From positions 1 to 49,698 of the forward strand of contig CANITF010000023.1 of NCBI GenBank assembly GCA_947470515.1: 49,698 nucleotides of DNA, written 5' to 3'. Shown here one piece after another: positions 1-49,698 of this stretch (positions are counted from its first letter, which is position 1; the number at the start of each line of letters is the position of its first letter). The position numbers were made by a program, and so were the translations under genes. The DNA comes from Flavobacteriales bacterium (GTDB lineage Bacteria; Bacteroidota; Bacteroidia; Flavobacteriales_D; Crocinitomicaceae). Below the pieces are notes generated by a model. That model had not been told where the DNA came from, searched no databases, and saw nothing but the letters and a program-made list of their open reading frames with translations.

Positions 1-403
1 AATCAAATAATATTCTCTTCTTTTCTTCTGAATGATCATCGTCAATTTCTTCAATTATTTCATACAAATGAAAACTTTCAATATTTACAGTTCTTTGAGC
101 TTTCCTGTCTCGAAAGGCTTGATATAATTCACTTTTAGCAATTCGGTACAACCAAGAAGAAAAGGGAACTCCTCGGTATTCGTATTTACTAATATTGTTC
201 AAGGCTTTCATAAAAACCTGAGAGGTTATATCAAAAGCTAATTCTTCGTCATCCATCCGTTGATAGATATAGCGAAATATTTGCTCATGATACTTTTTGT
301 ACAGGGGCCCGAAACTTTCCGGGTCTTTCTGTGCACGGCGTATCCAACTCAACTCCTCTTCCAGTCTTTGGTTGGTGTGATGATAAAATGGGTTCACTGT
401 CAT
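1..403 (-). CDS. ECF-type RNA polymerase sigma factor, 3' end cut by window edge
   Basis: Reading the minus strand from the ATG at 403 gives 134 residues that stay open to the edge. Residues about 31-101 look like sigma region 2: an acidic helix (DDEELAFDITSQVF, 51-64) followed by a basic WLYRIAKSEL segment (84-93), the usual core-binding and -10-recognition part of sigma-70 family proteins. Region 4 would begin near residue 118 and is mostly missing. ECF sigma factors direct RNA polymerase to specific promoters, often for envelope stress or surface genes; the target set cannot be told here. No anti-sigma gene is visible, but it would lie off the left edge. The 204-base gap upstream holds three inverted repeats, listed separately. 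Confidence 0.88.
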   Translation of the reverse strand, partial: MTVNPFYHHTNQRLEEELSWIRRAQKDPESFGPLYKKYHEQIFRYIYQRMDDEELAFDITSQVFMKALNNISKYEYRGVPFSSWLYRIAKSELYQAFRDRKAQRTVNIESFHLYEIIEEIDDDHSEEKKRILFD

Positions 404-432
404 AGTTCTTGGTTTTATTTCTAGTTTGTTTT

Positions 433-494
433 GTGAAGCTTGCAGACTTCACGTGGAGAAAACGAATTCTTTTTAATTCGTTACACTTGTAACG
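433..494. promoter_or_regulatory. Three successive inverted repeats upstream of the sigma-factor gene
   Basis: In the gap between the di-haem peroxidase stop (608) and the sigma-factor start (403) lie three dyads: GTGAAG/CTTCAC arms at 433-438 and 447-452; AACGAATT/AATTCGTT arms at 461-468 and 475-482; and a near-uninterrupted palindrome, CGTTACA-CT-TGTAACG, at 479-494. The last two share four bases. They sit 30 to 90 bases before the sigma start codon, where an operator or transcript hairpin could act. None has a T-run after a G+C-rich stem, so they are poor terminators. Function is inferred from position only. Confidence 0.4.
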
Positions 495-607
495 CAAATA
501 ACTATCTAAATATTGTATGCATGCACATTAATATATTTATAAATATTTATTCGCGAACAGAAATAGTGATAATAAAATTAGTAAACGAGAAGAAAATTGA
601 GTTGGTT

Positions 608-1603
608 TTACCGAAATTGAGACATATAACTCGTATCGGTCAACGTTAAAAGGAACGCTTTTAATTGCTTGATTTGATTAGAGTTCAAGTCAATTTTTTG
701 TATAATTTTATTTTTATTTGGATGGTTTTTACCACCTGATTGATAGTGCTGAATTACCTCTTCGATATTTTTCAAGCTACCATCATGCATGTAGGGAAAT
801 GTCAATTCTAAATTTCTTAAGGAAGGAACTTTAAATTTCCCAATATCATTTGAGTCATTAAAAATCCTAAAGCGACCTAAATCGGTCCCGTAATCTAAAT
901 ACAAACCATTGTTTTCTGGTAAATAGTTTGTAAAGCTAGGCGCTGGATGACACTTTGTACAATACAAAACATCAGAAAATAAGTTCCATCCTGCAATTTC
1001 ATTTTTAGTAAGTACTTTTTTATTACCAGACATGTATTGGTCAAATCGAGAATTTTGTGAGATCAATGATCTTTCAAAAGCAGAGATACTTCGCGTCAAT
1101 ACAAACGCATCGAAATCACGGTTGAATATGCGCTTTGCTGATTTTTGGTATTCTTCGTTGGTTTTGAGTCTTTTCAACAAATCAAGCATATTCATATCCA
1201 TTTCAACATGTTCTTGAATCGGCACAATAACCTGAAGCTCTAACGTCTTAATATATCCATCATACATTACAGTTGGTAAATATCCAGCATTTAAAATGGA
1301 CGGAGCGTTTCTTTGCGTCTTTCTGCCTTGAACGCCATCGCTAAAGGTTTTTTGATCTGAAAAAGCAAATTGAGGAAAATGACATGTTGCGCAAGAAACC
1401 GTTCCGTCTGAAGATAATTGTTTATCGAAAAACAACTTTTTGCCCAATTCAATCTTTTCTGATGTCATTGGATTTTCAGTAGGAGAAATTACTTCTCCCA
1501 TAGGTTGAACTGAATGAATGCTCGTTTTACATTGGTATAAAAAAAGGGACAAAAAAAATGCCCCTATAAAAATTATAATGGAATATGGCTTTTGCAATTT
1601 CAT
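608..1603 (-). CDS. Di-haem cytochrome c peroxidase family protein (MauG/MbnH-like)
   Basis: A 331-residue exported di-haem protein. Two CxxCH haem c motifs are visible, CATCH at residues 71-75 and CTKCH at 215-219, with the spacing usual for the CCP/MauG family. The N-terminus is hydrophobic and ends at Cys25, so it may be a lipoprotein, though the LYQC box is not ideal. Family members either reduce peroxide or carry out oxidative modification of a partner protein. The partner is probably the gene just upstream: its TGA overlaps this ATG as TGATG, and it encodes an MbnP-like protein, the known partner of MbnH-type enzymes. A GTG three bases upstream of the ATG could also serve as start, but the ATG is preferred. 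Whether this enzyme is a peroxidase or a modifying MbnH-type oxidase cannot be settled from sequence alone. Confidence 0.9.
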   Translation of the reverse strand: MKLQKPYSIIIFIGAFFLSLFLYQCKTSIHSVQPMGEVISPTENPMTSEKIELGKKLFFDKQLSSDGTVSCATCHFPQFAFSDQKTFSDGVQGRKTQRNAPSILNAGYLPTVMYDGYIKTLELQVIVPIQEHVEMDMNMLDLLKRLKTNEEYQKSAKRIFNRDFDAFVLTRSISAFERSLISQNSRFDQYMSGNKKVLTKNEIAGWNLFSDVLYCTKCHPAPSFTNYLPENNGLYLDYGTDLGRFRIFNDSNDIGKFKVPSLRNLELTFPYMHDGSLKNIEEVIQHYQSGGKNHPNKNKIIQKIDLNSNQIKQLKAFLLTLTDTSYMSQFR

Positions 1604-2589
1604 CACATTGCCACCTTAAGCGTGTTTAAAGTATTCAAGTTTTTATCAAAAAAAGTAAAATTGTATAATCCATTTGAAACATTATCGAAAACCAAAGTTC
1701 CAGTTTCGTCAGAAACAGAACCAAATTTCATGACTTTTCCAGAAAGATCATTTAATTGAAATGTACCTACATTTTTAATATTTTTCCAAGAAACTGTCAA
1801 CGAAGAATTCGCAGAAGAAAAAGACATCGTTCCCACTCCAAATTCAGCATTTGATACAATAGCATTTGCACCTTGATCAAAAACAGATTCCGTAATTACA
1901 TTATTCATTACATCTGTATTTTCATTCGCGGATCCATGAAGTACGCCTACTGTTTGTATTGCAATATCCTTTAACCAAGTATCAACATTGCAATTGATGT
2001 AAACATCAATTTGACTCAAATTTGTTTGGGTTTGAATTATAGGCATCTGGTATGGCAAGTAATTGGCGTTACCTAAATTATGCAATTGAAAAAGAGCATC
2101 AGGAGCACCATCATTATTAGAATCCGCTTGACCTCCAATGATCATGTGAGCATAACCAGAAGTCCAACCCCAATACATCGATGGGTCTTGGAAGCTTAAG
2201 GGATGAGCATGCGGGTAAACCGAAATATCAATTGCATCTGAACCACCTTGTGTGTTTAGATTAGCTGGTACACCGACAGCAAATTGAATTTGTTCAATAT
2301 TTGTTACATTCAGATATCCTAAATACAACACAAAATTAGTTGGTTCAACTAAAAAAACGGTATCCGATAAATCTAAATCTTGACCGCCATCGTGAATTAT
2401 ATGCAATCCAGATAAGTAGTAATCAAAATAGTCCAAATTAAAAACTACGCCATTGAGATTTGACACGTTTGTTCCAATTACTAAATCAGTACTAGCAACT
2501 TTGGGAGACAATGTAATAAATACATTTTGTTGTGAGTAAGATAGAGCTGAAAGCAATGTGCATATTGCTATTACAATAATTTTAACCAT
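1603..2589 (-). CDS. MbnP-like copper-binding-type protein with type IX secretion tail
   Basis: A 328-residue secreted protein. Residues 1-19 form a signal peptide ending YSQ. Residues about 23-225 match my recollection of the MbnP-like domain: HAHP at 127-130, then a tryptophan-rich MYWGWTSGY segment (138-146) and a FQLHNLG segment (167-173). In methanobactin clusters, MbnP holds copper and its partner MbnH oxidises a tryptophan to kynurenine. The di-haem protein gene follows directly, overlapping by one base. Residues about 251-328 resemble a type IX secretion C-terminal sorting domain (short beta strands, the LNDLSGKVMKFG and NGLYNFTFFD pattern), which would place the protein on the cell surface or outside. 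The methyltransferase gene lies 6 bases upstream. The metal bound and the tryptophan modification are inference. Confidence 0.75.
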   Translation of the reverse strand: MVKIIVIAICTLLSALSYSQQNVFITLSPKVASTDLVIGTNVSNLNGVVFNLDYFDYYLSGLHIIHDGGQDLDLSDTVFLVEPTNFVLYLGYLNVTNIEQIQFAVGVPANLNTQGGSDAIDISVYPHAHPLSFQDPSMYWGWTSGYAHMIIGGQADSNNDGAPDALFQLHNLGNANYLPYQMPIIQTQTNLSQIDVYINCNVDTWLKDIAIQTVGVLHGSANENTDVMNNVITESVFDQGANAIVSNAEFGVGTMSFSSANSSLTVSWKNIKNVGTFQLNDLSGKVMKFGSVSDETGTLVFDNVSNGLYNFTFFDKNLNTLNTLKVAM

Positions 2590-2595
2590 GGTGAT

Positions 2596-3369
2596 TTATT
2601 TTTTATGTACAATGTACAAAATTTCTTCTTTTTGTAATCGAAAACGAGTTATTTGTTTTTCGTCATAATTGGATTCCTTAGTGAATTCTGTTACCGTAAA
2701 ACCTGCTTTCTCTAACCATTTTGGATAATCTATACCAAATAGTCTAACATGGTCTTTTTGCCAGTAGTATTTCTCTCTGTCTTCAGGACTAACAATATTG
2801 GAATCTTCCAATGTTTCTTCTCTATTAAAATCCTGAGGCACTTGCATGATACCCCAACCACCTGGCTTCATAACTCTATGCAATTCCTTCATACATTGCA
2901 AGGCATCATCGACATGTTCCATTACATGATTGCAAAAAACGACATCAAAACGATTGTCTTCTAATGGGATTTCATGTAAATCAAAATGCAAATCTGCTAT
3001 TGGCGAAACTAAATCACCAGTTAGATAATTTAAATTCTTTTGTGCCTTGAATCTTTTATGAAAACATTGTTCAGGAGCAATATGCAAAACATTCAATTTT
3101 TTTGCGGTAAAAAAATCGGAAGAATCTTTCAGATAAAGCCACATTAATCTGTGTCTTTCTAAGGTTAAATCATAAGGACATAATACATTTTCTCTATGTG
3201 CTATATCTGAACCATAGGATAAAAATTTTGAAAATGATTTTTCACAAACAGGACATTCAACATTATACCCTTTAAATAAAAGAGGAGCAATCAACTTAAA
3301 TGGATAGCTCAAACGAATCAATAGAGGACGAGGTAATTTATTTAGTAAAAATTTGTAAATCTTTTTCAT
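2596..3369 (-). CDS. SAM-dependent methyltransferase, class I, with N-terminal Cys motif
   Basis: A 257-residue protein from the ATG at 3369; a longer reading from a TTG at 3405 adds 12 unlikely residues. The N-terminal third carries a CPVC pair and a later LCPYDLTLERHR segment, probably a small metal-binding or structural module. The rest is a Rossmann-type methyltransferase: VLHIAPEQCF as motif I, an FDVVFCNHVMEHVDD segment matching the motif IV region of the Methyltransf_11 type, and LHRVMKPGGWGIMQVP after it. The substrate is unknown; relatives often sit among glycan or envelope genes. It heads a probable three-gene unit with the MbnP-like and di-haem genes (6-base gap), but I see no biochemical link. 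It is divergent from the peptidase gene across 91 bases. Confidence 0.85.
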   Translation of the reverse strand: MKKIYKFLLNKLPRPLLIRLSYPFKLIAPLLFKGYNVECPVCEKSFSKFLSYGSDIAHRENVLCPYDLTLERHRLMWLYLKDSSDFFTAKKLNVLHIAPEQCFHKRFKAQKNLNYLTGDLVSPIADLHFDLHEIPLEDNRFDVVFCNHVMEHVDDALQCMKELHRVMKPGGWGIMQVPQDFNREETLEDSNIVSPEDREKYYWQKDHVRLFGIDYPKWLEKAGFTVTEFTKESNYDEKQITRFRLQKEEILYIVHKK

Positions 3370-3460
3370 AAACCACAAATTTAAGGAAAGAAAAAAGAAT
3401 CTCAATTAGTTGAAGCAGTCAATATTAATTCTTTTATTTTTACACTCTAAATTACTTACA

Positions 3461-5569
3461 ATGCGCAAAATCCTAACACTTGTTTTGATGACTCCATTTT
3501 TTGCCAATACACAAGTTAAATCTACGAATTCTATGTCTAATCAGCCCATAGCAAATAAAATCCCTAAGGATTTAGTTTTACACAATCACACACGAGTTGA
3601 TGATTATTATTGGATGAATGATAGAGATTCGCAACCTGTTTTAGATTATTTAGCCTTAGAGAACGAGAATTCAAAAAAATATTTCAGTTCTTTCGAGGGT
3701 CTTCAGAAAAATCTTTTGGATGAATTTAACAGTCGAATCAATCCGAATGATGTGAGTTCTCCTTTTAAAATGAACAATAAAACATATCAAATTAGAAATG
3801 AAGCGGAGAAGGATTATGTGTTAGTGTACCAATTGGATGGAACAAAAGAACATTTGTTTCTAGATGAAAATGTTAGAGCAAAAGGAAAACCATTTTATGA
3901 ATTAGCTGAATGGGCTCCTTCACCTAATAACGAATTGTTAGCCATCAGTGAAGATTTCGTCGGAAGAAGAAAATATACAATTACAATTCGAGAAAACAAA
4001 AGCAATAAATTTTTAAAAGATCAAATTAAAGACACTGACGGCACTATCGTTTGGGCAAATGATAATAAAACGCTTTTCTACGTCAAAAAAGATCCACAAA
4101 CGTTAAGAGAATTTCAAATTTTTAGACATGTTTTAGGAACCGATTCAAAAAATGATATACTTGTTTACCAGGAAGATGACGAGAAATTTGCTGTTTCAAT
4201 CACAAAATCAATTACAGATAAATACATATTTATTTATAGTTACAGTTCTACTACTTCTGAAATGAGATTCATTGATTCAGATATTCCTTCAAGCGCTCCA
4301 ATTGTTTTTCTTTCAAGGGATAAAGGTCATCTATATGAAGTGGATCACCATGAAAATGGTTTTTATATACTTTCAAATAAAGATGCTGAAAATAAACAAT
4401 TATTATTTTGTCAATCACCTCCGGAGTCGATAAGTAATTGTAAAGTTATTATCCCTCATTCTTCAGAAACGTTAATTGAAAGATTTTTACCTCTTAAGGA
4501 TTTTTTAATTACAGAGATTAGAATAAATGGGTTAAAAAAGATTAATATTCTTAATTTGAAATCAACTAAAACTGAGACAATCTCTTTTGATGAAGAAACA
4601 TATTTCACAGGTTTAAGTCTTAATGATAATTACGAAGCAAGTAATTTGTTTTTCAGTTATAATTCAATGACAACACCTTCTTCTGTTTACAATTATAATC
4701 TAAACGACAATACCCGAGAATTGTGGTTCAGAAAAGAATTATTGGATAAATCATTTAATCCGAACGATTATGAATCCCAAAGAATATGGGCAACTGCAAA
4801 TGACGGTTCGAAAATCCCTGTTTCTTTGGTTTATAAAAAAGGAACTGATTTATCAAAAGCGCCTTGCCTACTCTACGGATATGGTTCATATGGATATACT
4901 TTACCAGATGTCTTTAGTGCGACAAGACTAAGTCTATTAGATCGTGGTTTTGTGTATGCGGTAGCTCATATTAGAGGAAGTAAATATATGGGTGAGCAAT
5001 GGTACGAAAATGGTAAATTTCTAAAGAAGAAAAATACATTTACTGATTTTATAAATGCAGCTGAATACCTAGGAATGAAAGGTTATTGTGATAAAAATAA
5101 AATTTATGCTCAAGGAGGAAGTGCTGGAGGATTATTAATGGGAGCTGTTATTAATATGGCACCTTATTTATGGAAAGGAGTAATTGCACAAGTTCCATTT
5201 GTCGATGTAGTTACAACAATGTTGGACGAGACAATTCCTTTAACTGTTGGAGAGTATGAAGAATGGGGGAATCCCAATGATGAAGAATATTACTATTACA
5301 TGTTAAATTATTCCCCATATGACAATGTAAAAACGATGGATTATCCTTCAATTTATATTACGACTGGATATCATGATTCTCAAGTTCAATATTGGGAGCC
5401 GATGAAATGGGTTGCTAAAATTCGTGAAATGAGAACAAATGACAATCCTTTGCTATTTGATTGTAATATGGACGCAGGTCATGGCGGTGGATCTGGAAGA
5501 ACTCAGGAGAGGAAAGAAACAGCGAAAGAATATTCATTTATTTTGCATTTAGAAGGCATTGAAAAATAA
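3461..5569 (+). CDS. Prolyl oligopeptidase family serine peptidase (S9A)
   Basis: A 702-residue exported peptidase from the ATG at 3461; the longer reading from a TTG at 3410 lacks a sensible signal peptide. MRKILTLVLMTPFFANTQ is a signal peptide. Residues about 35-430 would form the seven-bladed propeller that gates the active site, and the C-terminal 270 residues the alpha/beta hydrolase domain. The triad is readable: Ser554 in GGSAGG, Asp639 in YHDSQV and His674 in DAGHGG. The length and the N-terminal region (HTRVDDYYWMNDR) fit the oligopeptidase B/S9A branch. It should cleave short peptides after proline or basic residues; which of the two is not clear. The stop overlaps the start of the next gene, so the two are probably co-transcribed. 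Confidence 0.93.
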   Translation: MRKILTLVLMTPFFANTQVKSTNSMSNQPIANKIPKDLVLHNHTRVDDYYWMNDRDSQPVLDYLALENENSKKYFSSFEGLQKNLLDEFNSRINPNDVSSPFKMNNKTYQIRNEAEKDYVLVYQLDGTKEHLFLDENVRAKGKPFYELAEWAPSPNNELLAISEDFVGRRKYTITIRENKSNKFLKDQIKDTDGTIVWANDNKTLFYVKKDPQTLREFQIFRHVLGTDSKNDILVYQEDDEKFAVSITKSITDKYIFIYSYSSTTSEMRFIDSDIPSSAPIVFLSRDKGHLYEVDHHENGFYILSNKDAENKQLLFCQSPPESISNCKVIIPHSSETLIERFLPLKDFLITEIRINGLKKINILNLKSTKTETISFDEETYFTGLSLNDNYEASNLFFSYNSMTTPSSVYNYNLNDNTRELWFRKELLDKSFNPNDYESQRIWATANDGSKIPVSLVYKKGTDLSKAPCLLYGYGSYGYTLPDVFSATRLSLLDRGFVYAVAHIRGSKYMGEQWYENGKFLKKKNTFTDFINAAEYLGMKGYCDKNKIYAQGGSAGGLLMGAVINMAPYLWKGVIAQVPFVDVVTTMLDETIPLTVGEYEEWGNPNDEEYYYYMLNYSPYDNVKTMDYPSIYITTGYHDSQVQYWEPMKWVAKIREMRTNDNPLLFDCNMDAGHGGGSGRTQERKETAKEYSFILHLEGIEK

Positions 5570-6560
5570 AATCATAATTTGTTTGGTTTTTTTACCGTTT
5601 GGACTTCTCAGTCAAATTGATACGTTGCCTTATACGCTTTATACAAAAAAAGTAATACTATATTCTGATTTAGGCTACACCTCTGCCCCGTTTTCAATGC
5701 ATTATGATTACAGTACTGCTATACACAAACTAAAATACAAGAATAATTTTAGAACGATTTTAGGTTTTGGAATTTGTTATAAATGGTTTGCATTAAGAAT
5801 TGGAGTTCCCTTACCTGGTAATTTTAGACCTGTTAGTCGTTTTGGTAAAACTATTCCATTTGATTTTGGATTTGACTTTACCATTAAAAAAACATTTTTT
5901 GATATCGATATAAGAAGCTATCGAGGCTATGCAATTCTTGATGCATACAAATGGAATGACACACTAAACAAGCTGCATCCTAATGATATTAAACCAAACA
6001 TTAACACTGTAAGTTTCTCTGCCAATGTCTGGTATTTTCATGATAAGAATTTTAAAATGTCTGCGTTAAAAGGGAAAACTGGTCATTACGACAAAGAAGT
6101 GAAAACATGGTACATAAAAAATTCATTAAACATATTTGGCGTCGGCAATGGTAAGGAATCAATAACTCCTTATGCTTTAATTGATTCAACGCAAACAAAA
6201 ACCTCTTCAAGTGTTATTTCATCAATTGATATTGGTGCAATTCCTGGGTATGCATATGTGAATAAGTTGAAAAATTGGCAATTTTCTGCATTGTTTGGAG
6301 TTGGATTTGCTGTTCAAGCTAAATTTTACACAATCAATGAAATTTCTAGAGGATTTATTGGTATTGCTCCAAGATATGATATTCGATTAATTGGCGGGTA
6401 TTCTGTACCAAAGTTTTTTGTTTTTATTGTATCCGATTTCGATAATAAATCAATACGATTTAATGACTTTATTTACCGACAAACTTTTTATTCTTTAAAG
6501 TTACTCGGAGGAATCAGATTGAGTGACAAGAAAACTTCGAGAAAAAATAGAACAATTTAA
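5559..6560 (+). CDS. DUF4421-like envelope protein, probable outer-membrane beta barrel
   Basis: A 333-residue protein starting at a TTG (5559) that lies inside the end of the peptidase gene (11-base overlap). The TTG is needed because the signal peptide MKNKIIICLVFLPFGLLSQ begins there and no ATG fits. The mature part is rich in short amphipathic aromatic strands (for example FRTILGFGICYKWFALRIG) and ends in strand-like segments, which suggests a small outer-membrane barrel. The pattern resembles the DUF4421 family of Bacteroidota as I remember it. No enzyme motif is seen. Its stop codon directly abuts the stop of the convergent gene at 6561, with no spacer. Function unknown. Confidence 0.7.
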   Translation: MKNKIIICLVFLPFGLLSQIDTLPYTLYTKKVILYSDLGYTSAPFSMHYDYSTAIHKLKYKNNFRTILGFGICYKWFALRIGVPLPGNFRPVSRFGKTIPFDFGFDFTIKKTFFDIDIRSYRGYAILDAYKWNDTLNKLHPNDIKPNINTVSFSANVWYFHDKNFKMSALKGKTGHYDKEVKTWYIKNSLNIFGVGNGKESITPYALIDSTQTKTSSSVISSIDIGAIPGYAYVNKLKNWQFSALFGVGFAVQAKFYTINEISRGFIGIAPRYDIRLIGGYSVPKFFVFIVSDFDNKSIRFNDFIYRQTFYSLKLLGGIRLSDKKTSRKNRTI

Positions 6561-7007
6561 TTATCTAATCAGTTCAGATTCAGATACTGGTAATATAAAT
6601 TTTTCTCTCAAATCTTTTAACGTTTTCACCATTGGATTAAACATTTCATACTCTAAATGATTCGACAAATCTGAAAAATGAATCCTTTTGTATTCATCCT
6701 CTTTCTTGAGAAGGATAGACATTCTATTAAAAAAGTCGATATTCAGTTCTTTTCCTAAGTCTTTAATAAAACGAACGGACGAATCAATTGAACATCCTGA
6801 TGATTTTACCTTATTCTCATCTGCAACAATAACAATGAAAGAATGATGTAGAATAGTAGCATTGGCAAACAACCCTGTTCCATGAGTTGCCCACTGACTA
6901 ATAAATTGATCTAGATTTGAAGTAATGAAATCTTCTTCTTCATTTGTAAAAAAACGTGTTGAAGAATAAATCCACACTTGACTATTTTCAGGAAATGACT
7001 CGAACAT
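6561..7007 (-). CDS. Conserved Bacteroidota protein, often labelled ABC transporter ATPase
   Basis: A 148-residue soluble protein from the ATG at 7007, four bases after the stop of the CCG-domain gene; an in-frame ATG at 7028 would overlap that gene by 17 bases. The shorter start is preferred because family members, as I recall, begin near MFESFPENSQVWIY. Conserved-looking parts are VWIYSSTRFFTNEE, then ATILHHSFIVIVADE and SSGCSIDSSVRFIKDL. There is no Walker A or B motif and no ABC signature, so the database name ABC transporter ATPase that I associate with this family is not supported by the sequence. It is the last gene of the amidase/MCE/Fe-S run. Function unknown. Confidence 0.75.
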   Translation of the reverse strand: MFESFPENSQVWIYSSTRFFTNEEEDFITSNLDQFISQWATHGTGLFANATILHHSFIVIVADENKVKSSGCSIDSSVRFIKDLGKELNIDFFNRMSILLKKEDEYKRIHFSDLSNHLEYEMFNPMVKTLKDLREKFILPVSESELIR

Positions 7008-7011
7008 ATAT

Positions 7012-7800
7012 TTATAATTCAGCTGCATTTGCGATTAATTCAGCAATATCTAAAACTTGAATTGAATTTTCTTTATTGAAGTTTTTAACACCGTCGGTCA
7101 TCATCGTGTTACAAAACGGACAACCAGTAGCTATAATTTCAGCATTTGTTTCAAGCGCGTCTTCAGTTCTTTCCACGTTAATTTCTTTGTTCCCTTTTTC
7201 GGCTTCCTTGAACATTTGCGCACCACCTGCTCCACAGCAAAGTCCATTGGTTTTACACCGTTTCATTTCGACCAGTTCAGCATCTAACTTTTCAATCAAT
7301 TCTCTTGGAGCTTCATAAACATCATTTGCACGACCTAAATAACATGGATCATGAAAAGTAATTTTCTTACCCTTATAAATTCCACCGTCCTTTAAGCTCA
7401 TTTTACCTGTATTAATAAGGTCTTGAATAAGTTGAGTATGGTGAATCACTTCATATACTCCACCAAGTTCAGGGTATTCATTTTTCAAGGTATTGAAGCA
7501 ATGTGGACAAGCAGTTACAATTTTCTTTACGTCATATCCATTTAGAACTTGGATATTCATCATCGCTTGCATTTGAAAGGTGAATTCATTTCCTGCTCGT
7601 TTTGCCGGATCTCCAGTACAACTTTCCTCTGTACCAAGAACAGCAAATTTTACATTGCAATTATTTAGAATTTTCACTACTGCTTTCGTGATTTTCTTCG
7701 CACGGTCATCAAAACTTCCTGAGCATCCGACCCAAAAAAGTACATCCGGCGTTTCTCCTTGGGCCATCATAGAGGCCATTGTAGGTACATTCAAACTCAT
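7012..7800 (-). CDS. CCG-domain iron-sulfur oxidoreductase subunit (HdrB/GlpC/LutA-like)
   Basis: A 262-residue protein with two cysteine-rich CCG repeats of the kind found in heterodisulfide reductase subunit B, GlpC and LutA. The first includes Cys26, Cys61 and the CPHC pair (98-101); the second is complete, with Cys153 in HDPCYLGR, the CC pair at 188-189 in CCGAGG, and CPFC at 227-230. Such domains hold an unusual 4Fe-4S cluster and move electrons to or from disulfides or quinones. Its likely partner is the membrane Fe-S protein encoded upstream at 8075-9391, which supplies ferredoxin-type clusters and membrane helices. The natural donor or acceptor is unknown. Confidence 0.9.
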   Translation of the reverse strand: MSLNVPTMASMMAQGETPDVLFWVGCSGSFDDRAKKITKAVVKILNNCNVKFAVLGTEESCTGDPAKRAGNEFTFQMQAMMNIQVLNGYDVKKIVTACPHCFNTLKNEYPELGGVYEVIHHTQLIQDLINTGKMSLKDGGIYKGKKITFHDPCYLGRANDVYEAPRELIEKLDAELVEMKRCKTNGLCCGAGGAQMFKEAEKGNKEINVERTEDALETNAEIIATGCPFCNTMMTDGVKNFNKENSIQVLDIAELIANAAEL

Positions 7801-7803
7801 AAC

Positions 7804-8085
7804 TTATTTTTCAAAAACTTGAATACTGGCTTTCGTCACGATTAAATCTGAAAACTTTCCTTCGTAACGGGTTGCTCGAACAATGTGATTGTCAATCCAA
7901 TGATAATTTACGCTTCTTGGTTTTCCCATCAATAATCCGTGATACTTGAAATGGTGATTTTTAAGCCATTTTTCAGTTAAATTTCTACACGATTCTATTC
8001 TTGAGGGGATAAAGGCGTTAAAATAACCTTGATAAGACCATTTTGTAATCTTTTCATTTAAGTCAACCTCCTCCTCAGTCTTCAT
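7804..8085 (-). CDS. Short HAD-like protein lacking the catalytic N-terminal half; probable remnant
   Basis: A 93-residue reading frame between the two Fe-S genes, overlapping the upstream one by 11 bases and ending three bases before the next. Residues about 35-75 (LTEKWLKNHHFKYHGLLMGK, then NYHWIDNH and RATRYEGKF) resemble the C-terminal part of small HAD-superfamily proteins of Bacteroidota that are about 140 residues long in my memory. The N-terminal part that should carry the DxDGT nucleophile motif is absent, and an in-frame stop lies just upstream of the ATG. I infer either a decayed gene kept by its place in the operon, or a non-catalytic leftover domain. Identity is moderate, the truncation is clear. 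Confidence 0.6.
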   Translation of the reverse strand: MKTEEEVDLNEKITKWSYQGYFNAFIPSRIESCRNLTEKWLKNHHFKYHGLLMGKPRSVNYHWIDNHIVRATRYEGKFSDLIVTKASIQVFEK

Positions 8086-9391
8086 TTGCCCAATTTAAGC
8101 GATCATTAGGTGAAAATTGCCAAGGAGCACCATTATTTTCTATATTCGTCAACATACCCGTAAGTTCGGTTGGCATTTTAGATTCTTCCATAACTAAAAA
8201 CCTTCTTAAATCTATAATTATGGATAATGGATCGATATTTACAGGGCACTCCTGAACACATGCGTTACACGAAGTACACGCCCAAACTTCTTCCTCAGTA
8301 ATATAATCCCCTAACAAGCTTTTCCCATCAGAAAAATCCTTACCATGTTTCCTAATATTATCACCAACTTCAGTTAAACGATCTCTCGTATCCATCATGA
8401 TTTTTCGTGGTGACAATTTTTTTCCTGTGATGTTAGCAGGACAAGAAGACGTGCATCGACCGCATTCAGTGCAAGTATAAGCATCAAGTAAATTCTTCCA
8501 AGTCAAATCCGTGACATCTTTTGCTCCAAATCTTTGTGGTTCAGATGACGCATCTACAGGTACGGCATAAGGATCTGCTGCTGGGTCCATCATTAATTTT
8601 ACTTCAGCTGTAACTGACTCCATATTAGTAAGTTTACCCTTTTTATTTAAATTAGAAAAATAGGTATTAGGGAACGCTAATAAGATATGAAAATGCTTAG
8701 AATAAGGAAGGTAATTTAGAAAAAGTAAAACCATAAAGAAATGTCCCCACCAACCGATTTGTTCAATAACATGTAATGTTTCTATTGAATTAATCCCACC
8801 AAAAAACAGTGGACCGATTGCACTGCTAATTGAAAAACCATAGCTTTCATTACCTTTTAATAGTTGAGCTGTTTCGTCTGCCCCATTCATTGTGAAAATG
8901 AATGATACTAAAACGATTTCCATTATTAAAATCAAATTTGCATCCTTTTTTGGCCATCCAGCCAATTCTTTCATATTAAGTCTAGGAAGTTTTAATAAGT
9001 TTCTTCTTGACAAAAATATCACCGTTGCAACCAGTGCTAAAAAGGAAAGTATTTCTATGAAACTAATCATGAACGTGTAAAAACCACCGAGTGACTCATG
9101 AAAAAAGCGGTGTTGATTAAAAAGCCCGTCAATGATGATTTCAACTAACTCAATTTGAGTAATAATAAAAGCGACATACAGCGCTAAATGCAATAATGCT
9201 GGTATCGGACGAGAGAACATCTTTTTTTGTCCTAAAGCGACAAGTGCCATAGTCTTCCAACGTTCGGCTCTATTACCTTTTCGATCAACGTCTCTCCCTA
9301 AAAGAACATTAGAGCGGATTTTTAGAATATTATAAGTGAAAAATCCAAATCCACCTATAAATAATAAGCCAAATAGAATACTTGAAATCAT
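8075..9391 (-). CDS. Membrane-bound (4Fe-4S) oxidoreductase with b-type cytochrome-like region
   Basis: A 438-residue protein. Residues 1-245 have about five or six membrane helices (near 3-22, 64-86, 104-127, 152-168, 215-230) with several histidines that could bind haem, in the style of nitrate-reductase gamma or DsrM subunits. Residues 295-390 carry two 4Fe-4S motifs, Cys307/310/313/317 and Cys372/375/378/382, each CxxCxxCxxxCP. This architecture links quinone in the membrane to a soluble partner, here most likely the CCG-domain protein at 7012-7800. The true substrate is unknown; HdrDE-, Glp- and Lut-type complexes are the nearest models. It sits 5 bases after the MCE gene and overlaps the HAD-like remnant. 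Confidence 0.88.
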   Translation of the reverse strand: MISSILFGLLFIGGFGFFTYNILKIRSNVLLGRDVDRKGNRAERWKTMALVALGQKKMFSRPIPALLHLALYVAFIITQIELVEIIIDGLFNQHRFFHESLGGFYTFMISFIEILSFLALVATVIFLSRRNLLKLPRLNMKELAGWPKKDANLILIMEIVLVSFIFTMNGADETAQLLKGNESYGFSISSAIGPLFFGGINSIETLHVIEQIGWWGHFFMVLLFLNYLPYSKHFHILLAFPNTYFSNLNKKGKLTNMESVTAEVKLMMDPAADPYAVPVDASSEPQRFGAKDVTDLTWKNLLDAYTCTECGRCTSSCPANITGKKLSPRKIMMDTRDRLTEVGDNIRKHGKDFSDGKSLLGDYITEEEVWACTSCNACVQECPVNIDPLSIIIDLRRFLVMEESKMPTELTGMLTNIENNGAPWQFSPNDRLNWANED

Positions 9392-9396
9392 TTCTT

Positions 9397-10434
9397 TTAA
9401 TTTGGGACGGAGTCCAATAATTGTCTTAATTTTTTTTCTTCACGACTTGTTAAAGGAACACCTTTCGTTTTTGCTCCTAACAAAGAGAAATGAATATATC
9501 TTTCAGGGTGCAATTGCAAGTCATTAACAAGATTTTGAAGTTCCTTATTCGTGTTTACTAATTCATTATACAACGCTTCATCTCCTAATAACTTTCCCAG
9601 CGTACCTTCACCTTTTTGAGCTTGATCTAAAACAGTATTCAGGTTTTTTAAGGTGGCCGATGCATTTCCAATAACAGTTTTAAAATCTGCAGAAACTAAA
9701 TCGTCAGTAATTTTTTGAGCATTCCCAAGAACAGCAGAAATTTGATCATTACTCTTTTTAAGATTTAGAGATATGCTTTCAACATTTGATAATATTCTAC
9801 CGAATTTAACTTTTTCCTCGCCAACGAGCGATTCTACTTCACCGGCAACGTTTCCTAATTTATGAATAGCAATTTGTAATTCTTTTAAACTTCCTTTTAT
9901 TTCTGAAGTTGCTGTCGTGTCCCAAAATGCGGATAACGAAGTCACCATTTTATCAATAGAGCCTAACGCAGTCTGAACTTTTTGCACCAATGGATCAGCG
10001 TATGCTTTAACCTGAGTTGTTATATCTACTGTTACAACGCCTTGTATCTTATCACCAGGTTTAAAAAAACCTTTTGAAATATCAGTATTAAGGGAAAGTA
10101 ATAAACCTTTATTGAACAAGTCGATTGAACCAGCTTCTAATTTCGAACCTCTCGGAATTTTAAAATTGTCTTCTTGGATATTAAAAGTAATTAAAACTTT
10201 CTTCAAACTATCCTTACTTTTAGTAAGATCTATACTTAAAACCTTCCCTACAACTACTCCATTTACCATTACTGAACCAGCAACTGGTACACCGCCAGAA
10301 TTTGGGAAATAAGCATAATAAACTTCATCTCCTCCTAAAAAGCTATTACCTTTCAAGAAGTTTACTCCTGCAATCAATAATCCAATTGCTGCAATGGTAA
10401 TTACACCCGTTTTTATTTCTTTAGAGATTTTCAA
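9397..10434 (-). CDS. MCE-domain lipid transport protein (MlaD family)
   Basis: A 345-residue periplasmic protein anchored by one N-terminal helix (about 8-25). Residues about 37-115 form the MCE domain (VYYAYFPNSGGVPVAGSVMV, then VNGVVVGKV), known from MlaD and mycobacterial Mce proteins, which carry phospholipids between inner and outer membranes. The long C-terminal part (150-310) is helical, with repeated hydrophobic spacing, and may form the needle or coiled region. The start is a TTG at 10434, five bases after the amidase stop; there is no nearby in-frame ATG and MKISKEIKTG matches where relatives begin. No MlaE or MlaF gene is in the window. Confidence 0.9.
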   Translation of the reverse strand: MKISKEIKTGVITIAAIGLLIAGVNFLKGNSFLGGDEVYYAYFPNSGGVPVAGSVMVNGVVVGKVLSIDLTKSKDSLKKVLITFNIQEDNFKIPRGSKLEAGSIDLFNKGLLLSLNTDISKGFFKPGDKIQGVVTVDITTQVKAYADPLVQKVQTALGSIDKMVTSLSAFWDTTATSEIKGSLKELQIAIHKLGNVAGEVESLVGEEKVKFGRILSNVESISLNLKKSNDQISAVLGNAQKITDDLVSADFKTVIGNASATLKNLNTVLDQAQKGEGTLGKLLGDEALYNELVNTNKELQNLVNDLQLHPERYIHFSLLGAKTKGVPLTSREEKKLRQLLDSVPN

Positions 10435-10438
10435 AACA

Positions 10439-11572
10439 TTAATTTTCTGCTAATTTAATAGCTTTTTCTAAATTAATACGTTCTCCATTAAGAAAGGCAA
10501 CAACAAAAGCATGTTGATAACCCATTTCTCTTAATTCATTTTTGTATTTACTAGCACTTGCAAAATCCTTTTCATATTCACCAAAAGTGTACTTGTAAAG
10601 GTTATCCTGCTTATACTCAAAGACTTTTATCCCTTTAAATTTTGATGAAGTAGATGAGATTTTTGTTTCTGACGTTTCGATCTGAACTCTGAACACAACT
10701 TTGTCTTTGTGGAGATTTTCATCAATTGTATTTGAAACCACTTCTAAATTGTTATTTAATGAATTAGCTGTCTTATCATCAATTCCTTCCAATTCATTTT
10801 TGTAACTTTCAAAAGCAGAAAACATAGACGTTGCCATTTTCTTCTGTCCTGCAGTATCAGCAAGAAATTTTTCTTCAGATGGATTCGTTAAAAACCCAGT
10901 TTCAATAAGTACACTAGGCATAGTCGTTTTATAAAGCACCAAAAAACCAGCTTGTTTAACCCCTCTGTTATATCTATTTAATTTCGTGAATTCTTTTTGT
11001 AATTTATCTGCGAAACTTATCGACTGATCTAAAAATACCGATAATTGAATTTGCCTCGCTATAAGTGCATCAGGAGACAAATCAAAATCCTTGTACTTCT
11101 CTCCTTTATCATCTTCAAGAAAAATGGTTGAATTTTCCCTTTCAGCAACCTTTTGTTGTGACTCTGTTCTGTGTAAACCTAAAACATATGTTTCTGCACC
11201 ATAAGCGGCAGGACTAGCAGCATTAGCGTGTATGCAAATGAAAAGATCTGCTTTTGCTTTATTTGCAATATTTGCGCGTTCATCTAGTTCAACAAAAACA
11301 TCTTTATCACGTGTATAAATAACTTTTATTCCTGGGTATTTTTTCTTTATTTGATCGCCTAACTTCAATGCGATTGAAAGACATACATTTTTTTCGTTTG
11401 CAGAAGCCCCATGACAACCCGGATCCTTTCCTCCATGACCCGCATCAATAACTATTGTTTTGATAGTTGGTCGTTCGGTTGTAGTGTTTTGTCCGTATGA
11501 ATTTCTTCCGCCAAAGATGACAAGAAGCAATAAAATTAGATTGAATCTGTTATATGTCAATATTTTTTCCAT
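10439..11572 (-). CDS. N-acetylmuramoyl-L-alanine amidase (Amidase_3) with C-terminal SPOR-like region
   Basis: A 377-residue periplasmic peptidoglycan amidase that cuts the bond between muramic acid and the stem peptide. A signal peptide covers about 1-27. The Amidase_3 domain spans about 38-265 with its zinc ligands visible: His46 in DAGHGG, Glu60 and His115 in CIHANA, plus the catalytic Glu224 in LIETGFLTN. Residues about 295-375 (FRVQIETS to AFVVAFLNG) look like a SPOR-type repeat, which would bind denuded glycan at division sites. It is the first gene of the minus-strand run and divergent from lptD over 67 bases that hold back-to-back promoter boxes. Confidence 0.93.
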   Translation of the reverse strand: MEKILTYNRFNLILLLLVIFGGRNSYGQNTTTERPTIKTIVIDAGHGGKDPGCHGASANEKNVCLSIALKLGDQIKKKYPGIKVIYTRDKDVFVELDERANIANKAKADLFICIHANAASPAAYGAETYVLGLHRTESQQKVAERENSTIFLEDDKGEKYKDFDLSPDALIARQIQLSVFLDQSISFADKLQKEFTKLNRYNRGVKQAGFLVLYKTTMPSVLIETGFLTNPSEEKFLADTAGQKKMATSMFSAFESYKNELEGIDDKTANSLNNNLEVVSNTIDENLHKDKVVFRVQIETSETKISSTSSKFKGIKVFEYKQDNLYKYTFGEYEKDFASASKYKNELREMGYQHAFVVAFLNGERINLEKAIKLAEN

Positions 11573-11591
11573 TGCGACGAGCTAATTTTAA

Positions 11592-11629
11592 TAGTTTTGT
11601 AGTCGTATTGATGACTAAAAACAAAATTA
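11592..11629. promoter_or_regulatory. Divergent promoter boxes between amidase and lptD
   Basis: Two matches to the Bacteroidota -7 consensus TAnnTTTG face opposite ways in this 67-base gap. TAGTTTTG at 11592-11599 (plus) has a TTG 17 bases upstream at 11572-11574 and would serve lptD (start 11640). TAATTTTG on the minus strand at 11629-11622 would serve the amidase run (start 11572), with a TTG about 15 bases upstream. The consensus is established for Bacteroides and Flavobacterium; use of these copies is inference. Confidence 0.5.
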
Positions 11630-11639
11630 CATTTCATTC

Positions 11640-14174
11640 TTGACCAAAAAACGTTCCATACTGATACTTATCTTCGGCTTATTGTTAATAATGTTTGGCT
11701 CAACGGTTGGTTACGGTCAAACAAATAGAATAAAAGACACATTAAGACTAAATGATGATTCTTTTGAAGATATAATTTATTATAGTGCTCGTGATTCAAT
11801 TTATACGGATCTAAAAAAAAAGCAAGTTCATTTATACGGGGATGCTAAAGTAAATAATGGTGAAATCAATATGTCGGCTGGATACATTTTAATTGATTTA
11901 GATAAAAATGAAATCTTAGCTCAATATGCATTCGATAAAGACAGTAATAAAGTCGAATTTCCAAAATTCTCGGAAGGTTCAGAAGAAATAAAAGCTTCAA
12001 GTATCAGGTATAATTTCACTACTGAAAAAGGATATATTGAAGAATTAGCGATTCAACAAGATGAAATGTATTTATATATGGGTGTTGCGAAAAGGCATCC
12101 AAATGATCAAATTCATTTTAAAAACGGTCGTTTTACAACGTGTAATTTGGAAGAACCACATTATCATTTTCAACTTTCTAAAGCGGTGATGATTCCTGAT
12201 GAACGCATTGTGACAGGACCAATGAATCTATGGATTAAAGGAGTACCTACTCCACTTGGATTGCCATTTAGTGTTATTCCACAGCAAAAAGAACGTACAC
12301 ATGGGATACTTTTTCCGGAAGTAGTTCCATTATCAATTTATGGTTTTGGGGTTCAAAATCTTGGGTATTACCTACCTATCAATGAACACATGCAGACTTC
12401 CATATATGCAAACTTGTACTCAAGAGGAAGTTGGGGGTTGCGTAACAACCTAGAATACGCCAAAATGTATGGTTATCGTGGAAATTTAGACCTTGGTTTT
12501 CAGCAGTTTAAAAGTGGTTTTCCAGATAGTACAAAATCTAATAAATTGAGTGTCATTTGGATTCATAAAAAAGAATTAAAATCAAATCCATTTTGGAACT
12601 TTTCAGCGAATGTTAATTTTATTTCTGATAATAAATCAAAAAACAATTTAGATCCTTTAAATGCACAATATTTCAATAATAGCTTTAATTCTGACATGAA
12701 CATCACTAGATCGTTTCCAGGTAAACCAGTTTCAATGGGAATGAAAATGTCAATCAGACAAAATTCGTTGACTAAAAATATGTCATTAATATCACCCGTT
12801 TTAAATGTAAATATCACGCGATTTTTTCCATTTAAGAAGTTTATTCATGGAAGTAATGGCATGCAACAATTACTCTCTCGAATGGGTATGACTTACAACA
12901 TGGAAGGGCTAAACAAATCAACATTTAAGGACGATTTACTTCGCGATAAAAACTTCAGTGAAATTGGATCTCAATTTTTTAATGGATTTAATCAAAATGT
13001 TGCCATTCAAACAACTACCTCTTTTTTTAAAAATACAGTGAAGTTTAATCCATCGATTACTTATTCTAATAAAATTAATTTCCAACAGATTGAAAAGCAA
13101 TACAATATTGTAACTAATAAAACTGCGATTGATACACTTCGTAAATCTGGCATGGCGCATGAACTTACATTTAATGCGCAATTAACAACAATGATTTATA
13201 GTTATTATAAATTTATCGGAAAAAAAAATCCATTACTAAGACACATCATAACTCCTTCATTTGGATTTAGATACGTTCCTCAACTTAATCAATTAGTAAC
13301 GGCTAATGTTGGTGTAAATCAAGCATCCTTAACCTATTCACCTTTTGAGAACAGTATTTATAGTTCTTACAACGGCAAAGGAGCAGCACAATTAACTTTT
13401 GGATTTAATAATACGTTTGAATTGAAACGCAAATCAGATAAAGACACATTAACTGGATTTAAAAAAACACGTATCGTTGACATGTTATCAATCAATGGAA
13501 ATTATGATTTCATGAAGGATTCTATGAATCTATCAGATTTATCTTTAAACATGAGAATCAATCCTATTGAATGGTTGAATTTCGTGGCAACATCAGTTTT
13601 TAGTCCTTATGGTTGGATTGACAGCACTGGAGCTACGATTTCTCAATTTGCATTAAGTTCAAAAAATACATTGGGAAGGTTTACTCGGAATAATTTCACC
13701 ACAACTTTAACGCTGACTTCTAAGAAAAGTCGAGAAGTTTTAAATGAAACGAAAGATTTAATTAATTCCAATTGGAATGCCGATTTCAATTACTACGCAT
13801 TGCATCCCGAATACATTTTAAATTTCAATATTCCTTGGAAAATGTCCTTTTCTCATGTTTATTCAGTTGATGTAAATACGGATAAAAAAGCAACTAACAC
13901 TTCGACATTCAACCAACTGCAAACATTGGTTTTAAATGGCGATATCAGCTTCACAAAAAGATGGAAACTTGCGTCAACATTAAATTTTGACATGATTAAT
14001 CCCCAAATTACAAATGCGCGCTTTACGCTGTCTAGAAACATGCATTGCTGGGCTTTATCTTTCTATTGGACTCCAATCGGCGGAAACAAAAGTTTTCTTT
14101 TAAGCATAAGAAATACATCCTCAATGTTCCAGGATGCGAAAATTGATATCCGAAAGCCACCAGTTTTCTTATAA
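11640..14174 (+). CDS. lptD: LptD-like outer-membrane LPS assembly protein
   Basis: An 844-residue outer-membrane protein that would place lipopolysaccharide in the outer leaflet. A signal peptide covers about 1-26. Residues about 50-190 form the OstA/LptA-like beta-jellyroll region (DLKKKQVHLYGDAKVNNGEI and following), and the rest is a large aromatic-rich barrel. It is of the size usual for the Bacteroidota version. The start is a TTG at 11640: an ATG at 11611 is in another position of the frame and meets a stop before this point, and starting later would remove the signal peptide. LptE is not visible nearby. It is divergent from the amidase/MCE run, which also serves the envelope. Confidence 0.85.
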   Translation: MTKKRSILILIFGLLLIMFGSTVGYGQTNRIKDTLRLNDDSFEDIIYYSARDSIYTDLKKKQVHLYGDAKVNNGEINMSAGYILIDLDKNEILAQYAFDKDSNKVEFPKFSEGSEEIKASSIRYNFTTEKGYIEELAIQQDEMYLYMGVAKRHPNDQIHFKNGRFTTCNLEEPHYHFQLSKAVMIPDERIVTGPMNLWIKGVPTPLGLPFSVIPQQKERTHGILFPEVVPLSIYGFGVQNLGYYLPINEHMQTSIYANLYSRGSWGLRNNLEYAKMYGYRGNLDLGFQQFKSGFPDSTKSNKLSVIWIHKKELKSNPFWNFSANVNFISDNKSKNNLDPLNAQYFNNSFNSDMNITRSFPGKPVSMGMKMSIRQNSLTKNMSLISPVLNVNITRFFPFKKFIHGSNGMQQLLSRMGMTYNMEGLNKSTFKDDLLRDKNFSEIGSQFFNGFNQNVAIQTTTSFFKNTVKFNPSITYSNKINFQQIEKQYNIVTNKTAIDTLRKSGMAHELTFNAQLTTMIYSYYKFIGKKNPLLRHIITPSFGFRYVPQLNQLVTANVGVNQASLTYSPFENSIYSSYNGKGAAQLTFGFNNTFELKRKSDKDTLTGFKKTRIVDMLSINGNYDFMKDSMNLSDLSLNMRINPIEWLNFVATSVFSPYGWIDSTGATISQFALSSKNTLGRFTRNNFTTTLTLTSKKSREVLNETKDLINSNWNADFNYYALHPEYILNFNIPWKMSFSHVYSVDVNTDKKATNTSTFNQLQTLVLNGDISFTKRWKLASTLNFDMINPQITNARFTLSRNMHCWALSFYWTPIGGNKSFLLSIRNTSSMFQDAKIDIRKPPVFL

Positions 14175-14244
14175 CCCTTCCATTTCATGACCAAAATCAT
14201 ATTTTAAAGCAACTTACATTACTTTAAAAAAAATTGACTTTCAC

Positions 14245-14252
14245 TAAATTTG
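14245..14252 (+). promoter_or_regulatory. TAnnTTTG box before the CstB-like gene
   Basis: TAAATTTG fits the Bacteroidota -7 element and ends 25 bases before the ATG at 14278. No TTG is present at the usual 17-23 base distance upstream, so only half of the promoter signal is seen. Confidence 0.4.
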
Positions 14253-14277
14253 CTTTAATTCATTAAATGTTGAAGTC

Positions 14278-15690
14278 ATGAAAATTGAACAAATTTATAC
14301 CGGCTGTATTTCACATGCAGCATATTATATTGAATCAGAAGGCGAAGCAGCTATTTTTGACCCTTTACGTGAAGTTCAACCTTACATTGATCGTGTAATA
14401 AAAGACAATGCACATATCAAGTATGTGTTTGAAACACATTTTCATGCTGATTTTGTAAGTGGTCATTTAGACTTGGCTAAAAAAACTGGTTCTCAAATTG
14501 TTTACGGACCTACAGCTAAGCCAAATTTTGATGCAATTATAGCAACAGACAATCAATTGTTTAAAGTTGGGGATTATACCGTAAAAACCATACATACTCC
14601 AGGGCATACAATGGAAAGCACAACATATATGCTGATTGATGAAAACGGAAAAGAGCATGCATTAATCACTGGCGACACATTGTTTATTGGTGATGTTGGT
14701 AGGCCTGATTTAGCTCAACATGTAATTGCTGAATTGACACAAGAAATGTTAGCTGAACATTTGTATGATTCGTTAAGAAATAAAATTATGCCATTGAGTG
14801 ATGACTTGATAATTTATCCTAATCATGGTGCAGGAAGTGCTTGTGGCAAAAAGATGAGTAAGGAAACAACAGATACTTTAGGGAATCAAAAAAGAACGAA
14901 TTATGCATTGCGTCCTGATATGACGAAAGCAGAATTTGTGAAAGAAGTTTTAACCGGCTTGACAAATCCTCCAGGGTATTTCCCGAAAAATGTGCTGATG
15001 AATATTCATGGATATGAAAGTTTAGATATTGTTATTGAACGAGCGAGTAATCCCTTAAATCCTAATGATTTTGAATTAGTGGCAAATGAAACGGAAGTGT
15101 TGATTTTGGACACTCGGTCACCAGAGGAATTCTCAAAAGGATTTATTCCAAATAGTATTAATATTGGTTTAGATGGTAGCTTTGCAAATTGGGTTGGAGA
15201 AATGATTTCTGATATAAAACAAGAAATACTGCTAATTGCTGAGCCAGGAAGGGAAAAAGAAGCTGTCATTCGCCTTTCACGTGTTGGATATGATTATGCT
15301 GTTGGATATCTAGAAGGTGGTTTTGAAAGCTGGTTGAATAGCCATAAAGAAGTTGATGTTGTAAATAGAATTTCAGCAACAGAACTTGAGAAAATTTATG
15401 CTTCAGATCCAATTTTAATTGATGTTCGACGCAAAAGTGAATTTGAATCAGAACACGTAAAAGGTGCTATTAACATCCCATTAAATGAAATAAACCAACA
15501 TTTAGCTGAGGTACCAAAAGACACAATGTTCTATTTGTATTGCGCAGGAGGATATAGGAGTATGATTGCTGCTTCAATATTAAAAGCTCGAGGATGGGAT
15601 AATTTTGTAGATGTGGAAGGTGGATTTTCTGATATTTCAGGAACAACTATTCCGAAAACAGAATATGTTTGTCCGACAACATTGCTTTAA
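14278..15690 (+). CDS. CstB-like persulfide dioxygenase/rhodanese fusion (metallo-beta-lactamase fold)
   Basis: A 470-residue cytoplasmic protein with three modules. Residues 1-240 are a metallo-beta-lactamase domain with iron-ligand candidates His54, His56, Asp58, His110 and Asp133; residue 59 is Phe where the classic HxHxDH motif has His, and His63 follows (THFHADFVSGH). Residues about 265-355 are a rhodanese fold without an active Cys (IAEPGREKEA at the loop). Residues about 370-465 are a second rhodanese with Cys422 in CAGGYRS. The order dioxygenase, dead rhodanese, live rhodanese matches CstB of Staphylococcus, which oxidises persulfides to thiosulfate. The likely role is sulfide or persulfide detoxification. 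It is a single-gene unit with a strong terminator; no CsoR-type regulator or quinone reductase is adjacent. Confidence 0.87.
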   Translation: MKIEQIYTGCISHAAYYIESEGEAAIFDPLREVQPYIDRVIKDNAHIKYVFETHFHADFVSGHLDLAKKTGSQIVYGPTAKPNFDAIIATDNQLFKVGDYTVKTIHTPGHTMESTTYMLIDENGKEHALITGDTLFIGDVGRPDLAQHVIAELTQEMLAEHLYDSLRNKIMPLSDDLIIYPNHGAGSACGKKMSKETTDTLGNQKRTNYALRPDMTKAEFVKEVLTGLTNPPGYFPKNVLMNIHGYESLDIVIERASNPLNPNDFELVANETEVLILDTRSPEEFSKGFIPNSINIGLDGSFANWVGEMISDIKQEILLIAEPGREKEAVIRLSRVGYDYAVGYLEGGFESWLNSHKEVDVVNRISATELEKIYASDPILIDVRRKSEFESEHVKGAINIPLNEINQHLAEVPKDTMFYLYCAGGYRSMIAASILKARGWDNFVDVEGGFSDISGTTIPKTEYVCPTTLL

Positions 15691-15710
15691 AAATAGATAG
15701 TAACCGCATT

Positions 15711-15738
15711 AGGCATTCAGTATTGAATGCCTTTTTTG
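15711..15738 (+). terminator. Rho-independent terminator after the CstB-like gene
   Basis: A perfect 9-bp stem, AGGCATTCA paired with TGAATGCCT around a GTAT loop (15711-15732), followed directly by six T. It lies 20 bases after the stop codon. Confidence 0.85.
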
Positions 15739-15800
15739 TTTTAAGAAGTGTTTGAAATTCTAATTCTTTTAGTTTCTTTGTTTAATCTAAATTTAATTTT

Positions 15801-16379
15801 GTGCTCGACTTTTCATTTAAGAATAACAAACAACCTCAGGTTGGAAATATTTTAATTTCTGACCCTTTTTTGGATGAAGATTTCTTCAGAAGATCAGTCA
15901 TTCTATTGTGTGATCATAATGATGACGGAACATTTGGATTTGTTTTAAACAACTATCTCGATATTGATTTACATGAGGTCGACGAAAGTTTCCCTGACAA
16001 TCATGCGCGCATAAGTGTTGGTGGACCAGTTGAAACGCAAAGTTTATTTTATATTCATTCATTAGGAAACGTTATTGAAGGAAGTATTCCAATTAACGAT
16101 GAGCTATTTTTCGGTGGAGAATATGAACAAATACAAGAACTTTTATTATTAGAACCATCCAACAATTCTAAAATTCGTTTTTTCTTGGGTTATTCAGGTT
16201 GGGGTAAAAACCAATTGAAAGGAGAGTTGAAAGAAAACTCTTGGATTGTAGCAAACAATATAGAAACAGAAGATATTTTAAATACCAAAAATGATTTATT
16301 CTGGAATTTTTGCCTAGAAAAACAAGGCGAACGTTTTAAAACAATTGCAAAATTCCCACTAAACCCTAATGAAAATTGA
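15801..16379 (+). CDS. YqgE/AlgH family protein (UPF0301)
   Basis: A 192-residue soluble protein of the YqgE/AlgH family; the length is typical. Hallmarks are GNILISDPFLDEDFFRRSVILL near the start, the GFVLNN segment, the GGPVE motif, and the C-terminal FLGYSGWGKNQLKGEL block. The family is widespread; AlgH was once described as a transcriptional regulator in Pseudomonas but its molecular role is unclear. The start is a GTG at 15801, which puts the N-terminus where relatives begin. A TAnnTTTG-like string overlaps that GTG and is probably chance. The gene appears to stand alone between the CstB-like gene and the rarA run. Confidence 0.9.
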   Translation: MLDFSFKNNKQPQVGNILISDPFLDEDFFRRSVILLCDHNDDGTFGFVLNNYLDIDLHEVDESFPDNHARISVGGPVETQSLFYIHSLGNVIEGSIPINDELFFGGEYEQIQELLLLEPSNNSKIRFFLGYSGWGKNQLKGELKENSWIVANNIETEDILNTKNDLFWNFCLEKQGERFKTIAKFPLNPNEN

Positions 16380-16413
16380 ATTTACTTTATAGAAGTAATG
16401 AGTTGATGTGTTT

Positions 16414-16455
16414 AAAACTTGTAATTCGTAACTAGCAACTCGTAACTATTAATTC
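16414..16455. repeat. Heptamer-periodic repeat between yqgE and rarA
   Basis: From 16421, seven-base units run in strict phase: gtaattc, gtaacta, gcaactc, gtaacta and ttaattc, with aaaactt before them. The units vary at positions 1, 2, 5, 6 and 7 but keep a gtaa-ctn-like core. The same unit family forms a longer array at 38243-38312. It ends 12 bases before a candidate promoter box of rarA. Confidence 0.6.
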
Positions 16456-16467
16456 AATTAACAAGCT

Positions 16468-16475
16468 TATCTTTG
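16468..16475 (+). promoter_or_regulatory. TAnnTTTG box before rarA
   Basis: TATCTTTG matches the Bacteroidota -7 element 25 bases before the rarA ATG. No TTG sits at the usual distance upstream, where the heptamer repeat lies instead. Confidence 0.4.
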
Positions 16476-16500
16476 AATTCTAATATTAATTACTAAAACA

Positions 16501-17781
16501 ATGTCATTCCTTGCACCTTTAGCAGAACGTATGCGTCCAAAAAAACTGGATGAATATATTGGGCAGGAACATTTGTTGAAAAATGGAGCTTCTCTTAGAC
16601 GAGCACTGGATTCTGGTTTGATTCCGTCCATGATTTTTTGGGGTCCACCTGGTGTTGGAAAAACGACTTTGGCGCAACTTATTGCACTTGAATTAAAACG
16701 TCCAATTCATACGTTGTCAGCTATTTCTTCTGGCGTGAAAGACGTTCGAGAAATCATCAATCGCGTTGAACAAGGTGGAATGTTTCAACAAAAAGGAACC
16801 ATTTTGTTCATTGATGAAATTCACCGTTTTTCGAAATCACAACAAGATTCACTTTTAGGTGCAGTTGAAAAAGGTTTAATTACATTAATTGGTGCTACAA
16901 CTGAAAATCCTTCTTTTGAAGTTATTTCGGCTTTATTGTCACGTTGTCAGGTTTATACCTTGACTTCTCACACAAAACAAGATTTACTCAACCTGCTTGA
17001 AAGAGCTATACGTGAAGATATCGTTCTGAAAGAGAAAAATATCATACTAGAAGAAACAACTGCACTTCTAACCATTTCTGGTGGTGATGCACGGAAACTG
17101 TTAAACGTTTTTGAGATTATCATCGGAACATTTAAAAGTGATACAATAATTAAAATCACAGATGAAATTGTTCAAGAATCAGCGCAGCAAAGCCTTGCTA
17201 TGTATGACAAAGATGGTGAACAACATTATGATATAATTTCTGCATTTATAAAATCAATAAGAGGAAGTGATCCAAATGCTGCGATTTATTGGTTAGCCCG
17301 AATGGTAGAAGGAGGCGAAGATCCAAAATTTATCGCAAGAAGGTTAATTATTTCTGCAGCAGAAGATATTGGGTTAGCAAATACGAATGCGCTTTTGATT
17401 GCCAACAATTGCTTCCAGGCCACTGAAACAGTTGGTTTTCCTGAAGCACGAATAATTTTGGCGCAATGCACAATCTATCTTGCTTCTTCACCAAAAGGAA
17501 ACGGTGCTTATATGGCAATTAATCGTGCACAAGAAGAAGTTCGCAAAAGCGGAAACCTAGGAGTTCCATTACCCCTAAGAAATGCTCCGACAGCGTTAAT
17601 GAAGGAGTTGGGATATGGTAAAAACTACTTGTATTCACATGATTACCCCGGCAATTTTGTTCAACAAGAGTTTCTACCTGAAGAAATAAAAGGAACTGCT
17701 TTCTTTGCAGCAGGCAGCACTAAAAAAGAACAAGAACTAGAAGAAATCATTCATAAATTATGGGGGGATAAATACAAATAG
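16501..17781 (+). CDS. rarA: Replication-associated recombination protein A, AAA+ ATPase
   Basis: A 426-residue AAA+ ATPase of the RarA/MgsA/WHIP group, which acts at stalled replication forks and gaps. Walker A is GPPGVGKT at 48-55 and Walker B is LFIDEIH at 102-108; sensor 1 is the GATTEN segment that follows. The C-terminal part (about 240-420) includes the conserved tetramerisation block: DPNAAIYWLARM, EDPKFIARRL, SAAEDIGLAN and the GYGKNYLYSHDYPG motif. Length is normal. It leads a run of six genes with almost no spacing; its TAG is followed at once by the ATG of the acyltransferase. Confidence 0.96.
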   Translation: MSFLAPLAERMRPKKLDEYIGQEHLLKNGASLRRALDSGLIPSMIFWGPPGVGKTTLAQLIALELKRPIHTLSAISSGVKDVREIINRVEQGGMFQQKGTILFIDEIHRFSKSQQDSLLGAVEKGLITLIGATTENPSFEVISALLSRCQVYTLTSHTKQDLLNLLERAIREDIVLKEKNIILEETTALLTISGGDARKLLNVFEIIIGTFKSDTIIKITDEIVQESAQQSLAMYDKDGEQHYDIISAFIKSIRGSDPNAAIYWLARMVEGGEDPKFIARRLIISAAEDIGLANTNALLIANNCFQATETVGFPEARIILAQCTIYLASSPKGNGAYMAINRAQEEVRKSGNLGVPLPLRNAPTALMKELGYGKNYLYSHDYPGNFVQQEFLPEEIKGTAFFAAGSTKKEQELEEIIHKLWGDKYK

Positions 17782-18708
17782 ATGATGGCGAAATTTGCAT
17801 ATTACTTTTTGGTCCTGCCTCTCTCCTATTTACCATTAGGTATTTTATACATTTTTACTGATTTTTTCTTCCTGATTTTAGCAACTGTTTTCCCCTATCG
17901 CAAAAAGGTAATTGAAGAAAATTTGAAGCGTTCATTTCCCGATAAATCGCCGAAAGAATTAAAACAATTAAAACGCCAATTCTACCTTCATTTCTGCGAC
18001 TTATTAGCTGAAGGAATCAAGAATTTATCGATTTCAAAAAAAGAGTTGTCTCGTCGTTTTAAAGTCAACAATGCTGAACTAATGGACGATTTATTTTCTC
18101 AAAACAAAAGCGTAATTCTTGTATCTGGCCATTATAATAATTGGGAATGGTTGATTTCATCTCAAAGTTTTCTTTTTAAACACCAAGCGATGGGAATTGG
18201 AATGCCTATGACGAGTAAATTTTGGGATAAAAAAATCAATGAACGTAGAATGCGTTTCGGAATGAATGTTATTCATGCGAAAAACTTCAAAGAGGAAATC
18301 CAAAAGAATAGTGGCCAACCAATTGCCATTTTAACATTAGCGGATCAATCTCCGGGTGATTCAACAAAAGCATATTGGACCAAGTTTTTAAATCAAGAAA
18401 CGGCGATACTTTTTGGAGTAGAACAAATGGCACATACATATGATTTTGCAGTTGTGTTTTTTGCAACCAGAAAAGTGATGCGTGGTTATTATGAAATGGA
18501 CCTTAAATTGATTACTGATACCCCAAGAAAACAAGAATGGGGTTCAATCACAGAAAAACATATACATTTATTAGAAACGGAAATTATTGATAAACCAGAA
18601 CATTGGATCTGGTCGCACAAACGGTGGAAAAGAGAAATTCCATCAAATCTTGATTTATTAAAAAAAGAACAACATGCCAAATTTAATGAGCGTTTTAAAA
18701 GTAATTAG
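17782..18708 (+). CDS. Lysophospholipid/lipid A-type acyltransferase (LpxL/HtrB family)
   Basis: A 308-residue membrane-associated acyltransferase. An N-terminal hydrophobic segment (about 5-35) is followed by the catalytic HX4E motif, His117 to Glu122 in GHYNNWEW. Later blocks ILTLADQSPGD and WIWSHKRWKR are typical of the LpxL/LpxM family, which adds a secondary fatty acid to lipid A. In Bacteroidota the same family also includes enzymes for other lipids, so lipid A is the best guess, not proof. It follows rarA with no spacer, and its last 35 bases (or 23 with the later start) overlap the next gene. Confidence 0.88.
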   Translation: MMAKFAYYFLVLPLSYLPLGILYIFTDFFFLILATVFPYRKKVIEENLKRSFPDKSPKELKQLKRQFYLHFCDLLAEGIKNLSISKKELSRRFKVNNAELMDDLFSQNKSVILVSGHYNNWEWLISSQSFLFKHQAMGIGMPMTSKFWDKKINERRMRFGMNVIHAKNFKEEIQKNSGQPIAILTLADQSPGDSTKAYWTKFLNQETAILFGVEQMAHTYDFAVVFFATRKVMRGYYEMDLKLITDTPRKQEWGSITEKHIHLLETEIIDKPEHWIWSHKRWKREIPSNLDLLKKEQHAKFNERFKSN

Positions 18709-19711
18709 TCTATTGTTGTTTTTTTCAGGTGTTTATTCACAAGAAAACAAATATACACGCAAAAATAAAACCGCTAAAATCATTCAATACACAAGTGACG
18801 ATTGTTACTCAAGAAGTATCATTTTTAGAGATAGTATCATTTATACTGGAAATTCAAATGGCACTTTGTTTTCAACTAACTTAAGAAATGAATATTCAAA
18901 AAATTTCCTGAAAAATAAAAAATTCGAAGAGGTTCGAGATATTGAATTCTCAAATGACTTTCTTTTTGGAATGCAAAGCGGAACTTTCGGATTATTAGCC
19001 AAAGTTGACACTTCAAAATTCATTGAATTTATAGCTCCGTCAACAAGTATTTGGATAGGAACTTTTTTAGACGGCATGGATTTCTATGGAAAAACTGGTT
19101 TTATTATGGGAGATCCAAAAGATGGTTTTTTCTCCTTATTCAAAAGTGAAAATGGAGGAAACACTTGGACTCCATGTGAAGGAAAAGTAGAAAGCTATGA
19201 AGGAGAAGCTGGTTTTGCGGCAAGTGGCACAACAGTGCACGTGATGAATGATAGTACTTTTATTTTTGTTTCTGGCGGTAAAAAAAGTAGGTTTTTCAAA
19301 TCAACGGATAAAGGGAAATCGTGGAAAATCACGTCGCTGCCATATATGACAAGCGAATCGAGTGGTGCCTTTTCTATTTGCATGATTTCAGATCAGATAG
19401 GTGTTGTCGTAGGTGGAGATTATGCCAATCCTGATTTGTGTTTAAACACCTGCTTTTTTACAGATGATGGAGGTGAATTTTGGATCAATGCTGAAGAGCA
19501 AACAAGAGGATATCGTTCTTGTGTAATCGAGGTAAATGGAGTGTTTTATGCATGTGGAACTAGTGGAATCGATTATTCAATTGATTATGGCGTTTCTTGG
19601 AGACCTTTTGCAAACGGCAATTACTTTTCAATGTGTACAGATAATCAATCTTTATACGCAACAATACCAAATGGGAGTTTTCAGATTTTTGATTTAATAA
19701 AGCTCAAATAA
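18686..19711 (+). CDS. Secreted YCF48/BNR-type beta-propeller protein
   Basis: A 341-residue exported protein from the ATG at 18686; an ATG four codons upstream (18674) is also in frame. The signal peptide runs MSVLKVISLLLFFSGVYSQ. The mature part holds several Asp-box/BNR repeats, for example ENGGNTWTP, TDKGKSWKI, TDDGGEFWI and DYGVSWRPF, spaced as in six- or seven-bladed propellers related to sortilin and YCF48. In Bacteroidota such proteins are often named oxidoreductase without evidence; no cofactor motif is present here. A ligand-binding or assembly role in the periplasm or at the surface is inferred. It overlaps the acyltransferase end and precedes the HD gene by two bases. Confidence 0.8.
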   Translation: MSVLKVISLLLFFSGVYSQENKYTRKNKTAKIIQYTSDDCYSRSIIFRDSIIYTGNSNGTLFSTNLRNEYSKNFLKNKKFEEVRDIEFSNDFLFGMQSGTFGLLAKVDTSKFIEFIAPSTSIWIGTFLDGMDFYGKTGFIMGDPKDGFFSLFKSENGGNTWTPCEGKVESYEGEAGFAASGTTVHVMNDSTFIFVSGGKKSRFFKSTDKGKSWKITSLPYMTSESSGAFSICMISDQIGVVVGGDYANPDLCLNTCFFTDDGGEFWINAEEQTRGYRSCVIEVNGVFYACGTSGIDYSIDYGVSWRPFANGNYFSMCTDNQSLYATIPNGSFQIFDLIKLK

Positions 19712-19713
19712 TT

Positions 19714-20361
19714 ATGTCGGAATTGGTTCAAAAAATAAAATCACATGTACAAGAAGTGTTTAAACATGATGCCACCGGACATGATTGGTTTCATATAGAA
19801 AGAGTCTACAAAATGGCCTTGCATCTTCAATTAAAAGAAGGAGGTGACAGAGAAATAATTGAATTAGCGGCACTTTTACATGATATTTCTGATCATAAAA
19901 TGAATGGAGGGGTTTTAAATGCAGGTGGAAATATAGCTTACGAACTACTTATGGATTATGGTTGTTCTGAGATTAAAGCACAAAATGTAAAAGAAATAGT
20001 TGATGGTGTTTCATACAAAGGAGCAAATGTGGAAGATAAAATGCAGAGTATAGAAGGTAAAATTGTTCAAGATGCTGATCGTTTGGATGCAATTGGCGCT
20101 ATAGGTATTGCTCGAGCATTCGCTTTTGGTGGAAATAAAAACAGACCAATGTATCTTCCCGATTCAAAACCAGAAATGCATGATAGTTTTGAGTCTTATG
20201 CGAATGCAAAAAGTCATACGGTGAATCATTTTTACGAAAAATTACTACTTTTAAAAAATAGATTAAATACTGAAACAGCATCAAAAATTGGACAACGAAG
20301 ACATGTATTCATGGAGGAGTACTTGCAACAGTTTTATAATGAATGGAATACAATAATTTAA
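19714..20361 (+). CDS. HD-domain metal-dependent phosphohydrolase
   Basis: A 215-residue soluble protein of the YedJ-like HD family. The metal site is readable: His23-Asp24 and His27 (GHDWFHIERV), then His56-Asp57 (LLHDISDHK), and a later DADRLDAIGAIGIARAFAFGG block that is typical of the family. These enzymes hydrolyse phosphate monoesters or nucleotides; the natural substrate is unknown. It sits two bases after the propeller gene and 7 bases before the ROK kinase, inside the rarA run. Confidence 0.92.
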   Translation: MSELVQKIKSHVQEVFKHDATGHDWFHIERVYKMALHLQLKEGGDREIIELAALLHDISDHKMNGGVLNAGGNIAYELLMDYGCSEIKAQNVKEIVDGVSYKGANVEDKMQSIEGKIVQDADRLDAIGAIGIARAFAFGGNKNRPMYLPDSKPEMHDSFESYANAKSHTVNHFYEKLLLLKNRLNTETASKIGQRRHVFMEEYLQQFYNEWNTII

Positions 20362-20368
20362 AAAGAAT

Positions 20369-21316
20369 ATGACAGATCATTACGCTCTGGGAATAGATAT
20401 TGGTGGCACCTTAACTGAATTTGGCTTAGTAAACAAGGATGGAGATGTTTTGTATGAAAAAGATTTTTCAACAAAAGATTTTCTTGAACCACAATTATTA
20501 ATAGATGCAATTTATACTGATTTAGAAAAAGCTGGTTACTTAGACTTAATTCTTGGAATTGGCATTGGTGCACCAAACGGTAATTACTTCACCGGAAATA
20601 TTGAATACGCTCCAAACTTACTTTGGAAAGGAATAATCCCATTATCACAACTTTTCGAAGAAAAATTCCACAAACCTGCTTTATTAACCAATGATGCAAA
20701 CGCTGCAGCAATGGGAGAAATGATTTTTGGTAATGCACGTGATTTAAAAGATTTTGTAACAATAACTTTGGGTACTGGTGTTGGAAGCGGTGTGGTTGTG
20801 AATGGTGAATTAGTATACGGACATGACGGTTTCGCTGGTGAATATGGGCATATTCGAGTTATTCCGAACGGACGTTTATGTGGATGTACTAGAAATGGTT
20901 GCTTAGAAACATATTGCTCTTCAACAGGCGTTGTTAGGAGTATTAAAGAATTAGACTCAGAGAACAAAATGTTATCAGCATTAATTACTCTTGAAAATCC
21001 AACAGCAAAAGATGTCTTTGAATTGGCTGATAAAGGTGATCTTTTCGCACAAGAAATTGTAGATTATACTGCTCAAATTCTTGGTTCTGCGTTAGCTGAT
21101 TACGCTTGTTATTCAAGTCCCAAAGCATATGTATTATTTGGCGGTATTGCACAACACAAAGGTGATTTTGCTCATAAAGTAAAATTGGCTTTAGAAGAGA
21201 ATATTCTAATTATCTATAAAGACAAGATAGATATTCGAATTTCATCCTTACATGATAAAAATGCAGCCGTTCTGGGAACTGCAGCGCATTTATTTTGGAA
21301 CACTTTAAAAAAATAA
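20369..21316 (+). CDS. ROK family sugar kinase (glucokinase-like)
   Basis: A 315-residue cytoplasmic kinase. The ATP-binding DIGGT is at residues 10-14, the catalytic Asp109 is in TNDANAAA, the ROK signature EYGH covers 158-161, and the zinc-binding CGCxRxGC motif has Cys171, Cys173 and Cys178. It should phosphorylate a hexose such as glucose, N-acetylglucosamine or mannose. The mannosidase gene starts one base after its stop, so mannose released by that enzyme is a tempting substrate, but the sequence does not decide it. There is no DNA-binding domain, so it is a kinase, not a ROK repressor. Confidence 0.93.
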   Translation: MTDHYALGIDIGGTLTEFGLVNKDGDVLYEKDFSTKDFLEPQLLIDAIYTDLEKAGYLDLILGIGIGAPNGNYFTGNIEYAPNLLWKGIIPLSQLFEEKFHKPALLTNDANAAAMGEMIFGNARDLKDFVTITLGTGVGSGVVVNGELVYGHDGFAGEYGHIRVIPNGRLCGCTRNGCLETYCSSTGVVRSIKELDSENKMLSALITLENPTAKDVFELADKGDLFAQEIVDYTAQILGSALADYACYSSPKAYVLFGGIAQHKGDFAHKVKLALEENILIIYKDKIDIRISSLHDKNAAVLGTAAHLFWNTLKK

Positions 21317-21317
21317 C

Positions 21318-24300
21318 ATGTTTAAATTTAGTACACTCGCTGTTTTTGTATTGTTCAATGTTATTTCTTTTGCACAAAACAAAAGTGTCACTGTCTTAAA
21401 GGAAAGCCAAACAACAAGAAAAAAATACGTAGACGTAGAGACTAGGGAATCGTCTAATTCTTCTGATAAAACAGCTTATAGTTCTTTTGTCAATCCTTTT
21501 ATTGGCGCTGGCGGACATGGACACACTTACCCTGGAGCTTCTGCCCCATTTGGGATGATGCAATTGAGTCCAGATACACGTTATGATGGTTGGGATGGTT
21601 GCTCTGGCTACCATTATTCCGATTCAATAATTTACGGCTTTAGTCATACGCACTTAAGTGGAACAGGTGTTCCTGATTATTGTGATTTGTTGATTGTTCC
21701 TCAAAGTGGCACTCCGAAAACAGTACCTGGATATTTAAGTAAAAAAGGGTATGGATCTTCTTTTTCTCATTCGGATGAAGCAGCATCACCAGGTTATTAT
21801 GAAGTAAATTTAATTGATCAAAAAATTCTTACCAGATTAACAGTATCTGAAAGAGCTGGCATGCACGAATATACTTTTCTAAATAAAAAAGGTAAAAAGT
21901 TCATTTTAATAGACTTAGATCATCGGGATAAATTGCTGGATTATTATTTAAATATAATCGACAAAAAAACCATCTCAGGCTCTCGTATTTCACAAGCTTG
22001 GGCAAATAACCAGCATTTTTATTTCTATTTGGAGACTTCAATTCCATATCAAAAAGCAAAATATTTTATTAAAAAGGGTCAACATAAATTATTGCTAACA
22101 TTTCCTGAAACGACAGAACAAATTCTCATTAAAGTTGGAATGTCGGCAGTAGATGAAAATGGAGCTCAACAAAATCTAGAAAAAGAAATCCCTCATTGGA
22201 ACTTTGAATTATTAAAGTCTCTAACAGAAAAAAAGTGGAACGAAGAATTAGGTAGAATTGATATTGCTACATCAACTAATAAAGATATCATTACAAACTT
22301 TTACACAGCATTGTATCACACTTTTCTTCAGCCAAATATCTTTAGTGATGTCGATGGGCGTTACAGAGGTCGTGACAATCAAATTCATACCATCACCGAT
22401 AACATCCCTCAATATACCGTTTTCTCTCTTTGGGATACGTATCGCGCTGCAAATCCGCTGTATACGATTGTTCAACCAAAACGAACCAATGATTTTATTC
22501 ATACATTTTTACGTCAATTTGACCAAGGAGGAGATTTACCGGTTTGGGAATTGGCAGGAAATGAAACAGATTGTATGATTGGATATCATAGCGCTTCTGT
22601 TATTGCTGACGCTTACAGTAAAAATATTCGTGGATTTGATGCTGATAAAGCTTTGAAAGCAATGGTATTCACGTCAAAAATAGATGAGCTTGGGAAAAAA
22701 CAATTCCGTGAAAATGGTTTTATTAGTTCTGGAGACGAACCAGAATCAGTTTCAAAGACCTTGGAATATGCCTATAATGATTTTTGTATCGCTAACATGG
22801 CTGCAGATATGGGGAAAATGACTATTTACACTGAATATTATAAAAGCAGTTTAAACTACATTAATTTATTTGATCCTCAAACGAAATTCATGCGTGCTCG
22901 AAGAGATGGAATGTGGTATTCTCCTTTTGAACCGTCTGAAGTAAACTTCAATTATACTGAAGCAAACAGTTGGCAATATTCATTATATGCACCTCATGCT
23001 ATTGATCTTTTAGGCGAAATGATTGGAGGAAAAGATTCGTTAGAACATTGGTTGGACGGTTTATTTACAACTGAATCTCAATTATCAGGAAGAGATCAGG
23101 CTGATATCACAGGATTAATTGGACAATATGCTCATGGGAATGAACCTTCTCATCACATGGCCTACTTATACAATTACACAAATGCGCAATATAAAACAGC
23201 AGAATATGTAGATCAAATTCTTACCACTTTGTACTCGAACAATCCCGATGGCTTGTCAGGAAATGAAGATTGCGGTCAAATGTCTGCCTGGTACGTTATG
23301 AGCGCAATGGGCTTGTATCAAATTGCACCTGGAAATGCTTGGTACGATTTTGGTCGACCTTTATTAGATGAAGTTACCATTCAATTAGAAAATGATAAAA
23401 TATTCAAAATTAAATCTTTAAATAATTCAAAAGAGAATAAATACATTCAAACAATCACTTTAAACGGCAAAGATTGGACGTCAAATGCTATTCACCATTC
23501 CTCTATTGTTGCTGGAGGAGAATTGATTTTTGTAATGGGACCTAAGCCAAGTTCAAAGAAATTTTATAACGCAGTAAGCCCTGTTACAAAAGAAATTGTA
23601 CAGAATTTCAGGTTTACTCCTTCCCCATTTTTTATTGTTGAAAACAGAATTTTCGATGATTCAACACAAGTTGAAATTGGTCATCAAAAAATAATCAATT
23701 GGGAGGAAATAAGAATTGAATACCGTTATTTGAATGATACGACGAAAACGTTCATTTATTCAGAACCTTTTACAATAAATGCTACTTCAGCAATTGAGGC
23801 GAGACAAGTTTCATCAATTGGACCAAGAGATATCAATACGATGCCCGGTATTTCTGTAAATTATAGTCCTTGGGTAAAAGCAAATTATATCAAACGTGAC
23901 CAAAGTGTTACATTAAATTTAAAAAGTACTTATGCCAATCAATATGCTGCTTCTGGAGCAAATACGTTGATTGACGGTGTTTTTGGGACAAAGGAATTTA
24001 GAACAGGAGATTGGCAAGGATTTGATAACCAAGATTTAATTTCAGAAATTACATTTGATAAGCCTCGATTATTATCTGAAATCGGTATTTCTTGTCTACA
24101 AGATATGAAATCATGGATCTTTTTCCCTTCGTCTATTCTAGTTGAAGTTTCTTATGATGGTATCATTTTTGAAAAGCTACCATTAATTCAAACTAATGCG
24201 GTAATAGCCTCAAACACACCAAGTAATCAATCTATACCTTCCTTTTCTACTTATGTAGGACCAATGAACAAAGAATTCTTTGTGAAATCAAATTCAACTA

Positions 24301-24413
24301 AAACAATATCAGCAATTCGTGTTACTGCCAAAAATTTCGGAAAATGTCCAGAATGGCATTTAGGAGCAGGAAATAACACCTGGTTATTCGCGGATGAATT
24401 GATTTTTCGCTAA
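21318..24413 (+). CDS. GH92 family alpha-mannosidase, secreted
   Basis: A 1031-residue exported enzyme. The signal peptide ends about FAQ20. Residues about 55-740 are the GH92 domain: VNPFIGAGGHGHTYPGASAP near its start, GYHYSDSIIYGFSHTHLSG, a GNEPSHH block with the likely acid Glu609, and GNEDCGQMSAWYV with likely base residues near Asp651. GH92 enzymes are calcium-dependent exo-alpha-mannosidases. After about residue 800 come a chitobiase/Fn3-like segment and a discoidin (F5/8 type C-like) region near 880-1030, longer than the bare catalytic form and likely to bind glycans. It ends the rarA run. No SusC/SusD genes are nearby, so this is not a classic utilisation locus. Confidence 0.93.
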   Translation: MFKFSTLAVFVLFNVISFAQNKSVTVLKESQTTRKKYVDVETRESSNSSDKTAYSSFVNPFIGAGGHGHTYPGASAPFGMMQLSPDTRYDGWDGCSGYHYSDSIIYGFSHTHLSGTGVPDYCDLLIVPQSGTPKTVPGYLSKKGYGSSFSHSDEAASPGYYEVNLIDQKILTRLTVSERAGMHEYTFLNKKGKKFILIDLDHRDKLLDYYLNIIDKKTISGSRISQAWANNQHFYFYLETSIPYQKAKYFIKKGQHKLLLTFPETTEQILIKVGMSAVDENGAQQNLEKEIPHWNFELLKSLTEKKWNEELGRIDIATSTNKDIITNFYTALYHTFLQPNIFSDVDGRYRGRDNQIHTITDNIPQYTVFSLWDTYRAANPLYTIVQPKRTNDFIHTFLRQFDQGGDLPVWELAGNETDCMIGYHSASVIADAYSKNIRGFDADKALKAMVFTSKIDELGKKQFRENGFISSGDEPESVSKTLEYAYNDFCIANMAADMGKMTIYTEYYKSSLNYINLFDPQTKFMRARRDGMWYSPFEPSEVNFNYTEANSWQYSLYAPHAIDLLGEMIGGKDSLEHWLDGLFTTESQLSGRDQADITGLIGQYAHGNEPSHHMAYLYNYTNAQYKTAEYVDQILTTLYSNNPDGLSGNEDCGQMSAWYVMSAMGLYQIAPGNAWYDFGRPLLDEVTIQLENDKIFKIKSLNNSKENKYIQTITLNGKDWTSNAIHHSSIVAGGELIFVMGPKPSSKKFYNAVSPVTKEIVQNFRFTPSPFFIVENRIFDDSTQVEIGHQKIINWEEIRIEYRYLNDTTKTFIYSEPFTINATSAIEARQVSSIGPRDINTMPGISVNYSPWVKANYIKRDQSVTLNLKSTYANQYAASGANTLIDGVFGTKEFRTGDWQGFDNQDLISEITFDKPRLLSEIGISCLQDMKSWIFFPSSILVEVSYDGIIFEKLPLIQTNAVIASNTPSNQSIPSFSTYVGPMNKEFFVKSNSTKTISAIRVTAKNFGKCPEWHLGAGNNTWLFADELIFR

Positions 24414-24502
24414 ACTATAGGAATCGCTCGTCTAATAGAGTCGTTAATTGTAAAATTCTTGGTATTTTTACCGCGCAAGTTTTTAAACCAAAAAGCAAAA
24501 AA

Positions 24503-26641
24503 ATGAAACAAATTAAAATTAGTTTAGTTGCCTTTTTAGTATTGTTAGGCTCTTTTGCCCATGCTGACGAAGGAATGTGGTTTTTGATGTTCATAGATCG
24601 TTTGAATCAACGTGATATGCAAAAATTAGGTCTTCAGCTTACAGCGGAAGAAATATATTCAATAAACAATCACTCTTTAAAGGATGCTGTTGTACAGTTC
24701 AATGGTGGATGTACGGCAGAAGTTTTATCAAAAGAAGGATTATTATTAACCAATCACCATTGTGGTTATGATGCAGTTGCTGAATTATCATCAGCTGAGA
24801 ACAATTATTTAAAAAACGGTTTTTGGGCGGCTTCTAAAAAAGAAGAATTAAAACCTCAAAGTCTTTTCGTCCGTTTCTTCGTTAGAATGGATGATGTGTC
24901 TAAAAGAATCTTAGGCAAACTTACTGCGACAATGACCGAAGCAGAAAGAGAAAAAGCAGTTAATCAAGAAATTGCTTTAATCGAAAAAGAAAACAATGAA
25001 GGAGGAAAATATACTGTTTCTGTTCGTTCATTTTTTCAAGGAAATGAATATTATTATTTCGTTTACCAAGACTTTAAAGATGTAAGATTGGTTGGAGTTC
25101 CACCAGAAAGTATTGGTAAATTCGGTGGTGACACAGACAACTGGGAATGGCCGCGTCACACGGGAGATTTTTCTATGTTCCGCGTTTATACAGATGCAAA
25201 CGGAAATCCTGCTGAATATTCAGTAAACAATATCCCTATGAAGCCAAAGCAGCATTTAACTGTTAATATTGGTGGCGTTGAAGAAAATGATTTCGCTATG
25301 ATTTTGGGTTATCCTGGAAGGACAAATCGTTGGATGCCAGCAGGTGGAATTGAGCAAAATGTTAAGTTTTCTTATCCAGCATGGGTTGAGGGTTCAAAAA
25401 CAGCAATGGATGAAATGAAAAAATATATGGATCAAAGTGATGCTTTGAACTTAATTTATGCTTCTAAATATGCTGGTATTGCTAACTATTGGAAAAACCG
25501 TCAAGGAATGATTGATGCGCTTTCTAAATTCGGAACTGCAAAATCTAAAGCCGCTCAAGAGGCAAAATTCGATAAATGGGCAAACAAACCGTCAAATAAA
25601 GAAAAGTACGGGACAGTTATTACGAACATCAATACTTTCTATGGTTTAACAAATGAAAAAGCACGTCACGATAATTATTTACAACAATTATTAAGAACAT
25701 CCTCTTACGGCACTATTTCAAGAACTTTAGGGAAACAACTTATTGCTTTTGCTGCAGCAGATGCTGCAACACAAGCGCAAATGCGTCCTGAATTAGAAAG
25801 TGCAATTAAAGGATTCTTTGCAGAAGTTCATTTGCCTGCAGAAAAAGATATCTTAAGAACTGAATTAGCATTGTACGCTACTAAATCAACTGGATACGCA
25901 ATTGCTCCTTCTGTTGTTAAAATCAACGGTGAATATGAGAAATATGTGAATTCACTTTTCTTATTGAGCAACTTTACATCTCAAGAGAAATTAATGGCAT
26001 TTTTAGATTTACCATCAGAAGGGATGATTACAAATGACCCAATGTATGTTTTGTCGGAGGATTTAATTGTCCACATTGGTAAAAAATCTGACGAAATCAC
26101 GAAAGCTCAAAATGATTTCACTTCTTCATACCGTTTATTGGTTCAAGGGTTGAGAGATTCTAAATTAGCTCCAATTCAATATCCAGACGCTAACTCAACA
26201 ATGCGTTTGACATATGGAAAAGTTAAATCTTTGCCTGCAGATAAAAGAAGTGATGCAAAGGCTAACTATTACACTACTATGGATGGTTTAATTAAGAAAT
26301 ATAAAGCAGGTGATGCTGAATTTGATTTACCAACAAGAATGTTAGAATTACATAAAAAGAAAGATTATGGCCAGTATGCTGATTCAAAAGGATATATGCC
26401 AGTTTGTTTCTTGTCAGACAATGATATTACAGGTGGGAATTCTGGTTCTCCAGTTTTAAATGGTAAAGGAGAATTAATCGGACTTGCTTTTGATGGTAAT
26501 ATTGAAGCAATGGCAGGTGATGTTATTTTTGACCCTAAATTACAACGTACAATCAATGTTGATATACGTTATGTTCTTTGGATTATTGATAAATTCTCTG
26601 ATGCAAAACATATTGTTGATGAAATGGATCTTGTAAAATAA
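24503..26641 (+). CDS. S46 family dipeptidyl-peptidase, DPP7-type
   Basis: A 712-residue exported serine peptidase with a signal peptide ending about AHA21. The triad is readable: His86 in TNHHCGY, an Asp near 212 in GGDTDNWEWPRHTGDF, and Ser647 in GGNSGSP. Eighteen residues after the serine lies Gly665 (AFDGN). In the S46 family, Gly here goes with DPP7, which prefers hydrophobic P1 residues, while DPP11, which cuts after Asp/Glu, has Arg. These enzymes take dipeptides from peptide N-termini in the periplasm. It is separated from the GH92 gene by 89 bases and followed by a terminator, so it is probably its own unit. Confidence 0.94.
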   Translation: MKQIKISLVAFLVLLGSFAHADEGMWFLMFIDRLNQRDMQKLGLQLTAEEIYSINNHSLKDAVVQFNGGCTAEVLSKEGLLLTNHHCGYDAVAELSSAENNYLKNGFWAASKKEELKPQSLFVRFFVRMDDVSKRILGKLTATMTEAEREKAVNQEIALIEKENNEGGKYTVSVRSFFQGNEYYYFVYQDFKDVRLVGVPPESIGKFGGDTDNWEWPRHTGDFSMFRVYTDANGNPAEYSVNNIPMKPKQHLTVNIGGVEENDFAMILGYPGRTNRWMPAGGIEQNVKFSYPAWVEGSKTAMDEMKKYMDQSDALNLIYASKYAGIANYWKNRQGMIDALSKFGTAKSKAAQEAKFDKWANKPSNKEKYGTVITNINTFYGLTNEKARHDNYLQQLLRTSSYGTISRTLGKQLIAFAAADAATQAQMRPELESAIKGFFAEVHLPAEKDILRTELALYATKSTGYAIAPSVVKINGEYEKYVNSLFLLSNFTSQEKLMAFLDLPSEGMITNDPMYVLSEDLIVHIGKKSDEITKAQNDFTSSYRLLVQGLRDSKLAPIQYPDANSTMRLTYGKVKSLPADKRSDAKANYYTTMDGLIKKYKAGDAEFDLPTRMLELHKKKDYGQYADSKGYMPVCFLSDNDITGGNSGSPVLNGKGELIGLAFDGNIEAMAGDVIFDPKLQRTINVDIRYVLWIIDKFSDAKHIVDEMDLVK

Positions 26642-26661
26642 ACAAGACACAACTATTTTAT

Positions 26662-26692
26662 AATCCTGTCAGCAATGGCAGGATTTTTTTTT
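26662..26692 (+). terminator. Rho-independent terminator after the S46 peptidase
   Basis: AATCCTG pairs with CAGGATT (7 bp, with a possible extra T-G pair) around a short loop, followed by a run of nine T. It lies 20 bases after the stop codon. Confidence 0.85.
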
Positions 26693-26905
26693 GTGATTAT
26701 TGCAAGGAAACTTACTCGTTGAATATTATTAAAATCTATAAATTATGCTTTGTTCTGATGTCAAACTGTGACAAGAAGTAATTCAAAAAAAAACGATTCA
26801 TGTTAAAACAAAAAACATGGATTAATAACCTAAGCTTATACTCTTCCTAATATTGAATTAACCTTTAAGGACTTAATTTGTACTATTACATTTAACACTT
26901 AGACT

Positions 26906-27097
26906 ATGTTAGTTCAAACAGTTTCAAAAAGTACAGCAGATTTATTATTCTACTTAGAAATGGGGAATCTTGTAGGTAGCGAAGGAAATGACCAAGAAGC
27001 AATTGATTATTATATCAAAGGTTTGCAGATAGCAAGAGAAATTGAAGACAAAGCAAGAGTTCAACAATTTTCAAATTTGATATTGACTTATTTATAG
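26906..27097 (+). CDS. Small TPR-like protein, 63 residues
   Basis: A 63-residue frame beginning with ATG after 214 bases without genes. Residues about 12-60 look like one and a half tetratricopeptide repeats: LFYLEMGNLVGSEGNDQEAI, then DYYIKGLQIAREI, with the usual small residue and Ala/Tyr positions of a TPR helix pair. There is no signal peptide. Codon use looks normal for the window. It stands alone between a terminator and a 381-base intergenic region, so no neighbour suggests a role. It could be a small adaptor, or the surviving end of a longer TPR gene. Confidence 0.6.
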   Translation: MLVQTVSKSTADLLFYLEMGNLVGSEGNDQEAIDYYIKGLQIAREIEDKARVQQFSNLILTYL

Positions 27098-27478
27098 GAT
27101 TTTCGAAAAGAAAGTAAGTGAAGTTTGGAAGATAAAATAGACTTCGACTGCTTCATAATTTTCGAATTCGCGAATTCGCAATATATCGAACCTTATTTTA
27201 TTTAATGAAAGCTCATATTCTTTTTTATTTTTAAAACACTCAAAAAAGCAAAATAGCTATATTACGTAGAATGTCCAGTTTCATTGAGTAAAAGAGTATA
27301 TTCTTGACATAAATCGACTATTGGAATCCTTTTTCAATATAGTTCTAATAAATCTCATCAAATCAAAAAGTATTCAAGTCACATTAAATATTTAAACTTC
27401 TAAATATTTAGAAGAATGTCTGATTTCATTGACGAACGAAGTGCTAAATAATTTATTTTCACATTCTTTCTCAACAAA
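27098..27478. other. 381-base intergenic region with palindromic 18-mer and two AATGTC-ended elements
   Basis: No gene is seen on either strand. It holds a palindrome-rich stretch of two GAATTCGC units at about 27163-27184, whose part 27167-27184 occurs inverted at 41443-41460. Two short elements begin with AATGTC and end with its approximate reverse complement: 27270-27310 (ending TTGACAT) and 27415-27456 (ending CACATT). Both contain a GTTTCATTGA- or ATTTCATTGA-like core. The end of the PorP/SprF gene lies at 27479. Confidence 0.5.
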
Positions 27479-28354
27479 CTACTTCAATATAAAGCCCAAC
27501 ACAAATTCATGTGAACCTCCTGATACACCATTATTCAATTTACTAACGGTAATATCGTACGCATAACCAATTCTGAATTTGCTTTTGATGTCCCAACCTA
27601 CATTAAGACAAAAGGCATCTCTATTTCGATATCCAATTCCTAATGAATACTTCTCTTTGTAAAAAGATGTTAAATTAACGTCACAGCTCATATTCACTAT
27701 ATCTGTTCGGATCAACACTTGTGGTTTAAATTGAAAACCGCTTACTTTTCCGAATATATAATCCGCAAAAACATAAAAATGTTCTCCATATTGATAACCA
27801 TCAGAGTTTGCTTGTGTGTTTAATTGCGTTACGCTAATTCCTGTATTAAATTTTTTGCGTGAATATGCAATCCCAAAATCTGCTATGAAATTTGTTTGAT
27901 TAAAATTAACTGGTAAATTCGGGTCAATTGTTGTCGTTGGCGGAACCCAAATTCCATCCAATCTATAATTAGCTATTCCACCAGCTATTCCAATCGACAA
28001 AACACTTTCATTTTTCAATTGAATTTGATAACTGTAATTTACTTTTAGTTGATTTTGATTAGAAAAACCAATTTTATCATGTCGATAACTTAAACCTACC
28101 CCCCCATGGAATTTATCCAACTTGACTGAATAACTGGCCAATTGTGAATCTGGTGAACCATTTACTCCAATCCATTGCCATCGTGCTAAAAATGTTGCTT
28201 GGTGTCTGTAGTTTAAACCAGCTGTAGCTGGGTTAAAGTAATTCTTTGTGTTCCAAAATTGTGTAAACAACGGTTCTTGTTGTGCATTGAAGTTAAACCA
28301 ATTTAAAATAAAAAGGACTAAGATTGATTTCGGAAAAGTAAATTGATTGATCAT
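27479..28354 (-). CDS. PorP/SprF family type IX secretion system membrane protein
   Basis: A 291-residue outer-membrane barrel protein. The signal peptide ends about FNAQ. The mature start, QQEPLFTQFWNTKNYFNPATAG, is the family hallmark, followed by alternating strands such as GGVGLSYRHDKIGFSNQNQL and a C-terminal strand HEFVLGFILK. PorP/SprF proteins help export and anchor gliding adhesins and other type IX substrates in Bacteroidota. There are usually many copies per genome, often next to a large adhesin; here no partner gene adjoins it. Upstream is the terminator of the 49-residue gene, so it must have its own promoter within 28355-28410. Confidence 0.92.
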   Translation of the reverse strand: MINQFTFPKSILVLFILNWFNFNAQQEPLFTQFWNTKNYFNPATAGLNYRHQATFLARWQWIGVNGSPDSQLASYSVKLDKFHGGVGLSYRHDKIGFSNQNQLKVNYSYQIQLKNESVLSIGIAGGIANYRLDGIWVPPTTTIDPNLPVNFNQTNFIADFGIAYSRKKFNTGISVTQLNTQANSDGYQYGEHFYVFADYIFGKVSGFQFKPQVLIRTDIVNMSCDVNLTSFYKEKYSLGIGYRNRDAFCLNVGWDIKSKFRIGYAYDITVSKLNNGVSGGSHEFVLGFILK

Positions 28355-28410
28355 GATAGTAGAACAAATGATTTCCTTTAAAAGTTACAATTATTCAAAA
28401 TTAAACACAA

Positions 28411-28440
28411 AAAAACCGACTCTTTCACGAATCGGTTTCT
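28411..28440 (-). terminator. Rho-independent terminator of the 49-residue gene, minus strand
   Basis: AAACCGA (28413-28419) pairs with TCGGTTT (28432-28438) around a 12-base loop. On the minus strand the stem is followed by seven T. It lies about 17 bases after the stop at 28457, which supports a real transcript ending here. Confidence 0.75.
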
Positions 28441-28456
28441 CTTTAAAACTTTGTTC

Positions 28457-28606
28457 TTAATTTAAGTGGATCAGAACTTTTTCCATTTTAATTTTTTTCA
28501 CCTCTAACGCTTTACTGTAATTTAAAATTGCATTAAGTGTTTTGATTGAGGGACCGAATTTAATCTCATCGGAAGGAGCGATCATTTCTGGGTATTTTTT
28601 CAACAT
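28457..28606 (-). CDS. Small conserved-looking protein, 49 residues
   Basis: From the ATG at 28606 the minus strand encodes 49 residues, including MLKKYPEMIAPSDEIKFGPS, SIKTLNAILNYSKALEV and the C-terminal VLIHLN. The frame also reads on upstream for about 20 more sensible codons (VAFKYYHLK before the ATG) until a TGA at 28669-28667, with no ATG, GTG or TTG in between. I recall similar small Bacteroidota proteins that begin about there, so either the gene has lost its first codon or the ATG at 28606 is used. A terminator follows at once. It lies just downstream of the VWA gene. Function unknown. Confidence 0.6.
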   Translation of the reverse strand: MLKKYPEMIAPSDEIKFGPSIKTLNAILNYSKALEVKKIKMEKVLIHLN

Positions 28607-28704
28607 AGGCGAAGCGTTTGTTTTTAAATGATAGTATTTAAACGCAACTTGTTTTTGTTTAGTATATCAGCCTGAAAATAAAATTGTTTTGTTTGAATTT
28701 TAGT

Positions 28705-30786
28705 TTAATATGACCCAAACCATCTTCTTAAAAACCATTCCGTGCCGATTAATAACAACAATAAAAAGAACAAAATTTTGTAATCAATCAAATCATTGAA
28801 AGAAGCATCTTTATAAGAAGCAGAAGTAATATCCGTTCTTTTTTTAATTGAATCAATAGTTTTCTTGTAATTCTTTAAAACATCAAAACTACCATTCGTT
28901 TTAATTGAAATTTGATTTAAAAGTGCATGATTTGCATACGTATCCAAACTTTCAATCGCTATATCTTCTACAACAAAAACTCCTGTCTTACGGGTGGTTT
29001 TTCCATTATATGTTGCGGAAGCTGTCCAGTTGTATTTCCCAGGATTCATTTTCCCTAAAGACAATTTGTAGAAATCACCAGCAACAGCGAACTGAAAATT
29101 TGACTTCTGGTTTTTATCATCTGTTAATGTCAAATTGATTTTAGGTTTTGTAATGGCTTCCATCGCATCATTGTAGAATGTTGCATTAAGAATGACATCT
29201 TCATCTTTCGTGAATCTTTTCGGAAAAGCAACATGCAAAGCCGATTTGTTTTGTTTCACTAATAAATACTGTGTTGTTTTTTGTATCAATTCGGTGAACG
29301 CATCGAATGTTCCAGTTCGAACAAAATCATTTACTTTCCATTTCCAAATTCCTTCTCCATACAATACACCGTATTTCAAGTTGCCTCGCTTGTTGAAAAA
29401 CAACAGTGGATCCTTCTTTTTAATTCCACCTAATCGCTGAAGAACAGCTATTTCAGCACCTCCAGAAATTCGCACATCACCAAACTTTGTTTTTAACGGA
29501 GGGAAATATTCAAAGGACTTCCTTAAAGCATCTGAAATCTCAAATTGTTGAAATCCATCATTTACAACTCCTTGAATTTCATCTGTTTGATTTCCTGCAC
29601 CAACATTCATCCCAATGTTTAGTTTTTGTATTACTGAACTCGACGTATTCGGACCAATGCAATACAACATTGAAATATTTTGAGCCGTCAATAAAGAATT
29701 GATTGCGGCATCATACCCTATTCCTGGTTCGTGCCAAATAACTAAATCAACTTTCTTTAAATCCCTGTCCCAATCCTTAAGTAAAACAGCTTTCACTTCC
29801 AAATTCTCATCTTGTTCAATTACTTGTTTCAATGCTGATAAATCAGGATGTGGAGCACCTGCCAGAATTAATACCTTGCTTCTCGAATCAATAACTTCAA
29901 TATAAAAAATTCGTTTGTTGTTTTTGTAATTGAATTCATTTGCTTCTTCGTTAACACTTACTGTATAAGTTTGAAAACCAATTTTGTCAGCATCAAGTAA
30001 AAATGTAACATGCTCAAAATCGCGTTTACCATCTTTGTAACTAATTTTCTGTGAAGCGACAACTTTTCCATTGGAAGAAATACTAACGGTTGAACTCCCC
30101 TTCCCCATTTTAATCGCTTCAACATCCACTTCAACTGGGAATTTATTCTTGAAAAATGTTACTTCATTCGCCGCTACATTTTTAATATAATGATCCCTTT
30201 TCTGAACTGTATCACCAACTCCTAATGTAAAAACAGGTGTTAAATTGATTTTATCCGCAGCATAAACTGGATTATTTCCCGTATTAAAATTACCATCTGA
30301 AACAAAAATGATTCCTCCAACATTGCGATTGTAATAATCAACATTAATTTTCTCGAATCCAGCCGATAAATTAGAAAGCGCATCTGTGAAAAGGTCTTTT
30401 TTACCGTATTGAACAGTTGAACCAACAGTCATTTCAACCATCTCATAATCCTCACCAAGATCTTCTATCAAAGTTTTTTGTAACCCAGCTATCAATGGAG
30501 CAACTTGACTGCTGTCTTTGTAATTCTTTAATGAGCTGGATTTATCAACTAATGTGATTATAATTGGTTTTTCTACTCTGAAATCAACAACTTCGAAGAT
30601 CAAACCAATTAATAGAAGCCCAATTATAAATAAAATCGCTGTTCTTAAGCTTTTGAAAAGGATCTGCCATTTTTTTGACAATTCTTTCATCCAATTTGAT
30701 TTGGAATAAAACCAAACTGCCAAGAAGACACTGATAACCGCCCATGGGATTAACCAAAAAATTGATATGTCTGATGCGAACCTCAT
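28705..30786 (-). CDS. Membrane protein with VWA-like domain
   Basis: A 693-residue inner-membrane protein. Two helices open it (about 8-27 and 49-66), and a third closes it (about 670-688, YKILFFLLLLLIGTEWFL), so the 600-residue middle should be periplasmic. Residues about 74-260 resemble a von Willebrand A domain with a DKSSS metal site at 81-85 (DxSxS) and a later FVSDGNFNTG segment. The remainder has a Rossmann-like part (VLILAGAPHPDLSALKQVI) and beta-sandwich segments. This layout is found in conserved Bacteroidota VWA proteins of unknown role, somewhat like Bat proteins but without their gene neighbours. A structural or sensing role at the envelope is inference. Confidence 0.8.
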   Translation of the reverse strand: MRFASDISIFWLIPWAVISVFLAVWFYSKSNWMKELSKKWQILFKSLRTAILFIIGLLLIGLIFEVVDFRVEKPIIITLVDKSSSLKNYKDSSQVAPLIAGLQKTLIEDLGEDYEMVEMTVGSTVQYGKKDLFTDALSNLSAGFEKINVDYYNRNVGGIIFVSDGNFNTGNNPVYAADKINLTPVFTLGVGDTVQKRDHYIKNVAANEVTFFKNKFPVEVDVEAIKMGKGSSTVSISSNGKVVASQKISYKDGKRDFEHVTFLLDADKIGFQTYTVSVNEEANEFNYKNNKRIFYIEVIDSRSKVLILAGAPHPDLSALKQVIEQDENLEVKAVLLKDWDRDLKKVDLVIWHEPGIGYDAAINSLLTAQNISMLYCIGPNTSSSVIQKLNIGMNVGAGNQTDEIQGVVNDGFQQFEISDALRKSFEYFPPLKTKFGDVRISGGAEIAVLQRLGGIKKKDPLLFFNKRGNLKYGVLYGEGIWKWKVNDFVRTGTFDAFTELIQKTTQYLLVKQNKSALHVAFPKRFTKDEDVILNATFYNDAMEAITKPKINLTLTDDKNQKSNFQFAVAGDFYKLSLGKMNPGKYNWTASATYNGKTTRKTGVFVVEDIAIESLDTYANHALLNQISIKTNGSFDVLKNYKKTIDSIKKRTDITSASYKDASFNDLIDYKILFFLLLLLIGTEWFLRRWFGSY

Positions 30787-30869
30787 AAATGGATTCCCGA
30801 ATTTACAAAACTCTAAGCAATCTGAGCCTTTAGAAATGAAAAGGGATTAAAATATTTTTTTGATTATTA

Positions 30870-30980
30870 TTATTTCTCTATGAAATTCAACAGTTTATAT
30901 GAAATCTCCAATCCTAGAAAAGATTTTAATTGAGTTCTTAGTCTGATATTCCCCATTGCATTACGAATATTAATTTCCAT
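30870..30980 (-). CDS. Possible 36-residue small protein
   Basis: An ATG at 30980 opens 36 codons on the minus strand, starting MEINIRNAMGNIRLRTQLKS and ending LLNFIEK. It lies three bases after the second stop of the broken secreted-protein gene at 30983-31096, in a different frame. The residue pattern looks coding (amphipathic and mixed), but I recognise no family and see no promoter or terminator. It may be a fragment of the same decayed gene. Confidence 0.3.
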   Translation of the reverse strand: MEINIRNAMGNIRLRTQLKSFLGLEISYKLLNFIEK

Positions 30981-30982
30981 CT

Positions 30983-31096
30983 TTAAGAAAGTGCATCAAT
31001 CGATGGTAGGTTTTGTGATACATTCTGAGTTGAATCAATTTGCCCTTACACTGCACAAGCTGCAACGAGAAAGCTGATAAATAAAAGTGTTTTCAT
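30983..31096 (-). pseudogene. Broken gene for a tiny secreted protein
   Basis: On the minus strand the ATG at 31096 starts MKTLLFISFLVAACAV, a good signal peptide, then a TAA (31048-31046) interrupts. The same frame continues directly with GQIDSTQNVSQNLPSIDALS to a second TAA at 30983. A signal peptide followed by G-Q-I-D-S-T reads like a normal cleavage region, so I infer that a point mutation made the stop. What remains would be only 37 residues, so the original gene was tiny or has also lost its end. If the stop is real and old, only a 16-residue peptide is made. Confidence 0.4.
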
Positions 31097-31218
31097 TATT
31101 TAAATTAAAAAAAAAGTTCAGAATTAATTAAGAATTATTAAAGAAAGAAAACACTCATTTATCAATTCATTTCGATTGTTTTCGTAAATTCGTCGCGAAT
31201 TAATAAAACTTTAAAAAG

Positions 31219-32397
31219 ATGTCTAAAGAAGTATATATCATTTCTGCCGTTAGAACTCCTATCGGTTCTTTCATGGGTGGTTTATCTACCGTTTCTGCAA
31301 CTGCTCTTGGTTCAGCTGCAATTAAAGGAGCTTTGGAAAAAGGAAATGTTAAAAGTGAATTGATTGAAGAGGTTTTCATGGGAAATGTTCTTCAAGCTGG
31401 AGTTGGACAAGCTCCTGCTCGTCAAGCTGCTTTAGGTGCTGGTTTAGGACAAAATGTTCCATGTACAACAGTAAATAAAGTTTGTGCATCAGGAATGAAG
31501 GCTATCATGTTTGGTGCTCAATCAATTATAGCTGGTGATAATCATATTGTTGTTGCCGGTGGAATGGAAAGCATGTCTCAAGTTCCTCATTATTTGGACG
31601 GACGAAACGGTGTTAAGTTTGGAAATATTGGAATGTTAGACGGCATCACAAAAGATGGTTTATTAGACGTTTACAGCAATGTTCCAATGGGAACTTGTGC
31701 TGAATTGTGTGCGAAAGAACATAACATCACGAGAGAAGATCAGGATGATTTTGCTGTTAATTCATATACACGTTCTTCAGAAGCATGGAAGGCTGGGAAA
31801 TTCACAAATGAAGTTATTCCAGTTGCTGTTCCACAAAGAAAAGGTGATCCAATTATCATTTCAGAAGACGAAGAATACAAGAACGTATTTTTGGATAAAA
31901 TTCCAAGTTTACGTCCAGCATTTGACAAAGAAGGAACGATTACAGCTGCCAATGCATCTACATTAAACGATGGTGCTTCTGCAGTGATTCTTGCTTCAAA
32001 AGAAGCTGTTGAAAAATACGGATTGAAGCCAATTGCAAAAATTGTTAGTTATGCTGATGCTGCTCATGCGCCTGAATGGTTCACAACAGCACCTTCCTTA
32101 GCGATTCCAAAAGCATTAGACAAAGCAGGCTTAACAACGGCTGACGTTGATTATTGGGAATTAAACGAAGCATTTGCAGTTGTTGGAATTGCAAATACAA
32201 AAATCTTAGGATTAGATCCTGCAAAGGTTGATGTGAACGGTGGAGCTGTTTCATTGGGTCACCCACTTGGAAATTCAGGTTCTAGAGTAATCGTAACGTT
32301 GATCAATGTTTTGAAACAAAACGGCGGCAAAATTGGTGGCGCAGCAATCTGCAACGGTGGCGGTGGCGCTTCAGCAATGATAATTGAGAATATTTAA
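31219..32397 (+). CDS. Acetyl-CoA C-acyltransferase (thiolase)
   Basis: A 392-residue thiolase. The acyl-accepting Cys89 is in NKVCASGMKA, His348 is in GHPLGNSGSR and the second catalytic Cys378 is in CNGGGGASAM. The full length and these blocks match degradative and biosynthetic acetyl-CoA acetyltransferases, which join two acetyl-CoA units or cleave 3-ketoacyl-CoA. GHPLGNSG differs slightly from the common GHPIGASG. Which direction operates is not given by context, because no beta-oxidation or polyhydroxybutyrate gene lies nearby. It has 432 bases upstream with remnants only, and a strong terminator downstream, so it is monocistronic. Confidence 0.95.
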   Translation: MSKEVYIISAVRTPIGSFMGGLSTVSATALGSAAIKGALEKGNVKSELIEEVFMGNVLQAGVGQAPARQAALGAGLGQNVPCTTVNKVCASGMKAIMFGAQSIIAGDNHIVVAGGMESMSQVPHYLDGRNGVKFGNIGMLDGITKDGLLDVYSNVPMGTCAELCAKEHNITREDQDDFAVNSYTRSSEAWKAGKFTNEVIPVAVPQRKGDPIIISEDEEYKNVFLDKIPSLRPAFDKEGTITAANASTLNDGASAVILASKEAVEKYGLKPIAKIVSYADAAHAPEWFTTAPSLAIPKALDKAGLTTADVDYWELNEAFAVVGIANTKILGLDPAKVDVNGGAVSLGHPLGNSGSRVIVTLINVLKQNGGKIGGAAICNGGGGASAMIIENI

Positions 32398-32414
32398 TAC
32401 TGATTTATATTTTG

Positions 32415-32446
32415 AAAACGCTTCTGGAAACAGGAGCGTTTTTTTT
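32415..32446 (+). terminator. Rho-independent terminator after the thiolase gene
   Basis: AACGCTTCTG pairs with CAGGAGCGTT across a GAAA tetraloop (10 bp including one T-G pair), followed by a run of T. A strong example 18 bases after the stop. Confidence 0.9.
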
Positions 32447-32504
32447 ATCAAAAAGATGCTTTGACAAATCATAGTATGAAGTAGCTGTAAAGCTAAAAAT
32501 TCAC

Positions 32505-32512
32505 TAATTTTG
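32505..32512 (+). promoter_or_regulatory. TAnnTTTG box before the acyltransferase gene
   Basis: TAATTTTG fits the Bacteroidota -7 element, 26 bases before the ATG at 32539. A TTG at the usual upstream distance is not present. Confidence 0.4.
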
Positions 32513-32538
32513 TATACCACAAAAATAAAAAGTAACAC

Positions 32539-33702
32539 ATGAATTTTTTCAAATTAGACCAAGGTCATAACCGTGTTTTTGGATTGGATTTATTACGATT
32601 CATTGCGATTATTATGGTGTTAATTGGCCATAGTTTGATCTTTGTTCCGCATGAATATAAAATCAAGGTGTATGGATTTTTATTGGATGGTGTTTCTATC
32701 TTTTTTGTTCTAAGCGGCTTCTTGATTGGTGGAATTTTAATCAAACAATTAGAAAAATCAAAACCTAATTATGCTGGTTTAGTTGAATTTTGGAAAAGAA
32801 GATGGCTGCGCACGTTGCCAGCATATCTTGTTGTATTGTTATTTTTATTGATCTATACAGCAATCGTTTTACCAGACAACCTTCCAAGCGACTGGTATAA
32901 ATTCTTTTTCTTTCTCCAAAACTTCTTTGCTGAACGTCCAGGATTCTTTGCTGAAGCATGGAGTTTAAGTATCGAGGAATGGTTTTACTTAACTATCCCA
33001 TTTATTTTATTTACAGTGCTTTACTTTACAAATTCACCTGTAAAATGGACTGTTTTAATTGTATCGATTTTAGTTGTAATTGCGATAACCTATTTCCGAG
33101 TTTATTTATACCATGCTTACAATTTTTCAGGAAAAGAAGCAGATATTGAAGCATTTAAAGATTATATGCAATTGAATATTGAATATTCAGTTGTTCCACG
33201 ACTTGATTCAATCATGTATGGAGTAATCGCATCATTTATTGCGTTTTATTATCCTAAAATTTGGCAAAACAAATTCAACATTTTATTATTTATAATTGGA
33301 ATCGGAATTCTATATTACACGAAATATAACATGGGAAAAAGCTACCTTATTTATGCCGCTGTATGGGTTTCTTCCCTAAAATCACTTGGTGTATTTTTGA
33401 TGTTGCCTTTCCTTTCTAATCTTAAAAGTGGAGGGAAAATCACTTCTTTTATCACCTATTTCAGTTTGATTTCTTACTCACTTTACCTTGTAAATCTAAA
33501 TGTTGTTGTCAATGTGATCATAAAAAACACGATCAATGGAACTTTTAGCGGTAAGTATGTCCAAAACGATTATTGGTACATTGATTATATTTTGTTTTGG
33601 ATTATCACAATCGCAATTTCTCATACGATGTATAAGTTAGTCGAAGTTCCTTTCATTAAATTGAGAGAACGGAAGAATATTTTGAAGAAGGCACAAAACT
33701 AG
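32539..33702 (+). CDS. Acyltransferase family 3 integral membrane protein (OafA/YrhL-like)
   Basis: A 387-residue protein with about ten membrane helices. The family markers are FGLDLLRFIAIIMVLIGH near the N-terminus, with the conserved Arg and His, and the WSLSIEEWFYL block near residue 142. These enzymes move acetyl or other acyl groups to sugars of surface polysaccharides or lipopolysaccharide. The acceptor is unknown. The next gene, a CE2-like esterase that would remove acetyl groups, starts 16 bases later in the same direction, so the pair may set the acetylation of one glycan; that is inference. Confidence 0.92.
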   Translation: MNFFKLDQGHNRVFGLDLLRFIAIIMVLIGHSLIFVPHEYKIKVYGFLLDGVSIFFVLSGFLIGGILIKQLEKSKPNYAGLVEFWKRRWLRTLPAYLVVLLFLLIYTAIVLPDNLPSDWYKFFFFLQNFFAERPGFFAEAWSLSIEEWFYLTIPFILFTVLYFTNSPVKWTVLIVSILVVIAITYFRVYLYHAYNFSGKEADIEAFKDYMQLNIEYSVVPRLDSIMYGVIASFIAFYYPKIWQNKFNILLFIIGIGILYYTKYNMGKSYLIYAAVWVSSLKSLGVFLMLPFLSNLKSGGKITSFITYFSLISYSLYLVNLNVVVNVIIKNTINGTFSGKYVQNDYWYIDYILFWIITIAISHTMYKLVEVPFIKLRERKNILKKAQN

Positions 33703-33718
33703 TTTCAAAACAACTAAT

Positions 33719-34819
33719 ATGGGCTCCCTGAAAAATCTCGTATTTCTAATTATAATAGTGATTCTTTCCGCTTGTTCATCCACATTTGACAAGCAAAAAC
33801 GTGGTAGTAACGTTTTCAATGGTGGAGATGAACGTATTTCATTTCAAGGAAGATTTGGTTTTGAGGACAGCTTACACCCAATTTTCTGGGCTCCTGGCTC
33901 CTATTTTGAATTGAAATTCGAAGGGACTTTTTGTGAAATAAACATTGAAGACCAAGTGAAATATGGTAATCACCACAACTACATTGAAATTGTTTTGGAC
34001 AATCAGCAACCAAGAAGAATTAAATTAAAGGAGCAATACAATAAAATTCTCATTGGAAAATATTTAAAAGACACGGTTCACACTGTTTTAGTCTGTAAAA
34101 ATACGGAGAGTGCTATTGGTTATTTACGGTTAGAAAGTATTCGATGTAAAAGTCTTGTTCCTATAGAAAAGAAGTTTAAACCAGTTTTTGAATTTATAGG
34201 AAATTCCATTACGTGCGGAAATGGAATGGATGATAGTGAAATCAAATGCAAACATGGAAAATGGTTTGATCAACACAATGCGTATATGAGTTATGGAGCG
34301 TTAATTTCAAGACGATTCGACGCAAACTGGCGATTAAGCGCTGTCTCAGGAATTGGCTTAACACGCAGCTGTTGCGGACTTGAAAATACAATGCCTGAAG
34401 TGTATGAGCGCATTGCATTTAAAATGACGAGTGAAAAATGGAAATTCTCAGCACAGCAACCAAAAGTAGTATGCGTCACATTAGGTCAAAATGATGGAAT
34501 GCAAAAAGAAGACATCTATATTACTACCTATTTGAAATTTCTAAAAACATTGAGAAACTATTATCCAAAAGCAAAGATTATTTGCTGTTCGAGTCCCATG
34601 GCGAATAAACGACTCAAAAAACACCTTGAAAAATGCATTTCAGAAGTTGTTCAAAAGGTAAAAGGAAACGGAGATAAAAACGTTTATTCTTACTTCTATC
34701 GTCAACGATATAAAGGAGGTTGTGACAATCATCCAACGATGGCAGAACATCAAATGATGGCAATTGAATTAGGTGATTTTATTGAAGGACTTTTAGGTGA
34801 GAATTTGGCAGAAAGATGA
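33719..34819 (+). CDS. SGNH/GDSL esterase lipoprotein, carbohydrate esterase family 2-like
   Basis: A 366-residue lipoprotein with lipobox LSAC (Cys19). Residues about 35-150 look like the N-terminal beta-sandwich of CE2 esterases (FGFEDSLHPIFWAPGSYFEL), and 153-366 are the SGNH hydrolase. The nucleophile is Ser163 in GNSITCG, the GQND block is at 256-259, and Asp336/His338 in CDNHPT match the CE2 style, where the dyad or triad His follows in DxH. CE2 enzymes remove acetyl groups from xylan or mannan-type glycans. It follows the acyltransferase by 16 bases. It is outward facing or periplasmic; the substrate is not shown. Confidence 0.85.
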   Translation: MGSLKNLVFLIIIVILSACSSTFDKQKRGSNVFNGGDERISFQGRFGFEDSLHPIFWAPGSYFELKFEGTFCEINIEDQVKYGNHHNYIEIVLDNQQPRRIKLKEQYNKILIGKYLKDTVHTVLVCKNTESAIGYLRLESIRCKSLVPIEKKFKPVFEFIGNSITCGNGMDDSEIKCKHGKWFDQHNAYMSYGALISRRFDANWRLSAVSGIGLTRSCCGLENTMPEVYERIAFKMTSEKWKFSAQQPKVVCVTLGQNDGMQKEDIYITTYLKFLKTLRNYYPKAKIICCSSPMANKRLKKHLEKCISEVVQKVKGNGDKNVYSYFYRQRYKGGCDNHPTMAEHQMMAIELGDFIEGLLGENLAER

Positions 34820-34885
34820 TTGTTTCAAAACGTATTACTCTTCTCAACTTTTCAATGTACAAATCCTATTGTTACATTCATGTAT

Positions 34886-36331
34886 TTAGCTAGTTCTCTT
34901 TAATCCTCGTGCTTTTGGACCATCACCTTCACGGAGCACAATCTCAGAATGCAACAGCTCTGCGGCCTCTGCAGAATCCTTCACTTTAGAAGCGCTCCTT
35001 TCTAACATTTCTCGTTCAAACTCGCTTAATACACTTTTTCTTATTCCTGCTTCTCGCCAATTTGACAATGGTTTACATCCTTTTGTAATTCCTCGTGCGA
35101 GGGCAAGCGCATCGAGTAATGCTTGATTTGCTCCTTGTCCTTTGAATGGACTCATGGGGTGTGCGGCATCTCCAATCAATGTTAAACGGCTGCCTTTTTC
35201 CAACAATTCTGGAGGAAGCAATGCTCGGTCATAAGCGGGATATCCTGTGATTTGTGTTTCTTGAGTCGCTGCAATAATCTGAGGGATAGGATTATGCCAA
35301 TTTGTTATGCGACATGCTTCTTCTTTGAGTGCTTTAGTTCCAAGTGCGCTCAATTCCTTGGCTTCTTGTTCTGATATTGGGAAACTAAGTTGCCACATCA
35401 CCGAGTCTGACGAGAACGGCATCACATAGATACGGTCATTGCCATTTACAGTTTGGAATACTGTGGCACAATCCAGTAAAGGACTGTCAAAACCATTGAG
35501 ATTTTTCAATGGGCATATTCCTAAAATTAACATACAACCAAGAAAACGCAATGGAATATTCTCATCTCCTATCAGCAATCTTCGAACAGCACTGCGAATT
35601 CCATCGGCTCCAACCACAAGATCTGCTTTAGCATTCTTTATCTTCCCGTTCAGAAGAAAAGTTAGTTCTACACCATCATCTGAATCATTAATATCTAATA
35701 ATTGGTGTCCCCATTCCACGGAATCCTTTCCTCCGAGTTGTTCGAGCAATTCGAAGCGCAAAGACTGACGCGCAATATGGACATTTGTTCGCTTTGGAGG
35801 AGCTTTATCACTTGATTGCATCCTCTTTCTCATTCCCCATTCAACGATCACTTTTCCTTCAGTAGTGTGCACCAAATGATTGGTAGAATATACTCCGTCT
35901 GCTAACGAAAGGATTCCAAATGCCTTCAATGCTTTACTTGCTTGTTGCAGCGTAAGCCCGTAACCCTGAGACCGAACATCAAAGCCACTATCGCGCTCAT
36001 AAAGTGTAAAAGGGATTCCACGATGCAAACACGCCACAGCTAAAGCCACGCCACCAATACCACCGCCAATAATAGCAATATTTGGGTAGTTTTCTTTATC
36101 AATAAAAGGAAAGTTAGTCGCTTGAATTATTCCTGTTCCGTTGCAGGTCAAGCATAGTAAAAGTGGAGATTCAGGACGCACTGGAGATGAACACTGTGTT
36201 TTTTCAGATTCATCCAAAGCACTTTGGTAGCGGAGCTTTACTTTCTTGCGTAACCTTCCTCTTATTTTACCTTGGCCCTTGCATTCCGGACAAAAGGCCC
36301 AATGGCTTTTTTCGTTTTCTAGCTTTTTCAC
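34886..36331 (-). CDS. FAD-dependent monooxygenase with N-terminal CxxCxGxG zinc-finger-like module
   Basis: A 481-residue flavoprotein from a GTG at 36331. Residues 1-70 carry two DnaJ-type motifs, CPECKGQG (14-21) and CLTCNGTG (60-67), which could together bind one zinc. From about 84 comes a class A flavin monooxygenase: GGGIGG at 89-94 for ADP binding, VVGADGIRSAVRR (the DG motif), and GDAAHPMSPFKGQGANQAL for the flavin. It resembles TetX/PHBH relatives; the substrate is unknown. I recall close relatives with the same zinc module in other Bacteroidota. Three 60-base lines I counted (35101, 35461, 35701) are 50, 40 and 52% G+C, against 33-38% in two lines from neighbouring genes, which suggests recent transfer. 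It stands alone and converges with the esterase. Confidence 0.85.
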   Translation of the reverse strand: MKKLENEKSHWAFCPECKGQGKIRGRLRKKVKLRYQSALDESEKTQCSSPVRPESPLLLCLTCNGTGIIQATNFPFIDKENYPNIAIIGGGIGGVALAVACLHRGIPFTLYERDSGFDVRSQGYGLTLQQASKALKAFGILSLADGVYSTNHLVHTTEGKVIVEWGMRKRMQSSDKAPPKRTNVHIARQSLRFELLEQLGGKDSVEWGHQLLDINDSDDGVELTFLLNGKIKNAKADLVVGADGIRSAVRRLLIGDENIPLRFLGCMLILGICPLKNLNGFDSPLLDCATVFQTVNGNDRIYVMPFSSDSVMWQLSFPISEQEAKELSALGTKALKEEACRITNWHNPIPQIIAATQETQITGYPAYDRALLPPELLEKGSRLTLIGDAAHPMSPFKGQGANQALLDALALARGITKGCKPLSNWREAGIRKSVLSEFEREMLERSASKVKDSAEAAELLHSEIVLREGDGPKARGLKRTS

Positions 36332-36422
36332 TTTTATATTTAATTCTGCTGATTTTGATATCCAAGTCTATCTCTAGCCTCCTAATCTACAATCACTAAT
36401 TTCCACAAATTCAAATAAAATC

Positions 36423-37553
36423 CTACTTTCCTTCACCTACCAAATCAAAATAGATTTTCTCGTATAATGGTAAAATCTTTGCCAAATCAAAATCATGCGC
36501 TCGGTCAACAGCTTTATGTTTGAACCAATTTAACGTTTCTTCATCCTTGAAAATTTTCAATGCATTATTCGCCATATCTTCTACATCGCCGACATTTGAT
36601 AGGAAACCTGTTTCACCGTGAACATTTACTTCTGGAATCCCACCAGTATTTGATGAGATAACAGGAACACCAACAGCCATTGCTTCTAAAGCAGCCAAAC
36701 CAAAACTTTCTGTTTCTGAGGGCAACAAGAATAAATCTGAAATTTCTAGAACATGGGCCGTATCTCTTACATTTCCTAAAAATAATACTTTGCCACACAA
36801 GTCCAATTCACGCACTAATCGCTCTAAATAAGAACGTTCTGGTCCATCACCTGCAAGAATAAGTTTAGAAGGAATTTTTTTGTTTACTAGAGCAAAAACC
36901 TTCACAACATCTTCTACCCGTTTAACTTTTCTAAAATTGGATACATGACATAAAATCCTTTCATTATCCAAAGCATATTTTCTCCGTACTTCACTTGCTG
37001 CATTACTGGGCTTCAGATTTGGCGCAATAAAATTCGGTATGACATGGATTTCTCTTGTTGTATTAAAATGAGCATGCGTATCATTTTTTAAACTTTCTGA
37101 AACTGCAGTTACAGCATCAGATTGATTAATGCAAAAAGTAATTACAGGTTCAAACGATGGGTCTTTTCCAACTAACGTAATATCCGTTCCATGAAGAGTA
37201 GTAATATAAGGAATATCAATTCCTTGCGATTTTAAAATCTGTTTCGCCATATATGCTGCTGAAGCATGAGGAATAGCATAATGAACATGTAATAAATCCA
37301 ATTTCTCGTATTTTACAACATCAACCATTTTACTTGTCAATTCTGTTTCATATGGTTGATATTCAAACAATGGATAGTCACTAATTGCGACTTCATGGTA
37401 AAAAATATTCTCACGAAAACTTCCCAATCTTACAGGCTGCGAATAGGTGATAAAATGAACTTGATGTCCTTTTTTAGCTAATGCCTTTCCCAATTCTGTT
37501 CCTACAACTCCGCTCCCGCCAAACGTTGGGTACAATACAATTCCTATTTTCAT
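36423..37553 (-). CDS. bshA: N-acetyl-alpha-D-glucosaminyl L-malate synthase BshA
   Basis: A 376-residue GT4 glycosyltransferase that joins UDP-GlcNAc to L-malate, the first step of bacillithiol synthesis. Markers include MKIGIVLYPTFGGSGVVGTE at the N-terminus, HVHYAIPHASAAY, TTLHGTDITLVG and the retaining-GT4 block PSETESFGLAALEAMA (E-x7-E). Length is typical. In Bacteroidota bshA is often next to the GH3/beta-lactamase fusion that is found here upstream at 38305-41229, although a repeat region of 751 bases lies between them. bshB and bshC are not in the window. Confidence 0.94.
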   Translation of the reverse strand: MKIGIVLYPTFGGSGVVGTELGKALAKKGHQVHFITYSQPVRLGSFRENIFYHEVAISDYPLFEYQPYETELTSKMVDVVKYEKLDLLHVHYAIPHASAAYMAKQILKSQGIDIPYITTLHGTDITLVGKDPSFEPVITFCINQSDAVTAVSESLKNDTHAHFNTTREIHVIPNFIAPNLKPSNAASEVRRKYALDNERILCHVSNFRKVKRVEDVVKVFALVNKKIPSKLILAGDGPERSYLERLVRELDLCGKVLFLGNVRDTAHVLEISDLFLLPSETESFGLAALEAMAVGVPVISSNTGGIPEVNVHGETGFLSNVGDVEDMANNALKIFKDEETLNWFKHKAVDRAHDFDLAKILPLYEKIYFDLVGEGK

Positions 37554-37607
37554 CTTAATTTTTAATCCTTTTATACTTTATTCTAAACAAAAACATAATT
37601 CAAATTG

Positions 37608-38212
37608 AAACACATAGAAACATAAAACACATAGGTTTATACACGAATTAACTCATCACTCATCACTCATCACAATTCGACACTTCGGTAAACTCATTGG
37701 AGTCAATATCATTGCATCGCTCAACACTCAGCACTTTTTACTTTTTACTTTTTACTTTTTTCACCACATAGACACATAGGTCACATAGGAAATCAAACTT
37801 TAAACTCCATCTCGACTGTCGCTTATTTCGACACTTCGATAAACTCATTGGATTCCAGCTCATTGCATCGCTCAACACTCCTCACTTTTTACTTTTTACT
37901 TTTTACTTTTTTTTACCACATAGACACATAGGTCACATAGGAAATCAAACTTTAAACTCCATCTCGACTGTCGCTTATTTCGACATGCTCATTGCATCGC
38001 TCAACACTCCTCACTTTTTACTTTTTACTTTTTACTTTTTTCACCACATAGACACATAAGTCACATAGGAAATCAAACTTTAAACTCCATCTCGACTGTC
38101 GCTTATTTCGACATGCTCATTGCATCGCTCAACACTCAGCACTTTTTACTTTTTACTTTTTACTTTTTTTACCACATAGACACATAGGTCACATAGGAAA
38201 TCAACTTTAAAT
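37608..38212. repeat. Tandem array of a 128-151 bp unit built from short repeats
   Basis: The 751-base gap between bshA and the GH3 gene holds a tandem array. The landmark attgcatcgctcaacactc begins at 37711, 37862, 37991 and 38119, giving periods of 151, 129 and 128. The first interval has about 22 extra bases (an acttcgataaactcattgg segment) that later units lack. Each unit contains a run of four ctttttn heptamers, three cacatag words within 27 bases, and a ctcgactgtcgctta segment. Before the array lie three ACTCATC heptamers (37651-37671) and a cacatag-rich stretch (37608-37634). No open frame spans it. The units differ by few substitutions, so the array is recent or homogenised. Function unknown. 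Confidence 0.85.
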
Positions 38213-38242
38213 CTTCCGGTAATTGCTCATCACTCATTACCC

Positions 38243-38312
38243 CTAACTCCTCGCTTATAATTTGTAACTTGTAATTAGTAATTAGCAACTTGTAATTAGC
38301 AACTTCACTTCG
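38243..38312. repeat. Heptamer-periodic array before the GH3 gene end
   Basis: Ten seven-base units in exact phase run from 38243 to 38312, with gtaactt, gtaatta and gcaactt as the main types (gtaatta three times, gcaactt twice). The last units enter the 3' end of the GH3 fusion gene, whose stop codon lies at 38305-38307. The unit family is the same as at 16421-16455. Confidence 0.65.
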
Positions 38313-41229
38313 TTCTTTCTATAACAGCTTCGTATATCACTTTTTGTATTTCTGTTCTAATGCTCCAGTCCCTAATTTTCCAATTATCTTGATCTGGACA
38401 TACACGATTGGATAAAAACACATAATTAATATCATATTTAGGATCTGCCCAAACAAGTGTACCCGTAAAACCAGAATGACCAAAACTCAACTGCGACGCG
38501 CCTTCATAACATGGTCCACCACCACCAGGGGAAGGTCTATCAAACCCTGCTCCTCGTCTGTTTCCTTCAAATTGCGCTTTTGTGAATTCCTCGACCACTT
38601 CAGGTTTCATATAAGTAACATTTCCATAGCGTCCTTTGTTCAAGATAAGTTGCATTAAGGAAGCTAAATCTGTTGCGTTGGAAAATAATCCGGCATGTCC
38701 TCCAATGCCTCCAAGCATGGCCGCGCCTGGATCATGAACATATCCATGTACCAATTGCTTTCTGAAAACTTGATCATTTTCGGTTGGCACAATTCGATCT
38801 AGCGGATAATAATTACGTGGTTGGTAACGCATCGAACGCAATCCCATCGGTAAATAAAATTGCTGCATTAGATAATCTTGGAACGCTTGACCTGCTTGCT
38901 TTTCAATGATTTTCTTAATAAAATAATAACCTAAATCTGAGTATACATATTTTTTTACACCCAAACTAGTGGCTAGAATCTGTTTGTAAATACTATCCGA
39001 AAATCCGTTTTTAATCCAAATATCCTGAGCTACTTGCGCATCAAATCCGGCTTTTTGAGTTTTTGAATAAATTTCAGTATTTAATTCTCCGTTCTTTAGA
39101 GTTCCTTTATAGAAGGGAATCCATGCTGGTAAGCCCGCTTGATGCGCCATCATATCACGAATTAAGATGGAGCCAAATGATCCATTTCCTGTAACTTCTG
39201 GAATATAATCTGATAGGTTTTTAGATAAACTAAATTTATCATCAGTCTGTAATTTCATGATTCCAACAGTAGAACCTGCAATTTTCGAAACAGATGCTAT
39301 ATCGTACAAATCGTTGTTACGAACTGAGTCTTTGGATTCGTATTGCTGTGTTCCAAAGCTTTTTCGATAAATAATTTTGCCTTCAACAGCAACAACAATC
39401 TGACAACCAGGAAAAGCACCTTTTTGAATTGCATTTTCAGCTATTTGATCAATTTCCTTTAATTTTTGAGCACTTATTCCTAATTCTTCAGGTTGAGAGA
39501 ATTTTAATCTACCACCCCATTTAATTTGTATTCCATGTTCTCTCGCAAATAAATGATTCACGGTAATCGGCAATCTCCCGACCATTGGCACCGCTCCAAA
39601 TATCATTTGTCCAACAGTATTTTGAAGTAATGCATTATTTTCATATCCCACCATTACGGCATCAACAGTAGATAAATCGATGTTGTTTTGCAATACAAGT
39701 GGATTTCCGAAAACAACCAAAACTGTTTCTTTATTTGCAGGAATACTTGCTATGAATTTATTAAGATCATTCCCATAACCGAAATTATTAACTGGACGAA
39801 CAGTTCCTGAATGCAAAGCGACAATAATCAAGTCATATTGTCCGCTACTTTTTGAAAATGCCGTTACTGCTTCTCCAGCGGTAAAGAATTGAAAGTAATC
39901 AACATCGGCAAATAAATCTAAAGATTCACGAAAAGACGTGGTGTGAATACCAATTGAAACATGTGCAATTTTTTTATCCAGTCGCTGAAGTGGTAAAATA
40001 TCTGAATCATTTTTTAACACTGTAACGGCTTTCTCATATACTTCTTTCTTCGCTAAATCCATTTCTGCCTTACTGAATTCAGTTGCTTTTTTTGGCGCGA
40101 CAACAAATTTATATTTGGATTTTAGAATCTTAAGACAACGTTCATCAATTTCCGTTTTTGAAATTTGGCCTTTCTCAACTTTCGTTTTTATGGCGTTAAT
40201 TGCTTCATCAACACTTTCCGGAAATAACAATATATCGCAACCTGCTTCAAAAGCTTTAACTACAACTTCTGTTTTTCCATATTTATCAGCTACGGCTTTC
40301 ATATTTAAAGCATCAGAAATAACCAATCCTTGAAAACCCATTTGCCCCTTAAGAATATCTCCAATAATCTTTTTTGATAAACTACTGGGTGTTCCTGTAT
40401 TATCTAAAGCCGGAACATTTAAATGACCAACCATAACTGATGACGCTCCCATTCTAATTCCCTCTTGAAACGGAAAAAAGTCAATTGCTTCTATTGTTTT
40501 CAATGATTCTGTAACTGTTGGTAACTCAAAATGCGAATCTTTATCTGTATTACCATGTCCAGGGAAATGTTTGATGCTGGTCATGACACCATTGCCTTCC
40601 ATTCCACGCACAAATGCTTTCACATGATCAGCTACTTTTTTTGGATTTTCTCCAAACGATCTAAAACCAATAACCGGATTCTTTGGGTTGCTATTAACAT
40701 CTGCAACTGGAGCAAAATTGATATGAATTCCCATTTCTTGACATTCAAATGCCATCATTGAAGCAATTTTTTCTGATAATACAACATCATCAGCTGCACC
40801 AATCGTGTAGGCGAAAGGAAAACGTTCACCATCGAATAAGCGCATGTTTGTTCCCCATTCAGCATCCATTCCGATTAATAAAGGAACTTTTGCTACAGAT
40901 TGAAACCGTTTTATCGAAGAAACTAAATTTGCCTTTTCGCCTTGAAAAAAGATTATTCCACCAACTTTTTCATTCGTCACCAGACTTTCTACTTCTTTTA
41001 AATGCTTTTCACCTTGATTGGAATAGGCAGCAACCATGAAAAACTGACCGATTTTTTCATCCAATGACATGTTACTCAATTTCTCTGTTGCCCATTTGTC
41101 AGCATCAACGTCATTCTTAATCGCAAATTTAACTTGTACTCTATCACTTTTAATAAGCGAAAAAACAAAAGGTGTTGAGCCAAAAATCAACAAAAAGAAA
41201 ATGATTGAAAAATTGCGCTTTGAATTCAT
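38305..41229 (-). CDS. GH3 beta-N-acetylglucosaminidase fused to serine beta-lactamase-like domain
   Basis: A 974-residue exported protein with a signal peptide of about 24 residues. Residues 45-375 are a NagZ-type GH3 domain: KHFPGHG at 220-226, the Asp231-Ser-His233 dyad that acts as acid/base, and nucleophile Asp306 in VISDALNM. Residues about 400-560 resemble a GH3 C-terminal domain. Residues 580-974 are a class C beta-lactamase/CubicO-type hydrolase with Ser646-x-x-Lys649 (SVSK), Tyr763-Ser-Asp and an HSG near 935. The fusion is known in Bacteroidota and probably acts on peptidoglycan: the GH3 part removes GlcNAc and the second part may act on peptide or amide bonds. Its 3' end is inside the heptamer array. 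bshA follows downstream. Confidence 0.92.
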   Translation of the reverse strand: MNSKRNFSIIFFLLIFGSTPFVFSLIKSDRVQVKFAIKNDVDADKWATEKLSNMSLDEKIGQFFMVAAYSNQGEKHLKEVESLVTNEKVGGIIFFQGEKANLVSSIKRFQSVAKVPLLIGMDAEWGTNMRLFDGERFPFAYTIGAADDVVLSEKIASMMAFECQEMGIHINFAPVADVNSNPKNPVIGFRSFGENPKKVADHVKAFVRGMEGNGVMTSIKHFPGHGNTDKDSHFELPTVTESLKTIEAIDFFPFQEGIRMGASSVMVGHLNVPALDNTGTPSSLSKKIIGDILKGQMGFQGLVISDALNMKAVADKYGKTEVVVKAFEAGCDILLFPESVDEAINAIKTKVEKGQISKTEIDERCLKILKSKYKFVVAPKKATEFSKAEMDLAKKEVYEKAVTVLKNDSDILPLQRLDKKIAHVSIGIHTTSFRESLDLFADVDYFQFFTAGEAVTAFSKSSGQYDLIIVALHSGTVRPVNNFGYGNDLNKFIASIPANKETVLVVFGNPLVLQNNIDLSTVDAVMVGYENNALLQNTVGQMIFGAVPMVGRLPITVNHLFAREHGIQIKWGGRLKFSQPEELGISAQKLKEIDQIAENAIQKGAFPGCQIVVAVEGKIIYRKSFGTQQYESKDSVRNNDLYDIASVSKIAGSTVGIMKLQTDDKFSLSKNLSDYIPEVTGNGSFGSILIRDMMAHQAGLPAWIPFYKGTLKNGELNTEIYSKTQKAGFDAQVAQDIWIKNGFSDSIYKQILATSLGVKKYVYSDLGYYFIKKIIEKQAGQAFQDYLMQQFYLPMGLRSMRYQPRNYYPLDRIVPTENDQVFRKQLVHGYVHDPGAAMLGGIGGHAGLFSNATDLASLMQLILNKGRYGNVTYMKPEVVEEFTKAQFEGNRRGAGFDRPSPGGGGPCYEGASQLSFGHSGFTGTLVWADPKYDINYVFLSNRVCPDQDNWKIRDWSIRTEIQKVIYEAVIERTK

Positions 41230-41652
41230 ACTACGAAAATAAGGACAAGCATTTGATTTGAGTAGTTTGAGTGTGATTTTATTTTATAATCTCAAAAGAA
41301 AGCTTGTTTAAAACAGCATTAATAATGTTACTCGTTTTGAGACGTTTTGTGATTACGAAGCAGAGCCGAAGGTAATTCTCGGACATTAAAAAATTAAACC
41401 GATATAATGTTTTATCTTGTATTTATAGAAATGGTGTTCGACATATTGCGAATTCGCGAACTTTGAAACGTAAATGTGACCATTTGTCAGTTTTTGTTGA
41501 GTGGAACAATAATTGACAACAAGCCTACGAAAACGAGATAAAAAACTTATTTTTGTTCAAGAGAAAAACAGCATGCTATTAACAATTAATTACATTTTCA
41601 CACTTTCAAACAGGTCTACAAGACCAATAAATTCAACGTTAAGTTTTGTTTT
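41230..41652. other. 423-base intergenic region with palindromic 18-mer and two short inverted-end elements
   Basis: No gene is seen. The region between the divergent GH3 and mutL genes has an element 41324-41397 that begins AATGTTA and ends GGACATT, a second at 41484-41519 that begins TTGTCA and ends TGACAA, and between them the 18-base sequence 41443-41460 (core TTGCGAATTCGCGAA), which occurs inverted at 27167-27184. Both 27.1-27.5 kb and this region thus share the same set of parts. The last 130 bases should carry the mutL promoter; no clean TAnnTTTG is found. Confidence 0.5.
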
Positions 41653-43476
41653 ATGAGCGATGTAATCAAATTACTTCCTGATCATATTGCCAATCAAATT
41701 GCTGCCGGTGAGGTTATACAGCGTCCTGCATCTGTTGTGAAAGAAATGGTCGAAAATGCTATTGATGCTGGCGCTTCCAAAGTTCAAGTTATTATTAAAG
41801 ATGCTGGGAAAACATTGATTCAAATTATTGACAATGGTTCCGGAATGACAGAAAATGATGCTGTGATGTCTTTTGAGCGTCACGCAACGAGTAAAGTTCG
41901 TAAAGCGGAAGATTTATTTGCTCTGACAACGAAAGGATTTAGAGGAGAAGCATTAGCTTCTATTGCTGCTATTGCACATGTTGTACTTAAAACACGAAAA
42001 GAAGAAGCTGAAACAGGGATTTCAATTGAAATTGAAGGAAGTAAAATCAAGAAAAAAGAAGCGTGTGTTTGTCCTGTTGGGACATCTTTTGAAGTAAAAA
42101 ATCTTTTTTACAATGTTCCTGCTCGCAGAAATTTCCTTAAATCGGATAATGTGGAATTCAATCATATAATTGATGAATTTGAACGGATTGCGCTTGCTCA
42201 TCCTGATATTACAATCAGTTTACACCACAACGACAATGAGATTTACAGCCTTCATTCTGCTATTTTACGCAAAAGAATCGTTGATATATTAGGGCGAAAT
42301 TCGAATGATAAATTGGTTCCAATTGAAGAATCGACGGATATTGTAAAAATAACAGGTTATGTTGGTAAACCTGAGTTTGCTAAGAAAACAAGAGGAGAAC
42401 AGTTTTTGTTTGTCAATGATCGCTTTTTTAAAGATTCATTTTTTAGTCATTCGTTATCAAAAGCTTTTGATGGCTTGATTCAGCCAAAAATGTTTCCTTC
42501 CTTCTTTTTATATCTCGATATTGATCCTAAAAAGATTGACGTGAACGTTCACCCTACAAAAACGGAAATCAAGTTCGAAGAAGATAAATTGATCTATTCC
42601 ATTATTTTAAGCAGTGTGCGTCAAGCACTTGGCAAATACAATATTGCTCCAACATTGGATTTTAACCGTGAAACAAGTTTTGACATCCCGTATGATATGC
42701 ACTCAAAACCTGTGGTTGAACCAACAATTCACGTTAATAAGAATTATAATCCTTTTCAAAGTTCTCCTGCAAAAACAGGTAATTCATTTACAGCTGCAAT
42801 AAAAGCAGAAGGATTTGGATCCAATGATGCTTCACCGAAAGATTGGCAAAGTTTTTATAAAGTTGAAGAAGTAGAAGAAGCTGTTCCTGAAGTTGTTGAA
42901 TTAAATCTTGAAATAGATAATCATCTCACAAAGAATTTTTTAATTCGTGGAAAATATATTTTGACCAACTGTAAATCTGGTATTTTGGTGATTGATTGCC
43001 AAAGAGCAACTGAACGTATTGTTTATGATGAATTGATTAATAAATTCATTTCCAACCCAATAAGTTCTCAGAAATTACTTTTTCCATTAGAAAGAGAATT
43101 CTCAAGTAATGAAAAAAACGAGTGGATTAACAACCAGGTAATGCTTGAACGATTGGGCTTTTTGGGTGAATTTCAAGAATTGAATTTATCTCTTTCTGCA
43201 ATTCCGGCAGTTTTACAAGAAGAAAGCATTCACGATTGCATCAACTTAATATTGGAAAGTATCGCATATCAAGAAATTGGAAAGGGCGAAATTGCGCATG
43301 TTATAGTGCAATCTATTGCATCAGCTACTGGAAAAAGAAAAGCAACAATTCAAAACAATGAATCTGCGGAAGCACTTGTTGAACAGCTATTTCAATGTAC
43401 TGAGCATTCGTTTACACCAAGAGGAAAGAAAATAATTCAAACGTTAACGATTGAAGAAATCTCATTAAAATTTTAA
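41653..43476 (+). CDS. mutL: DNA mismatch repair protein MutL
   Basis: A 607-residue GHKL ATPase that links MutS mismatch recognition to strand cleavage. The N-terminal ATPase motifs are clear: LPDHIANQIAAGEVIQRPAS, the catalytic Glu in VVKEMVENAIDAGA, DNGSGM, and TKGFRGEALASIAA. The linker near 335-415 is variable, and the C-terminal dimerisation domain begins about 420. The C-terminus has no obvious DQHAAHERxxYE endonuclease motif: at the matching place it reads LVIDCQRATERIVYDE, a partly altered form. Whether the protein keeps endonuclease activity is therefore uncertain. It heads a four-gene run. Confidence 0.96.
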   Translation: MSDVIKLLPDHIANQIAAGEVIQRPASVVKEMVENAIDAGASKVQVIIKDAGKTLIQIIDNGSGMTENDAVMSFERHATSKVRKAEDLFALTTKGFRGEALASIAAIAHVVLKTRKEEAETGISIEIEGSKIKKKEACVCPVGTSFEVKNLFYNVPARRNFLKSDNVEFNHIIDEFERIALAHPDITISLHHNDNEIYSLHSAILRKRIVDILGRNSNDKLVPIEESTDIVKITGYVGKPEFAKKTRGEQFLFVNDRFFKDSFFSHSLSKAFDGLIQPKMFPSFFLYLDIDPKKIDVNVHPTKTEIKFEEDKLIYSIILSSVRQALGKYNIAPTLDFNRETSFDIPYDMHSKPVVEPTIHVNKNYNPFQSSPAKTGNSFTAAIKAEGFGSNDASPKDWQSFYKVEEVEEAVPEVVELNLEIDNHLTKNFLIRGKYILTNCKSGILVIDCQRATERIVYDELINKFISNPISSQKLLFPLEREFSSNEKNEWINNQVMLERLGFLGEFQELNLSLSAIPAVLQEESIHDCINLILESIAYQEIGKGEIAHVIVQSIASATGKRKATIQNNESAEALVEQLFQCTEHSFTPRGKKIIQTLTIEEISLKF

Positions 43477-43477
43477 T

Positions 43478-44230
43478 ATGTTCTCATTTTTAAATAACAT
43501 TCCGCAGGTAACAAAGAATCTATTATTGCTCAATATAGTACTCTATATTGCATCATTCGTTTTAATGAGTAAGGGAATAGATATAAGACAGTATCTGGGA
43601 ACTCATTATTTCAATTCAACTTTATTTGAACCATATCAAATCGTTACACATATGTTCGTGCACAGTCATGAAGACTTCTTTCACATCCTTTTTAATATGC
43701 TTTTATTGGTAATGTTTGGATCTCATTTAGAACGAATATGGGGTGCAAAACGTTTTTTTATTTTTTACATGGCTTCAGGATTTGGAGCTTTAATACTCTA
43801 TAATTCAATTGGTGTTTGGGAATTAATGGAACTTAAACAAACTTTACTTTTAATGGGAACTGATATCACTTCACTTAATAACGAAATATCAGATGCTTAC
43901 TCCAATAGTATGTTGTATAATTTTGACAACCCTGTTATACAGAGATATAATGAATATGCATTGACTAATATGTTCGGAGCTTCAGGAGCTTTGTTTGGTG
44001 TTTTGGCTGGTTTTGCAGTACTATTCCCAAACACAGAATTAATGTTGTTGTTTCCACCCATTCCGATTAAAGCAAAGTTTTTGATTGGAGCTTATTTGCT
44101 TTTTGAAATTTACAGCAGTATAAAAATGCAACACGATCAAATTGCACATTTAGCGCATGTTGGAGGTGCAATTGTAGGAATTTCATTAGTATTGATTTGG
44201 CGTAAAACAGATAAAAAGAATTTTTGGTAA
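43478..44230 (+). CDS. Rhomboid family intramembrane serine protease, first copy
   Basis: A 250-residue membrane protease with about six or seven helices. The catalytic dyad is Ser169 in GASGA and His227 in HLAHVGG, and the HILFNML segment (69-75) supplies the oxyanion-side His/Asn. Rhomboids cut single-pass membrane proteins within the membrane. An insert between helices (about 112-160, rich in polar residues) is longer than in GlpG. It starts one base after the mutL stop and ends directly at the start of the second rhomboid. Substrates unknown. Confidence 0.92.
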   Translation: MFSFLNNIPQVTKNLLLLNIVLYIASFVLMSKGIDIRQYLGTHYFNSTLFEPYQIVTHMFVHSHEDFFHILFNMLLLVMFGSHLERIWGAKRFFIFYMASGFGALILYNSIGVWELMELKQTLLLMGTDITSLNNEISDAYSNSMLYNFDNPVIQRYNEYALTNMFGASGALFGVLAGFAVLFPNTELMLLFPPIPIKAKFLIGAYLLFEIYSSIKMQHDQIAHLAHVGGAIVGISLVLIWRKTDKKNFW

Positions 44231-45160
44231 ATGCAAACTGAACGAACTTTTATAGACGATTTAAAACACCAATATCAGCATGGTGGAATGACTATTCGAT
44301 TGATTTTTATCAATTCGATTATCTTTTTAGCGCTTCAAATTTTGTTAGTATTTGGTCGATTAATTGGTGGCAGTTTTGAATCTTTAATAGCAGCTGTATT
44401 ACCAAATATCTTTTCTTTAAACACGGATCTTGGTGAATTCCTTATGCATCCATGGGGAATAATAACAAGTATTTTTGCGCACTTCACGGTTTGGCACTTC
44501 TTAATGAACATGCTTTTCTTGTATTTCTCAGGAAAAATGTTCGAACAATTATTTGATCAAAAAAGATTGCTATACACCTATATTGTTGGTGGAATTGCAG
44601 GTGGAATTCTAGAGATCTTAGCGCATTTAATTTTCCCAACGTTACAAAACGAAAAGATTGTGATTGTTGGAGCATCTGGATCCGTAATGGCAATTTTTGC
44701 AGCTTTAGCCTTTCATAGACCTAATTTAAAGGTCAACTTGTTTGGAGTTTTTCCTGTTCGACTTATAATCTTAGCAGGCTTTTTTATTTTGACAGATTTA
44801 CTATCTTTAGGATTAAATGATGGAACGGCTCATTTTGCTCATATTGGCGGAGTTATTATTGGGATGGTTTCCGTTCATAATTTATACAGTAGTTCAAATT
44901 TGATTAATCGTACACAAATGATTGGTGATTCATTGATTCGTTTATTTCGAAATCTCTTTAGTTCAAACAAAAAATTAAAGGTTAAAAAAGGTGGTGCAAC
45001 AAGAGGCCCAAAGTTTAAAAGCGATGAAGATTACAACGCTGAAGCAAAGCAAAGACAACTAATAATTGATAAAATATTGGATAAAATTTCAAAATCAGGT
45101 TACGATTCATTGACAAAAGCTGAAAAAGAAATTCTATTCAACCAAAGTAAAAATGGGTAA
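44231..45160 (+). CDS. Rhomboid family protease, second copy, with C-terminal DUF6576-like tail
   Basis: A 309-residue membrane protease. The dyad is Ser149 in VGASGS and His204 in HFAHIGG, with VWHFLMNMLFLYFSG as the H/N block. Helices end near residue 220. The C-terminal 45 residues (SDEDYNAEAKQRQLIIDKIL to SLTKAEKEILF) form a small helical tail that I associate with DUF6576 of Bacteroidota rhomboids; it is cytoplasmic. It starts with no gap after the first rhomboid and its end overlaps the next gene by 8 bases. The two copies are distant in sequence, so this is an old pair, not a recent duplication. Confidence 0.92.
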   Translation: MQTERTFIDDLKHQYQHGGMTIRLIFINSIIFLALQILLVFGRLIGGSFESLIAAVLPNIFSLNTDLGEFLMHPWGIITSIFAHFTVWHFLMNMLFLYFSGKMFEQLFDQKRLLYTYIVGGIAGGILEILAHLIFPTLQNEKIVIVGASGSVMAIFAALAFHRPNLKVNLFGVFPVRLIILAGFFILTDLLSLGLNDGTAHFAHIGGVIIGMVSVHNLYSSSNLINRTQMIGDSLIRLFRNLFSSNKKLKVKKGGATRGPKFKSDEDYNAEAKQRQLIIDKILDKISKSGYDSLTKAEKEILFNQSKNG

Positions 45161-46286
45161 AATATTAAAAAAAATATTACGCTTTTCAACTTTATTGAAA
45201 GTACTAACAATCATCTGCTTGTCCGGATTACTGTTGGCTTATCTTACACCTTTTGTTCATCCAAATACATTTAAAATACTGCCTTTCTTTGGATTAGCTT
45301 ATCCAGTAATTTTATTCTGTACACTTTTATTGTTGTTGATTTGGTCTTTAGCGAAATCTAAATGGGCATTAATTACGTTAGCGGTTTTGTTGATTGGAGG
45401 AAAATTACATTTCAGGATATTTGCTATAGGTTCAGACGAAACAGAACTACCTTCTGAAGATAGAATTCTGAACATCATGAGTTATAATGTTCGTTTATTC
45501 GATTTATACACTTCAGATGAAGCGGACCGATTTACTAAACGAAATGCAATTTTTCAATATATCCAGGATAAAACTCCTGATATCATCTGTTTTCAGGAGT
45601 TTTACCATCAAGATAAACCAACAAAATTTTCGACCAGAGATACGCTCATAAGTCTTCTCAAAATTAAAGATTATCATGAACGTTATGCTCACAAATTACG
45701 TGGAAGACAAAATTTTGGTGTGACAATCCTTTCTAAATATGAGTTAATTGCAAAAGGAGATGTAATGTTCTCAACTCAAGGTGAAAACGATTTCAACTAT
45801 TGTATTTACGTTGACATTGTTAAAAATCTTGACACTTTCAGAGTTTACAATGTTCACCTACAATCAATTCGACTAGAACAAGAAGATTATTCTGATTTTC
45901 AGGATGAAACAGGCGAAAAAGAAGAAAAATCAACCATTCGTTTGATGATCGATAAACTGCGAATAGCATATCCAAAACGAGCAGACCAAGCTAGAACCGT
46001 TATGGAACATGTACTTACGTCTCCATATCCTACTATTGTCTGCGGTGATTTTAACGATACGCCAATGTCTTATGCTTACAATCAATTCAACAAATCCCTT
46101 ACTGATGCATTTAGAAACTGTTCTTCAGGAATCGGATCTACGTATGTTGGAAAAGTGCCTGCTGGAAGGATAGATTATATTTTTCATACTGGGAATTTAA
46201 AATCAACGCATTTCCAAGTCCAAAAAGAAGCGTTTAGCGACCATAGAGCAATCTCATGTAAAATATACAAAGATACAATTGAATAA
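45153..46286 (+). CDS. Endonuclease/exonuclease/phosphatase family protein, membrane-anchored
   Basis: A 377-residue protein. Two or three N-terminal helices (about 15-90, for example VLTIICLSGLLLAYLTPFV) are followed by an EEP domain with its metal and active-site residues visible: the Asn of MSYNVRLFD, the Glu of IICFQEFYH, the His of YNVHLQ, the Asp/Asn of CGDFNDTP and the final FSDHRAI. Family members cut nucleic acids, phospholipid heads or phosphodiesters. The fold faces the periplasm if the helices are placed in the usual way, so the substrate is unlikely to be chromosomal DNA. It ends the mutL run. Confidence 0.9.
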   Translation: MGKILKKILRFSTLLKVLTIICLSGLLLAYLTPFVHPNTFKILPFFGLAYPVILFCTLLLLLIWSLAKSKWALITLAVLLIGGKLHFRIFAIGSDETELPSEDRILNIMSYNVRLFDLYTSDEADRFTKRNAIFQYIQDKTPDIICFQEFYHQDKPTKFSTRDTLISLLKIKDYHERYAHKLRGRQNFGVTILSKYELIAKGDVMFSTQGENDFNYCIYVDIVKNLDTFRVYNVHLQSIRLEQEDYSDFQDETGEKEEKSTIRLMIDKLRIAYPKRADQARTVMEHVLTSPYPTIVCGDFNDTPMSYAYNQFNKSLTDAFRNCSSGIGSTYVGKVPAGRIDYIFHTGNLKSTHFQVQKEAFSDHRAISCKIYKDTIE

Positions 46287-46341
46287 TGCGTTTGAAATGG
46301 TCCAAAAGTCCATTTATAACAGTGTTAATTGACTTTTATGT

Positions 46342-46349
46342 TATCTTTG
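46342..46349 (+). promoter_or_regulatory. TAnnTTTG box before the Sua5-like gene
   Basis: TATCTTTG matches the Bacteroidota -7 element, 51 bases before the ATG at 46401. A TTG lies only 10 bases upstream, too near for the standard -33 element. The leader after it contains a 12-codon frame (46369-46407) that overlaps the gene start. Confidence 0.4.
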
Positions 46350-46400
46350 AATAAGTAAAAATATAAGCATGAAATTAATTTACAAAGCCTTTATTCACTT

Positions 46401-47018
46401 ATGCTAGTAGAAATAAACCCAAACAATATTGACTCAAGGCTAATCAAACAAGCAGTTGACGTATTGAAAAAAGGCGGTGTTATTATTTTTCCAACCGATA
46501 CTGTTTACAGCATGGGTTGTGACTTATTCAACAAAAAAGCATTGAATAACTTAGCTAAGTTAAAGGACATCAAACTTAGTAAAGCACAATTTTCGATTAT
46601 TTGCCATGATTTGAGTCATTTATCCGATTATGTAAAACAAATTGACCGCCCTATCTTCAAATTACTCAAACAATCATTACCTGGTCCTTTTACATTTATC
46701 ATGAATGCCACAACTGAGATTCCACGGTTATTTGATACGAATCGAAAAGAAATCGGAATTCGAATTCCAGCTAATAATATCATCTTAGAAATAGTAAGAG
46801 AACTAGGAAATCCAATTGCAACTACTTCGCTTCACAATCAAGAAGATGAAATCATGGATTATTTCACTGATCCTTACGCAATAAATGAGCGCTACGACGA
46901 CAATGTTGAAATGATTATAGATGGCGGATATGGAAACCTTGAAGCCTCAACGGTTATCGATTGCACTGGCTCAGCGCCTGAAATAATTCGACAAGGAATT
47001 GGTAAATTAGACGTATGA
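46401..47018 (+). CDS. L-threonylcarbamoyladenylate synthase family protein (Sua5/YciO/YrdC)
   Basis: A 205-residue protein with the YrdC fold: KKGGVIIFPTDTVYSMGCDL near the start, IRIPANN in the middle and an STVIDCT segment near the end, the nucleotide-binding marks of the family. Such proteins make threonylcarbamoyl-AMP, which is used for the t6A base of ANN-decoding tRNAs. The short form without the C-terminal Sua5 domain fits TsaC/YrdC or YciO. YciO is not equally active, and I cannot exclude that branch. The ATG of the amidotransferase overlaps this stop by four bases (ATGA). Confidence 0.9.
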   Translation: MLVEINPNNIDSRLIKQAVDVLKKGGVIIFPTDTVYSMGCDLFNKKALNNLAKLKDIKLSKAQFSIICHDLSHLSDYVKQIDRPIFKLLKQSLPGPFTFIMNATTEIPRLFDTNRKEIGIRIPANNIILEIVRELGNPIATTSLHNQEDEIMDYFTDPYAINERYDDNVEMIIDGGYGNLEASTVIDCTGSAPEIIRQGIGKLDV

Positions 47019-47578
47019 TCCTAATTCTAAATTGCGGTAGTTCTAAAACTCAATACATCGAGGAAATTATCGATGAATTTAGTGACTTTAAAACTCTTCC
47101 AGTTTTAGATTTCAAAGAAGAAGATTTAGATAAGTTTACAGGTGTCGTTATTACTGGTGCACCTCTCTTAATAACTGAACAAAATATTTTACCCTACATT
47201 CAAAAATTAGCATGGATGAAAGAAACAACAATTCCAGTTTTAGGAATTTGTTTCGGTCATCAATTGATGGGCTTAGTTTTCGGTGCTTTTGGCTCAAGAA
47301 TGCGAGAAGATCGTGATTGGCAAACTATAGAAGTATTTGAAGACTGTCCCTTATTTGATAAGCTTCCAACGGAATTTGAAATGATGGAAGATCACTGCGA
47401 AACAATTTCGATTCCTCCAGGTTTTAAATTAGTAGGAACCTCAGACGCATGCGTGAATGAAGCAATGCAACACGCTTCCCTCCCACTTTTTGGTGTTCAA
47501 TTCCACCCAGAAATCTCAGGGAATTTAGGTAGGGTGATATTTGATAATTTCGTGAATTACTGCATGAAATTTCAATAA
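47015..47578 (+). CDS. Type 1 glutamine amidotransferase, GMP synthase subunit-like
   Basis: A 187-residue class I GATase domain with Cys79 in GICFGHQL and His164/Glu166 in FHPEISG as its triad. It lacks the PP-loop ATPase and dimerisation parts of full GMP synthase, so it is either a stand-alone GATase, like archaeal GuaA subunit A, or a homolog with another target. The HQLMGLVFGA and QFHPE patterns fit the GuaA-like group best. It is translationally coupled to the Sua5-like gene (four-base overlap), but no functional link is known to me. The partner synthase is not in the window. Confidence 0.85.
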   Translation: MILILNCGSSKTQYIEEIIDEFSDFKTLPVLDFKEEDLDKFTGVVITGAPLLITEQNILPYIQKLAWMKETTIPVLGICFGHQLMGLVFGAFGSRMREDRDWQTIEVFEDCPLFDKLPTEFEMMEDHCETISIPPGFKLVGTSDACVNEAMQHASLPLFGVQFHPEISGNLGRVIFDNFVNYCMKFQ

Positions 47579-47681
47579 ATATTCTTGAAAAATTAAGATT
47601 CACTGAGAATAGACATTCAATTGTTGAAAGATTGTTCCTTTTACATACTAATTCATTCAGATATTATCTGATATTCGTAAA

Positions 47682-49121
47682 ATGGTATTAAGTAGATTTT
47701 GGCTCGTTATTTTTATTTCATCGATATTCTTTATCGTTGCAGGACTTTTCACTTCTAATCACTATTCAATTGATTATATGTTGAATGGGAAAAAAGACAA
47801 TCCAGTTTTAATTGGTGAGAAATACCTGACCAAACTTCCTAAAAGTTTGCAAGATTCACTGAAAATTGCTCCTGAATCGACAGTTATAGTAGATTTCAAT
47901 TCTTCAGATGCAGATACGACATACGTTTACAAGAACAAAACAGTACAAATCTATAGCGGATTGCAAAAATCAGATGGATTATTAGAAACGTGTAAAACGA
48001 GCCTTTTTGATCTGATTTTACCTTTGATGGCTTATCTCGCTTTTTTCTGTGGAATCATGCAATTACTTATTGATTCAGGTGCAACAGAGCGTTTAGCACG
48101 AAGATTGAGTCCATTCTTCATGAAGGTCTTTCCATCCATCCCAAAAGGACATGAATCAATCTCCTATATGACATTAAACTTTTCTGCCAATTTACTTGGT
48201 TTGGATTCAGCCGCAACTCCTTTTGGATTAAAGGCCATGCAAAGTTTGCAGGAAATAAACCCTGAAAAAGAAAAAGCCAGTGATGCACAAATCATGTTCA
48301 TGTGTTTGCATGCAGCTGGTTTAACCTTGATTCCAACTTCAATTATTGGTTATCGTGCGGCACAAGACGCTGCAAATCCAGCTGATGTAATGTTACCTTG
48401 TATTATCACATCTTTTATTGGAACTATTGCCGCATTTTTAATTGTAGGAATTAGACAACGAATTAATTTCAAAAGTGCAACATTATTGGTTGCTTTGTTT
48501 TCAATCATTGCAGGAATTGTGGGTTTACTGTTCTATGTGAGCAGTTTAGATTTGGTTGGAAAGAATTATTTCACAAGTAATTTTTCAAGTTTCCTCCTTT
48601 TAGCTATTATTGGCTTCACATTACTTTTCTCTTTTAGAAATGAGAAAAAATTCAGTGAAAAAGAAACAACTATTTTCGATGCCTTTGTTTCCGGTGCTAG
48701 AAATGGATTAAATACTGCCGTTTCAATATTCCCATACGTTTTAGGAATGTTGGTCGCGATTTCATTATTCAGAAATAGTGGTCTATTTGAGGTAATTAGC
48801 AGTTGGATTTCAAAAGGATTTTACATGGTTGGGGTTTCAAAAGAAATCACAGATTCTTTACCAGTTGCCATGTTGCGCCCTTTTAGCTCAAGTGGCTCCA
48901 GAGGTTTTATGATCGATTCCATGCAAACATTTGGGCCAGACTCATTGACTGGAAGATTGAGTTGTATTTTTCAATGCAGCGCAGAAACAACATTTTATGT
49001 AATCGCAGTTTATTTTGGAGCAATCAATGTTCGCAATACACGTTATACATTAGGAACCATGTTATTAGTAGATTTGATTTGTGTTGTGACGGCAATTCTG
49101 GTTGCTCTTTGGTTCTTTTAA
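47682..49121 (+). CDS. Fused SpmA-SpmB nucleoside-recognition (Gate domain) membrane protein
   Basis: A 479-residue membrane protein with about ten helices. The first half holds the SpmA-type Gate domain (LNFSANLLGLDSAATPFGLK, then LHAAGLTLIPTSIIGYRAA), and the second the SpmB-type one (FVSGARNGLNTAVSIFPYVL, then AMLRPFSSSGSRGFMID). In Bacillus SpmA and SpmB are separate proteins that help dehydrate the spore; fused forms are common in non-sporulating Bacteroidota, where the role is unknown, probably solute transport. A periplasmic insert (about 40-100) separates the first helix from the rest. A small dyad, CAGAT and ATCTG, lies at 47658-47670 just before the start. Confidence 0.9.
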   Translation: MVLSRFWLVIFISSIFFIVAGLFTSNHYSIDYMLNGKKDNPVLIGEKYLTKLPKSLQDSLKIAPESTVIVDFNSSDADTTYVYKNKTVQIYSGLQKSDGLLETCKTSLFDLILPLMAYLAFFCGIMQLLIDSGATERLARRLSPFFMKVFPSIPKGHESISYMTLNFSANLLGLDSAATPFGLKAMQSLQEINPEKEKASDAQIMFMCLHAAGLTLIPTSIIGYRAAQDAANPADVMLPCIITSFIGTIAAFLIVGIRQRINFKSATLLVALFSIIAGIVGLLFYVSSLDLVGKNYFTSNFSSFLLLAIIGFTLLFSFRNEKKFSEKETTIFDAFVSGARNGLNTAVSIFPYVLGMLVAISLFRNSGLFEVISSWISKGFYMVGVSKEITDSLPVAMLRPFSSSGSRGFMIDSMQTFGPDSLTGRLSCIFQCSAETTFYVIAVYFGAINVRNTRYTLGTMLLVDLICVVTAILVALWFF

Positions 49122-49135
49122 ATTGAAATAGGGAA

Positions 49136-49621
49136 ATGTTTAACTGGTTCAAAAAGAAAAGTAAAGCCAATGCAAAATCGGCAGATGACGTAACGAAATT
49201 GACCGTCTATCCGATTGATTATCCTCCGAAAATTATATTAGCCTGGGCCAAAGCAATAGAAGGAAATGAAGATTTACTTTTCTGGTTACGCGATAATGGC
49301 TACGATGAATTAGTCATGGCAACTTACGCAATTTCCCTCAAACAAGAAGCGCGTAATTGGTTGACAGCCAATGGATATCCACATTTAATGGCAATGATCA
49401 ATGCCGCCGAAGGAAATGAAATGGCTCAAAAATGGCTTTTAGCGCATGGATTTGAAATGCTTTATCACATGGCAATGGCCATTGAAGATGAAGAAGAAAG
49501 TTGGGTTTGGTTAGGTAATAATGTCACTGCGGACATGTTTCTATTGACCAAAACCATCAAAAAAATAAAAGATCAAATCGAGGAAAGTCATAATGATGTG
49601 CACACTTTTAGGAAAGATTAA
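49136..49621 (+). CDS. Protein with four exact 25-residue helical repeats, function unknown
   Basis: A 161-residue soluble protein, starting 14 bases after the SpmAB-like gene. Tryptophans lie at 50, 75, 100 and 125, exactly 25 apart, each within a W-L segment, and Gly follows at 55, 80 and 105. Ala residues at 40, 65, 90 and 115 repeat likewise, and three of the four repeats carry an acidic AIEGNE-like or AIEDEE-like turn. I read this as four short two-helix repeats forming a small solenoid, with a basic N-terminal leader (KKKSK) and a charged tail. I recognise no family name. Co-direction and tight spacing suggest it is co-transcribed with SpmAB. Confidence 0.75.
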   Translation: MFNWFKKKSKANAKSADDVTKLTVYPIDYPPKIILAWAKAIEGNEDLLFWLRDNGYDELVMATYAISLKQEARNWLTANGYPHLMAMINAAEGNEMAQKWLLAHGFEMLYHMAMAIEDEEESWVWLGNNVTADMFLLTKTIKKIKDQIEESHNDVHTFRKD

Positions 49622-49628
49622 AGCATCA

Positions 49629-49698
49629 TTAAACACCTTTGAATTCAGCATTCAATTTCCTTGAAATTCCCGTTGTTTTGTCTTCTACAACACAACTA
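49629..49698 (-). CDS. C-terminal end of a minus-strand gene cut by the window edge
   Basis: On the minus strand the last 22 codons stay open to the edge and end at a TAA (49631-49629): the readable part is VVEDKTTGISRKLNAEFKGV. The residue mix looks coding, and it converges with the repeat protein, whose stop is 8 bases away. No family can be named from this fragment. Confidence 0.45.
   Translation of the reverse strand, partial: SCVVEDKTTGISRKLNAEFKGV

Follow-up and report, generated by a model that had tools for sequence, protein, structure and literature searches.

Heptanucleotides are reported to be the commonest category of long repeat unit in most genomes surveyed (Mrazek et al. 2007, as related in PMC4679880 and PMC4692102), and the accounts of bacterial heptamer excess in the published descriptions drawn on here are hypotheses, not tests. 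Described systems include the heptameric repeats GGGAATC of Xanthomonas and GGGGA(C/T)T of Nostoc (Rehm et al. 2015, PMC4692102), for which 70 inverted convergent array pairs are given in Xcc, with its 186 repeats, and 75 in Xac, with 183 (PMC4692102). TAACTGA direct repeats are described from Beggiatoaceae, Cyanobacteria and five Bacteroidetes (MacGregor 2015, PMC4679880), and the seven-base repeats TDNGATT and NNTGAGT from P6b of the Nostoc trnL intron (Kaasalainen et al. 2015, PMC4476775).

The stretch of 49,698 nucleotides analysed here (the window) comes from contig 23 of a 2.99-Mb draft genome of a Flavobacteriales bacterium (G000; 34% GC, 99.9% complete). A sequence-only reading of the window had singled out seven-base repeats common to two distant intergenic sites, and both indeed consist of tandem heptamers of one degenerate word, AAYTNGY. 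The seven-base phasing that it saw in an ACTCATC run and in ACTTTTT runs nearby is real throughout, and exact.

Heptamer arrays in the window

The two sites and their surroundings comprise the following features.

15801 to 16379, plus strand: AlgH-like (DUF179) gene flanking site 1
16416 to 16457, plus strand: site 1, six AAYTNGY-type heptamers between the AlgH-like and RarA/MgsA genes, without an inverted partner
16501 to 17781, plus strand: RarA/MgsA AAA+ ATPase gene flanking site 1 (MgsA_C and AAA domains), which we take to be RarA
36423 to 37553, minus strand: family 4 glycosyltransferase gene flanking the site 2 region
37651 to 37673, plus strand: ACTCATC x 3.3, exactly period 7; on the minus strand, an NNTGAGT-type heptamer
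37676 to 38211, plus strand: 128-bp tandem array of 3.9 copies, in which ACTTTTT heptamers, CACATAGG-type words and TCGAC modules form a mosaic
37733 to 37760, plus strand: ACTTTTT x4, first copy within the 128-bp array, exactly period 7
37884 to 37911, plus strand: ACTTTTT x4, second copy, exactly period 7
38013 to 38040, plus strand: ACTTTTT x4, third copy, exactly period 7
38141 to 38168, plus strand: ACTTTTT x4, fourth copy, exactly period 7
38245 to 38300, plus strand: site 2, eight heptamers (best part 38259-38299), without an inverted partner
38305 to 41229, minus strand: gene for a glycosyl hydrolase family 3 protein fused to a beta-lactamase domain, flanking site 2

The units of site 1 read AACTTGT AATTCGT AACTAGC AACTCGT AACTATT AATTCAA, and site 2 ends immediately before the stop codon of the minus-strand gene at 38305-41229. 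Scored against the AAYTNGY model, sites 1 and 2 reach 39.1 and 52.3, compared with a top score of 20.7 among 200 dinucleotide shuffles of the window. No inverted repeat of at least 12 bases is found in the intergenic region of either site. Two-unit NNTGAGT occurs in the window only as the ACTCATC run, and two-unit TDNGATT occurs once, at 5859. Within the window alone, dropping the two site-bearing intergenic regions abolishes the lag-7 excess.

The CACATAGG-type words of the 128-bp array are 8/9-mers, standing beside ACTTTTT and TCGAC-type modules. The sister genome has similar modules, reordered, at another intergenic location (L128, around 12063-12308).

Period and word across genomes

Since the word model was written after the arrays had been seen, genome-wide counts are better evidence than window scores. 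Three consecutive AAYTNGY units yield 61+67 = 128 exact matches in the whole genome (overlaps counted), spread over many contigs, and the reversed three-unit pattern yields 0+0. The lag-7 excess in intergenic DNA expected by the sequence-only reading is present beyond the window: in a fixed-rule sample made up of the initial 20 kb of contigs 1-20 (400 kb), 13 intergenic runs of 14 or more consecutive lag matches occur at period 7 and 12 at its multiple, period 14, against at most 2 at each of periods 4-6, 8-13 and 15. Coding DNA of the same sample and the window shows no such excess, with 2 period-7 runs compared with up to 3 at other periods, and in a 450-kb sample loose lag-7 arrays number 23 in 41 kb of intergenic DNA versus 1 in 408 kb of coding DNA. 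A larger sample of 670 kb (353 intergenic regions, 61.8 kb) was picked in part for having arrays, so that the fixed-rule figures are the unbiased ones; these include 26 loose arrays at period 7 and at most 5 at any period that is not one of its multiples. The AAYTNGY scoring scan of the 353 regions finds 57 arrays in 34 of them, against none in letter-shuffled and one in reversed sequence. A word-free lag search of the 670 kb finds 57 loose arrays, a number equal to the scored count by coincidence, and at most 6 at each other period from 4 to 30, multiples of 7 aside. Tandem seven-base units are therefore in excess over other periods in this genome, dispersed, and concentrated between genes. 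The earlier proposal of a common generating process stands in a broader form: a single period, carried by many different words and with no comparable excess at others, makes a process that either generates or tolerates seven-base units likely.

Three AAYTNGY units in a row are found in 23 of 60 genomes, our own included and some of them incomplete drafts. Among congeners, 13 of 25 have any match, and G004, G005, G007, G008, G011, G016 and G024 have 50-352 each. The array-rich species fall into two groups with poor ones between them in trees of the glycosyl hydrolase (23 rows) and of RarA (17 rows), in which support for the separating forks is in part only moderate. In a phylum-wide set, 20 of 118 genomes (own included) match, 18 of these with only 1 to 9 matches. 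The reversed control is not empty in some relatives, suggesting that other heptamer words are common there; AAYTNGY compared with the control gives 9 versus 28 in G088, 19 versus 19 in G093, 1 versus 11 in G107 and 0 versus 81 in G153 of the phylum-wide set, and 0 versus 9 in G018 and 0 versus 13 in G055 of the 60-genome set. Other heptamer words may abound in G018, G042, G055 and G153, all of which have reversed-pattern matches and no AAYTNGY.

A scan of the genomes of 84,980 species for the related five-unit pattern NARTNRC gave at least 80 loci; the 80 listed, some from one genome, are by their titles 39 cyanobacterial, 18 from Bacteroidota, 1 from Ignavibacteriales and 22 from others; a minority of the loci listed lie inside predicted open frames. 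The four-unit NARTNRC string exceeds its reversed control in each of 13 cyanobacterial genomes that hold such loci (smallest margin 926 versus 558), and five Bacteroidota genomes are mixed, one equal to the control and one with more control than forward matches. The AAYTNGY three-unit string itself occurs 9 to 1502 times per genome in 10/10 cyanobacteria tested, drawn from the 13 chosen for NARTNRC repeats, with 0 to 5 for the reversed control. A likeness to cyanobacterial repeats "in form only", as had been suggested, is thus too weak a description. Unselected stretches of four cyanobacteria also show a period-7 excess, with few exact units in common with G000, G005 and G008. A broad lexicon common to both phyla was considered and rejected (2 exact units shared, 1.3 ± 1.0 expected); nearest unit distances between the phyla are somewhat below shuffles (1.21 versus 1.45 ± 0.10).

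Unit grammar, inverted arms and turnover

The grammar of the unit was read from 30 arrays found by lag alone and fitting an AA.T register, 11 of 41 not fitting and being left out. Adjacent units in G000 differ at positions 1, 2 and 4 in 13-17 of 172 comparisons and at positions 3, 5, 6 and 7 in 47-66, the choice of register lowering the former figures while leaving unaffected the predominance of C/T among position 3 differences (39/51). The same predominance appears in G008 (34/41; 18 of 21 arrays used), where positions 1, 2 and 4 stand out less, with differences in 15-21 of 120 comparisons against 23-41 at the other positions. Of 220 pairs of units two apart, 61 are identical, more than within-array shuffles give (39.1 ± 4.0), which points to duplication in 14-base blocks. 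Adjacent units are identical in 51 of 277 pairs; shuffling of units across the whole sample gives 14.7 ± 3.5, which indicates local homogenization, and within-array shuffles give 46.8 ± 4.0, which the observed count does not exceed significantly. The sample of this genome holds 21 distinct exact units, a few possibly by chance.

Two further explanations for the units were rejected. Locus-to-locus copying of whole arrays is not borne out by shared mixed triplets (4 versus 1.7 ± 1.3, maximum 5 in 300 shuffles). Nor do stop codons in every frame supply the reason for seven, as units are not significantly richer in stops than letter-shuffled ones (0.76, 0.88 and 0.71 of units in G000, G008 and G005, versus 0.75, 0.76 and 0.81).

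Arrays tend to face one another in a single orientation. Among 23 neighbouring array pairs within one region, 12 run minus then plus and none plus then minus. An opposite array lies within 110 bp on the inner side of 28/57 arrays in G000 and on the outer side of 0/57 at a score threshold of 14 (the same at 12; one outer partner at 8 and 10), stretches L130-L140 in this count having been chosen partly for their arrays. The unselected 400 kb gives 5 inner versus 0 outer of 14, G005 6 versus 0 of 13, and G008 a weaker 7 versus 2 of 25 within 200 bp. As a general law the one-sided rule fails, being absent from unselected cyanobacterial stretches (2 inner versus 3 outer of 21); reversed sequence also gave 5 arrays in these stretches, so the word model is less specific there. 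The cyanobacterial loci listed by the NARTNRC scan give no clear picture, with inner partners for 6 and outer partners for 3 of 40 arrays, and 30 arrays in reversed sequence.

Thirteen inverted pairs fold as hairpins with z from -7.7 to 0.2 relative to mononucleotide shuffles, nine at -2.5 or below. The pair at z 0.2 (L055) looks by eye like a word-model artefact on direct repeats. The inner segments of the 13 pairs, also by eye, contain TTTGAACCA or its complement in 6 and a variant in one more, and a core containing TTTTTGAACCA with heptamer arms is found at several loci. With up to 2 mismatches allowed, AGTTTTTGAACCAATA is found at 40 sites of the genome and its reversed control at 16. The 12 core sites that have 0-1 mismatch all adjoin heptamers; contig 51 holds four of these as tandem copies, contig 15 another three and contig 27 two more. 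Sites with two mismatches lack adjoining heptamers in 16 of the 18 fetched (30 of 40 sites were fetched in all). A short core is thus dispersed at unrelated loci inside heptamer arrays, as small dispersed repeats are reportedly defined.

On contig 51 of G000, at about 12698-12929 (L346-L349), the core and heptamer module recurs in tandem every 47-61 bases, which suggests secondary amplification of the hairpin element. Between two inverted heptamer arms at L132:11865-11984 stands a hairpin that resembles a terminator and has A and T tracts, and a link to transcript ends is possible. Other Bacteroidota present the opposite topology at L254:7907-7994 and L262:4030-4138, where NAATAAC heptamers form the outer hairpin arms.

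Genomic context was counted over intergenic regions of at least 60 bases. Arrays occur in 17/46 convergent, 20/146 tandem and 6/63 divergent regions (convergent versus divergent, p=0.0007); the unselected sample gives 9/27 convergent and 4/38 divergent (p=0.03), and the bias is not significant in G008 alone (6/21 versus 4/35, p=0.15). Arrays in tandem-gene regions are not closer to the 3' end of the upstream gene (11/24).

Turnover is visible in the sister genome G005, whose aligned blocks are roughly 85-97% identical to G000. The median length difference is 31.5 bases over 12 regions with arrays and 2.0 over 45 without, and differences of at most 5 bases are found in 2/12 and 28/45, respectively (p=0.008). 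Changes of more than 20 bases (7/12 versus 13/45, p=0.088), unchanged length (1/12 versus 12/45, p=0.26) and a length-matched comparison of array and array-free regions (p=0.06) do not reach significance. Eleven of the 12 array regions differ in length between these different species, by exactly 7 bases in one; the differences for the rest of the 12 are 0, 4 or 19-548 bases. The rewritten sequence is often of the same kind, with GATAGTT versus GATGAGT arrays in one case and a heptamer array versus CACATAGG-type words in another. Site 1 is the unchanged region, with the same length and one substitution in G005; by eye, all four species compared have an array stretch of equal length there, G007 and G023 showing more changes.

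Origin of the arrays and comparison with known repeats

The best explanation, to which we give a probability of roughly 0.55 as a whole, is that there is nothing exceptional about sites 1 and 2: both would belong to a family of degenerate tandem heptanucleotides specific to the lineage, grown by slippage or duplication in tolerant intergenic DNA, with a subset of the arrays spread as a hairpin element. Loops of 7 or 14 bases may evade mismatch repair. Replication slippage or short tandem duplication would gain and lose DNA in 7- and 14-base steps; the period of 7, the word family, the local 14-base block duplication and the inverted arms are observed here. Arrays would persist mainly where they are harmless, above all between convergent gene ends, and a subset may have multiplied as a short dispersed hairpin element with heptamer arms around the TTTTTGAACCA-containing core; core dispersal, faster length change and the context bias are likewise direct observations. 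Slippage does not account for one spelling across loci and phyla, nor for the restricted positions of the unit: the mechanism leaves unexplained the A, A and T at positions 1, 2 and 4, the C/T of position 3 and the recurrence in Cyanobacteria, and the last is a fact that any pure slippage model must explain. It is rather doubtful, in our estimation, that a conserved cellular machine dictates the spelling AAYTNGY (NARTTRC when read from the opposite strand) across phyla and, in this lineage, builds it into hairpins. If one did, a polymerase or single-strand-binding protein that contacts seven bases would be a candidate, and two clades of the genus and several cyanobacteria would have reached one spelling independently.

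Among the alternatives to a slippage-grown family, the arrays might belong to a short, mobile hairpin element that resembles cyanobacterial small dispersed repeats or REPINs and is copied by an enzyme encoded elsewhere in the genome. The core with heptamer arms common to several loci and the folding of several elements well below mononucleotide shuffles (z down to -7.7) speak for it, as do the strong-type Y1 transposase genes found in 8 of 9 congeners with at least 12 matches, and in this genome. We nevertheless consider it unlikely, since many arrays, both window sites included, have neither core nor partner, and inspection of the Y1 neighbourhoods weakened a link to REP-associated transposases (REPIN/RAYT) that had looked strong from gene presence. 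These neighbourhoods cover 22 of 26 matches, 15 strong and 6 weak ones in detail, several pieces ending at contig ends. An array lies 88-136 bases off in 3 of 16 strong genes, all orthologous (G024, G008 and G016), and 2.2 kb away in a fourth (G002); the other 12 have none on the fetched pieces, among them the sixteenth (L181 of G023, a 2,260-base piece in which only arrays were looked for). The two Y1 genes of this genome, also counted among the 12, are not adjacent to arrays, the nearest array being 9.3 kb from one, with none in 5.4 kb around the other. Several Y1 genes carry REP-type palindromes of their own, and array-rich G004 has no Y1 match, whereas array-free G025 has two strong ones. 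The G000 genes, at L048:404-865 (contig 8) and L183:2437-3000 (contig 33), stand next to palindromes of GTCCCGTAGGGAC and GACTTCTCTGAAGTC types, a separate repeat system.

The arrays could instead be kept as multi-site binding arrays, or as RNA hairpins, for a putative protein reading seven bases per subunit, its contacts being the fixed positions of AAYTNGY. The low differences at positions 1, 2 and 4 (13-17/172, against 47-66/172 elsewhere, a contrast that the choice of register favours), the C/T predominance at position 3 (39/51 in G000; 34/41 in G008, with its weaker contrast), the one-sided partners (28/57 versus 0/57) and the recurrence of the grammar in a distant phylum would all fit such a protein. 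However, arrays are mostly not retained at orthologous places, are absent as matches from 12 of 25 congeners, are rarer in divergent, promoter-bearing regions, and in unselected cyanobacterial stretches lack one-sided partners (2 inner versus 3 outer of 21), and this reading, too, seems to us improbable. Templated addition of heptamers by a reverse transcriptase, which would agree with a single word family present at many loci whose word order is not copied, is disfavoured and highly improbable: RVT_1 has no match in this genome, complete to 99.9%, or in array-rich G007 and G011, but is present in array-free G001, G003, G010, G014, G019, G021 and G022. The suggestion of a reverse transcriptase as maintenance gene is left unsupported, given the lack of an RVT_1 match here. 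Chance low-complexity sequence, for which the AT-richness of the DNA (34% GC) might argue, carries a negligible probability against 128 AAYTNGY matches versus 0 reversed and 57 scored arrays, where letter shuffles give 0 and reversed sequence 1.

The genus combines array-rich with array-free species, and with the word family and the core both defined and the arms arranged as inverted pairs, slippage, binding and mobility become separable by experiment. Among the results of our searches of open-licence papers we found no description of the AAYTNGY family, and one may still be in print.

A family of probably slippage-grown arrays, some of them in hairpins, has evident parallels. Small dispersed repeats embedded in heptamers were reportedly described in Nostoc punctiforme by Elhai et al. 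in 2008; the likeness lies in a short dispersed core inside tandem heptamers. The short tandemly repeated repetitive sequences (STRR) of cyanobacteria, as described, share the heptanucleotide unit. The Nostoc P6b repeats, as described, are also degenerate heptamers, make up both sides of a stem and change in 7- and 14-base steps, but lie inside a group I intron (PMC4476775). The TAACTGA repeats resemble ours in being abundant intergenic heptamers scattered over the same phyla, with further heptamers alongside in Gramella and Aequorivita and with close relatives that have shorter regions without obvious repeats; unlike AAYTNGY, TAACTGA is described as a fixed word, mostly just upstream of start codons in Maribeggiatoa (PMC4679880). 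Two-unit TAACTGA has 0 matches in the 670-kb sample of this genome and 6 in the cyanobacterial stretches, and two-unit GGGAATC and GGGGAYT likewise have 0 in the 670 kb. The Xanthomonas and Nostoc repeats are described as degenerate heptamers, some positions fixed and others free, that lie mostly between genes, often as inverted pairs of arrays, are commoner between convergent than divergent genes and vary in length between related species, much as here (PMC4692102). They differ in that their word is G-rich and quadruplex-capable, that a dispersed core does not figure in that description, and that they sit close to the upstream gene (PMC4692102), which AAYTNGY arrays do not (11/24 nearer the upstream 3' end). 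Intergenic heptameric repeats are therefore a known kind, the repeats of Xanthomonas, Nostoc and Beggiatoaceae being the closest to those described here, from which the word AAYTNGY sets this family apart.
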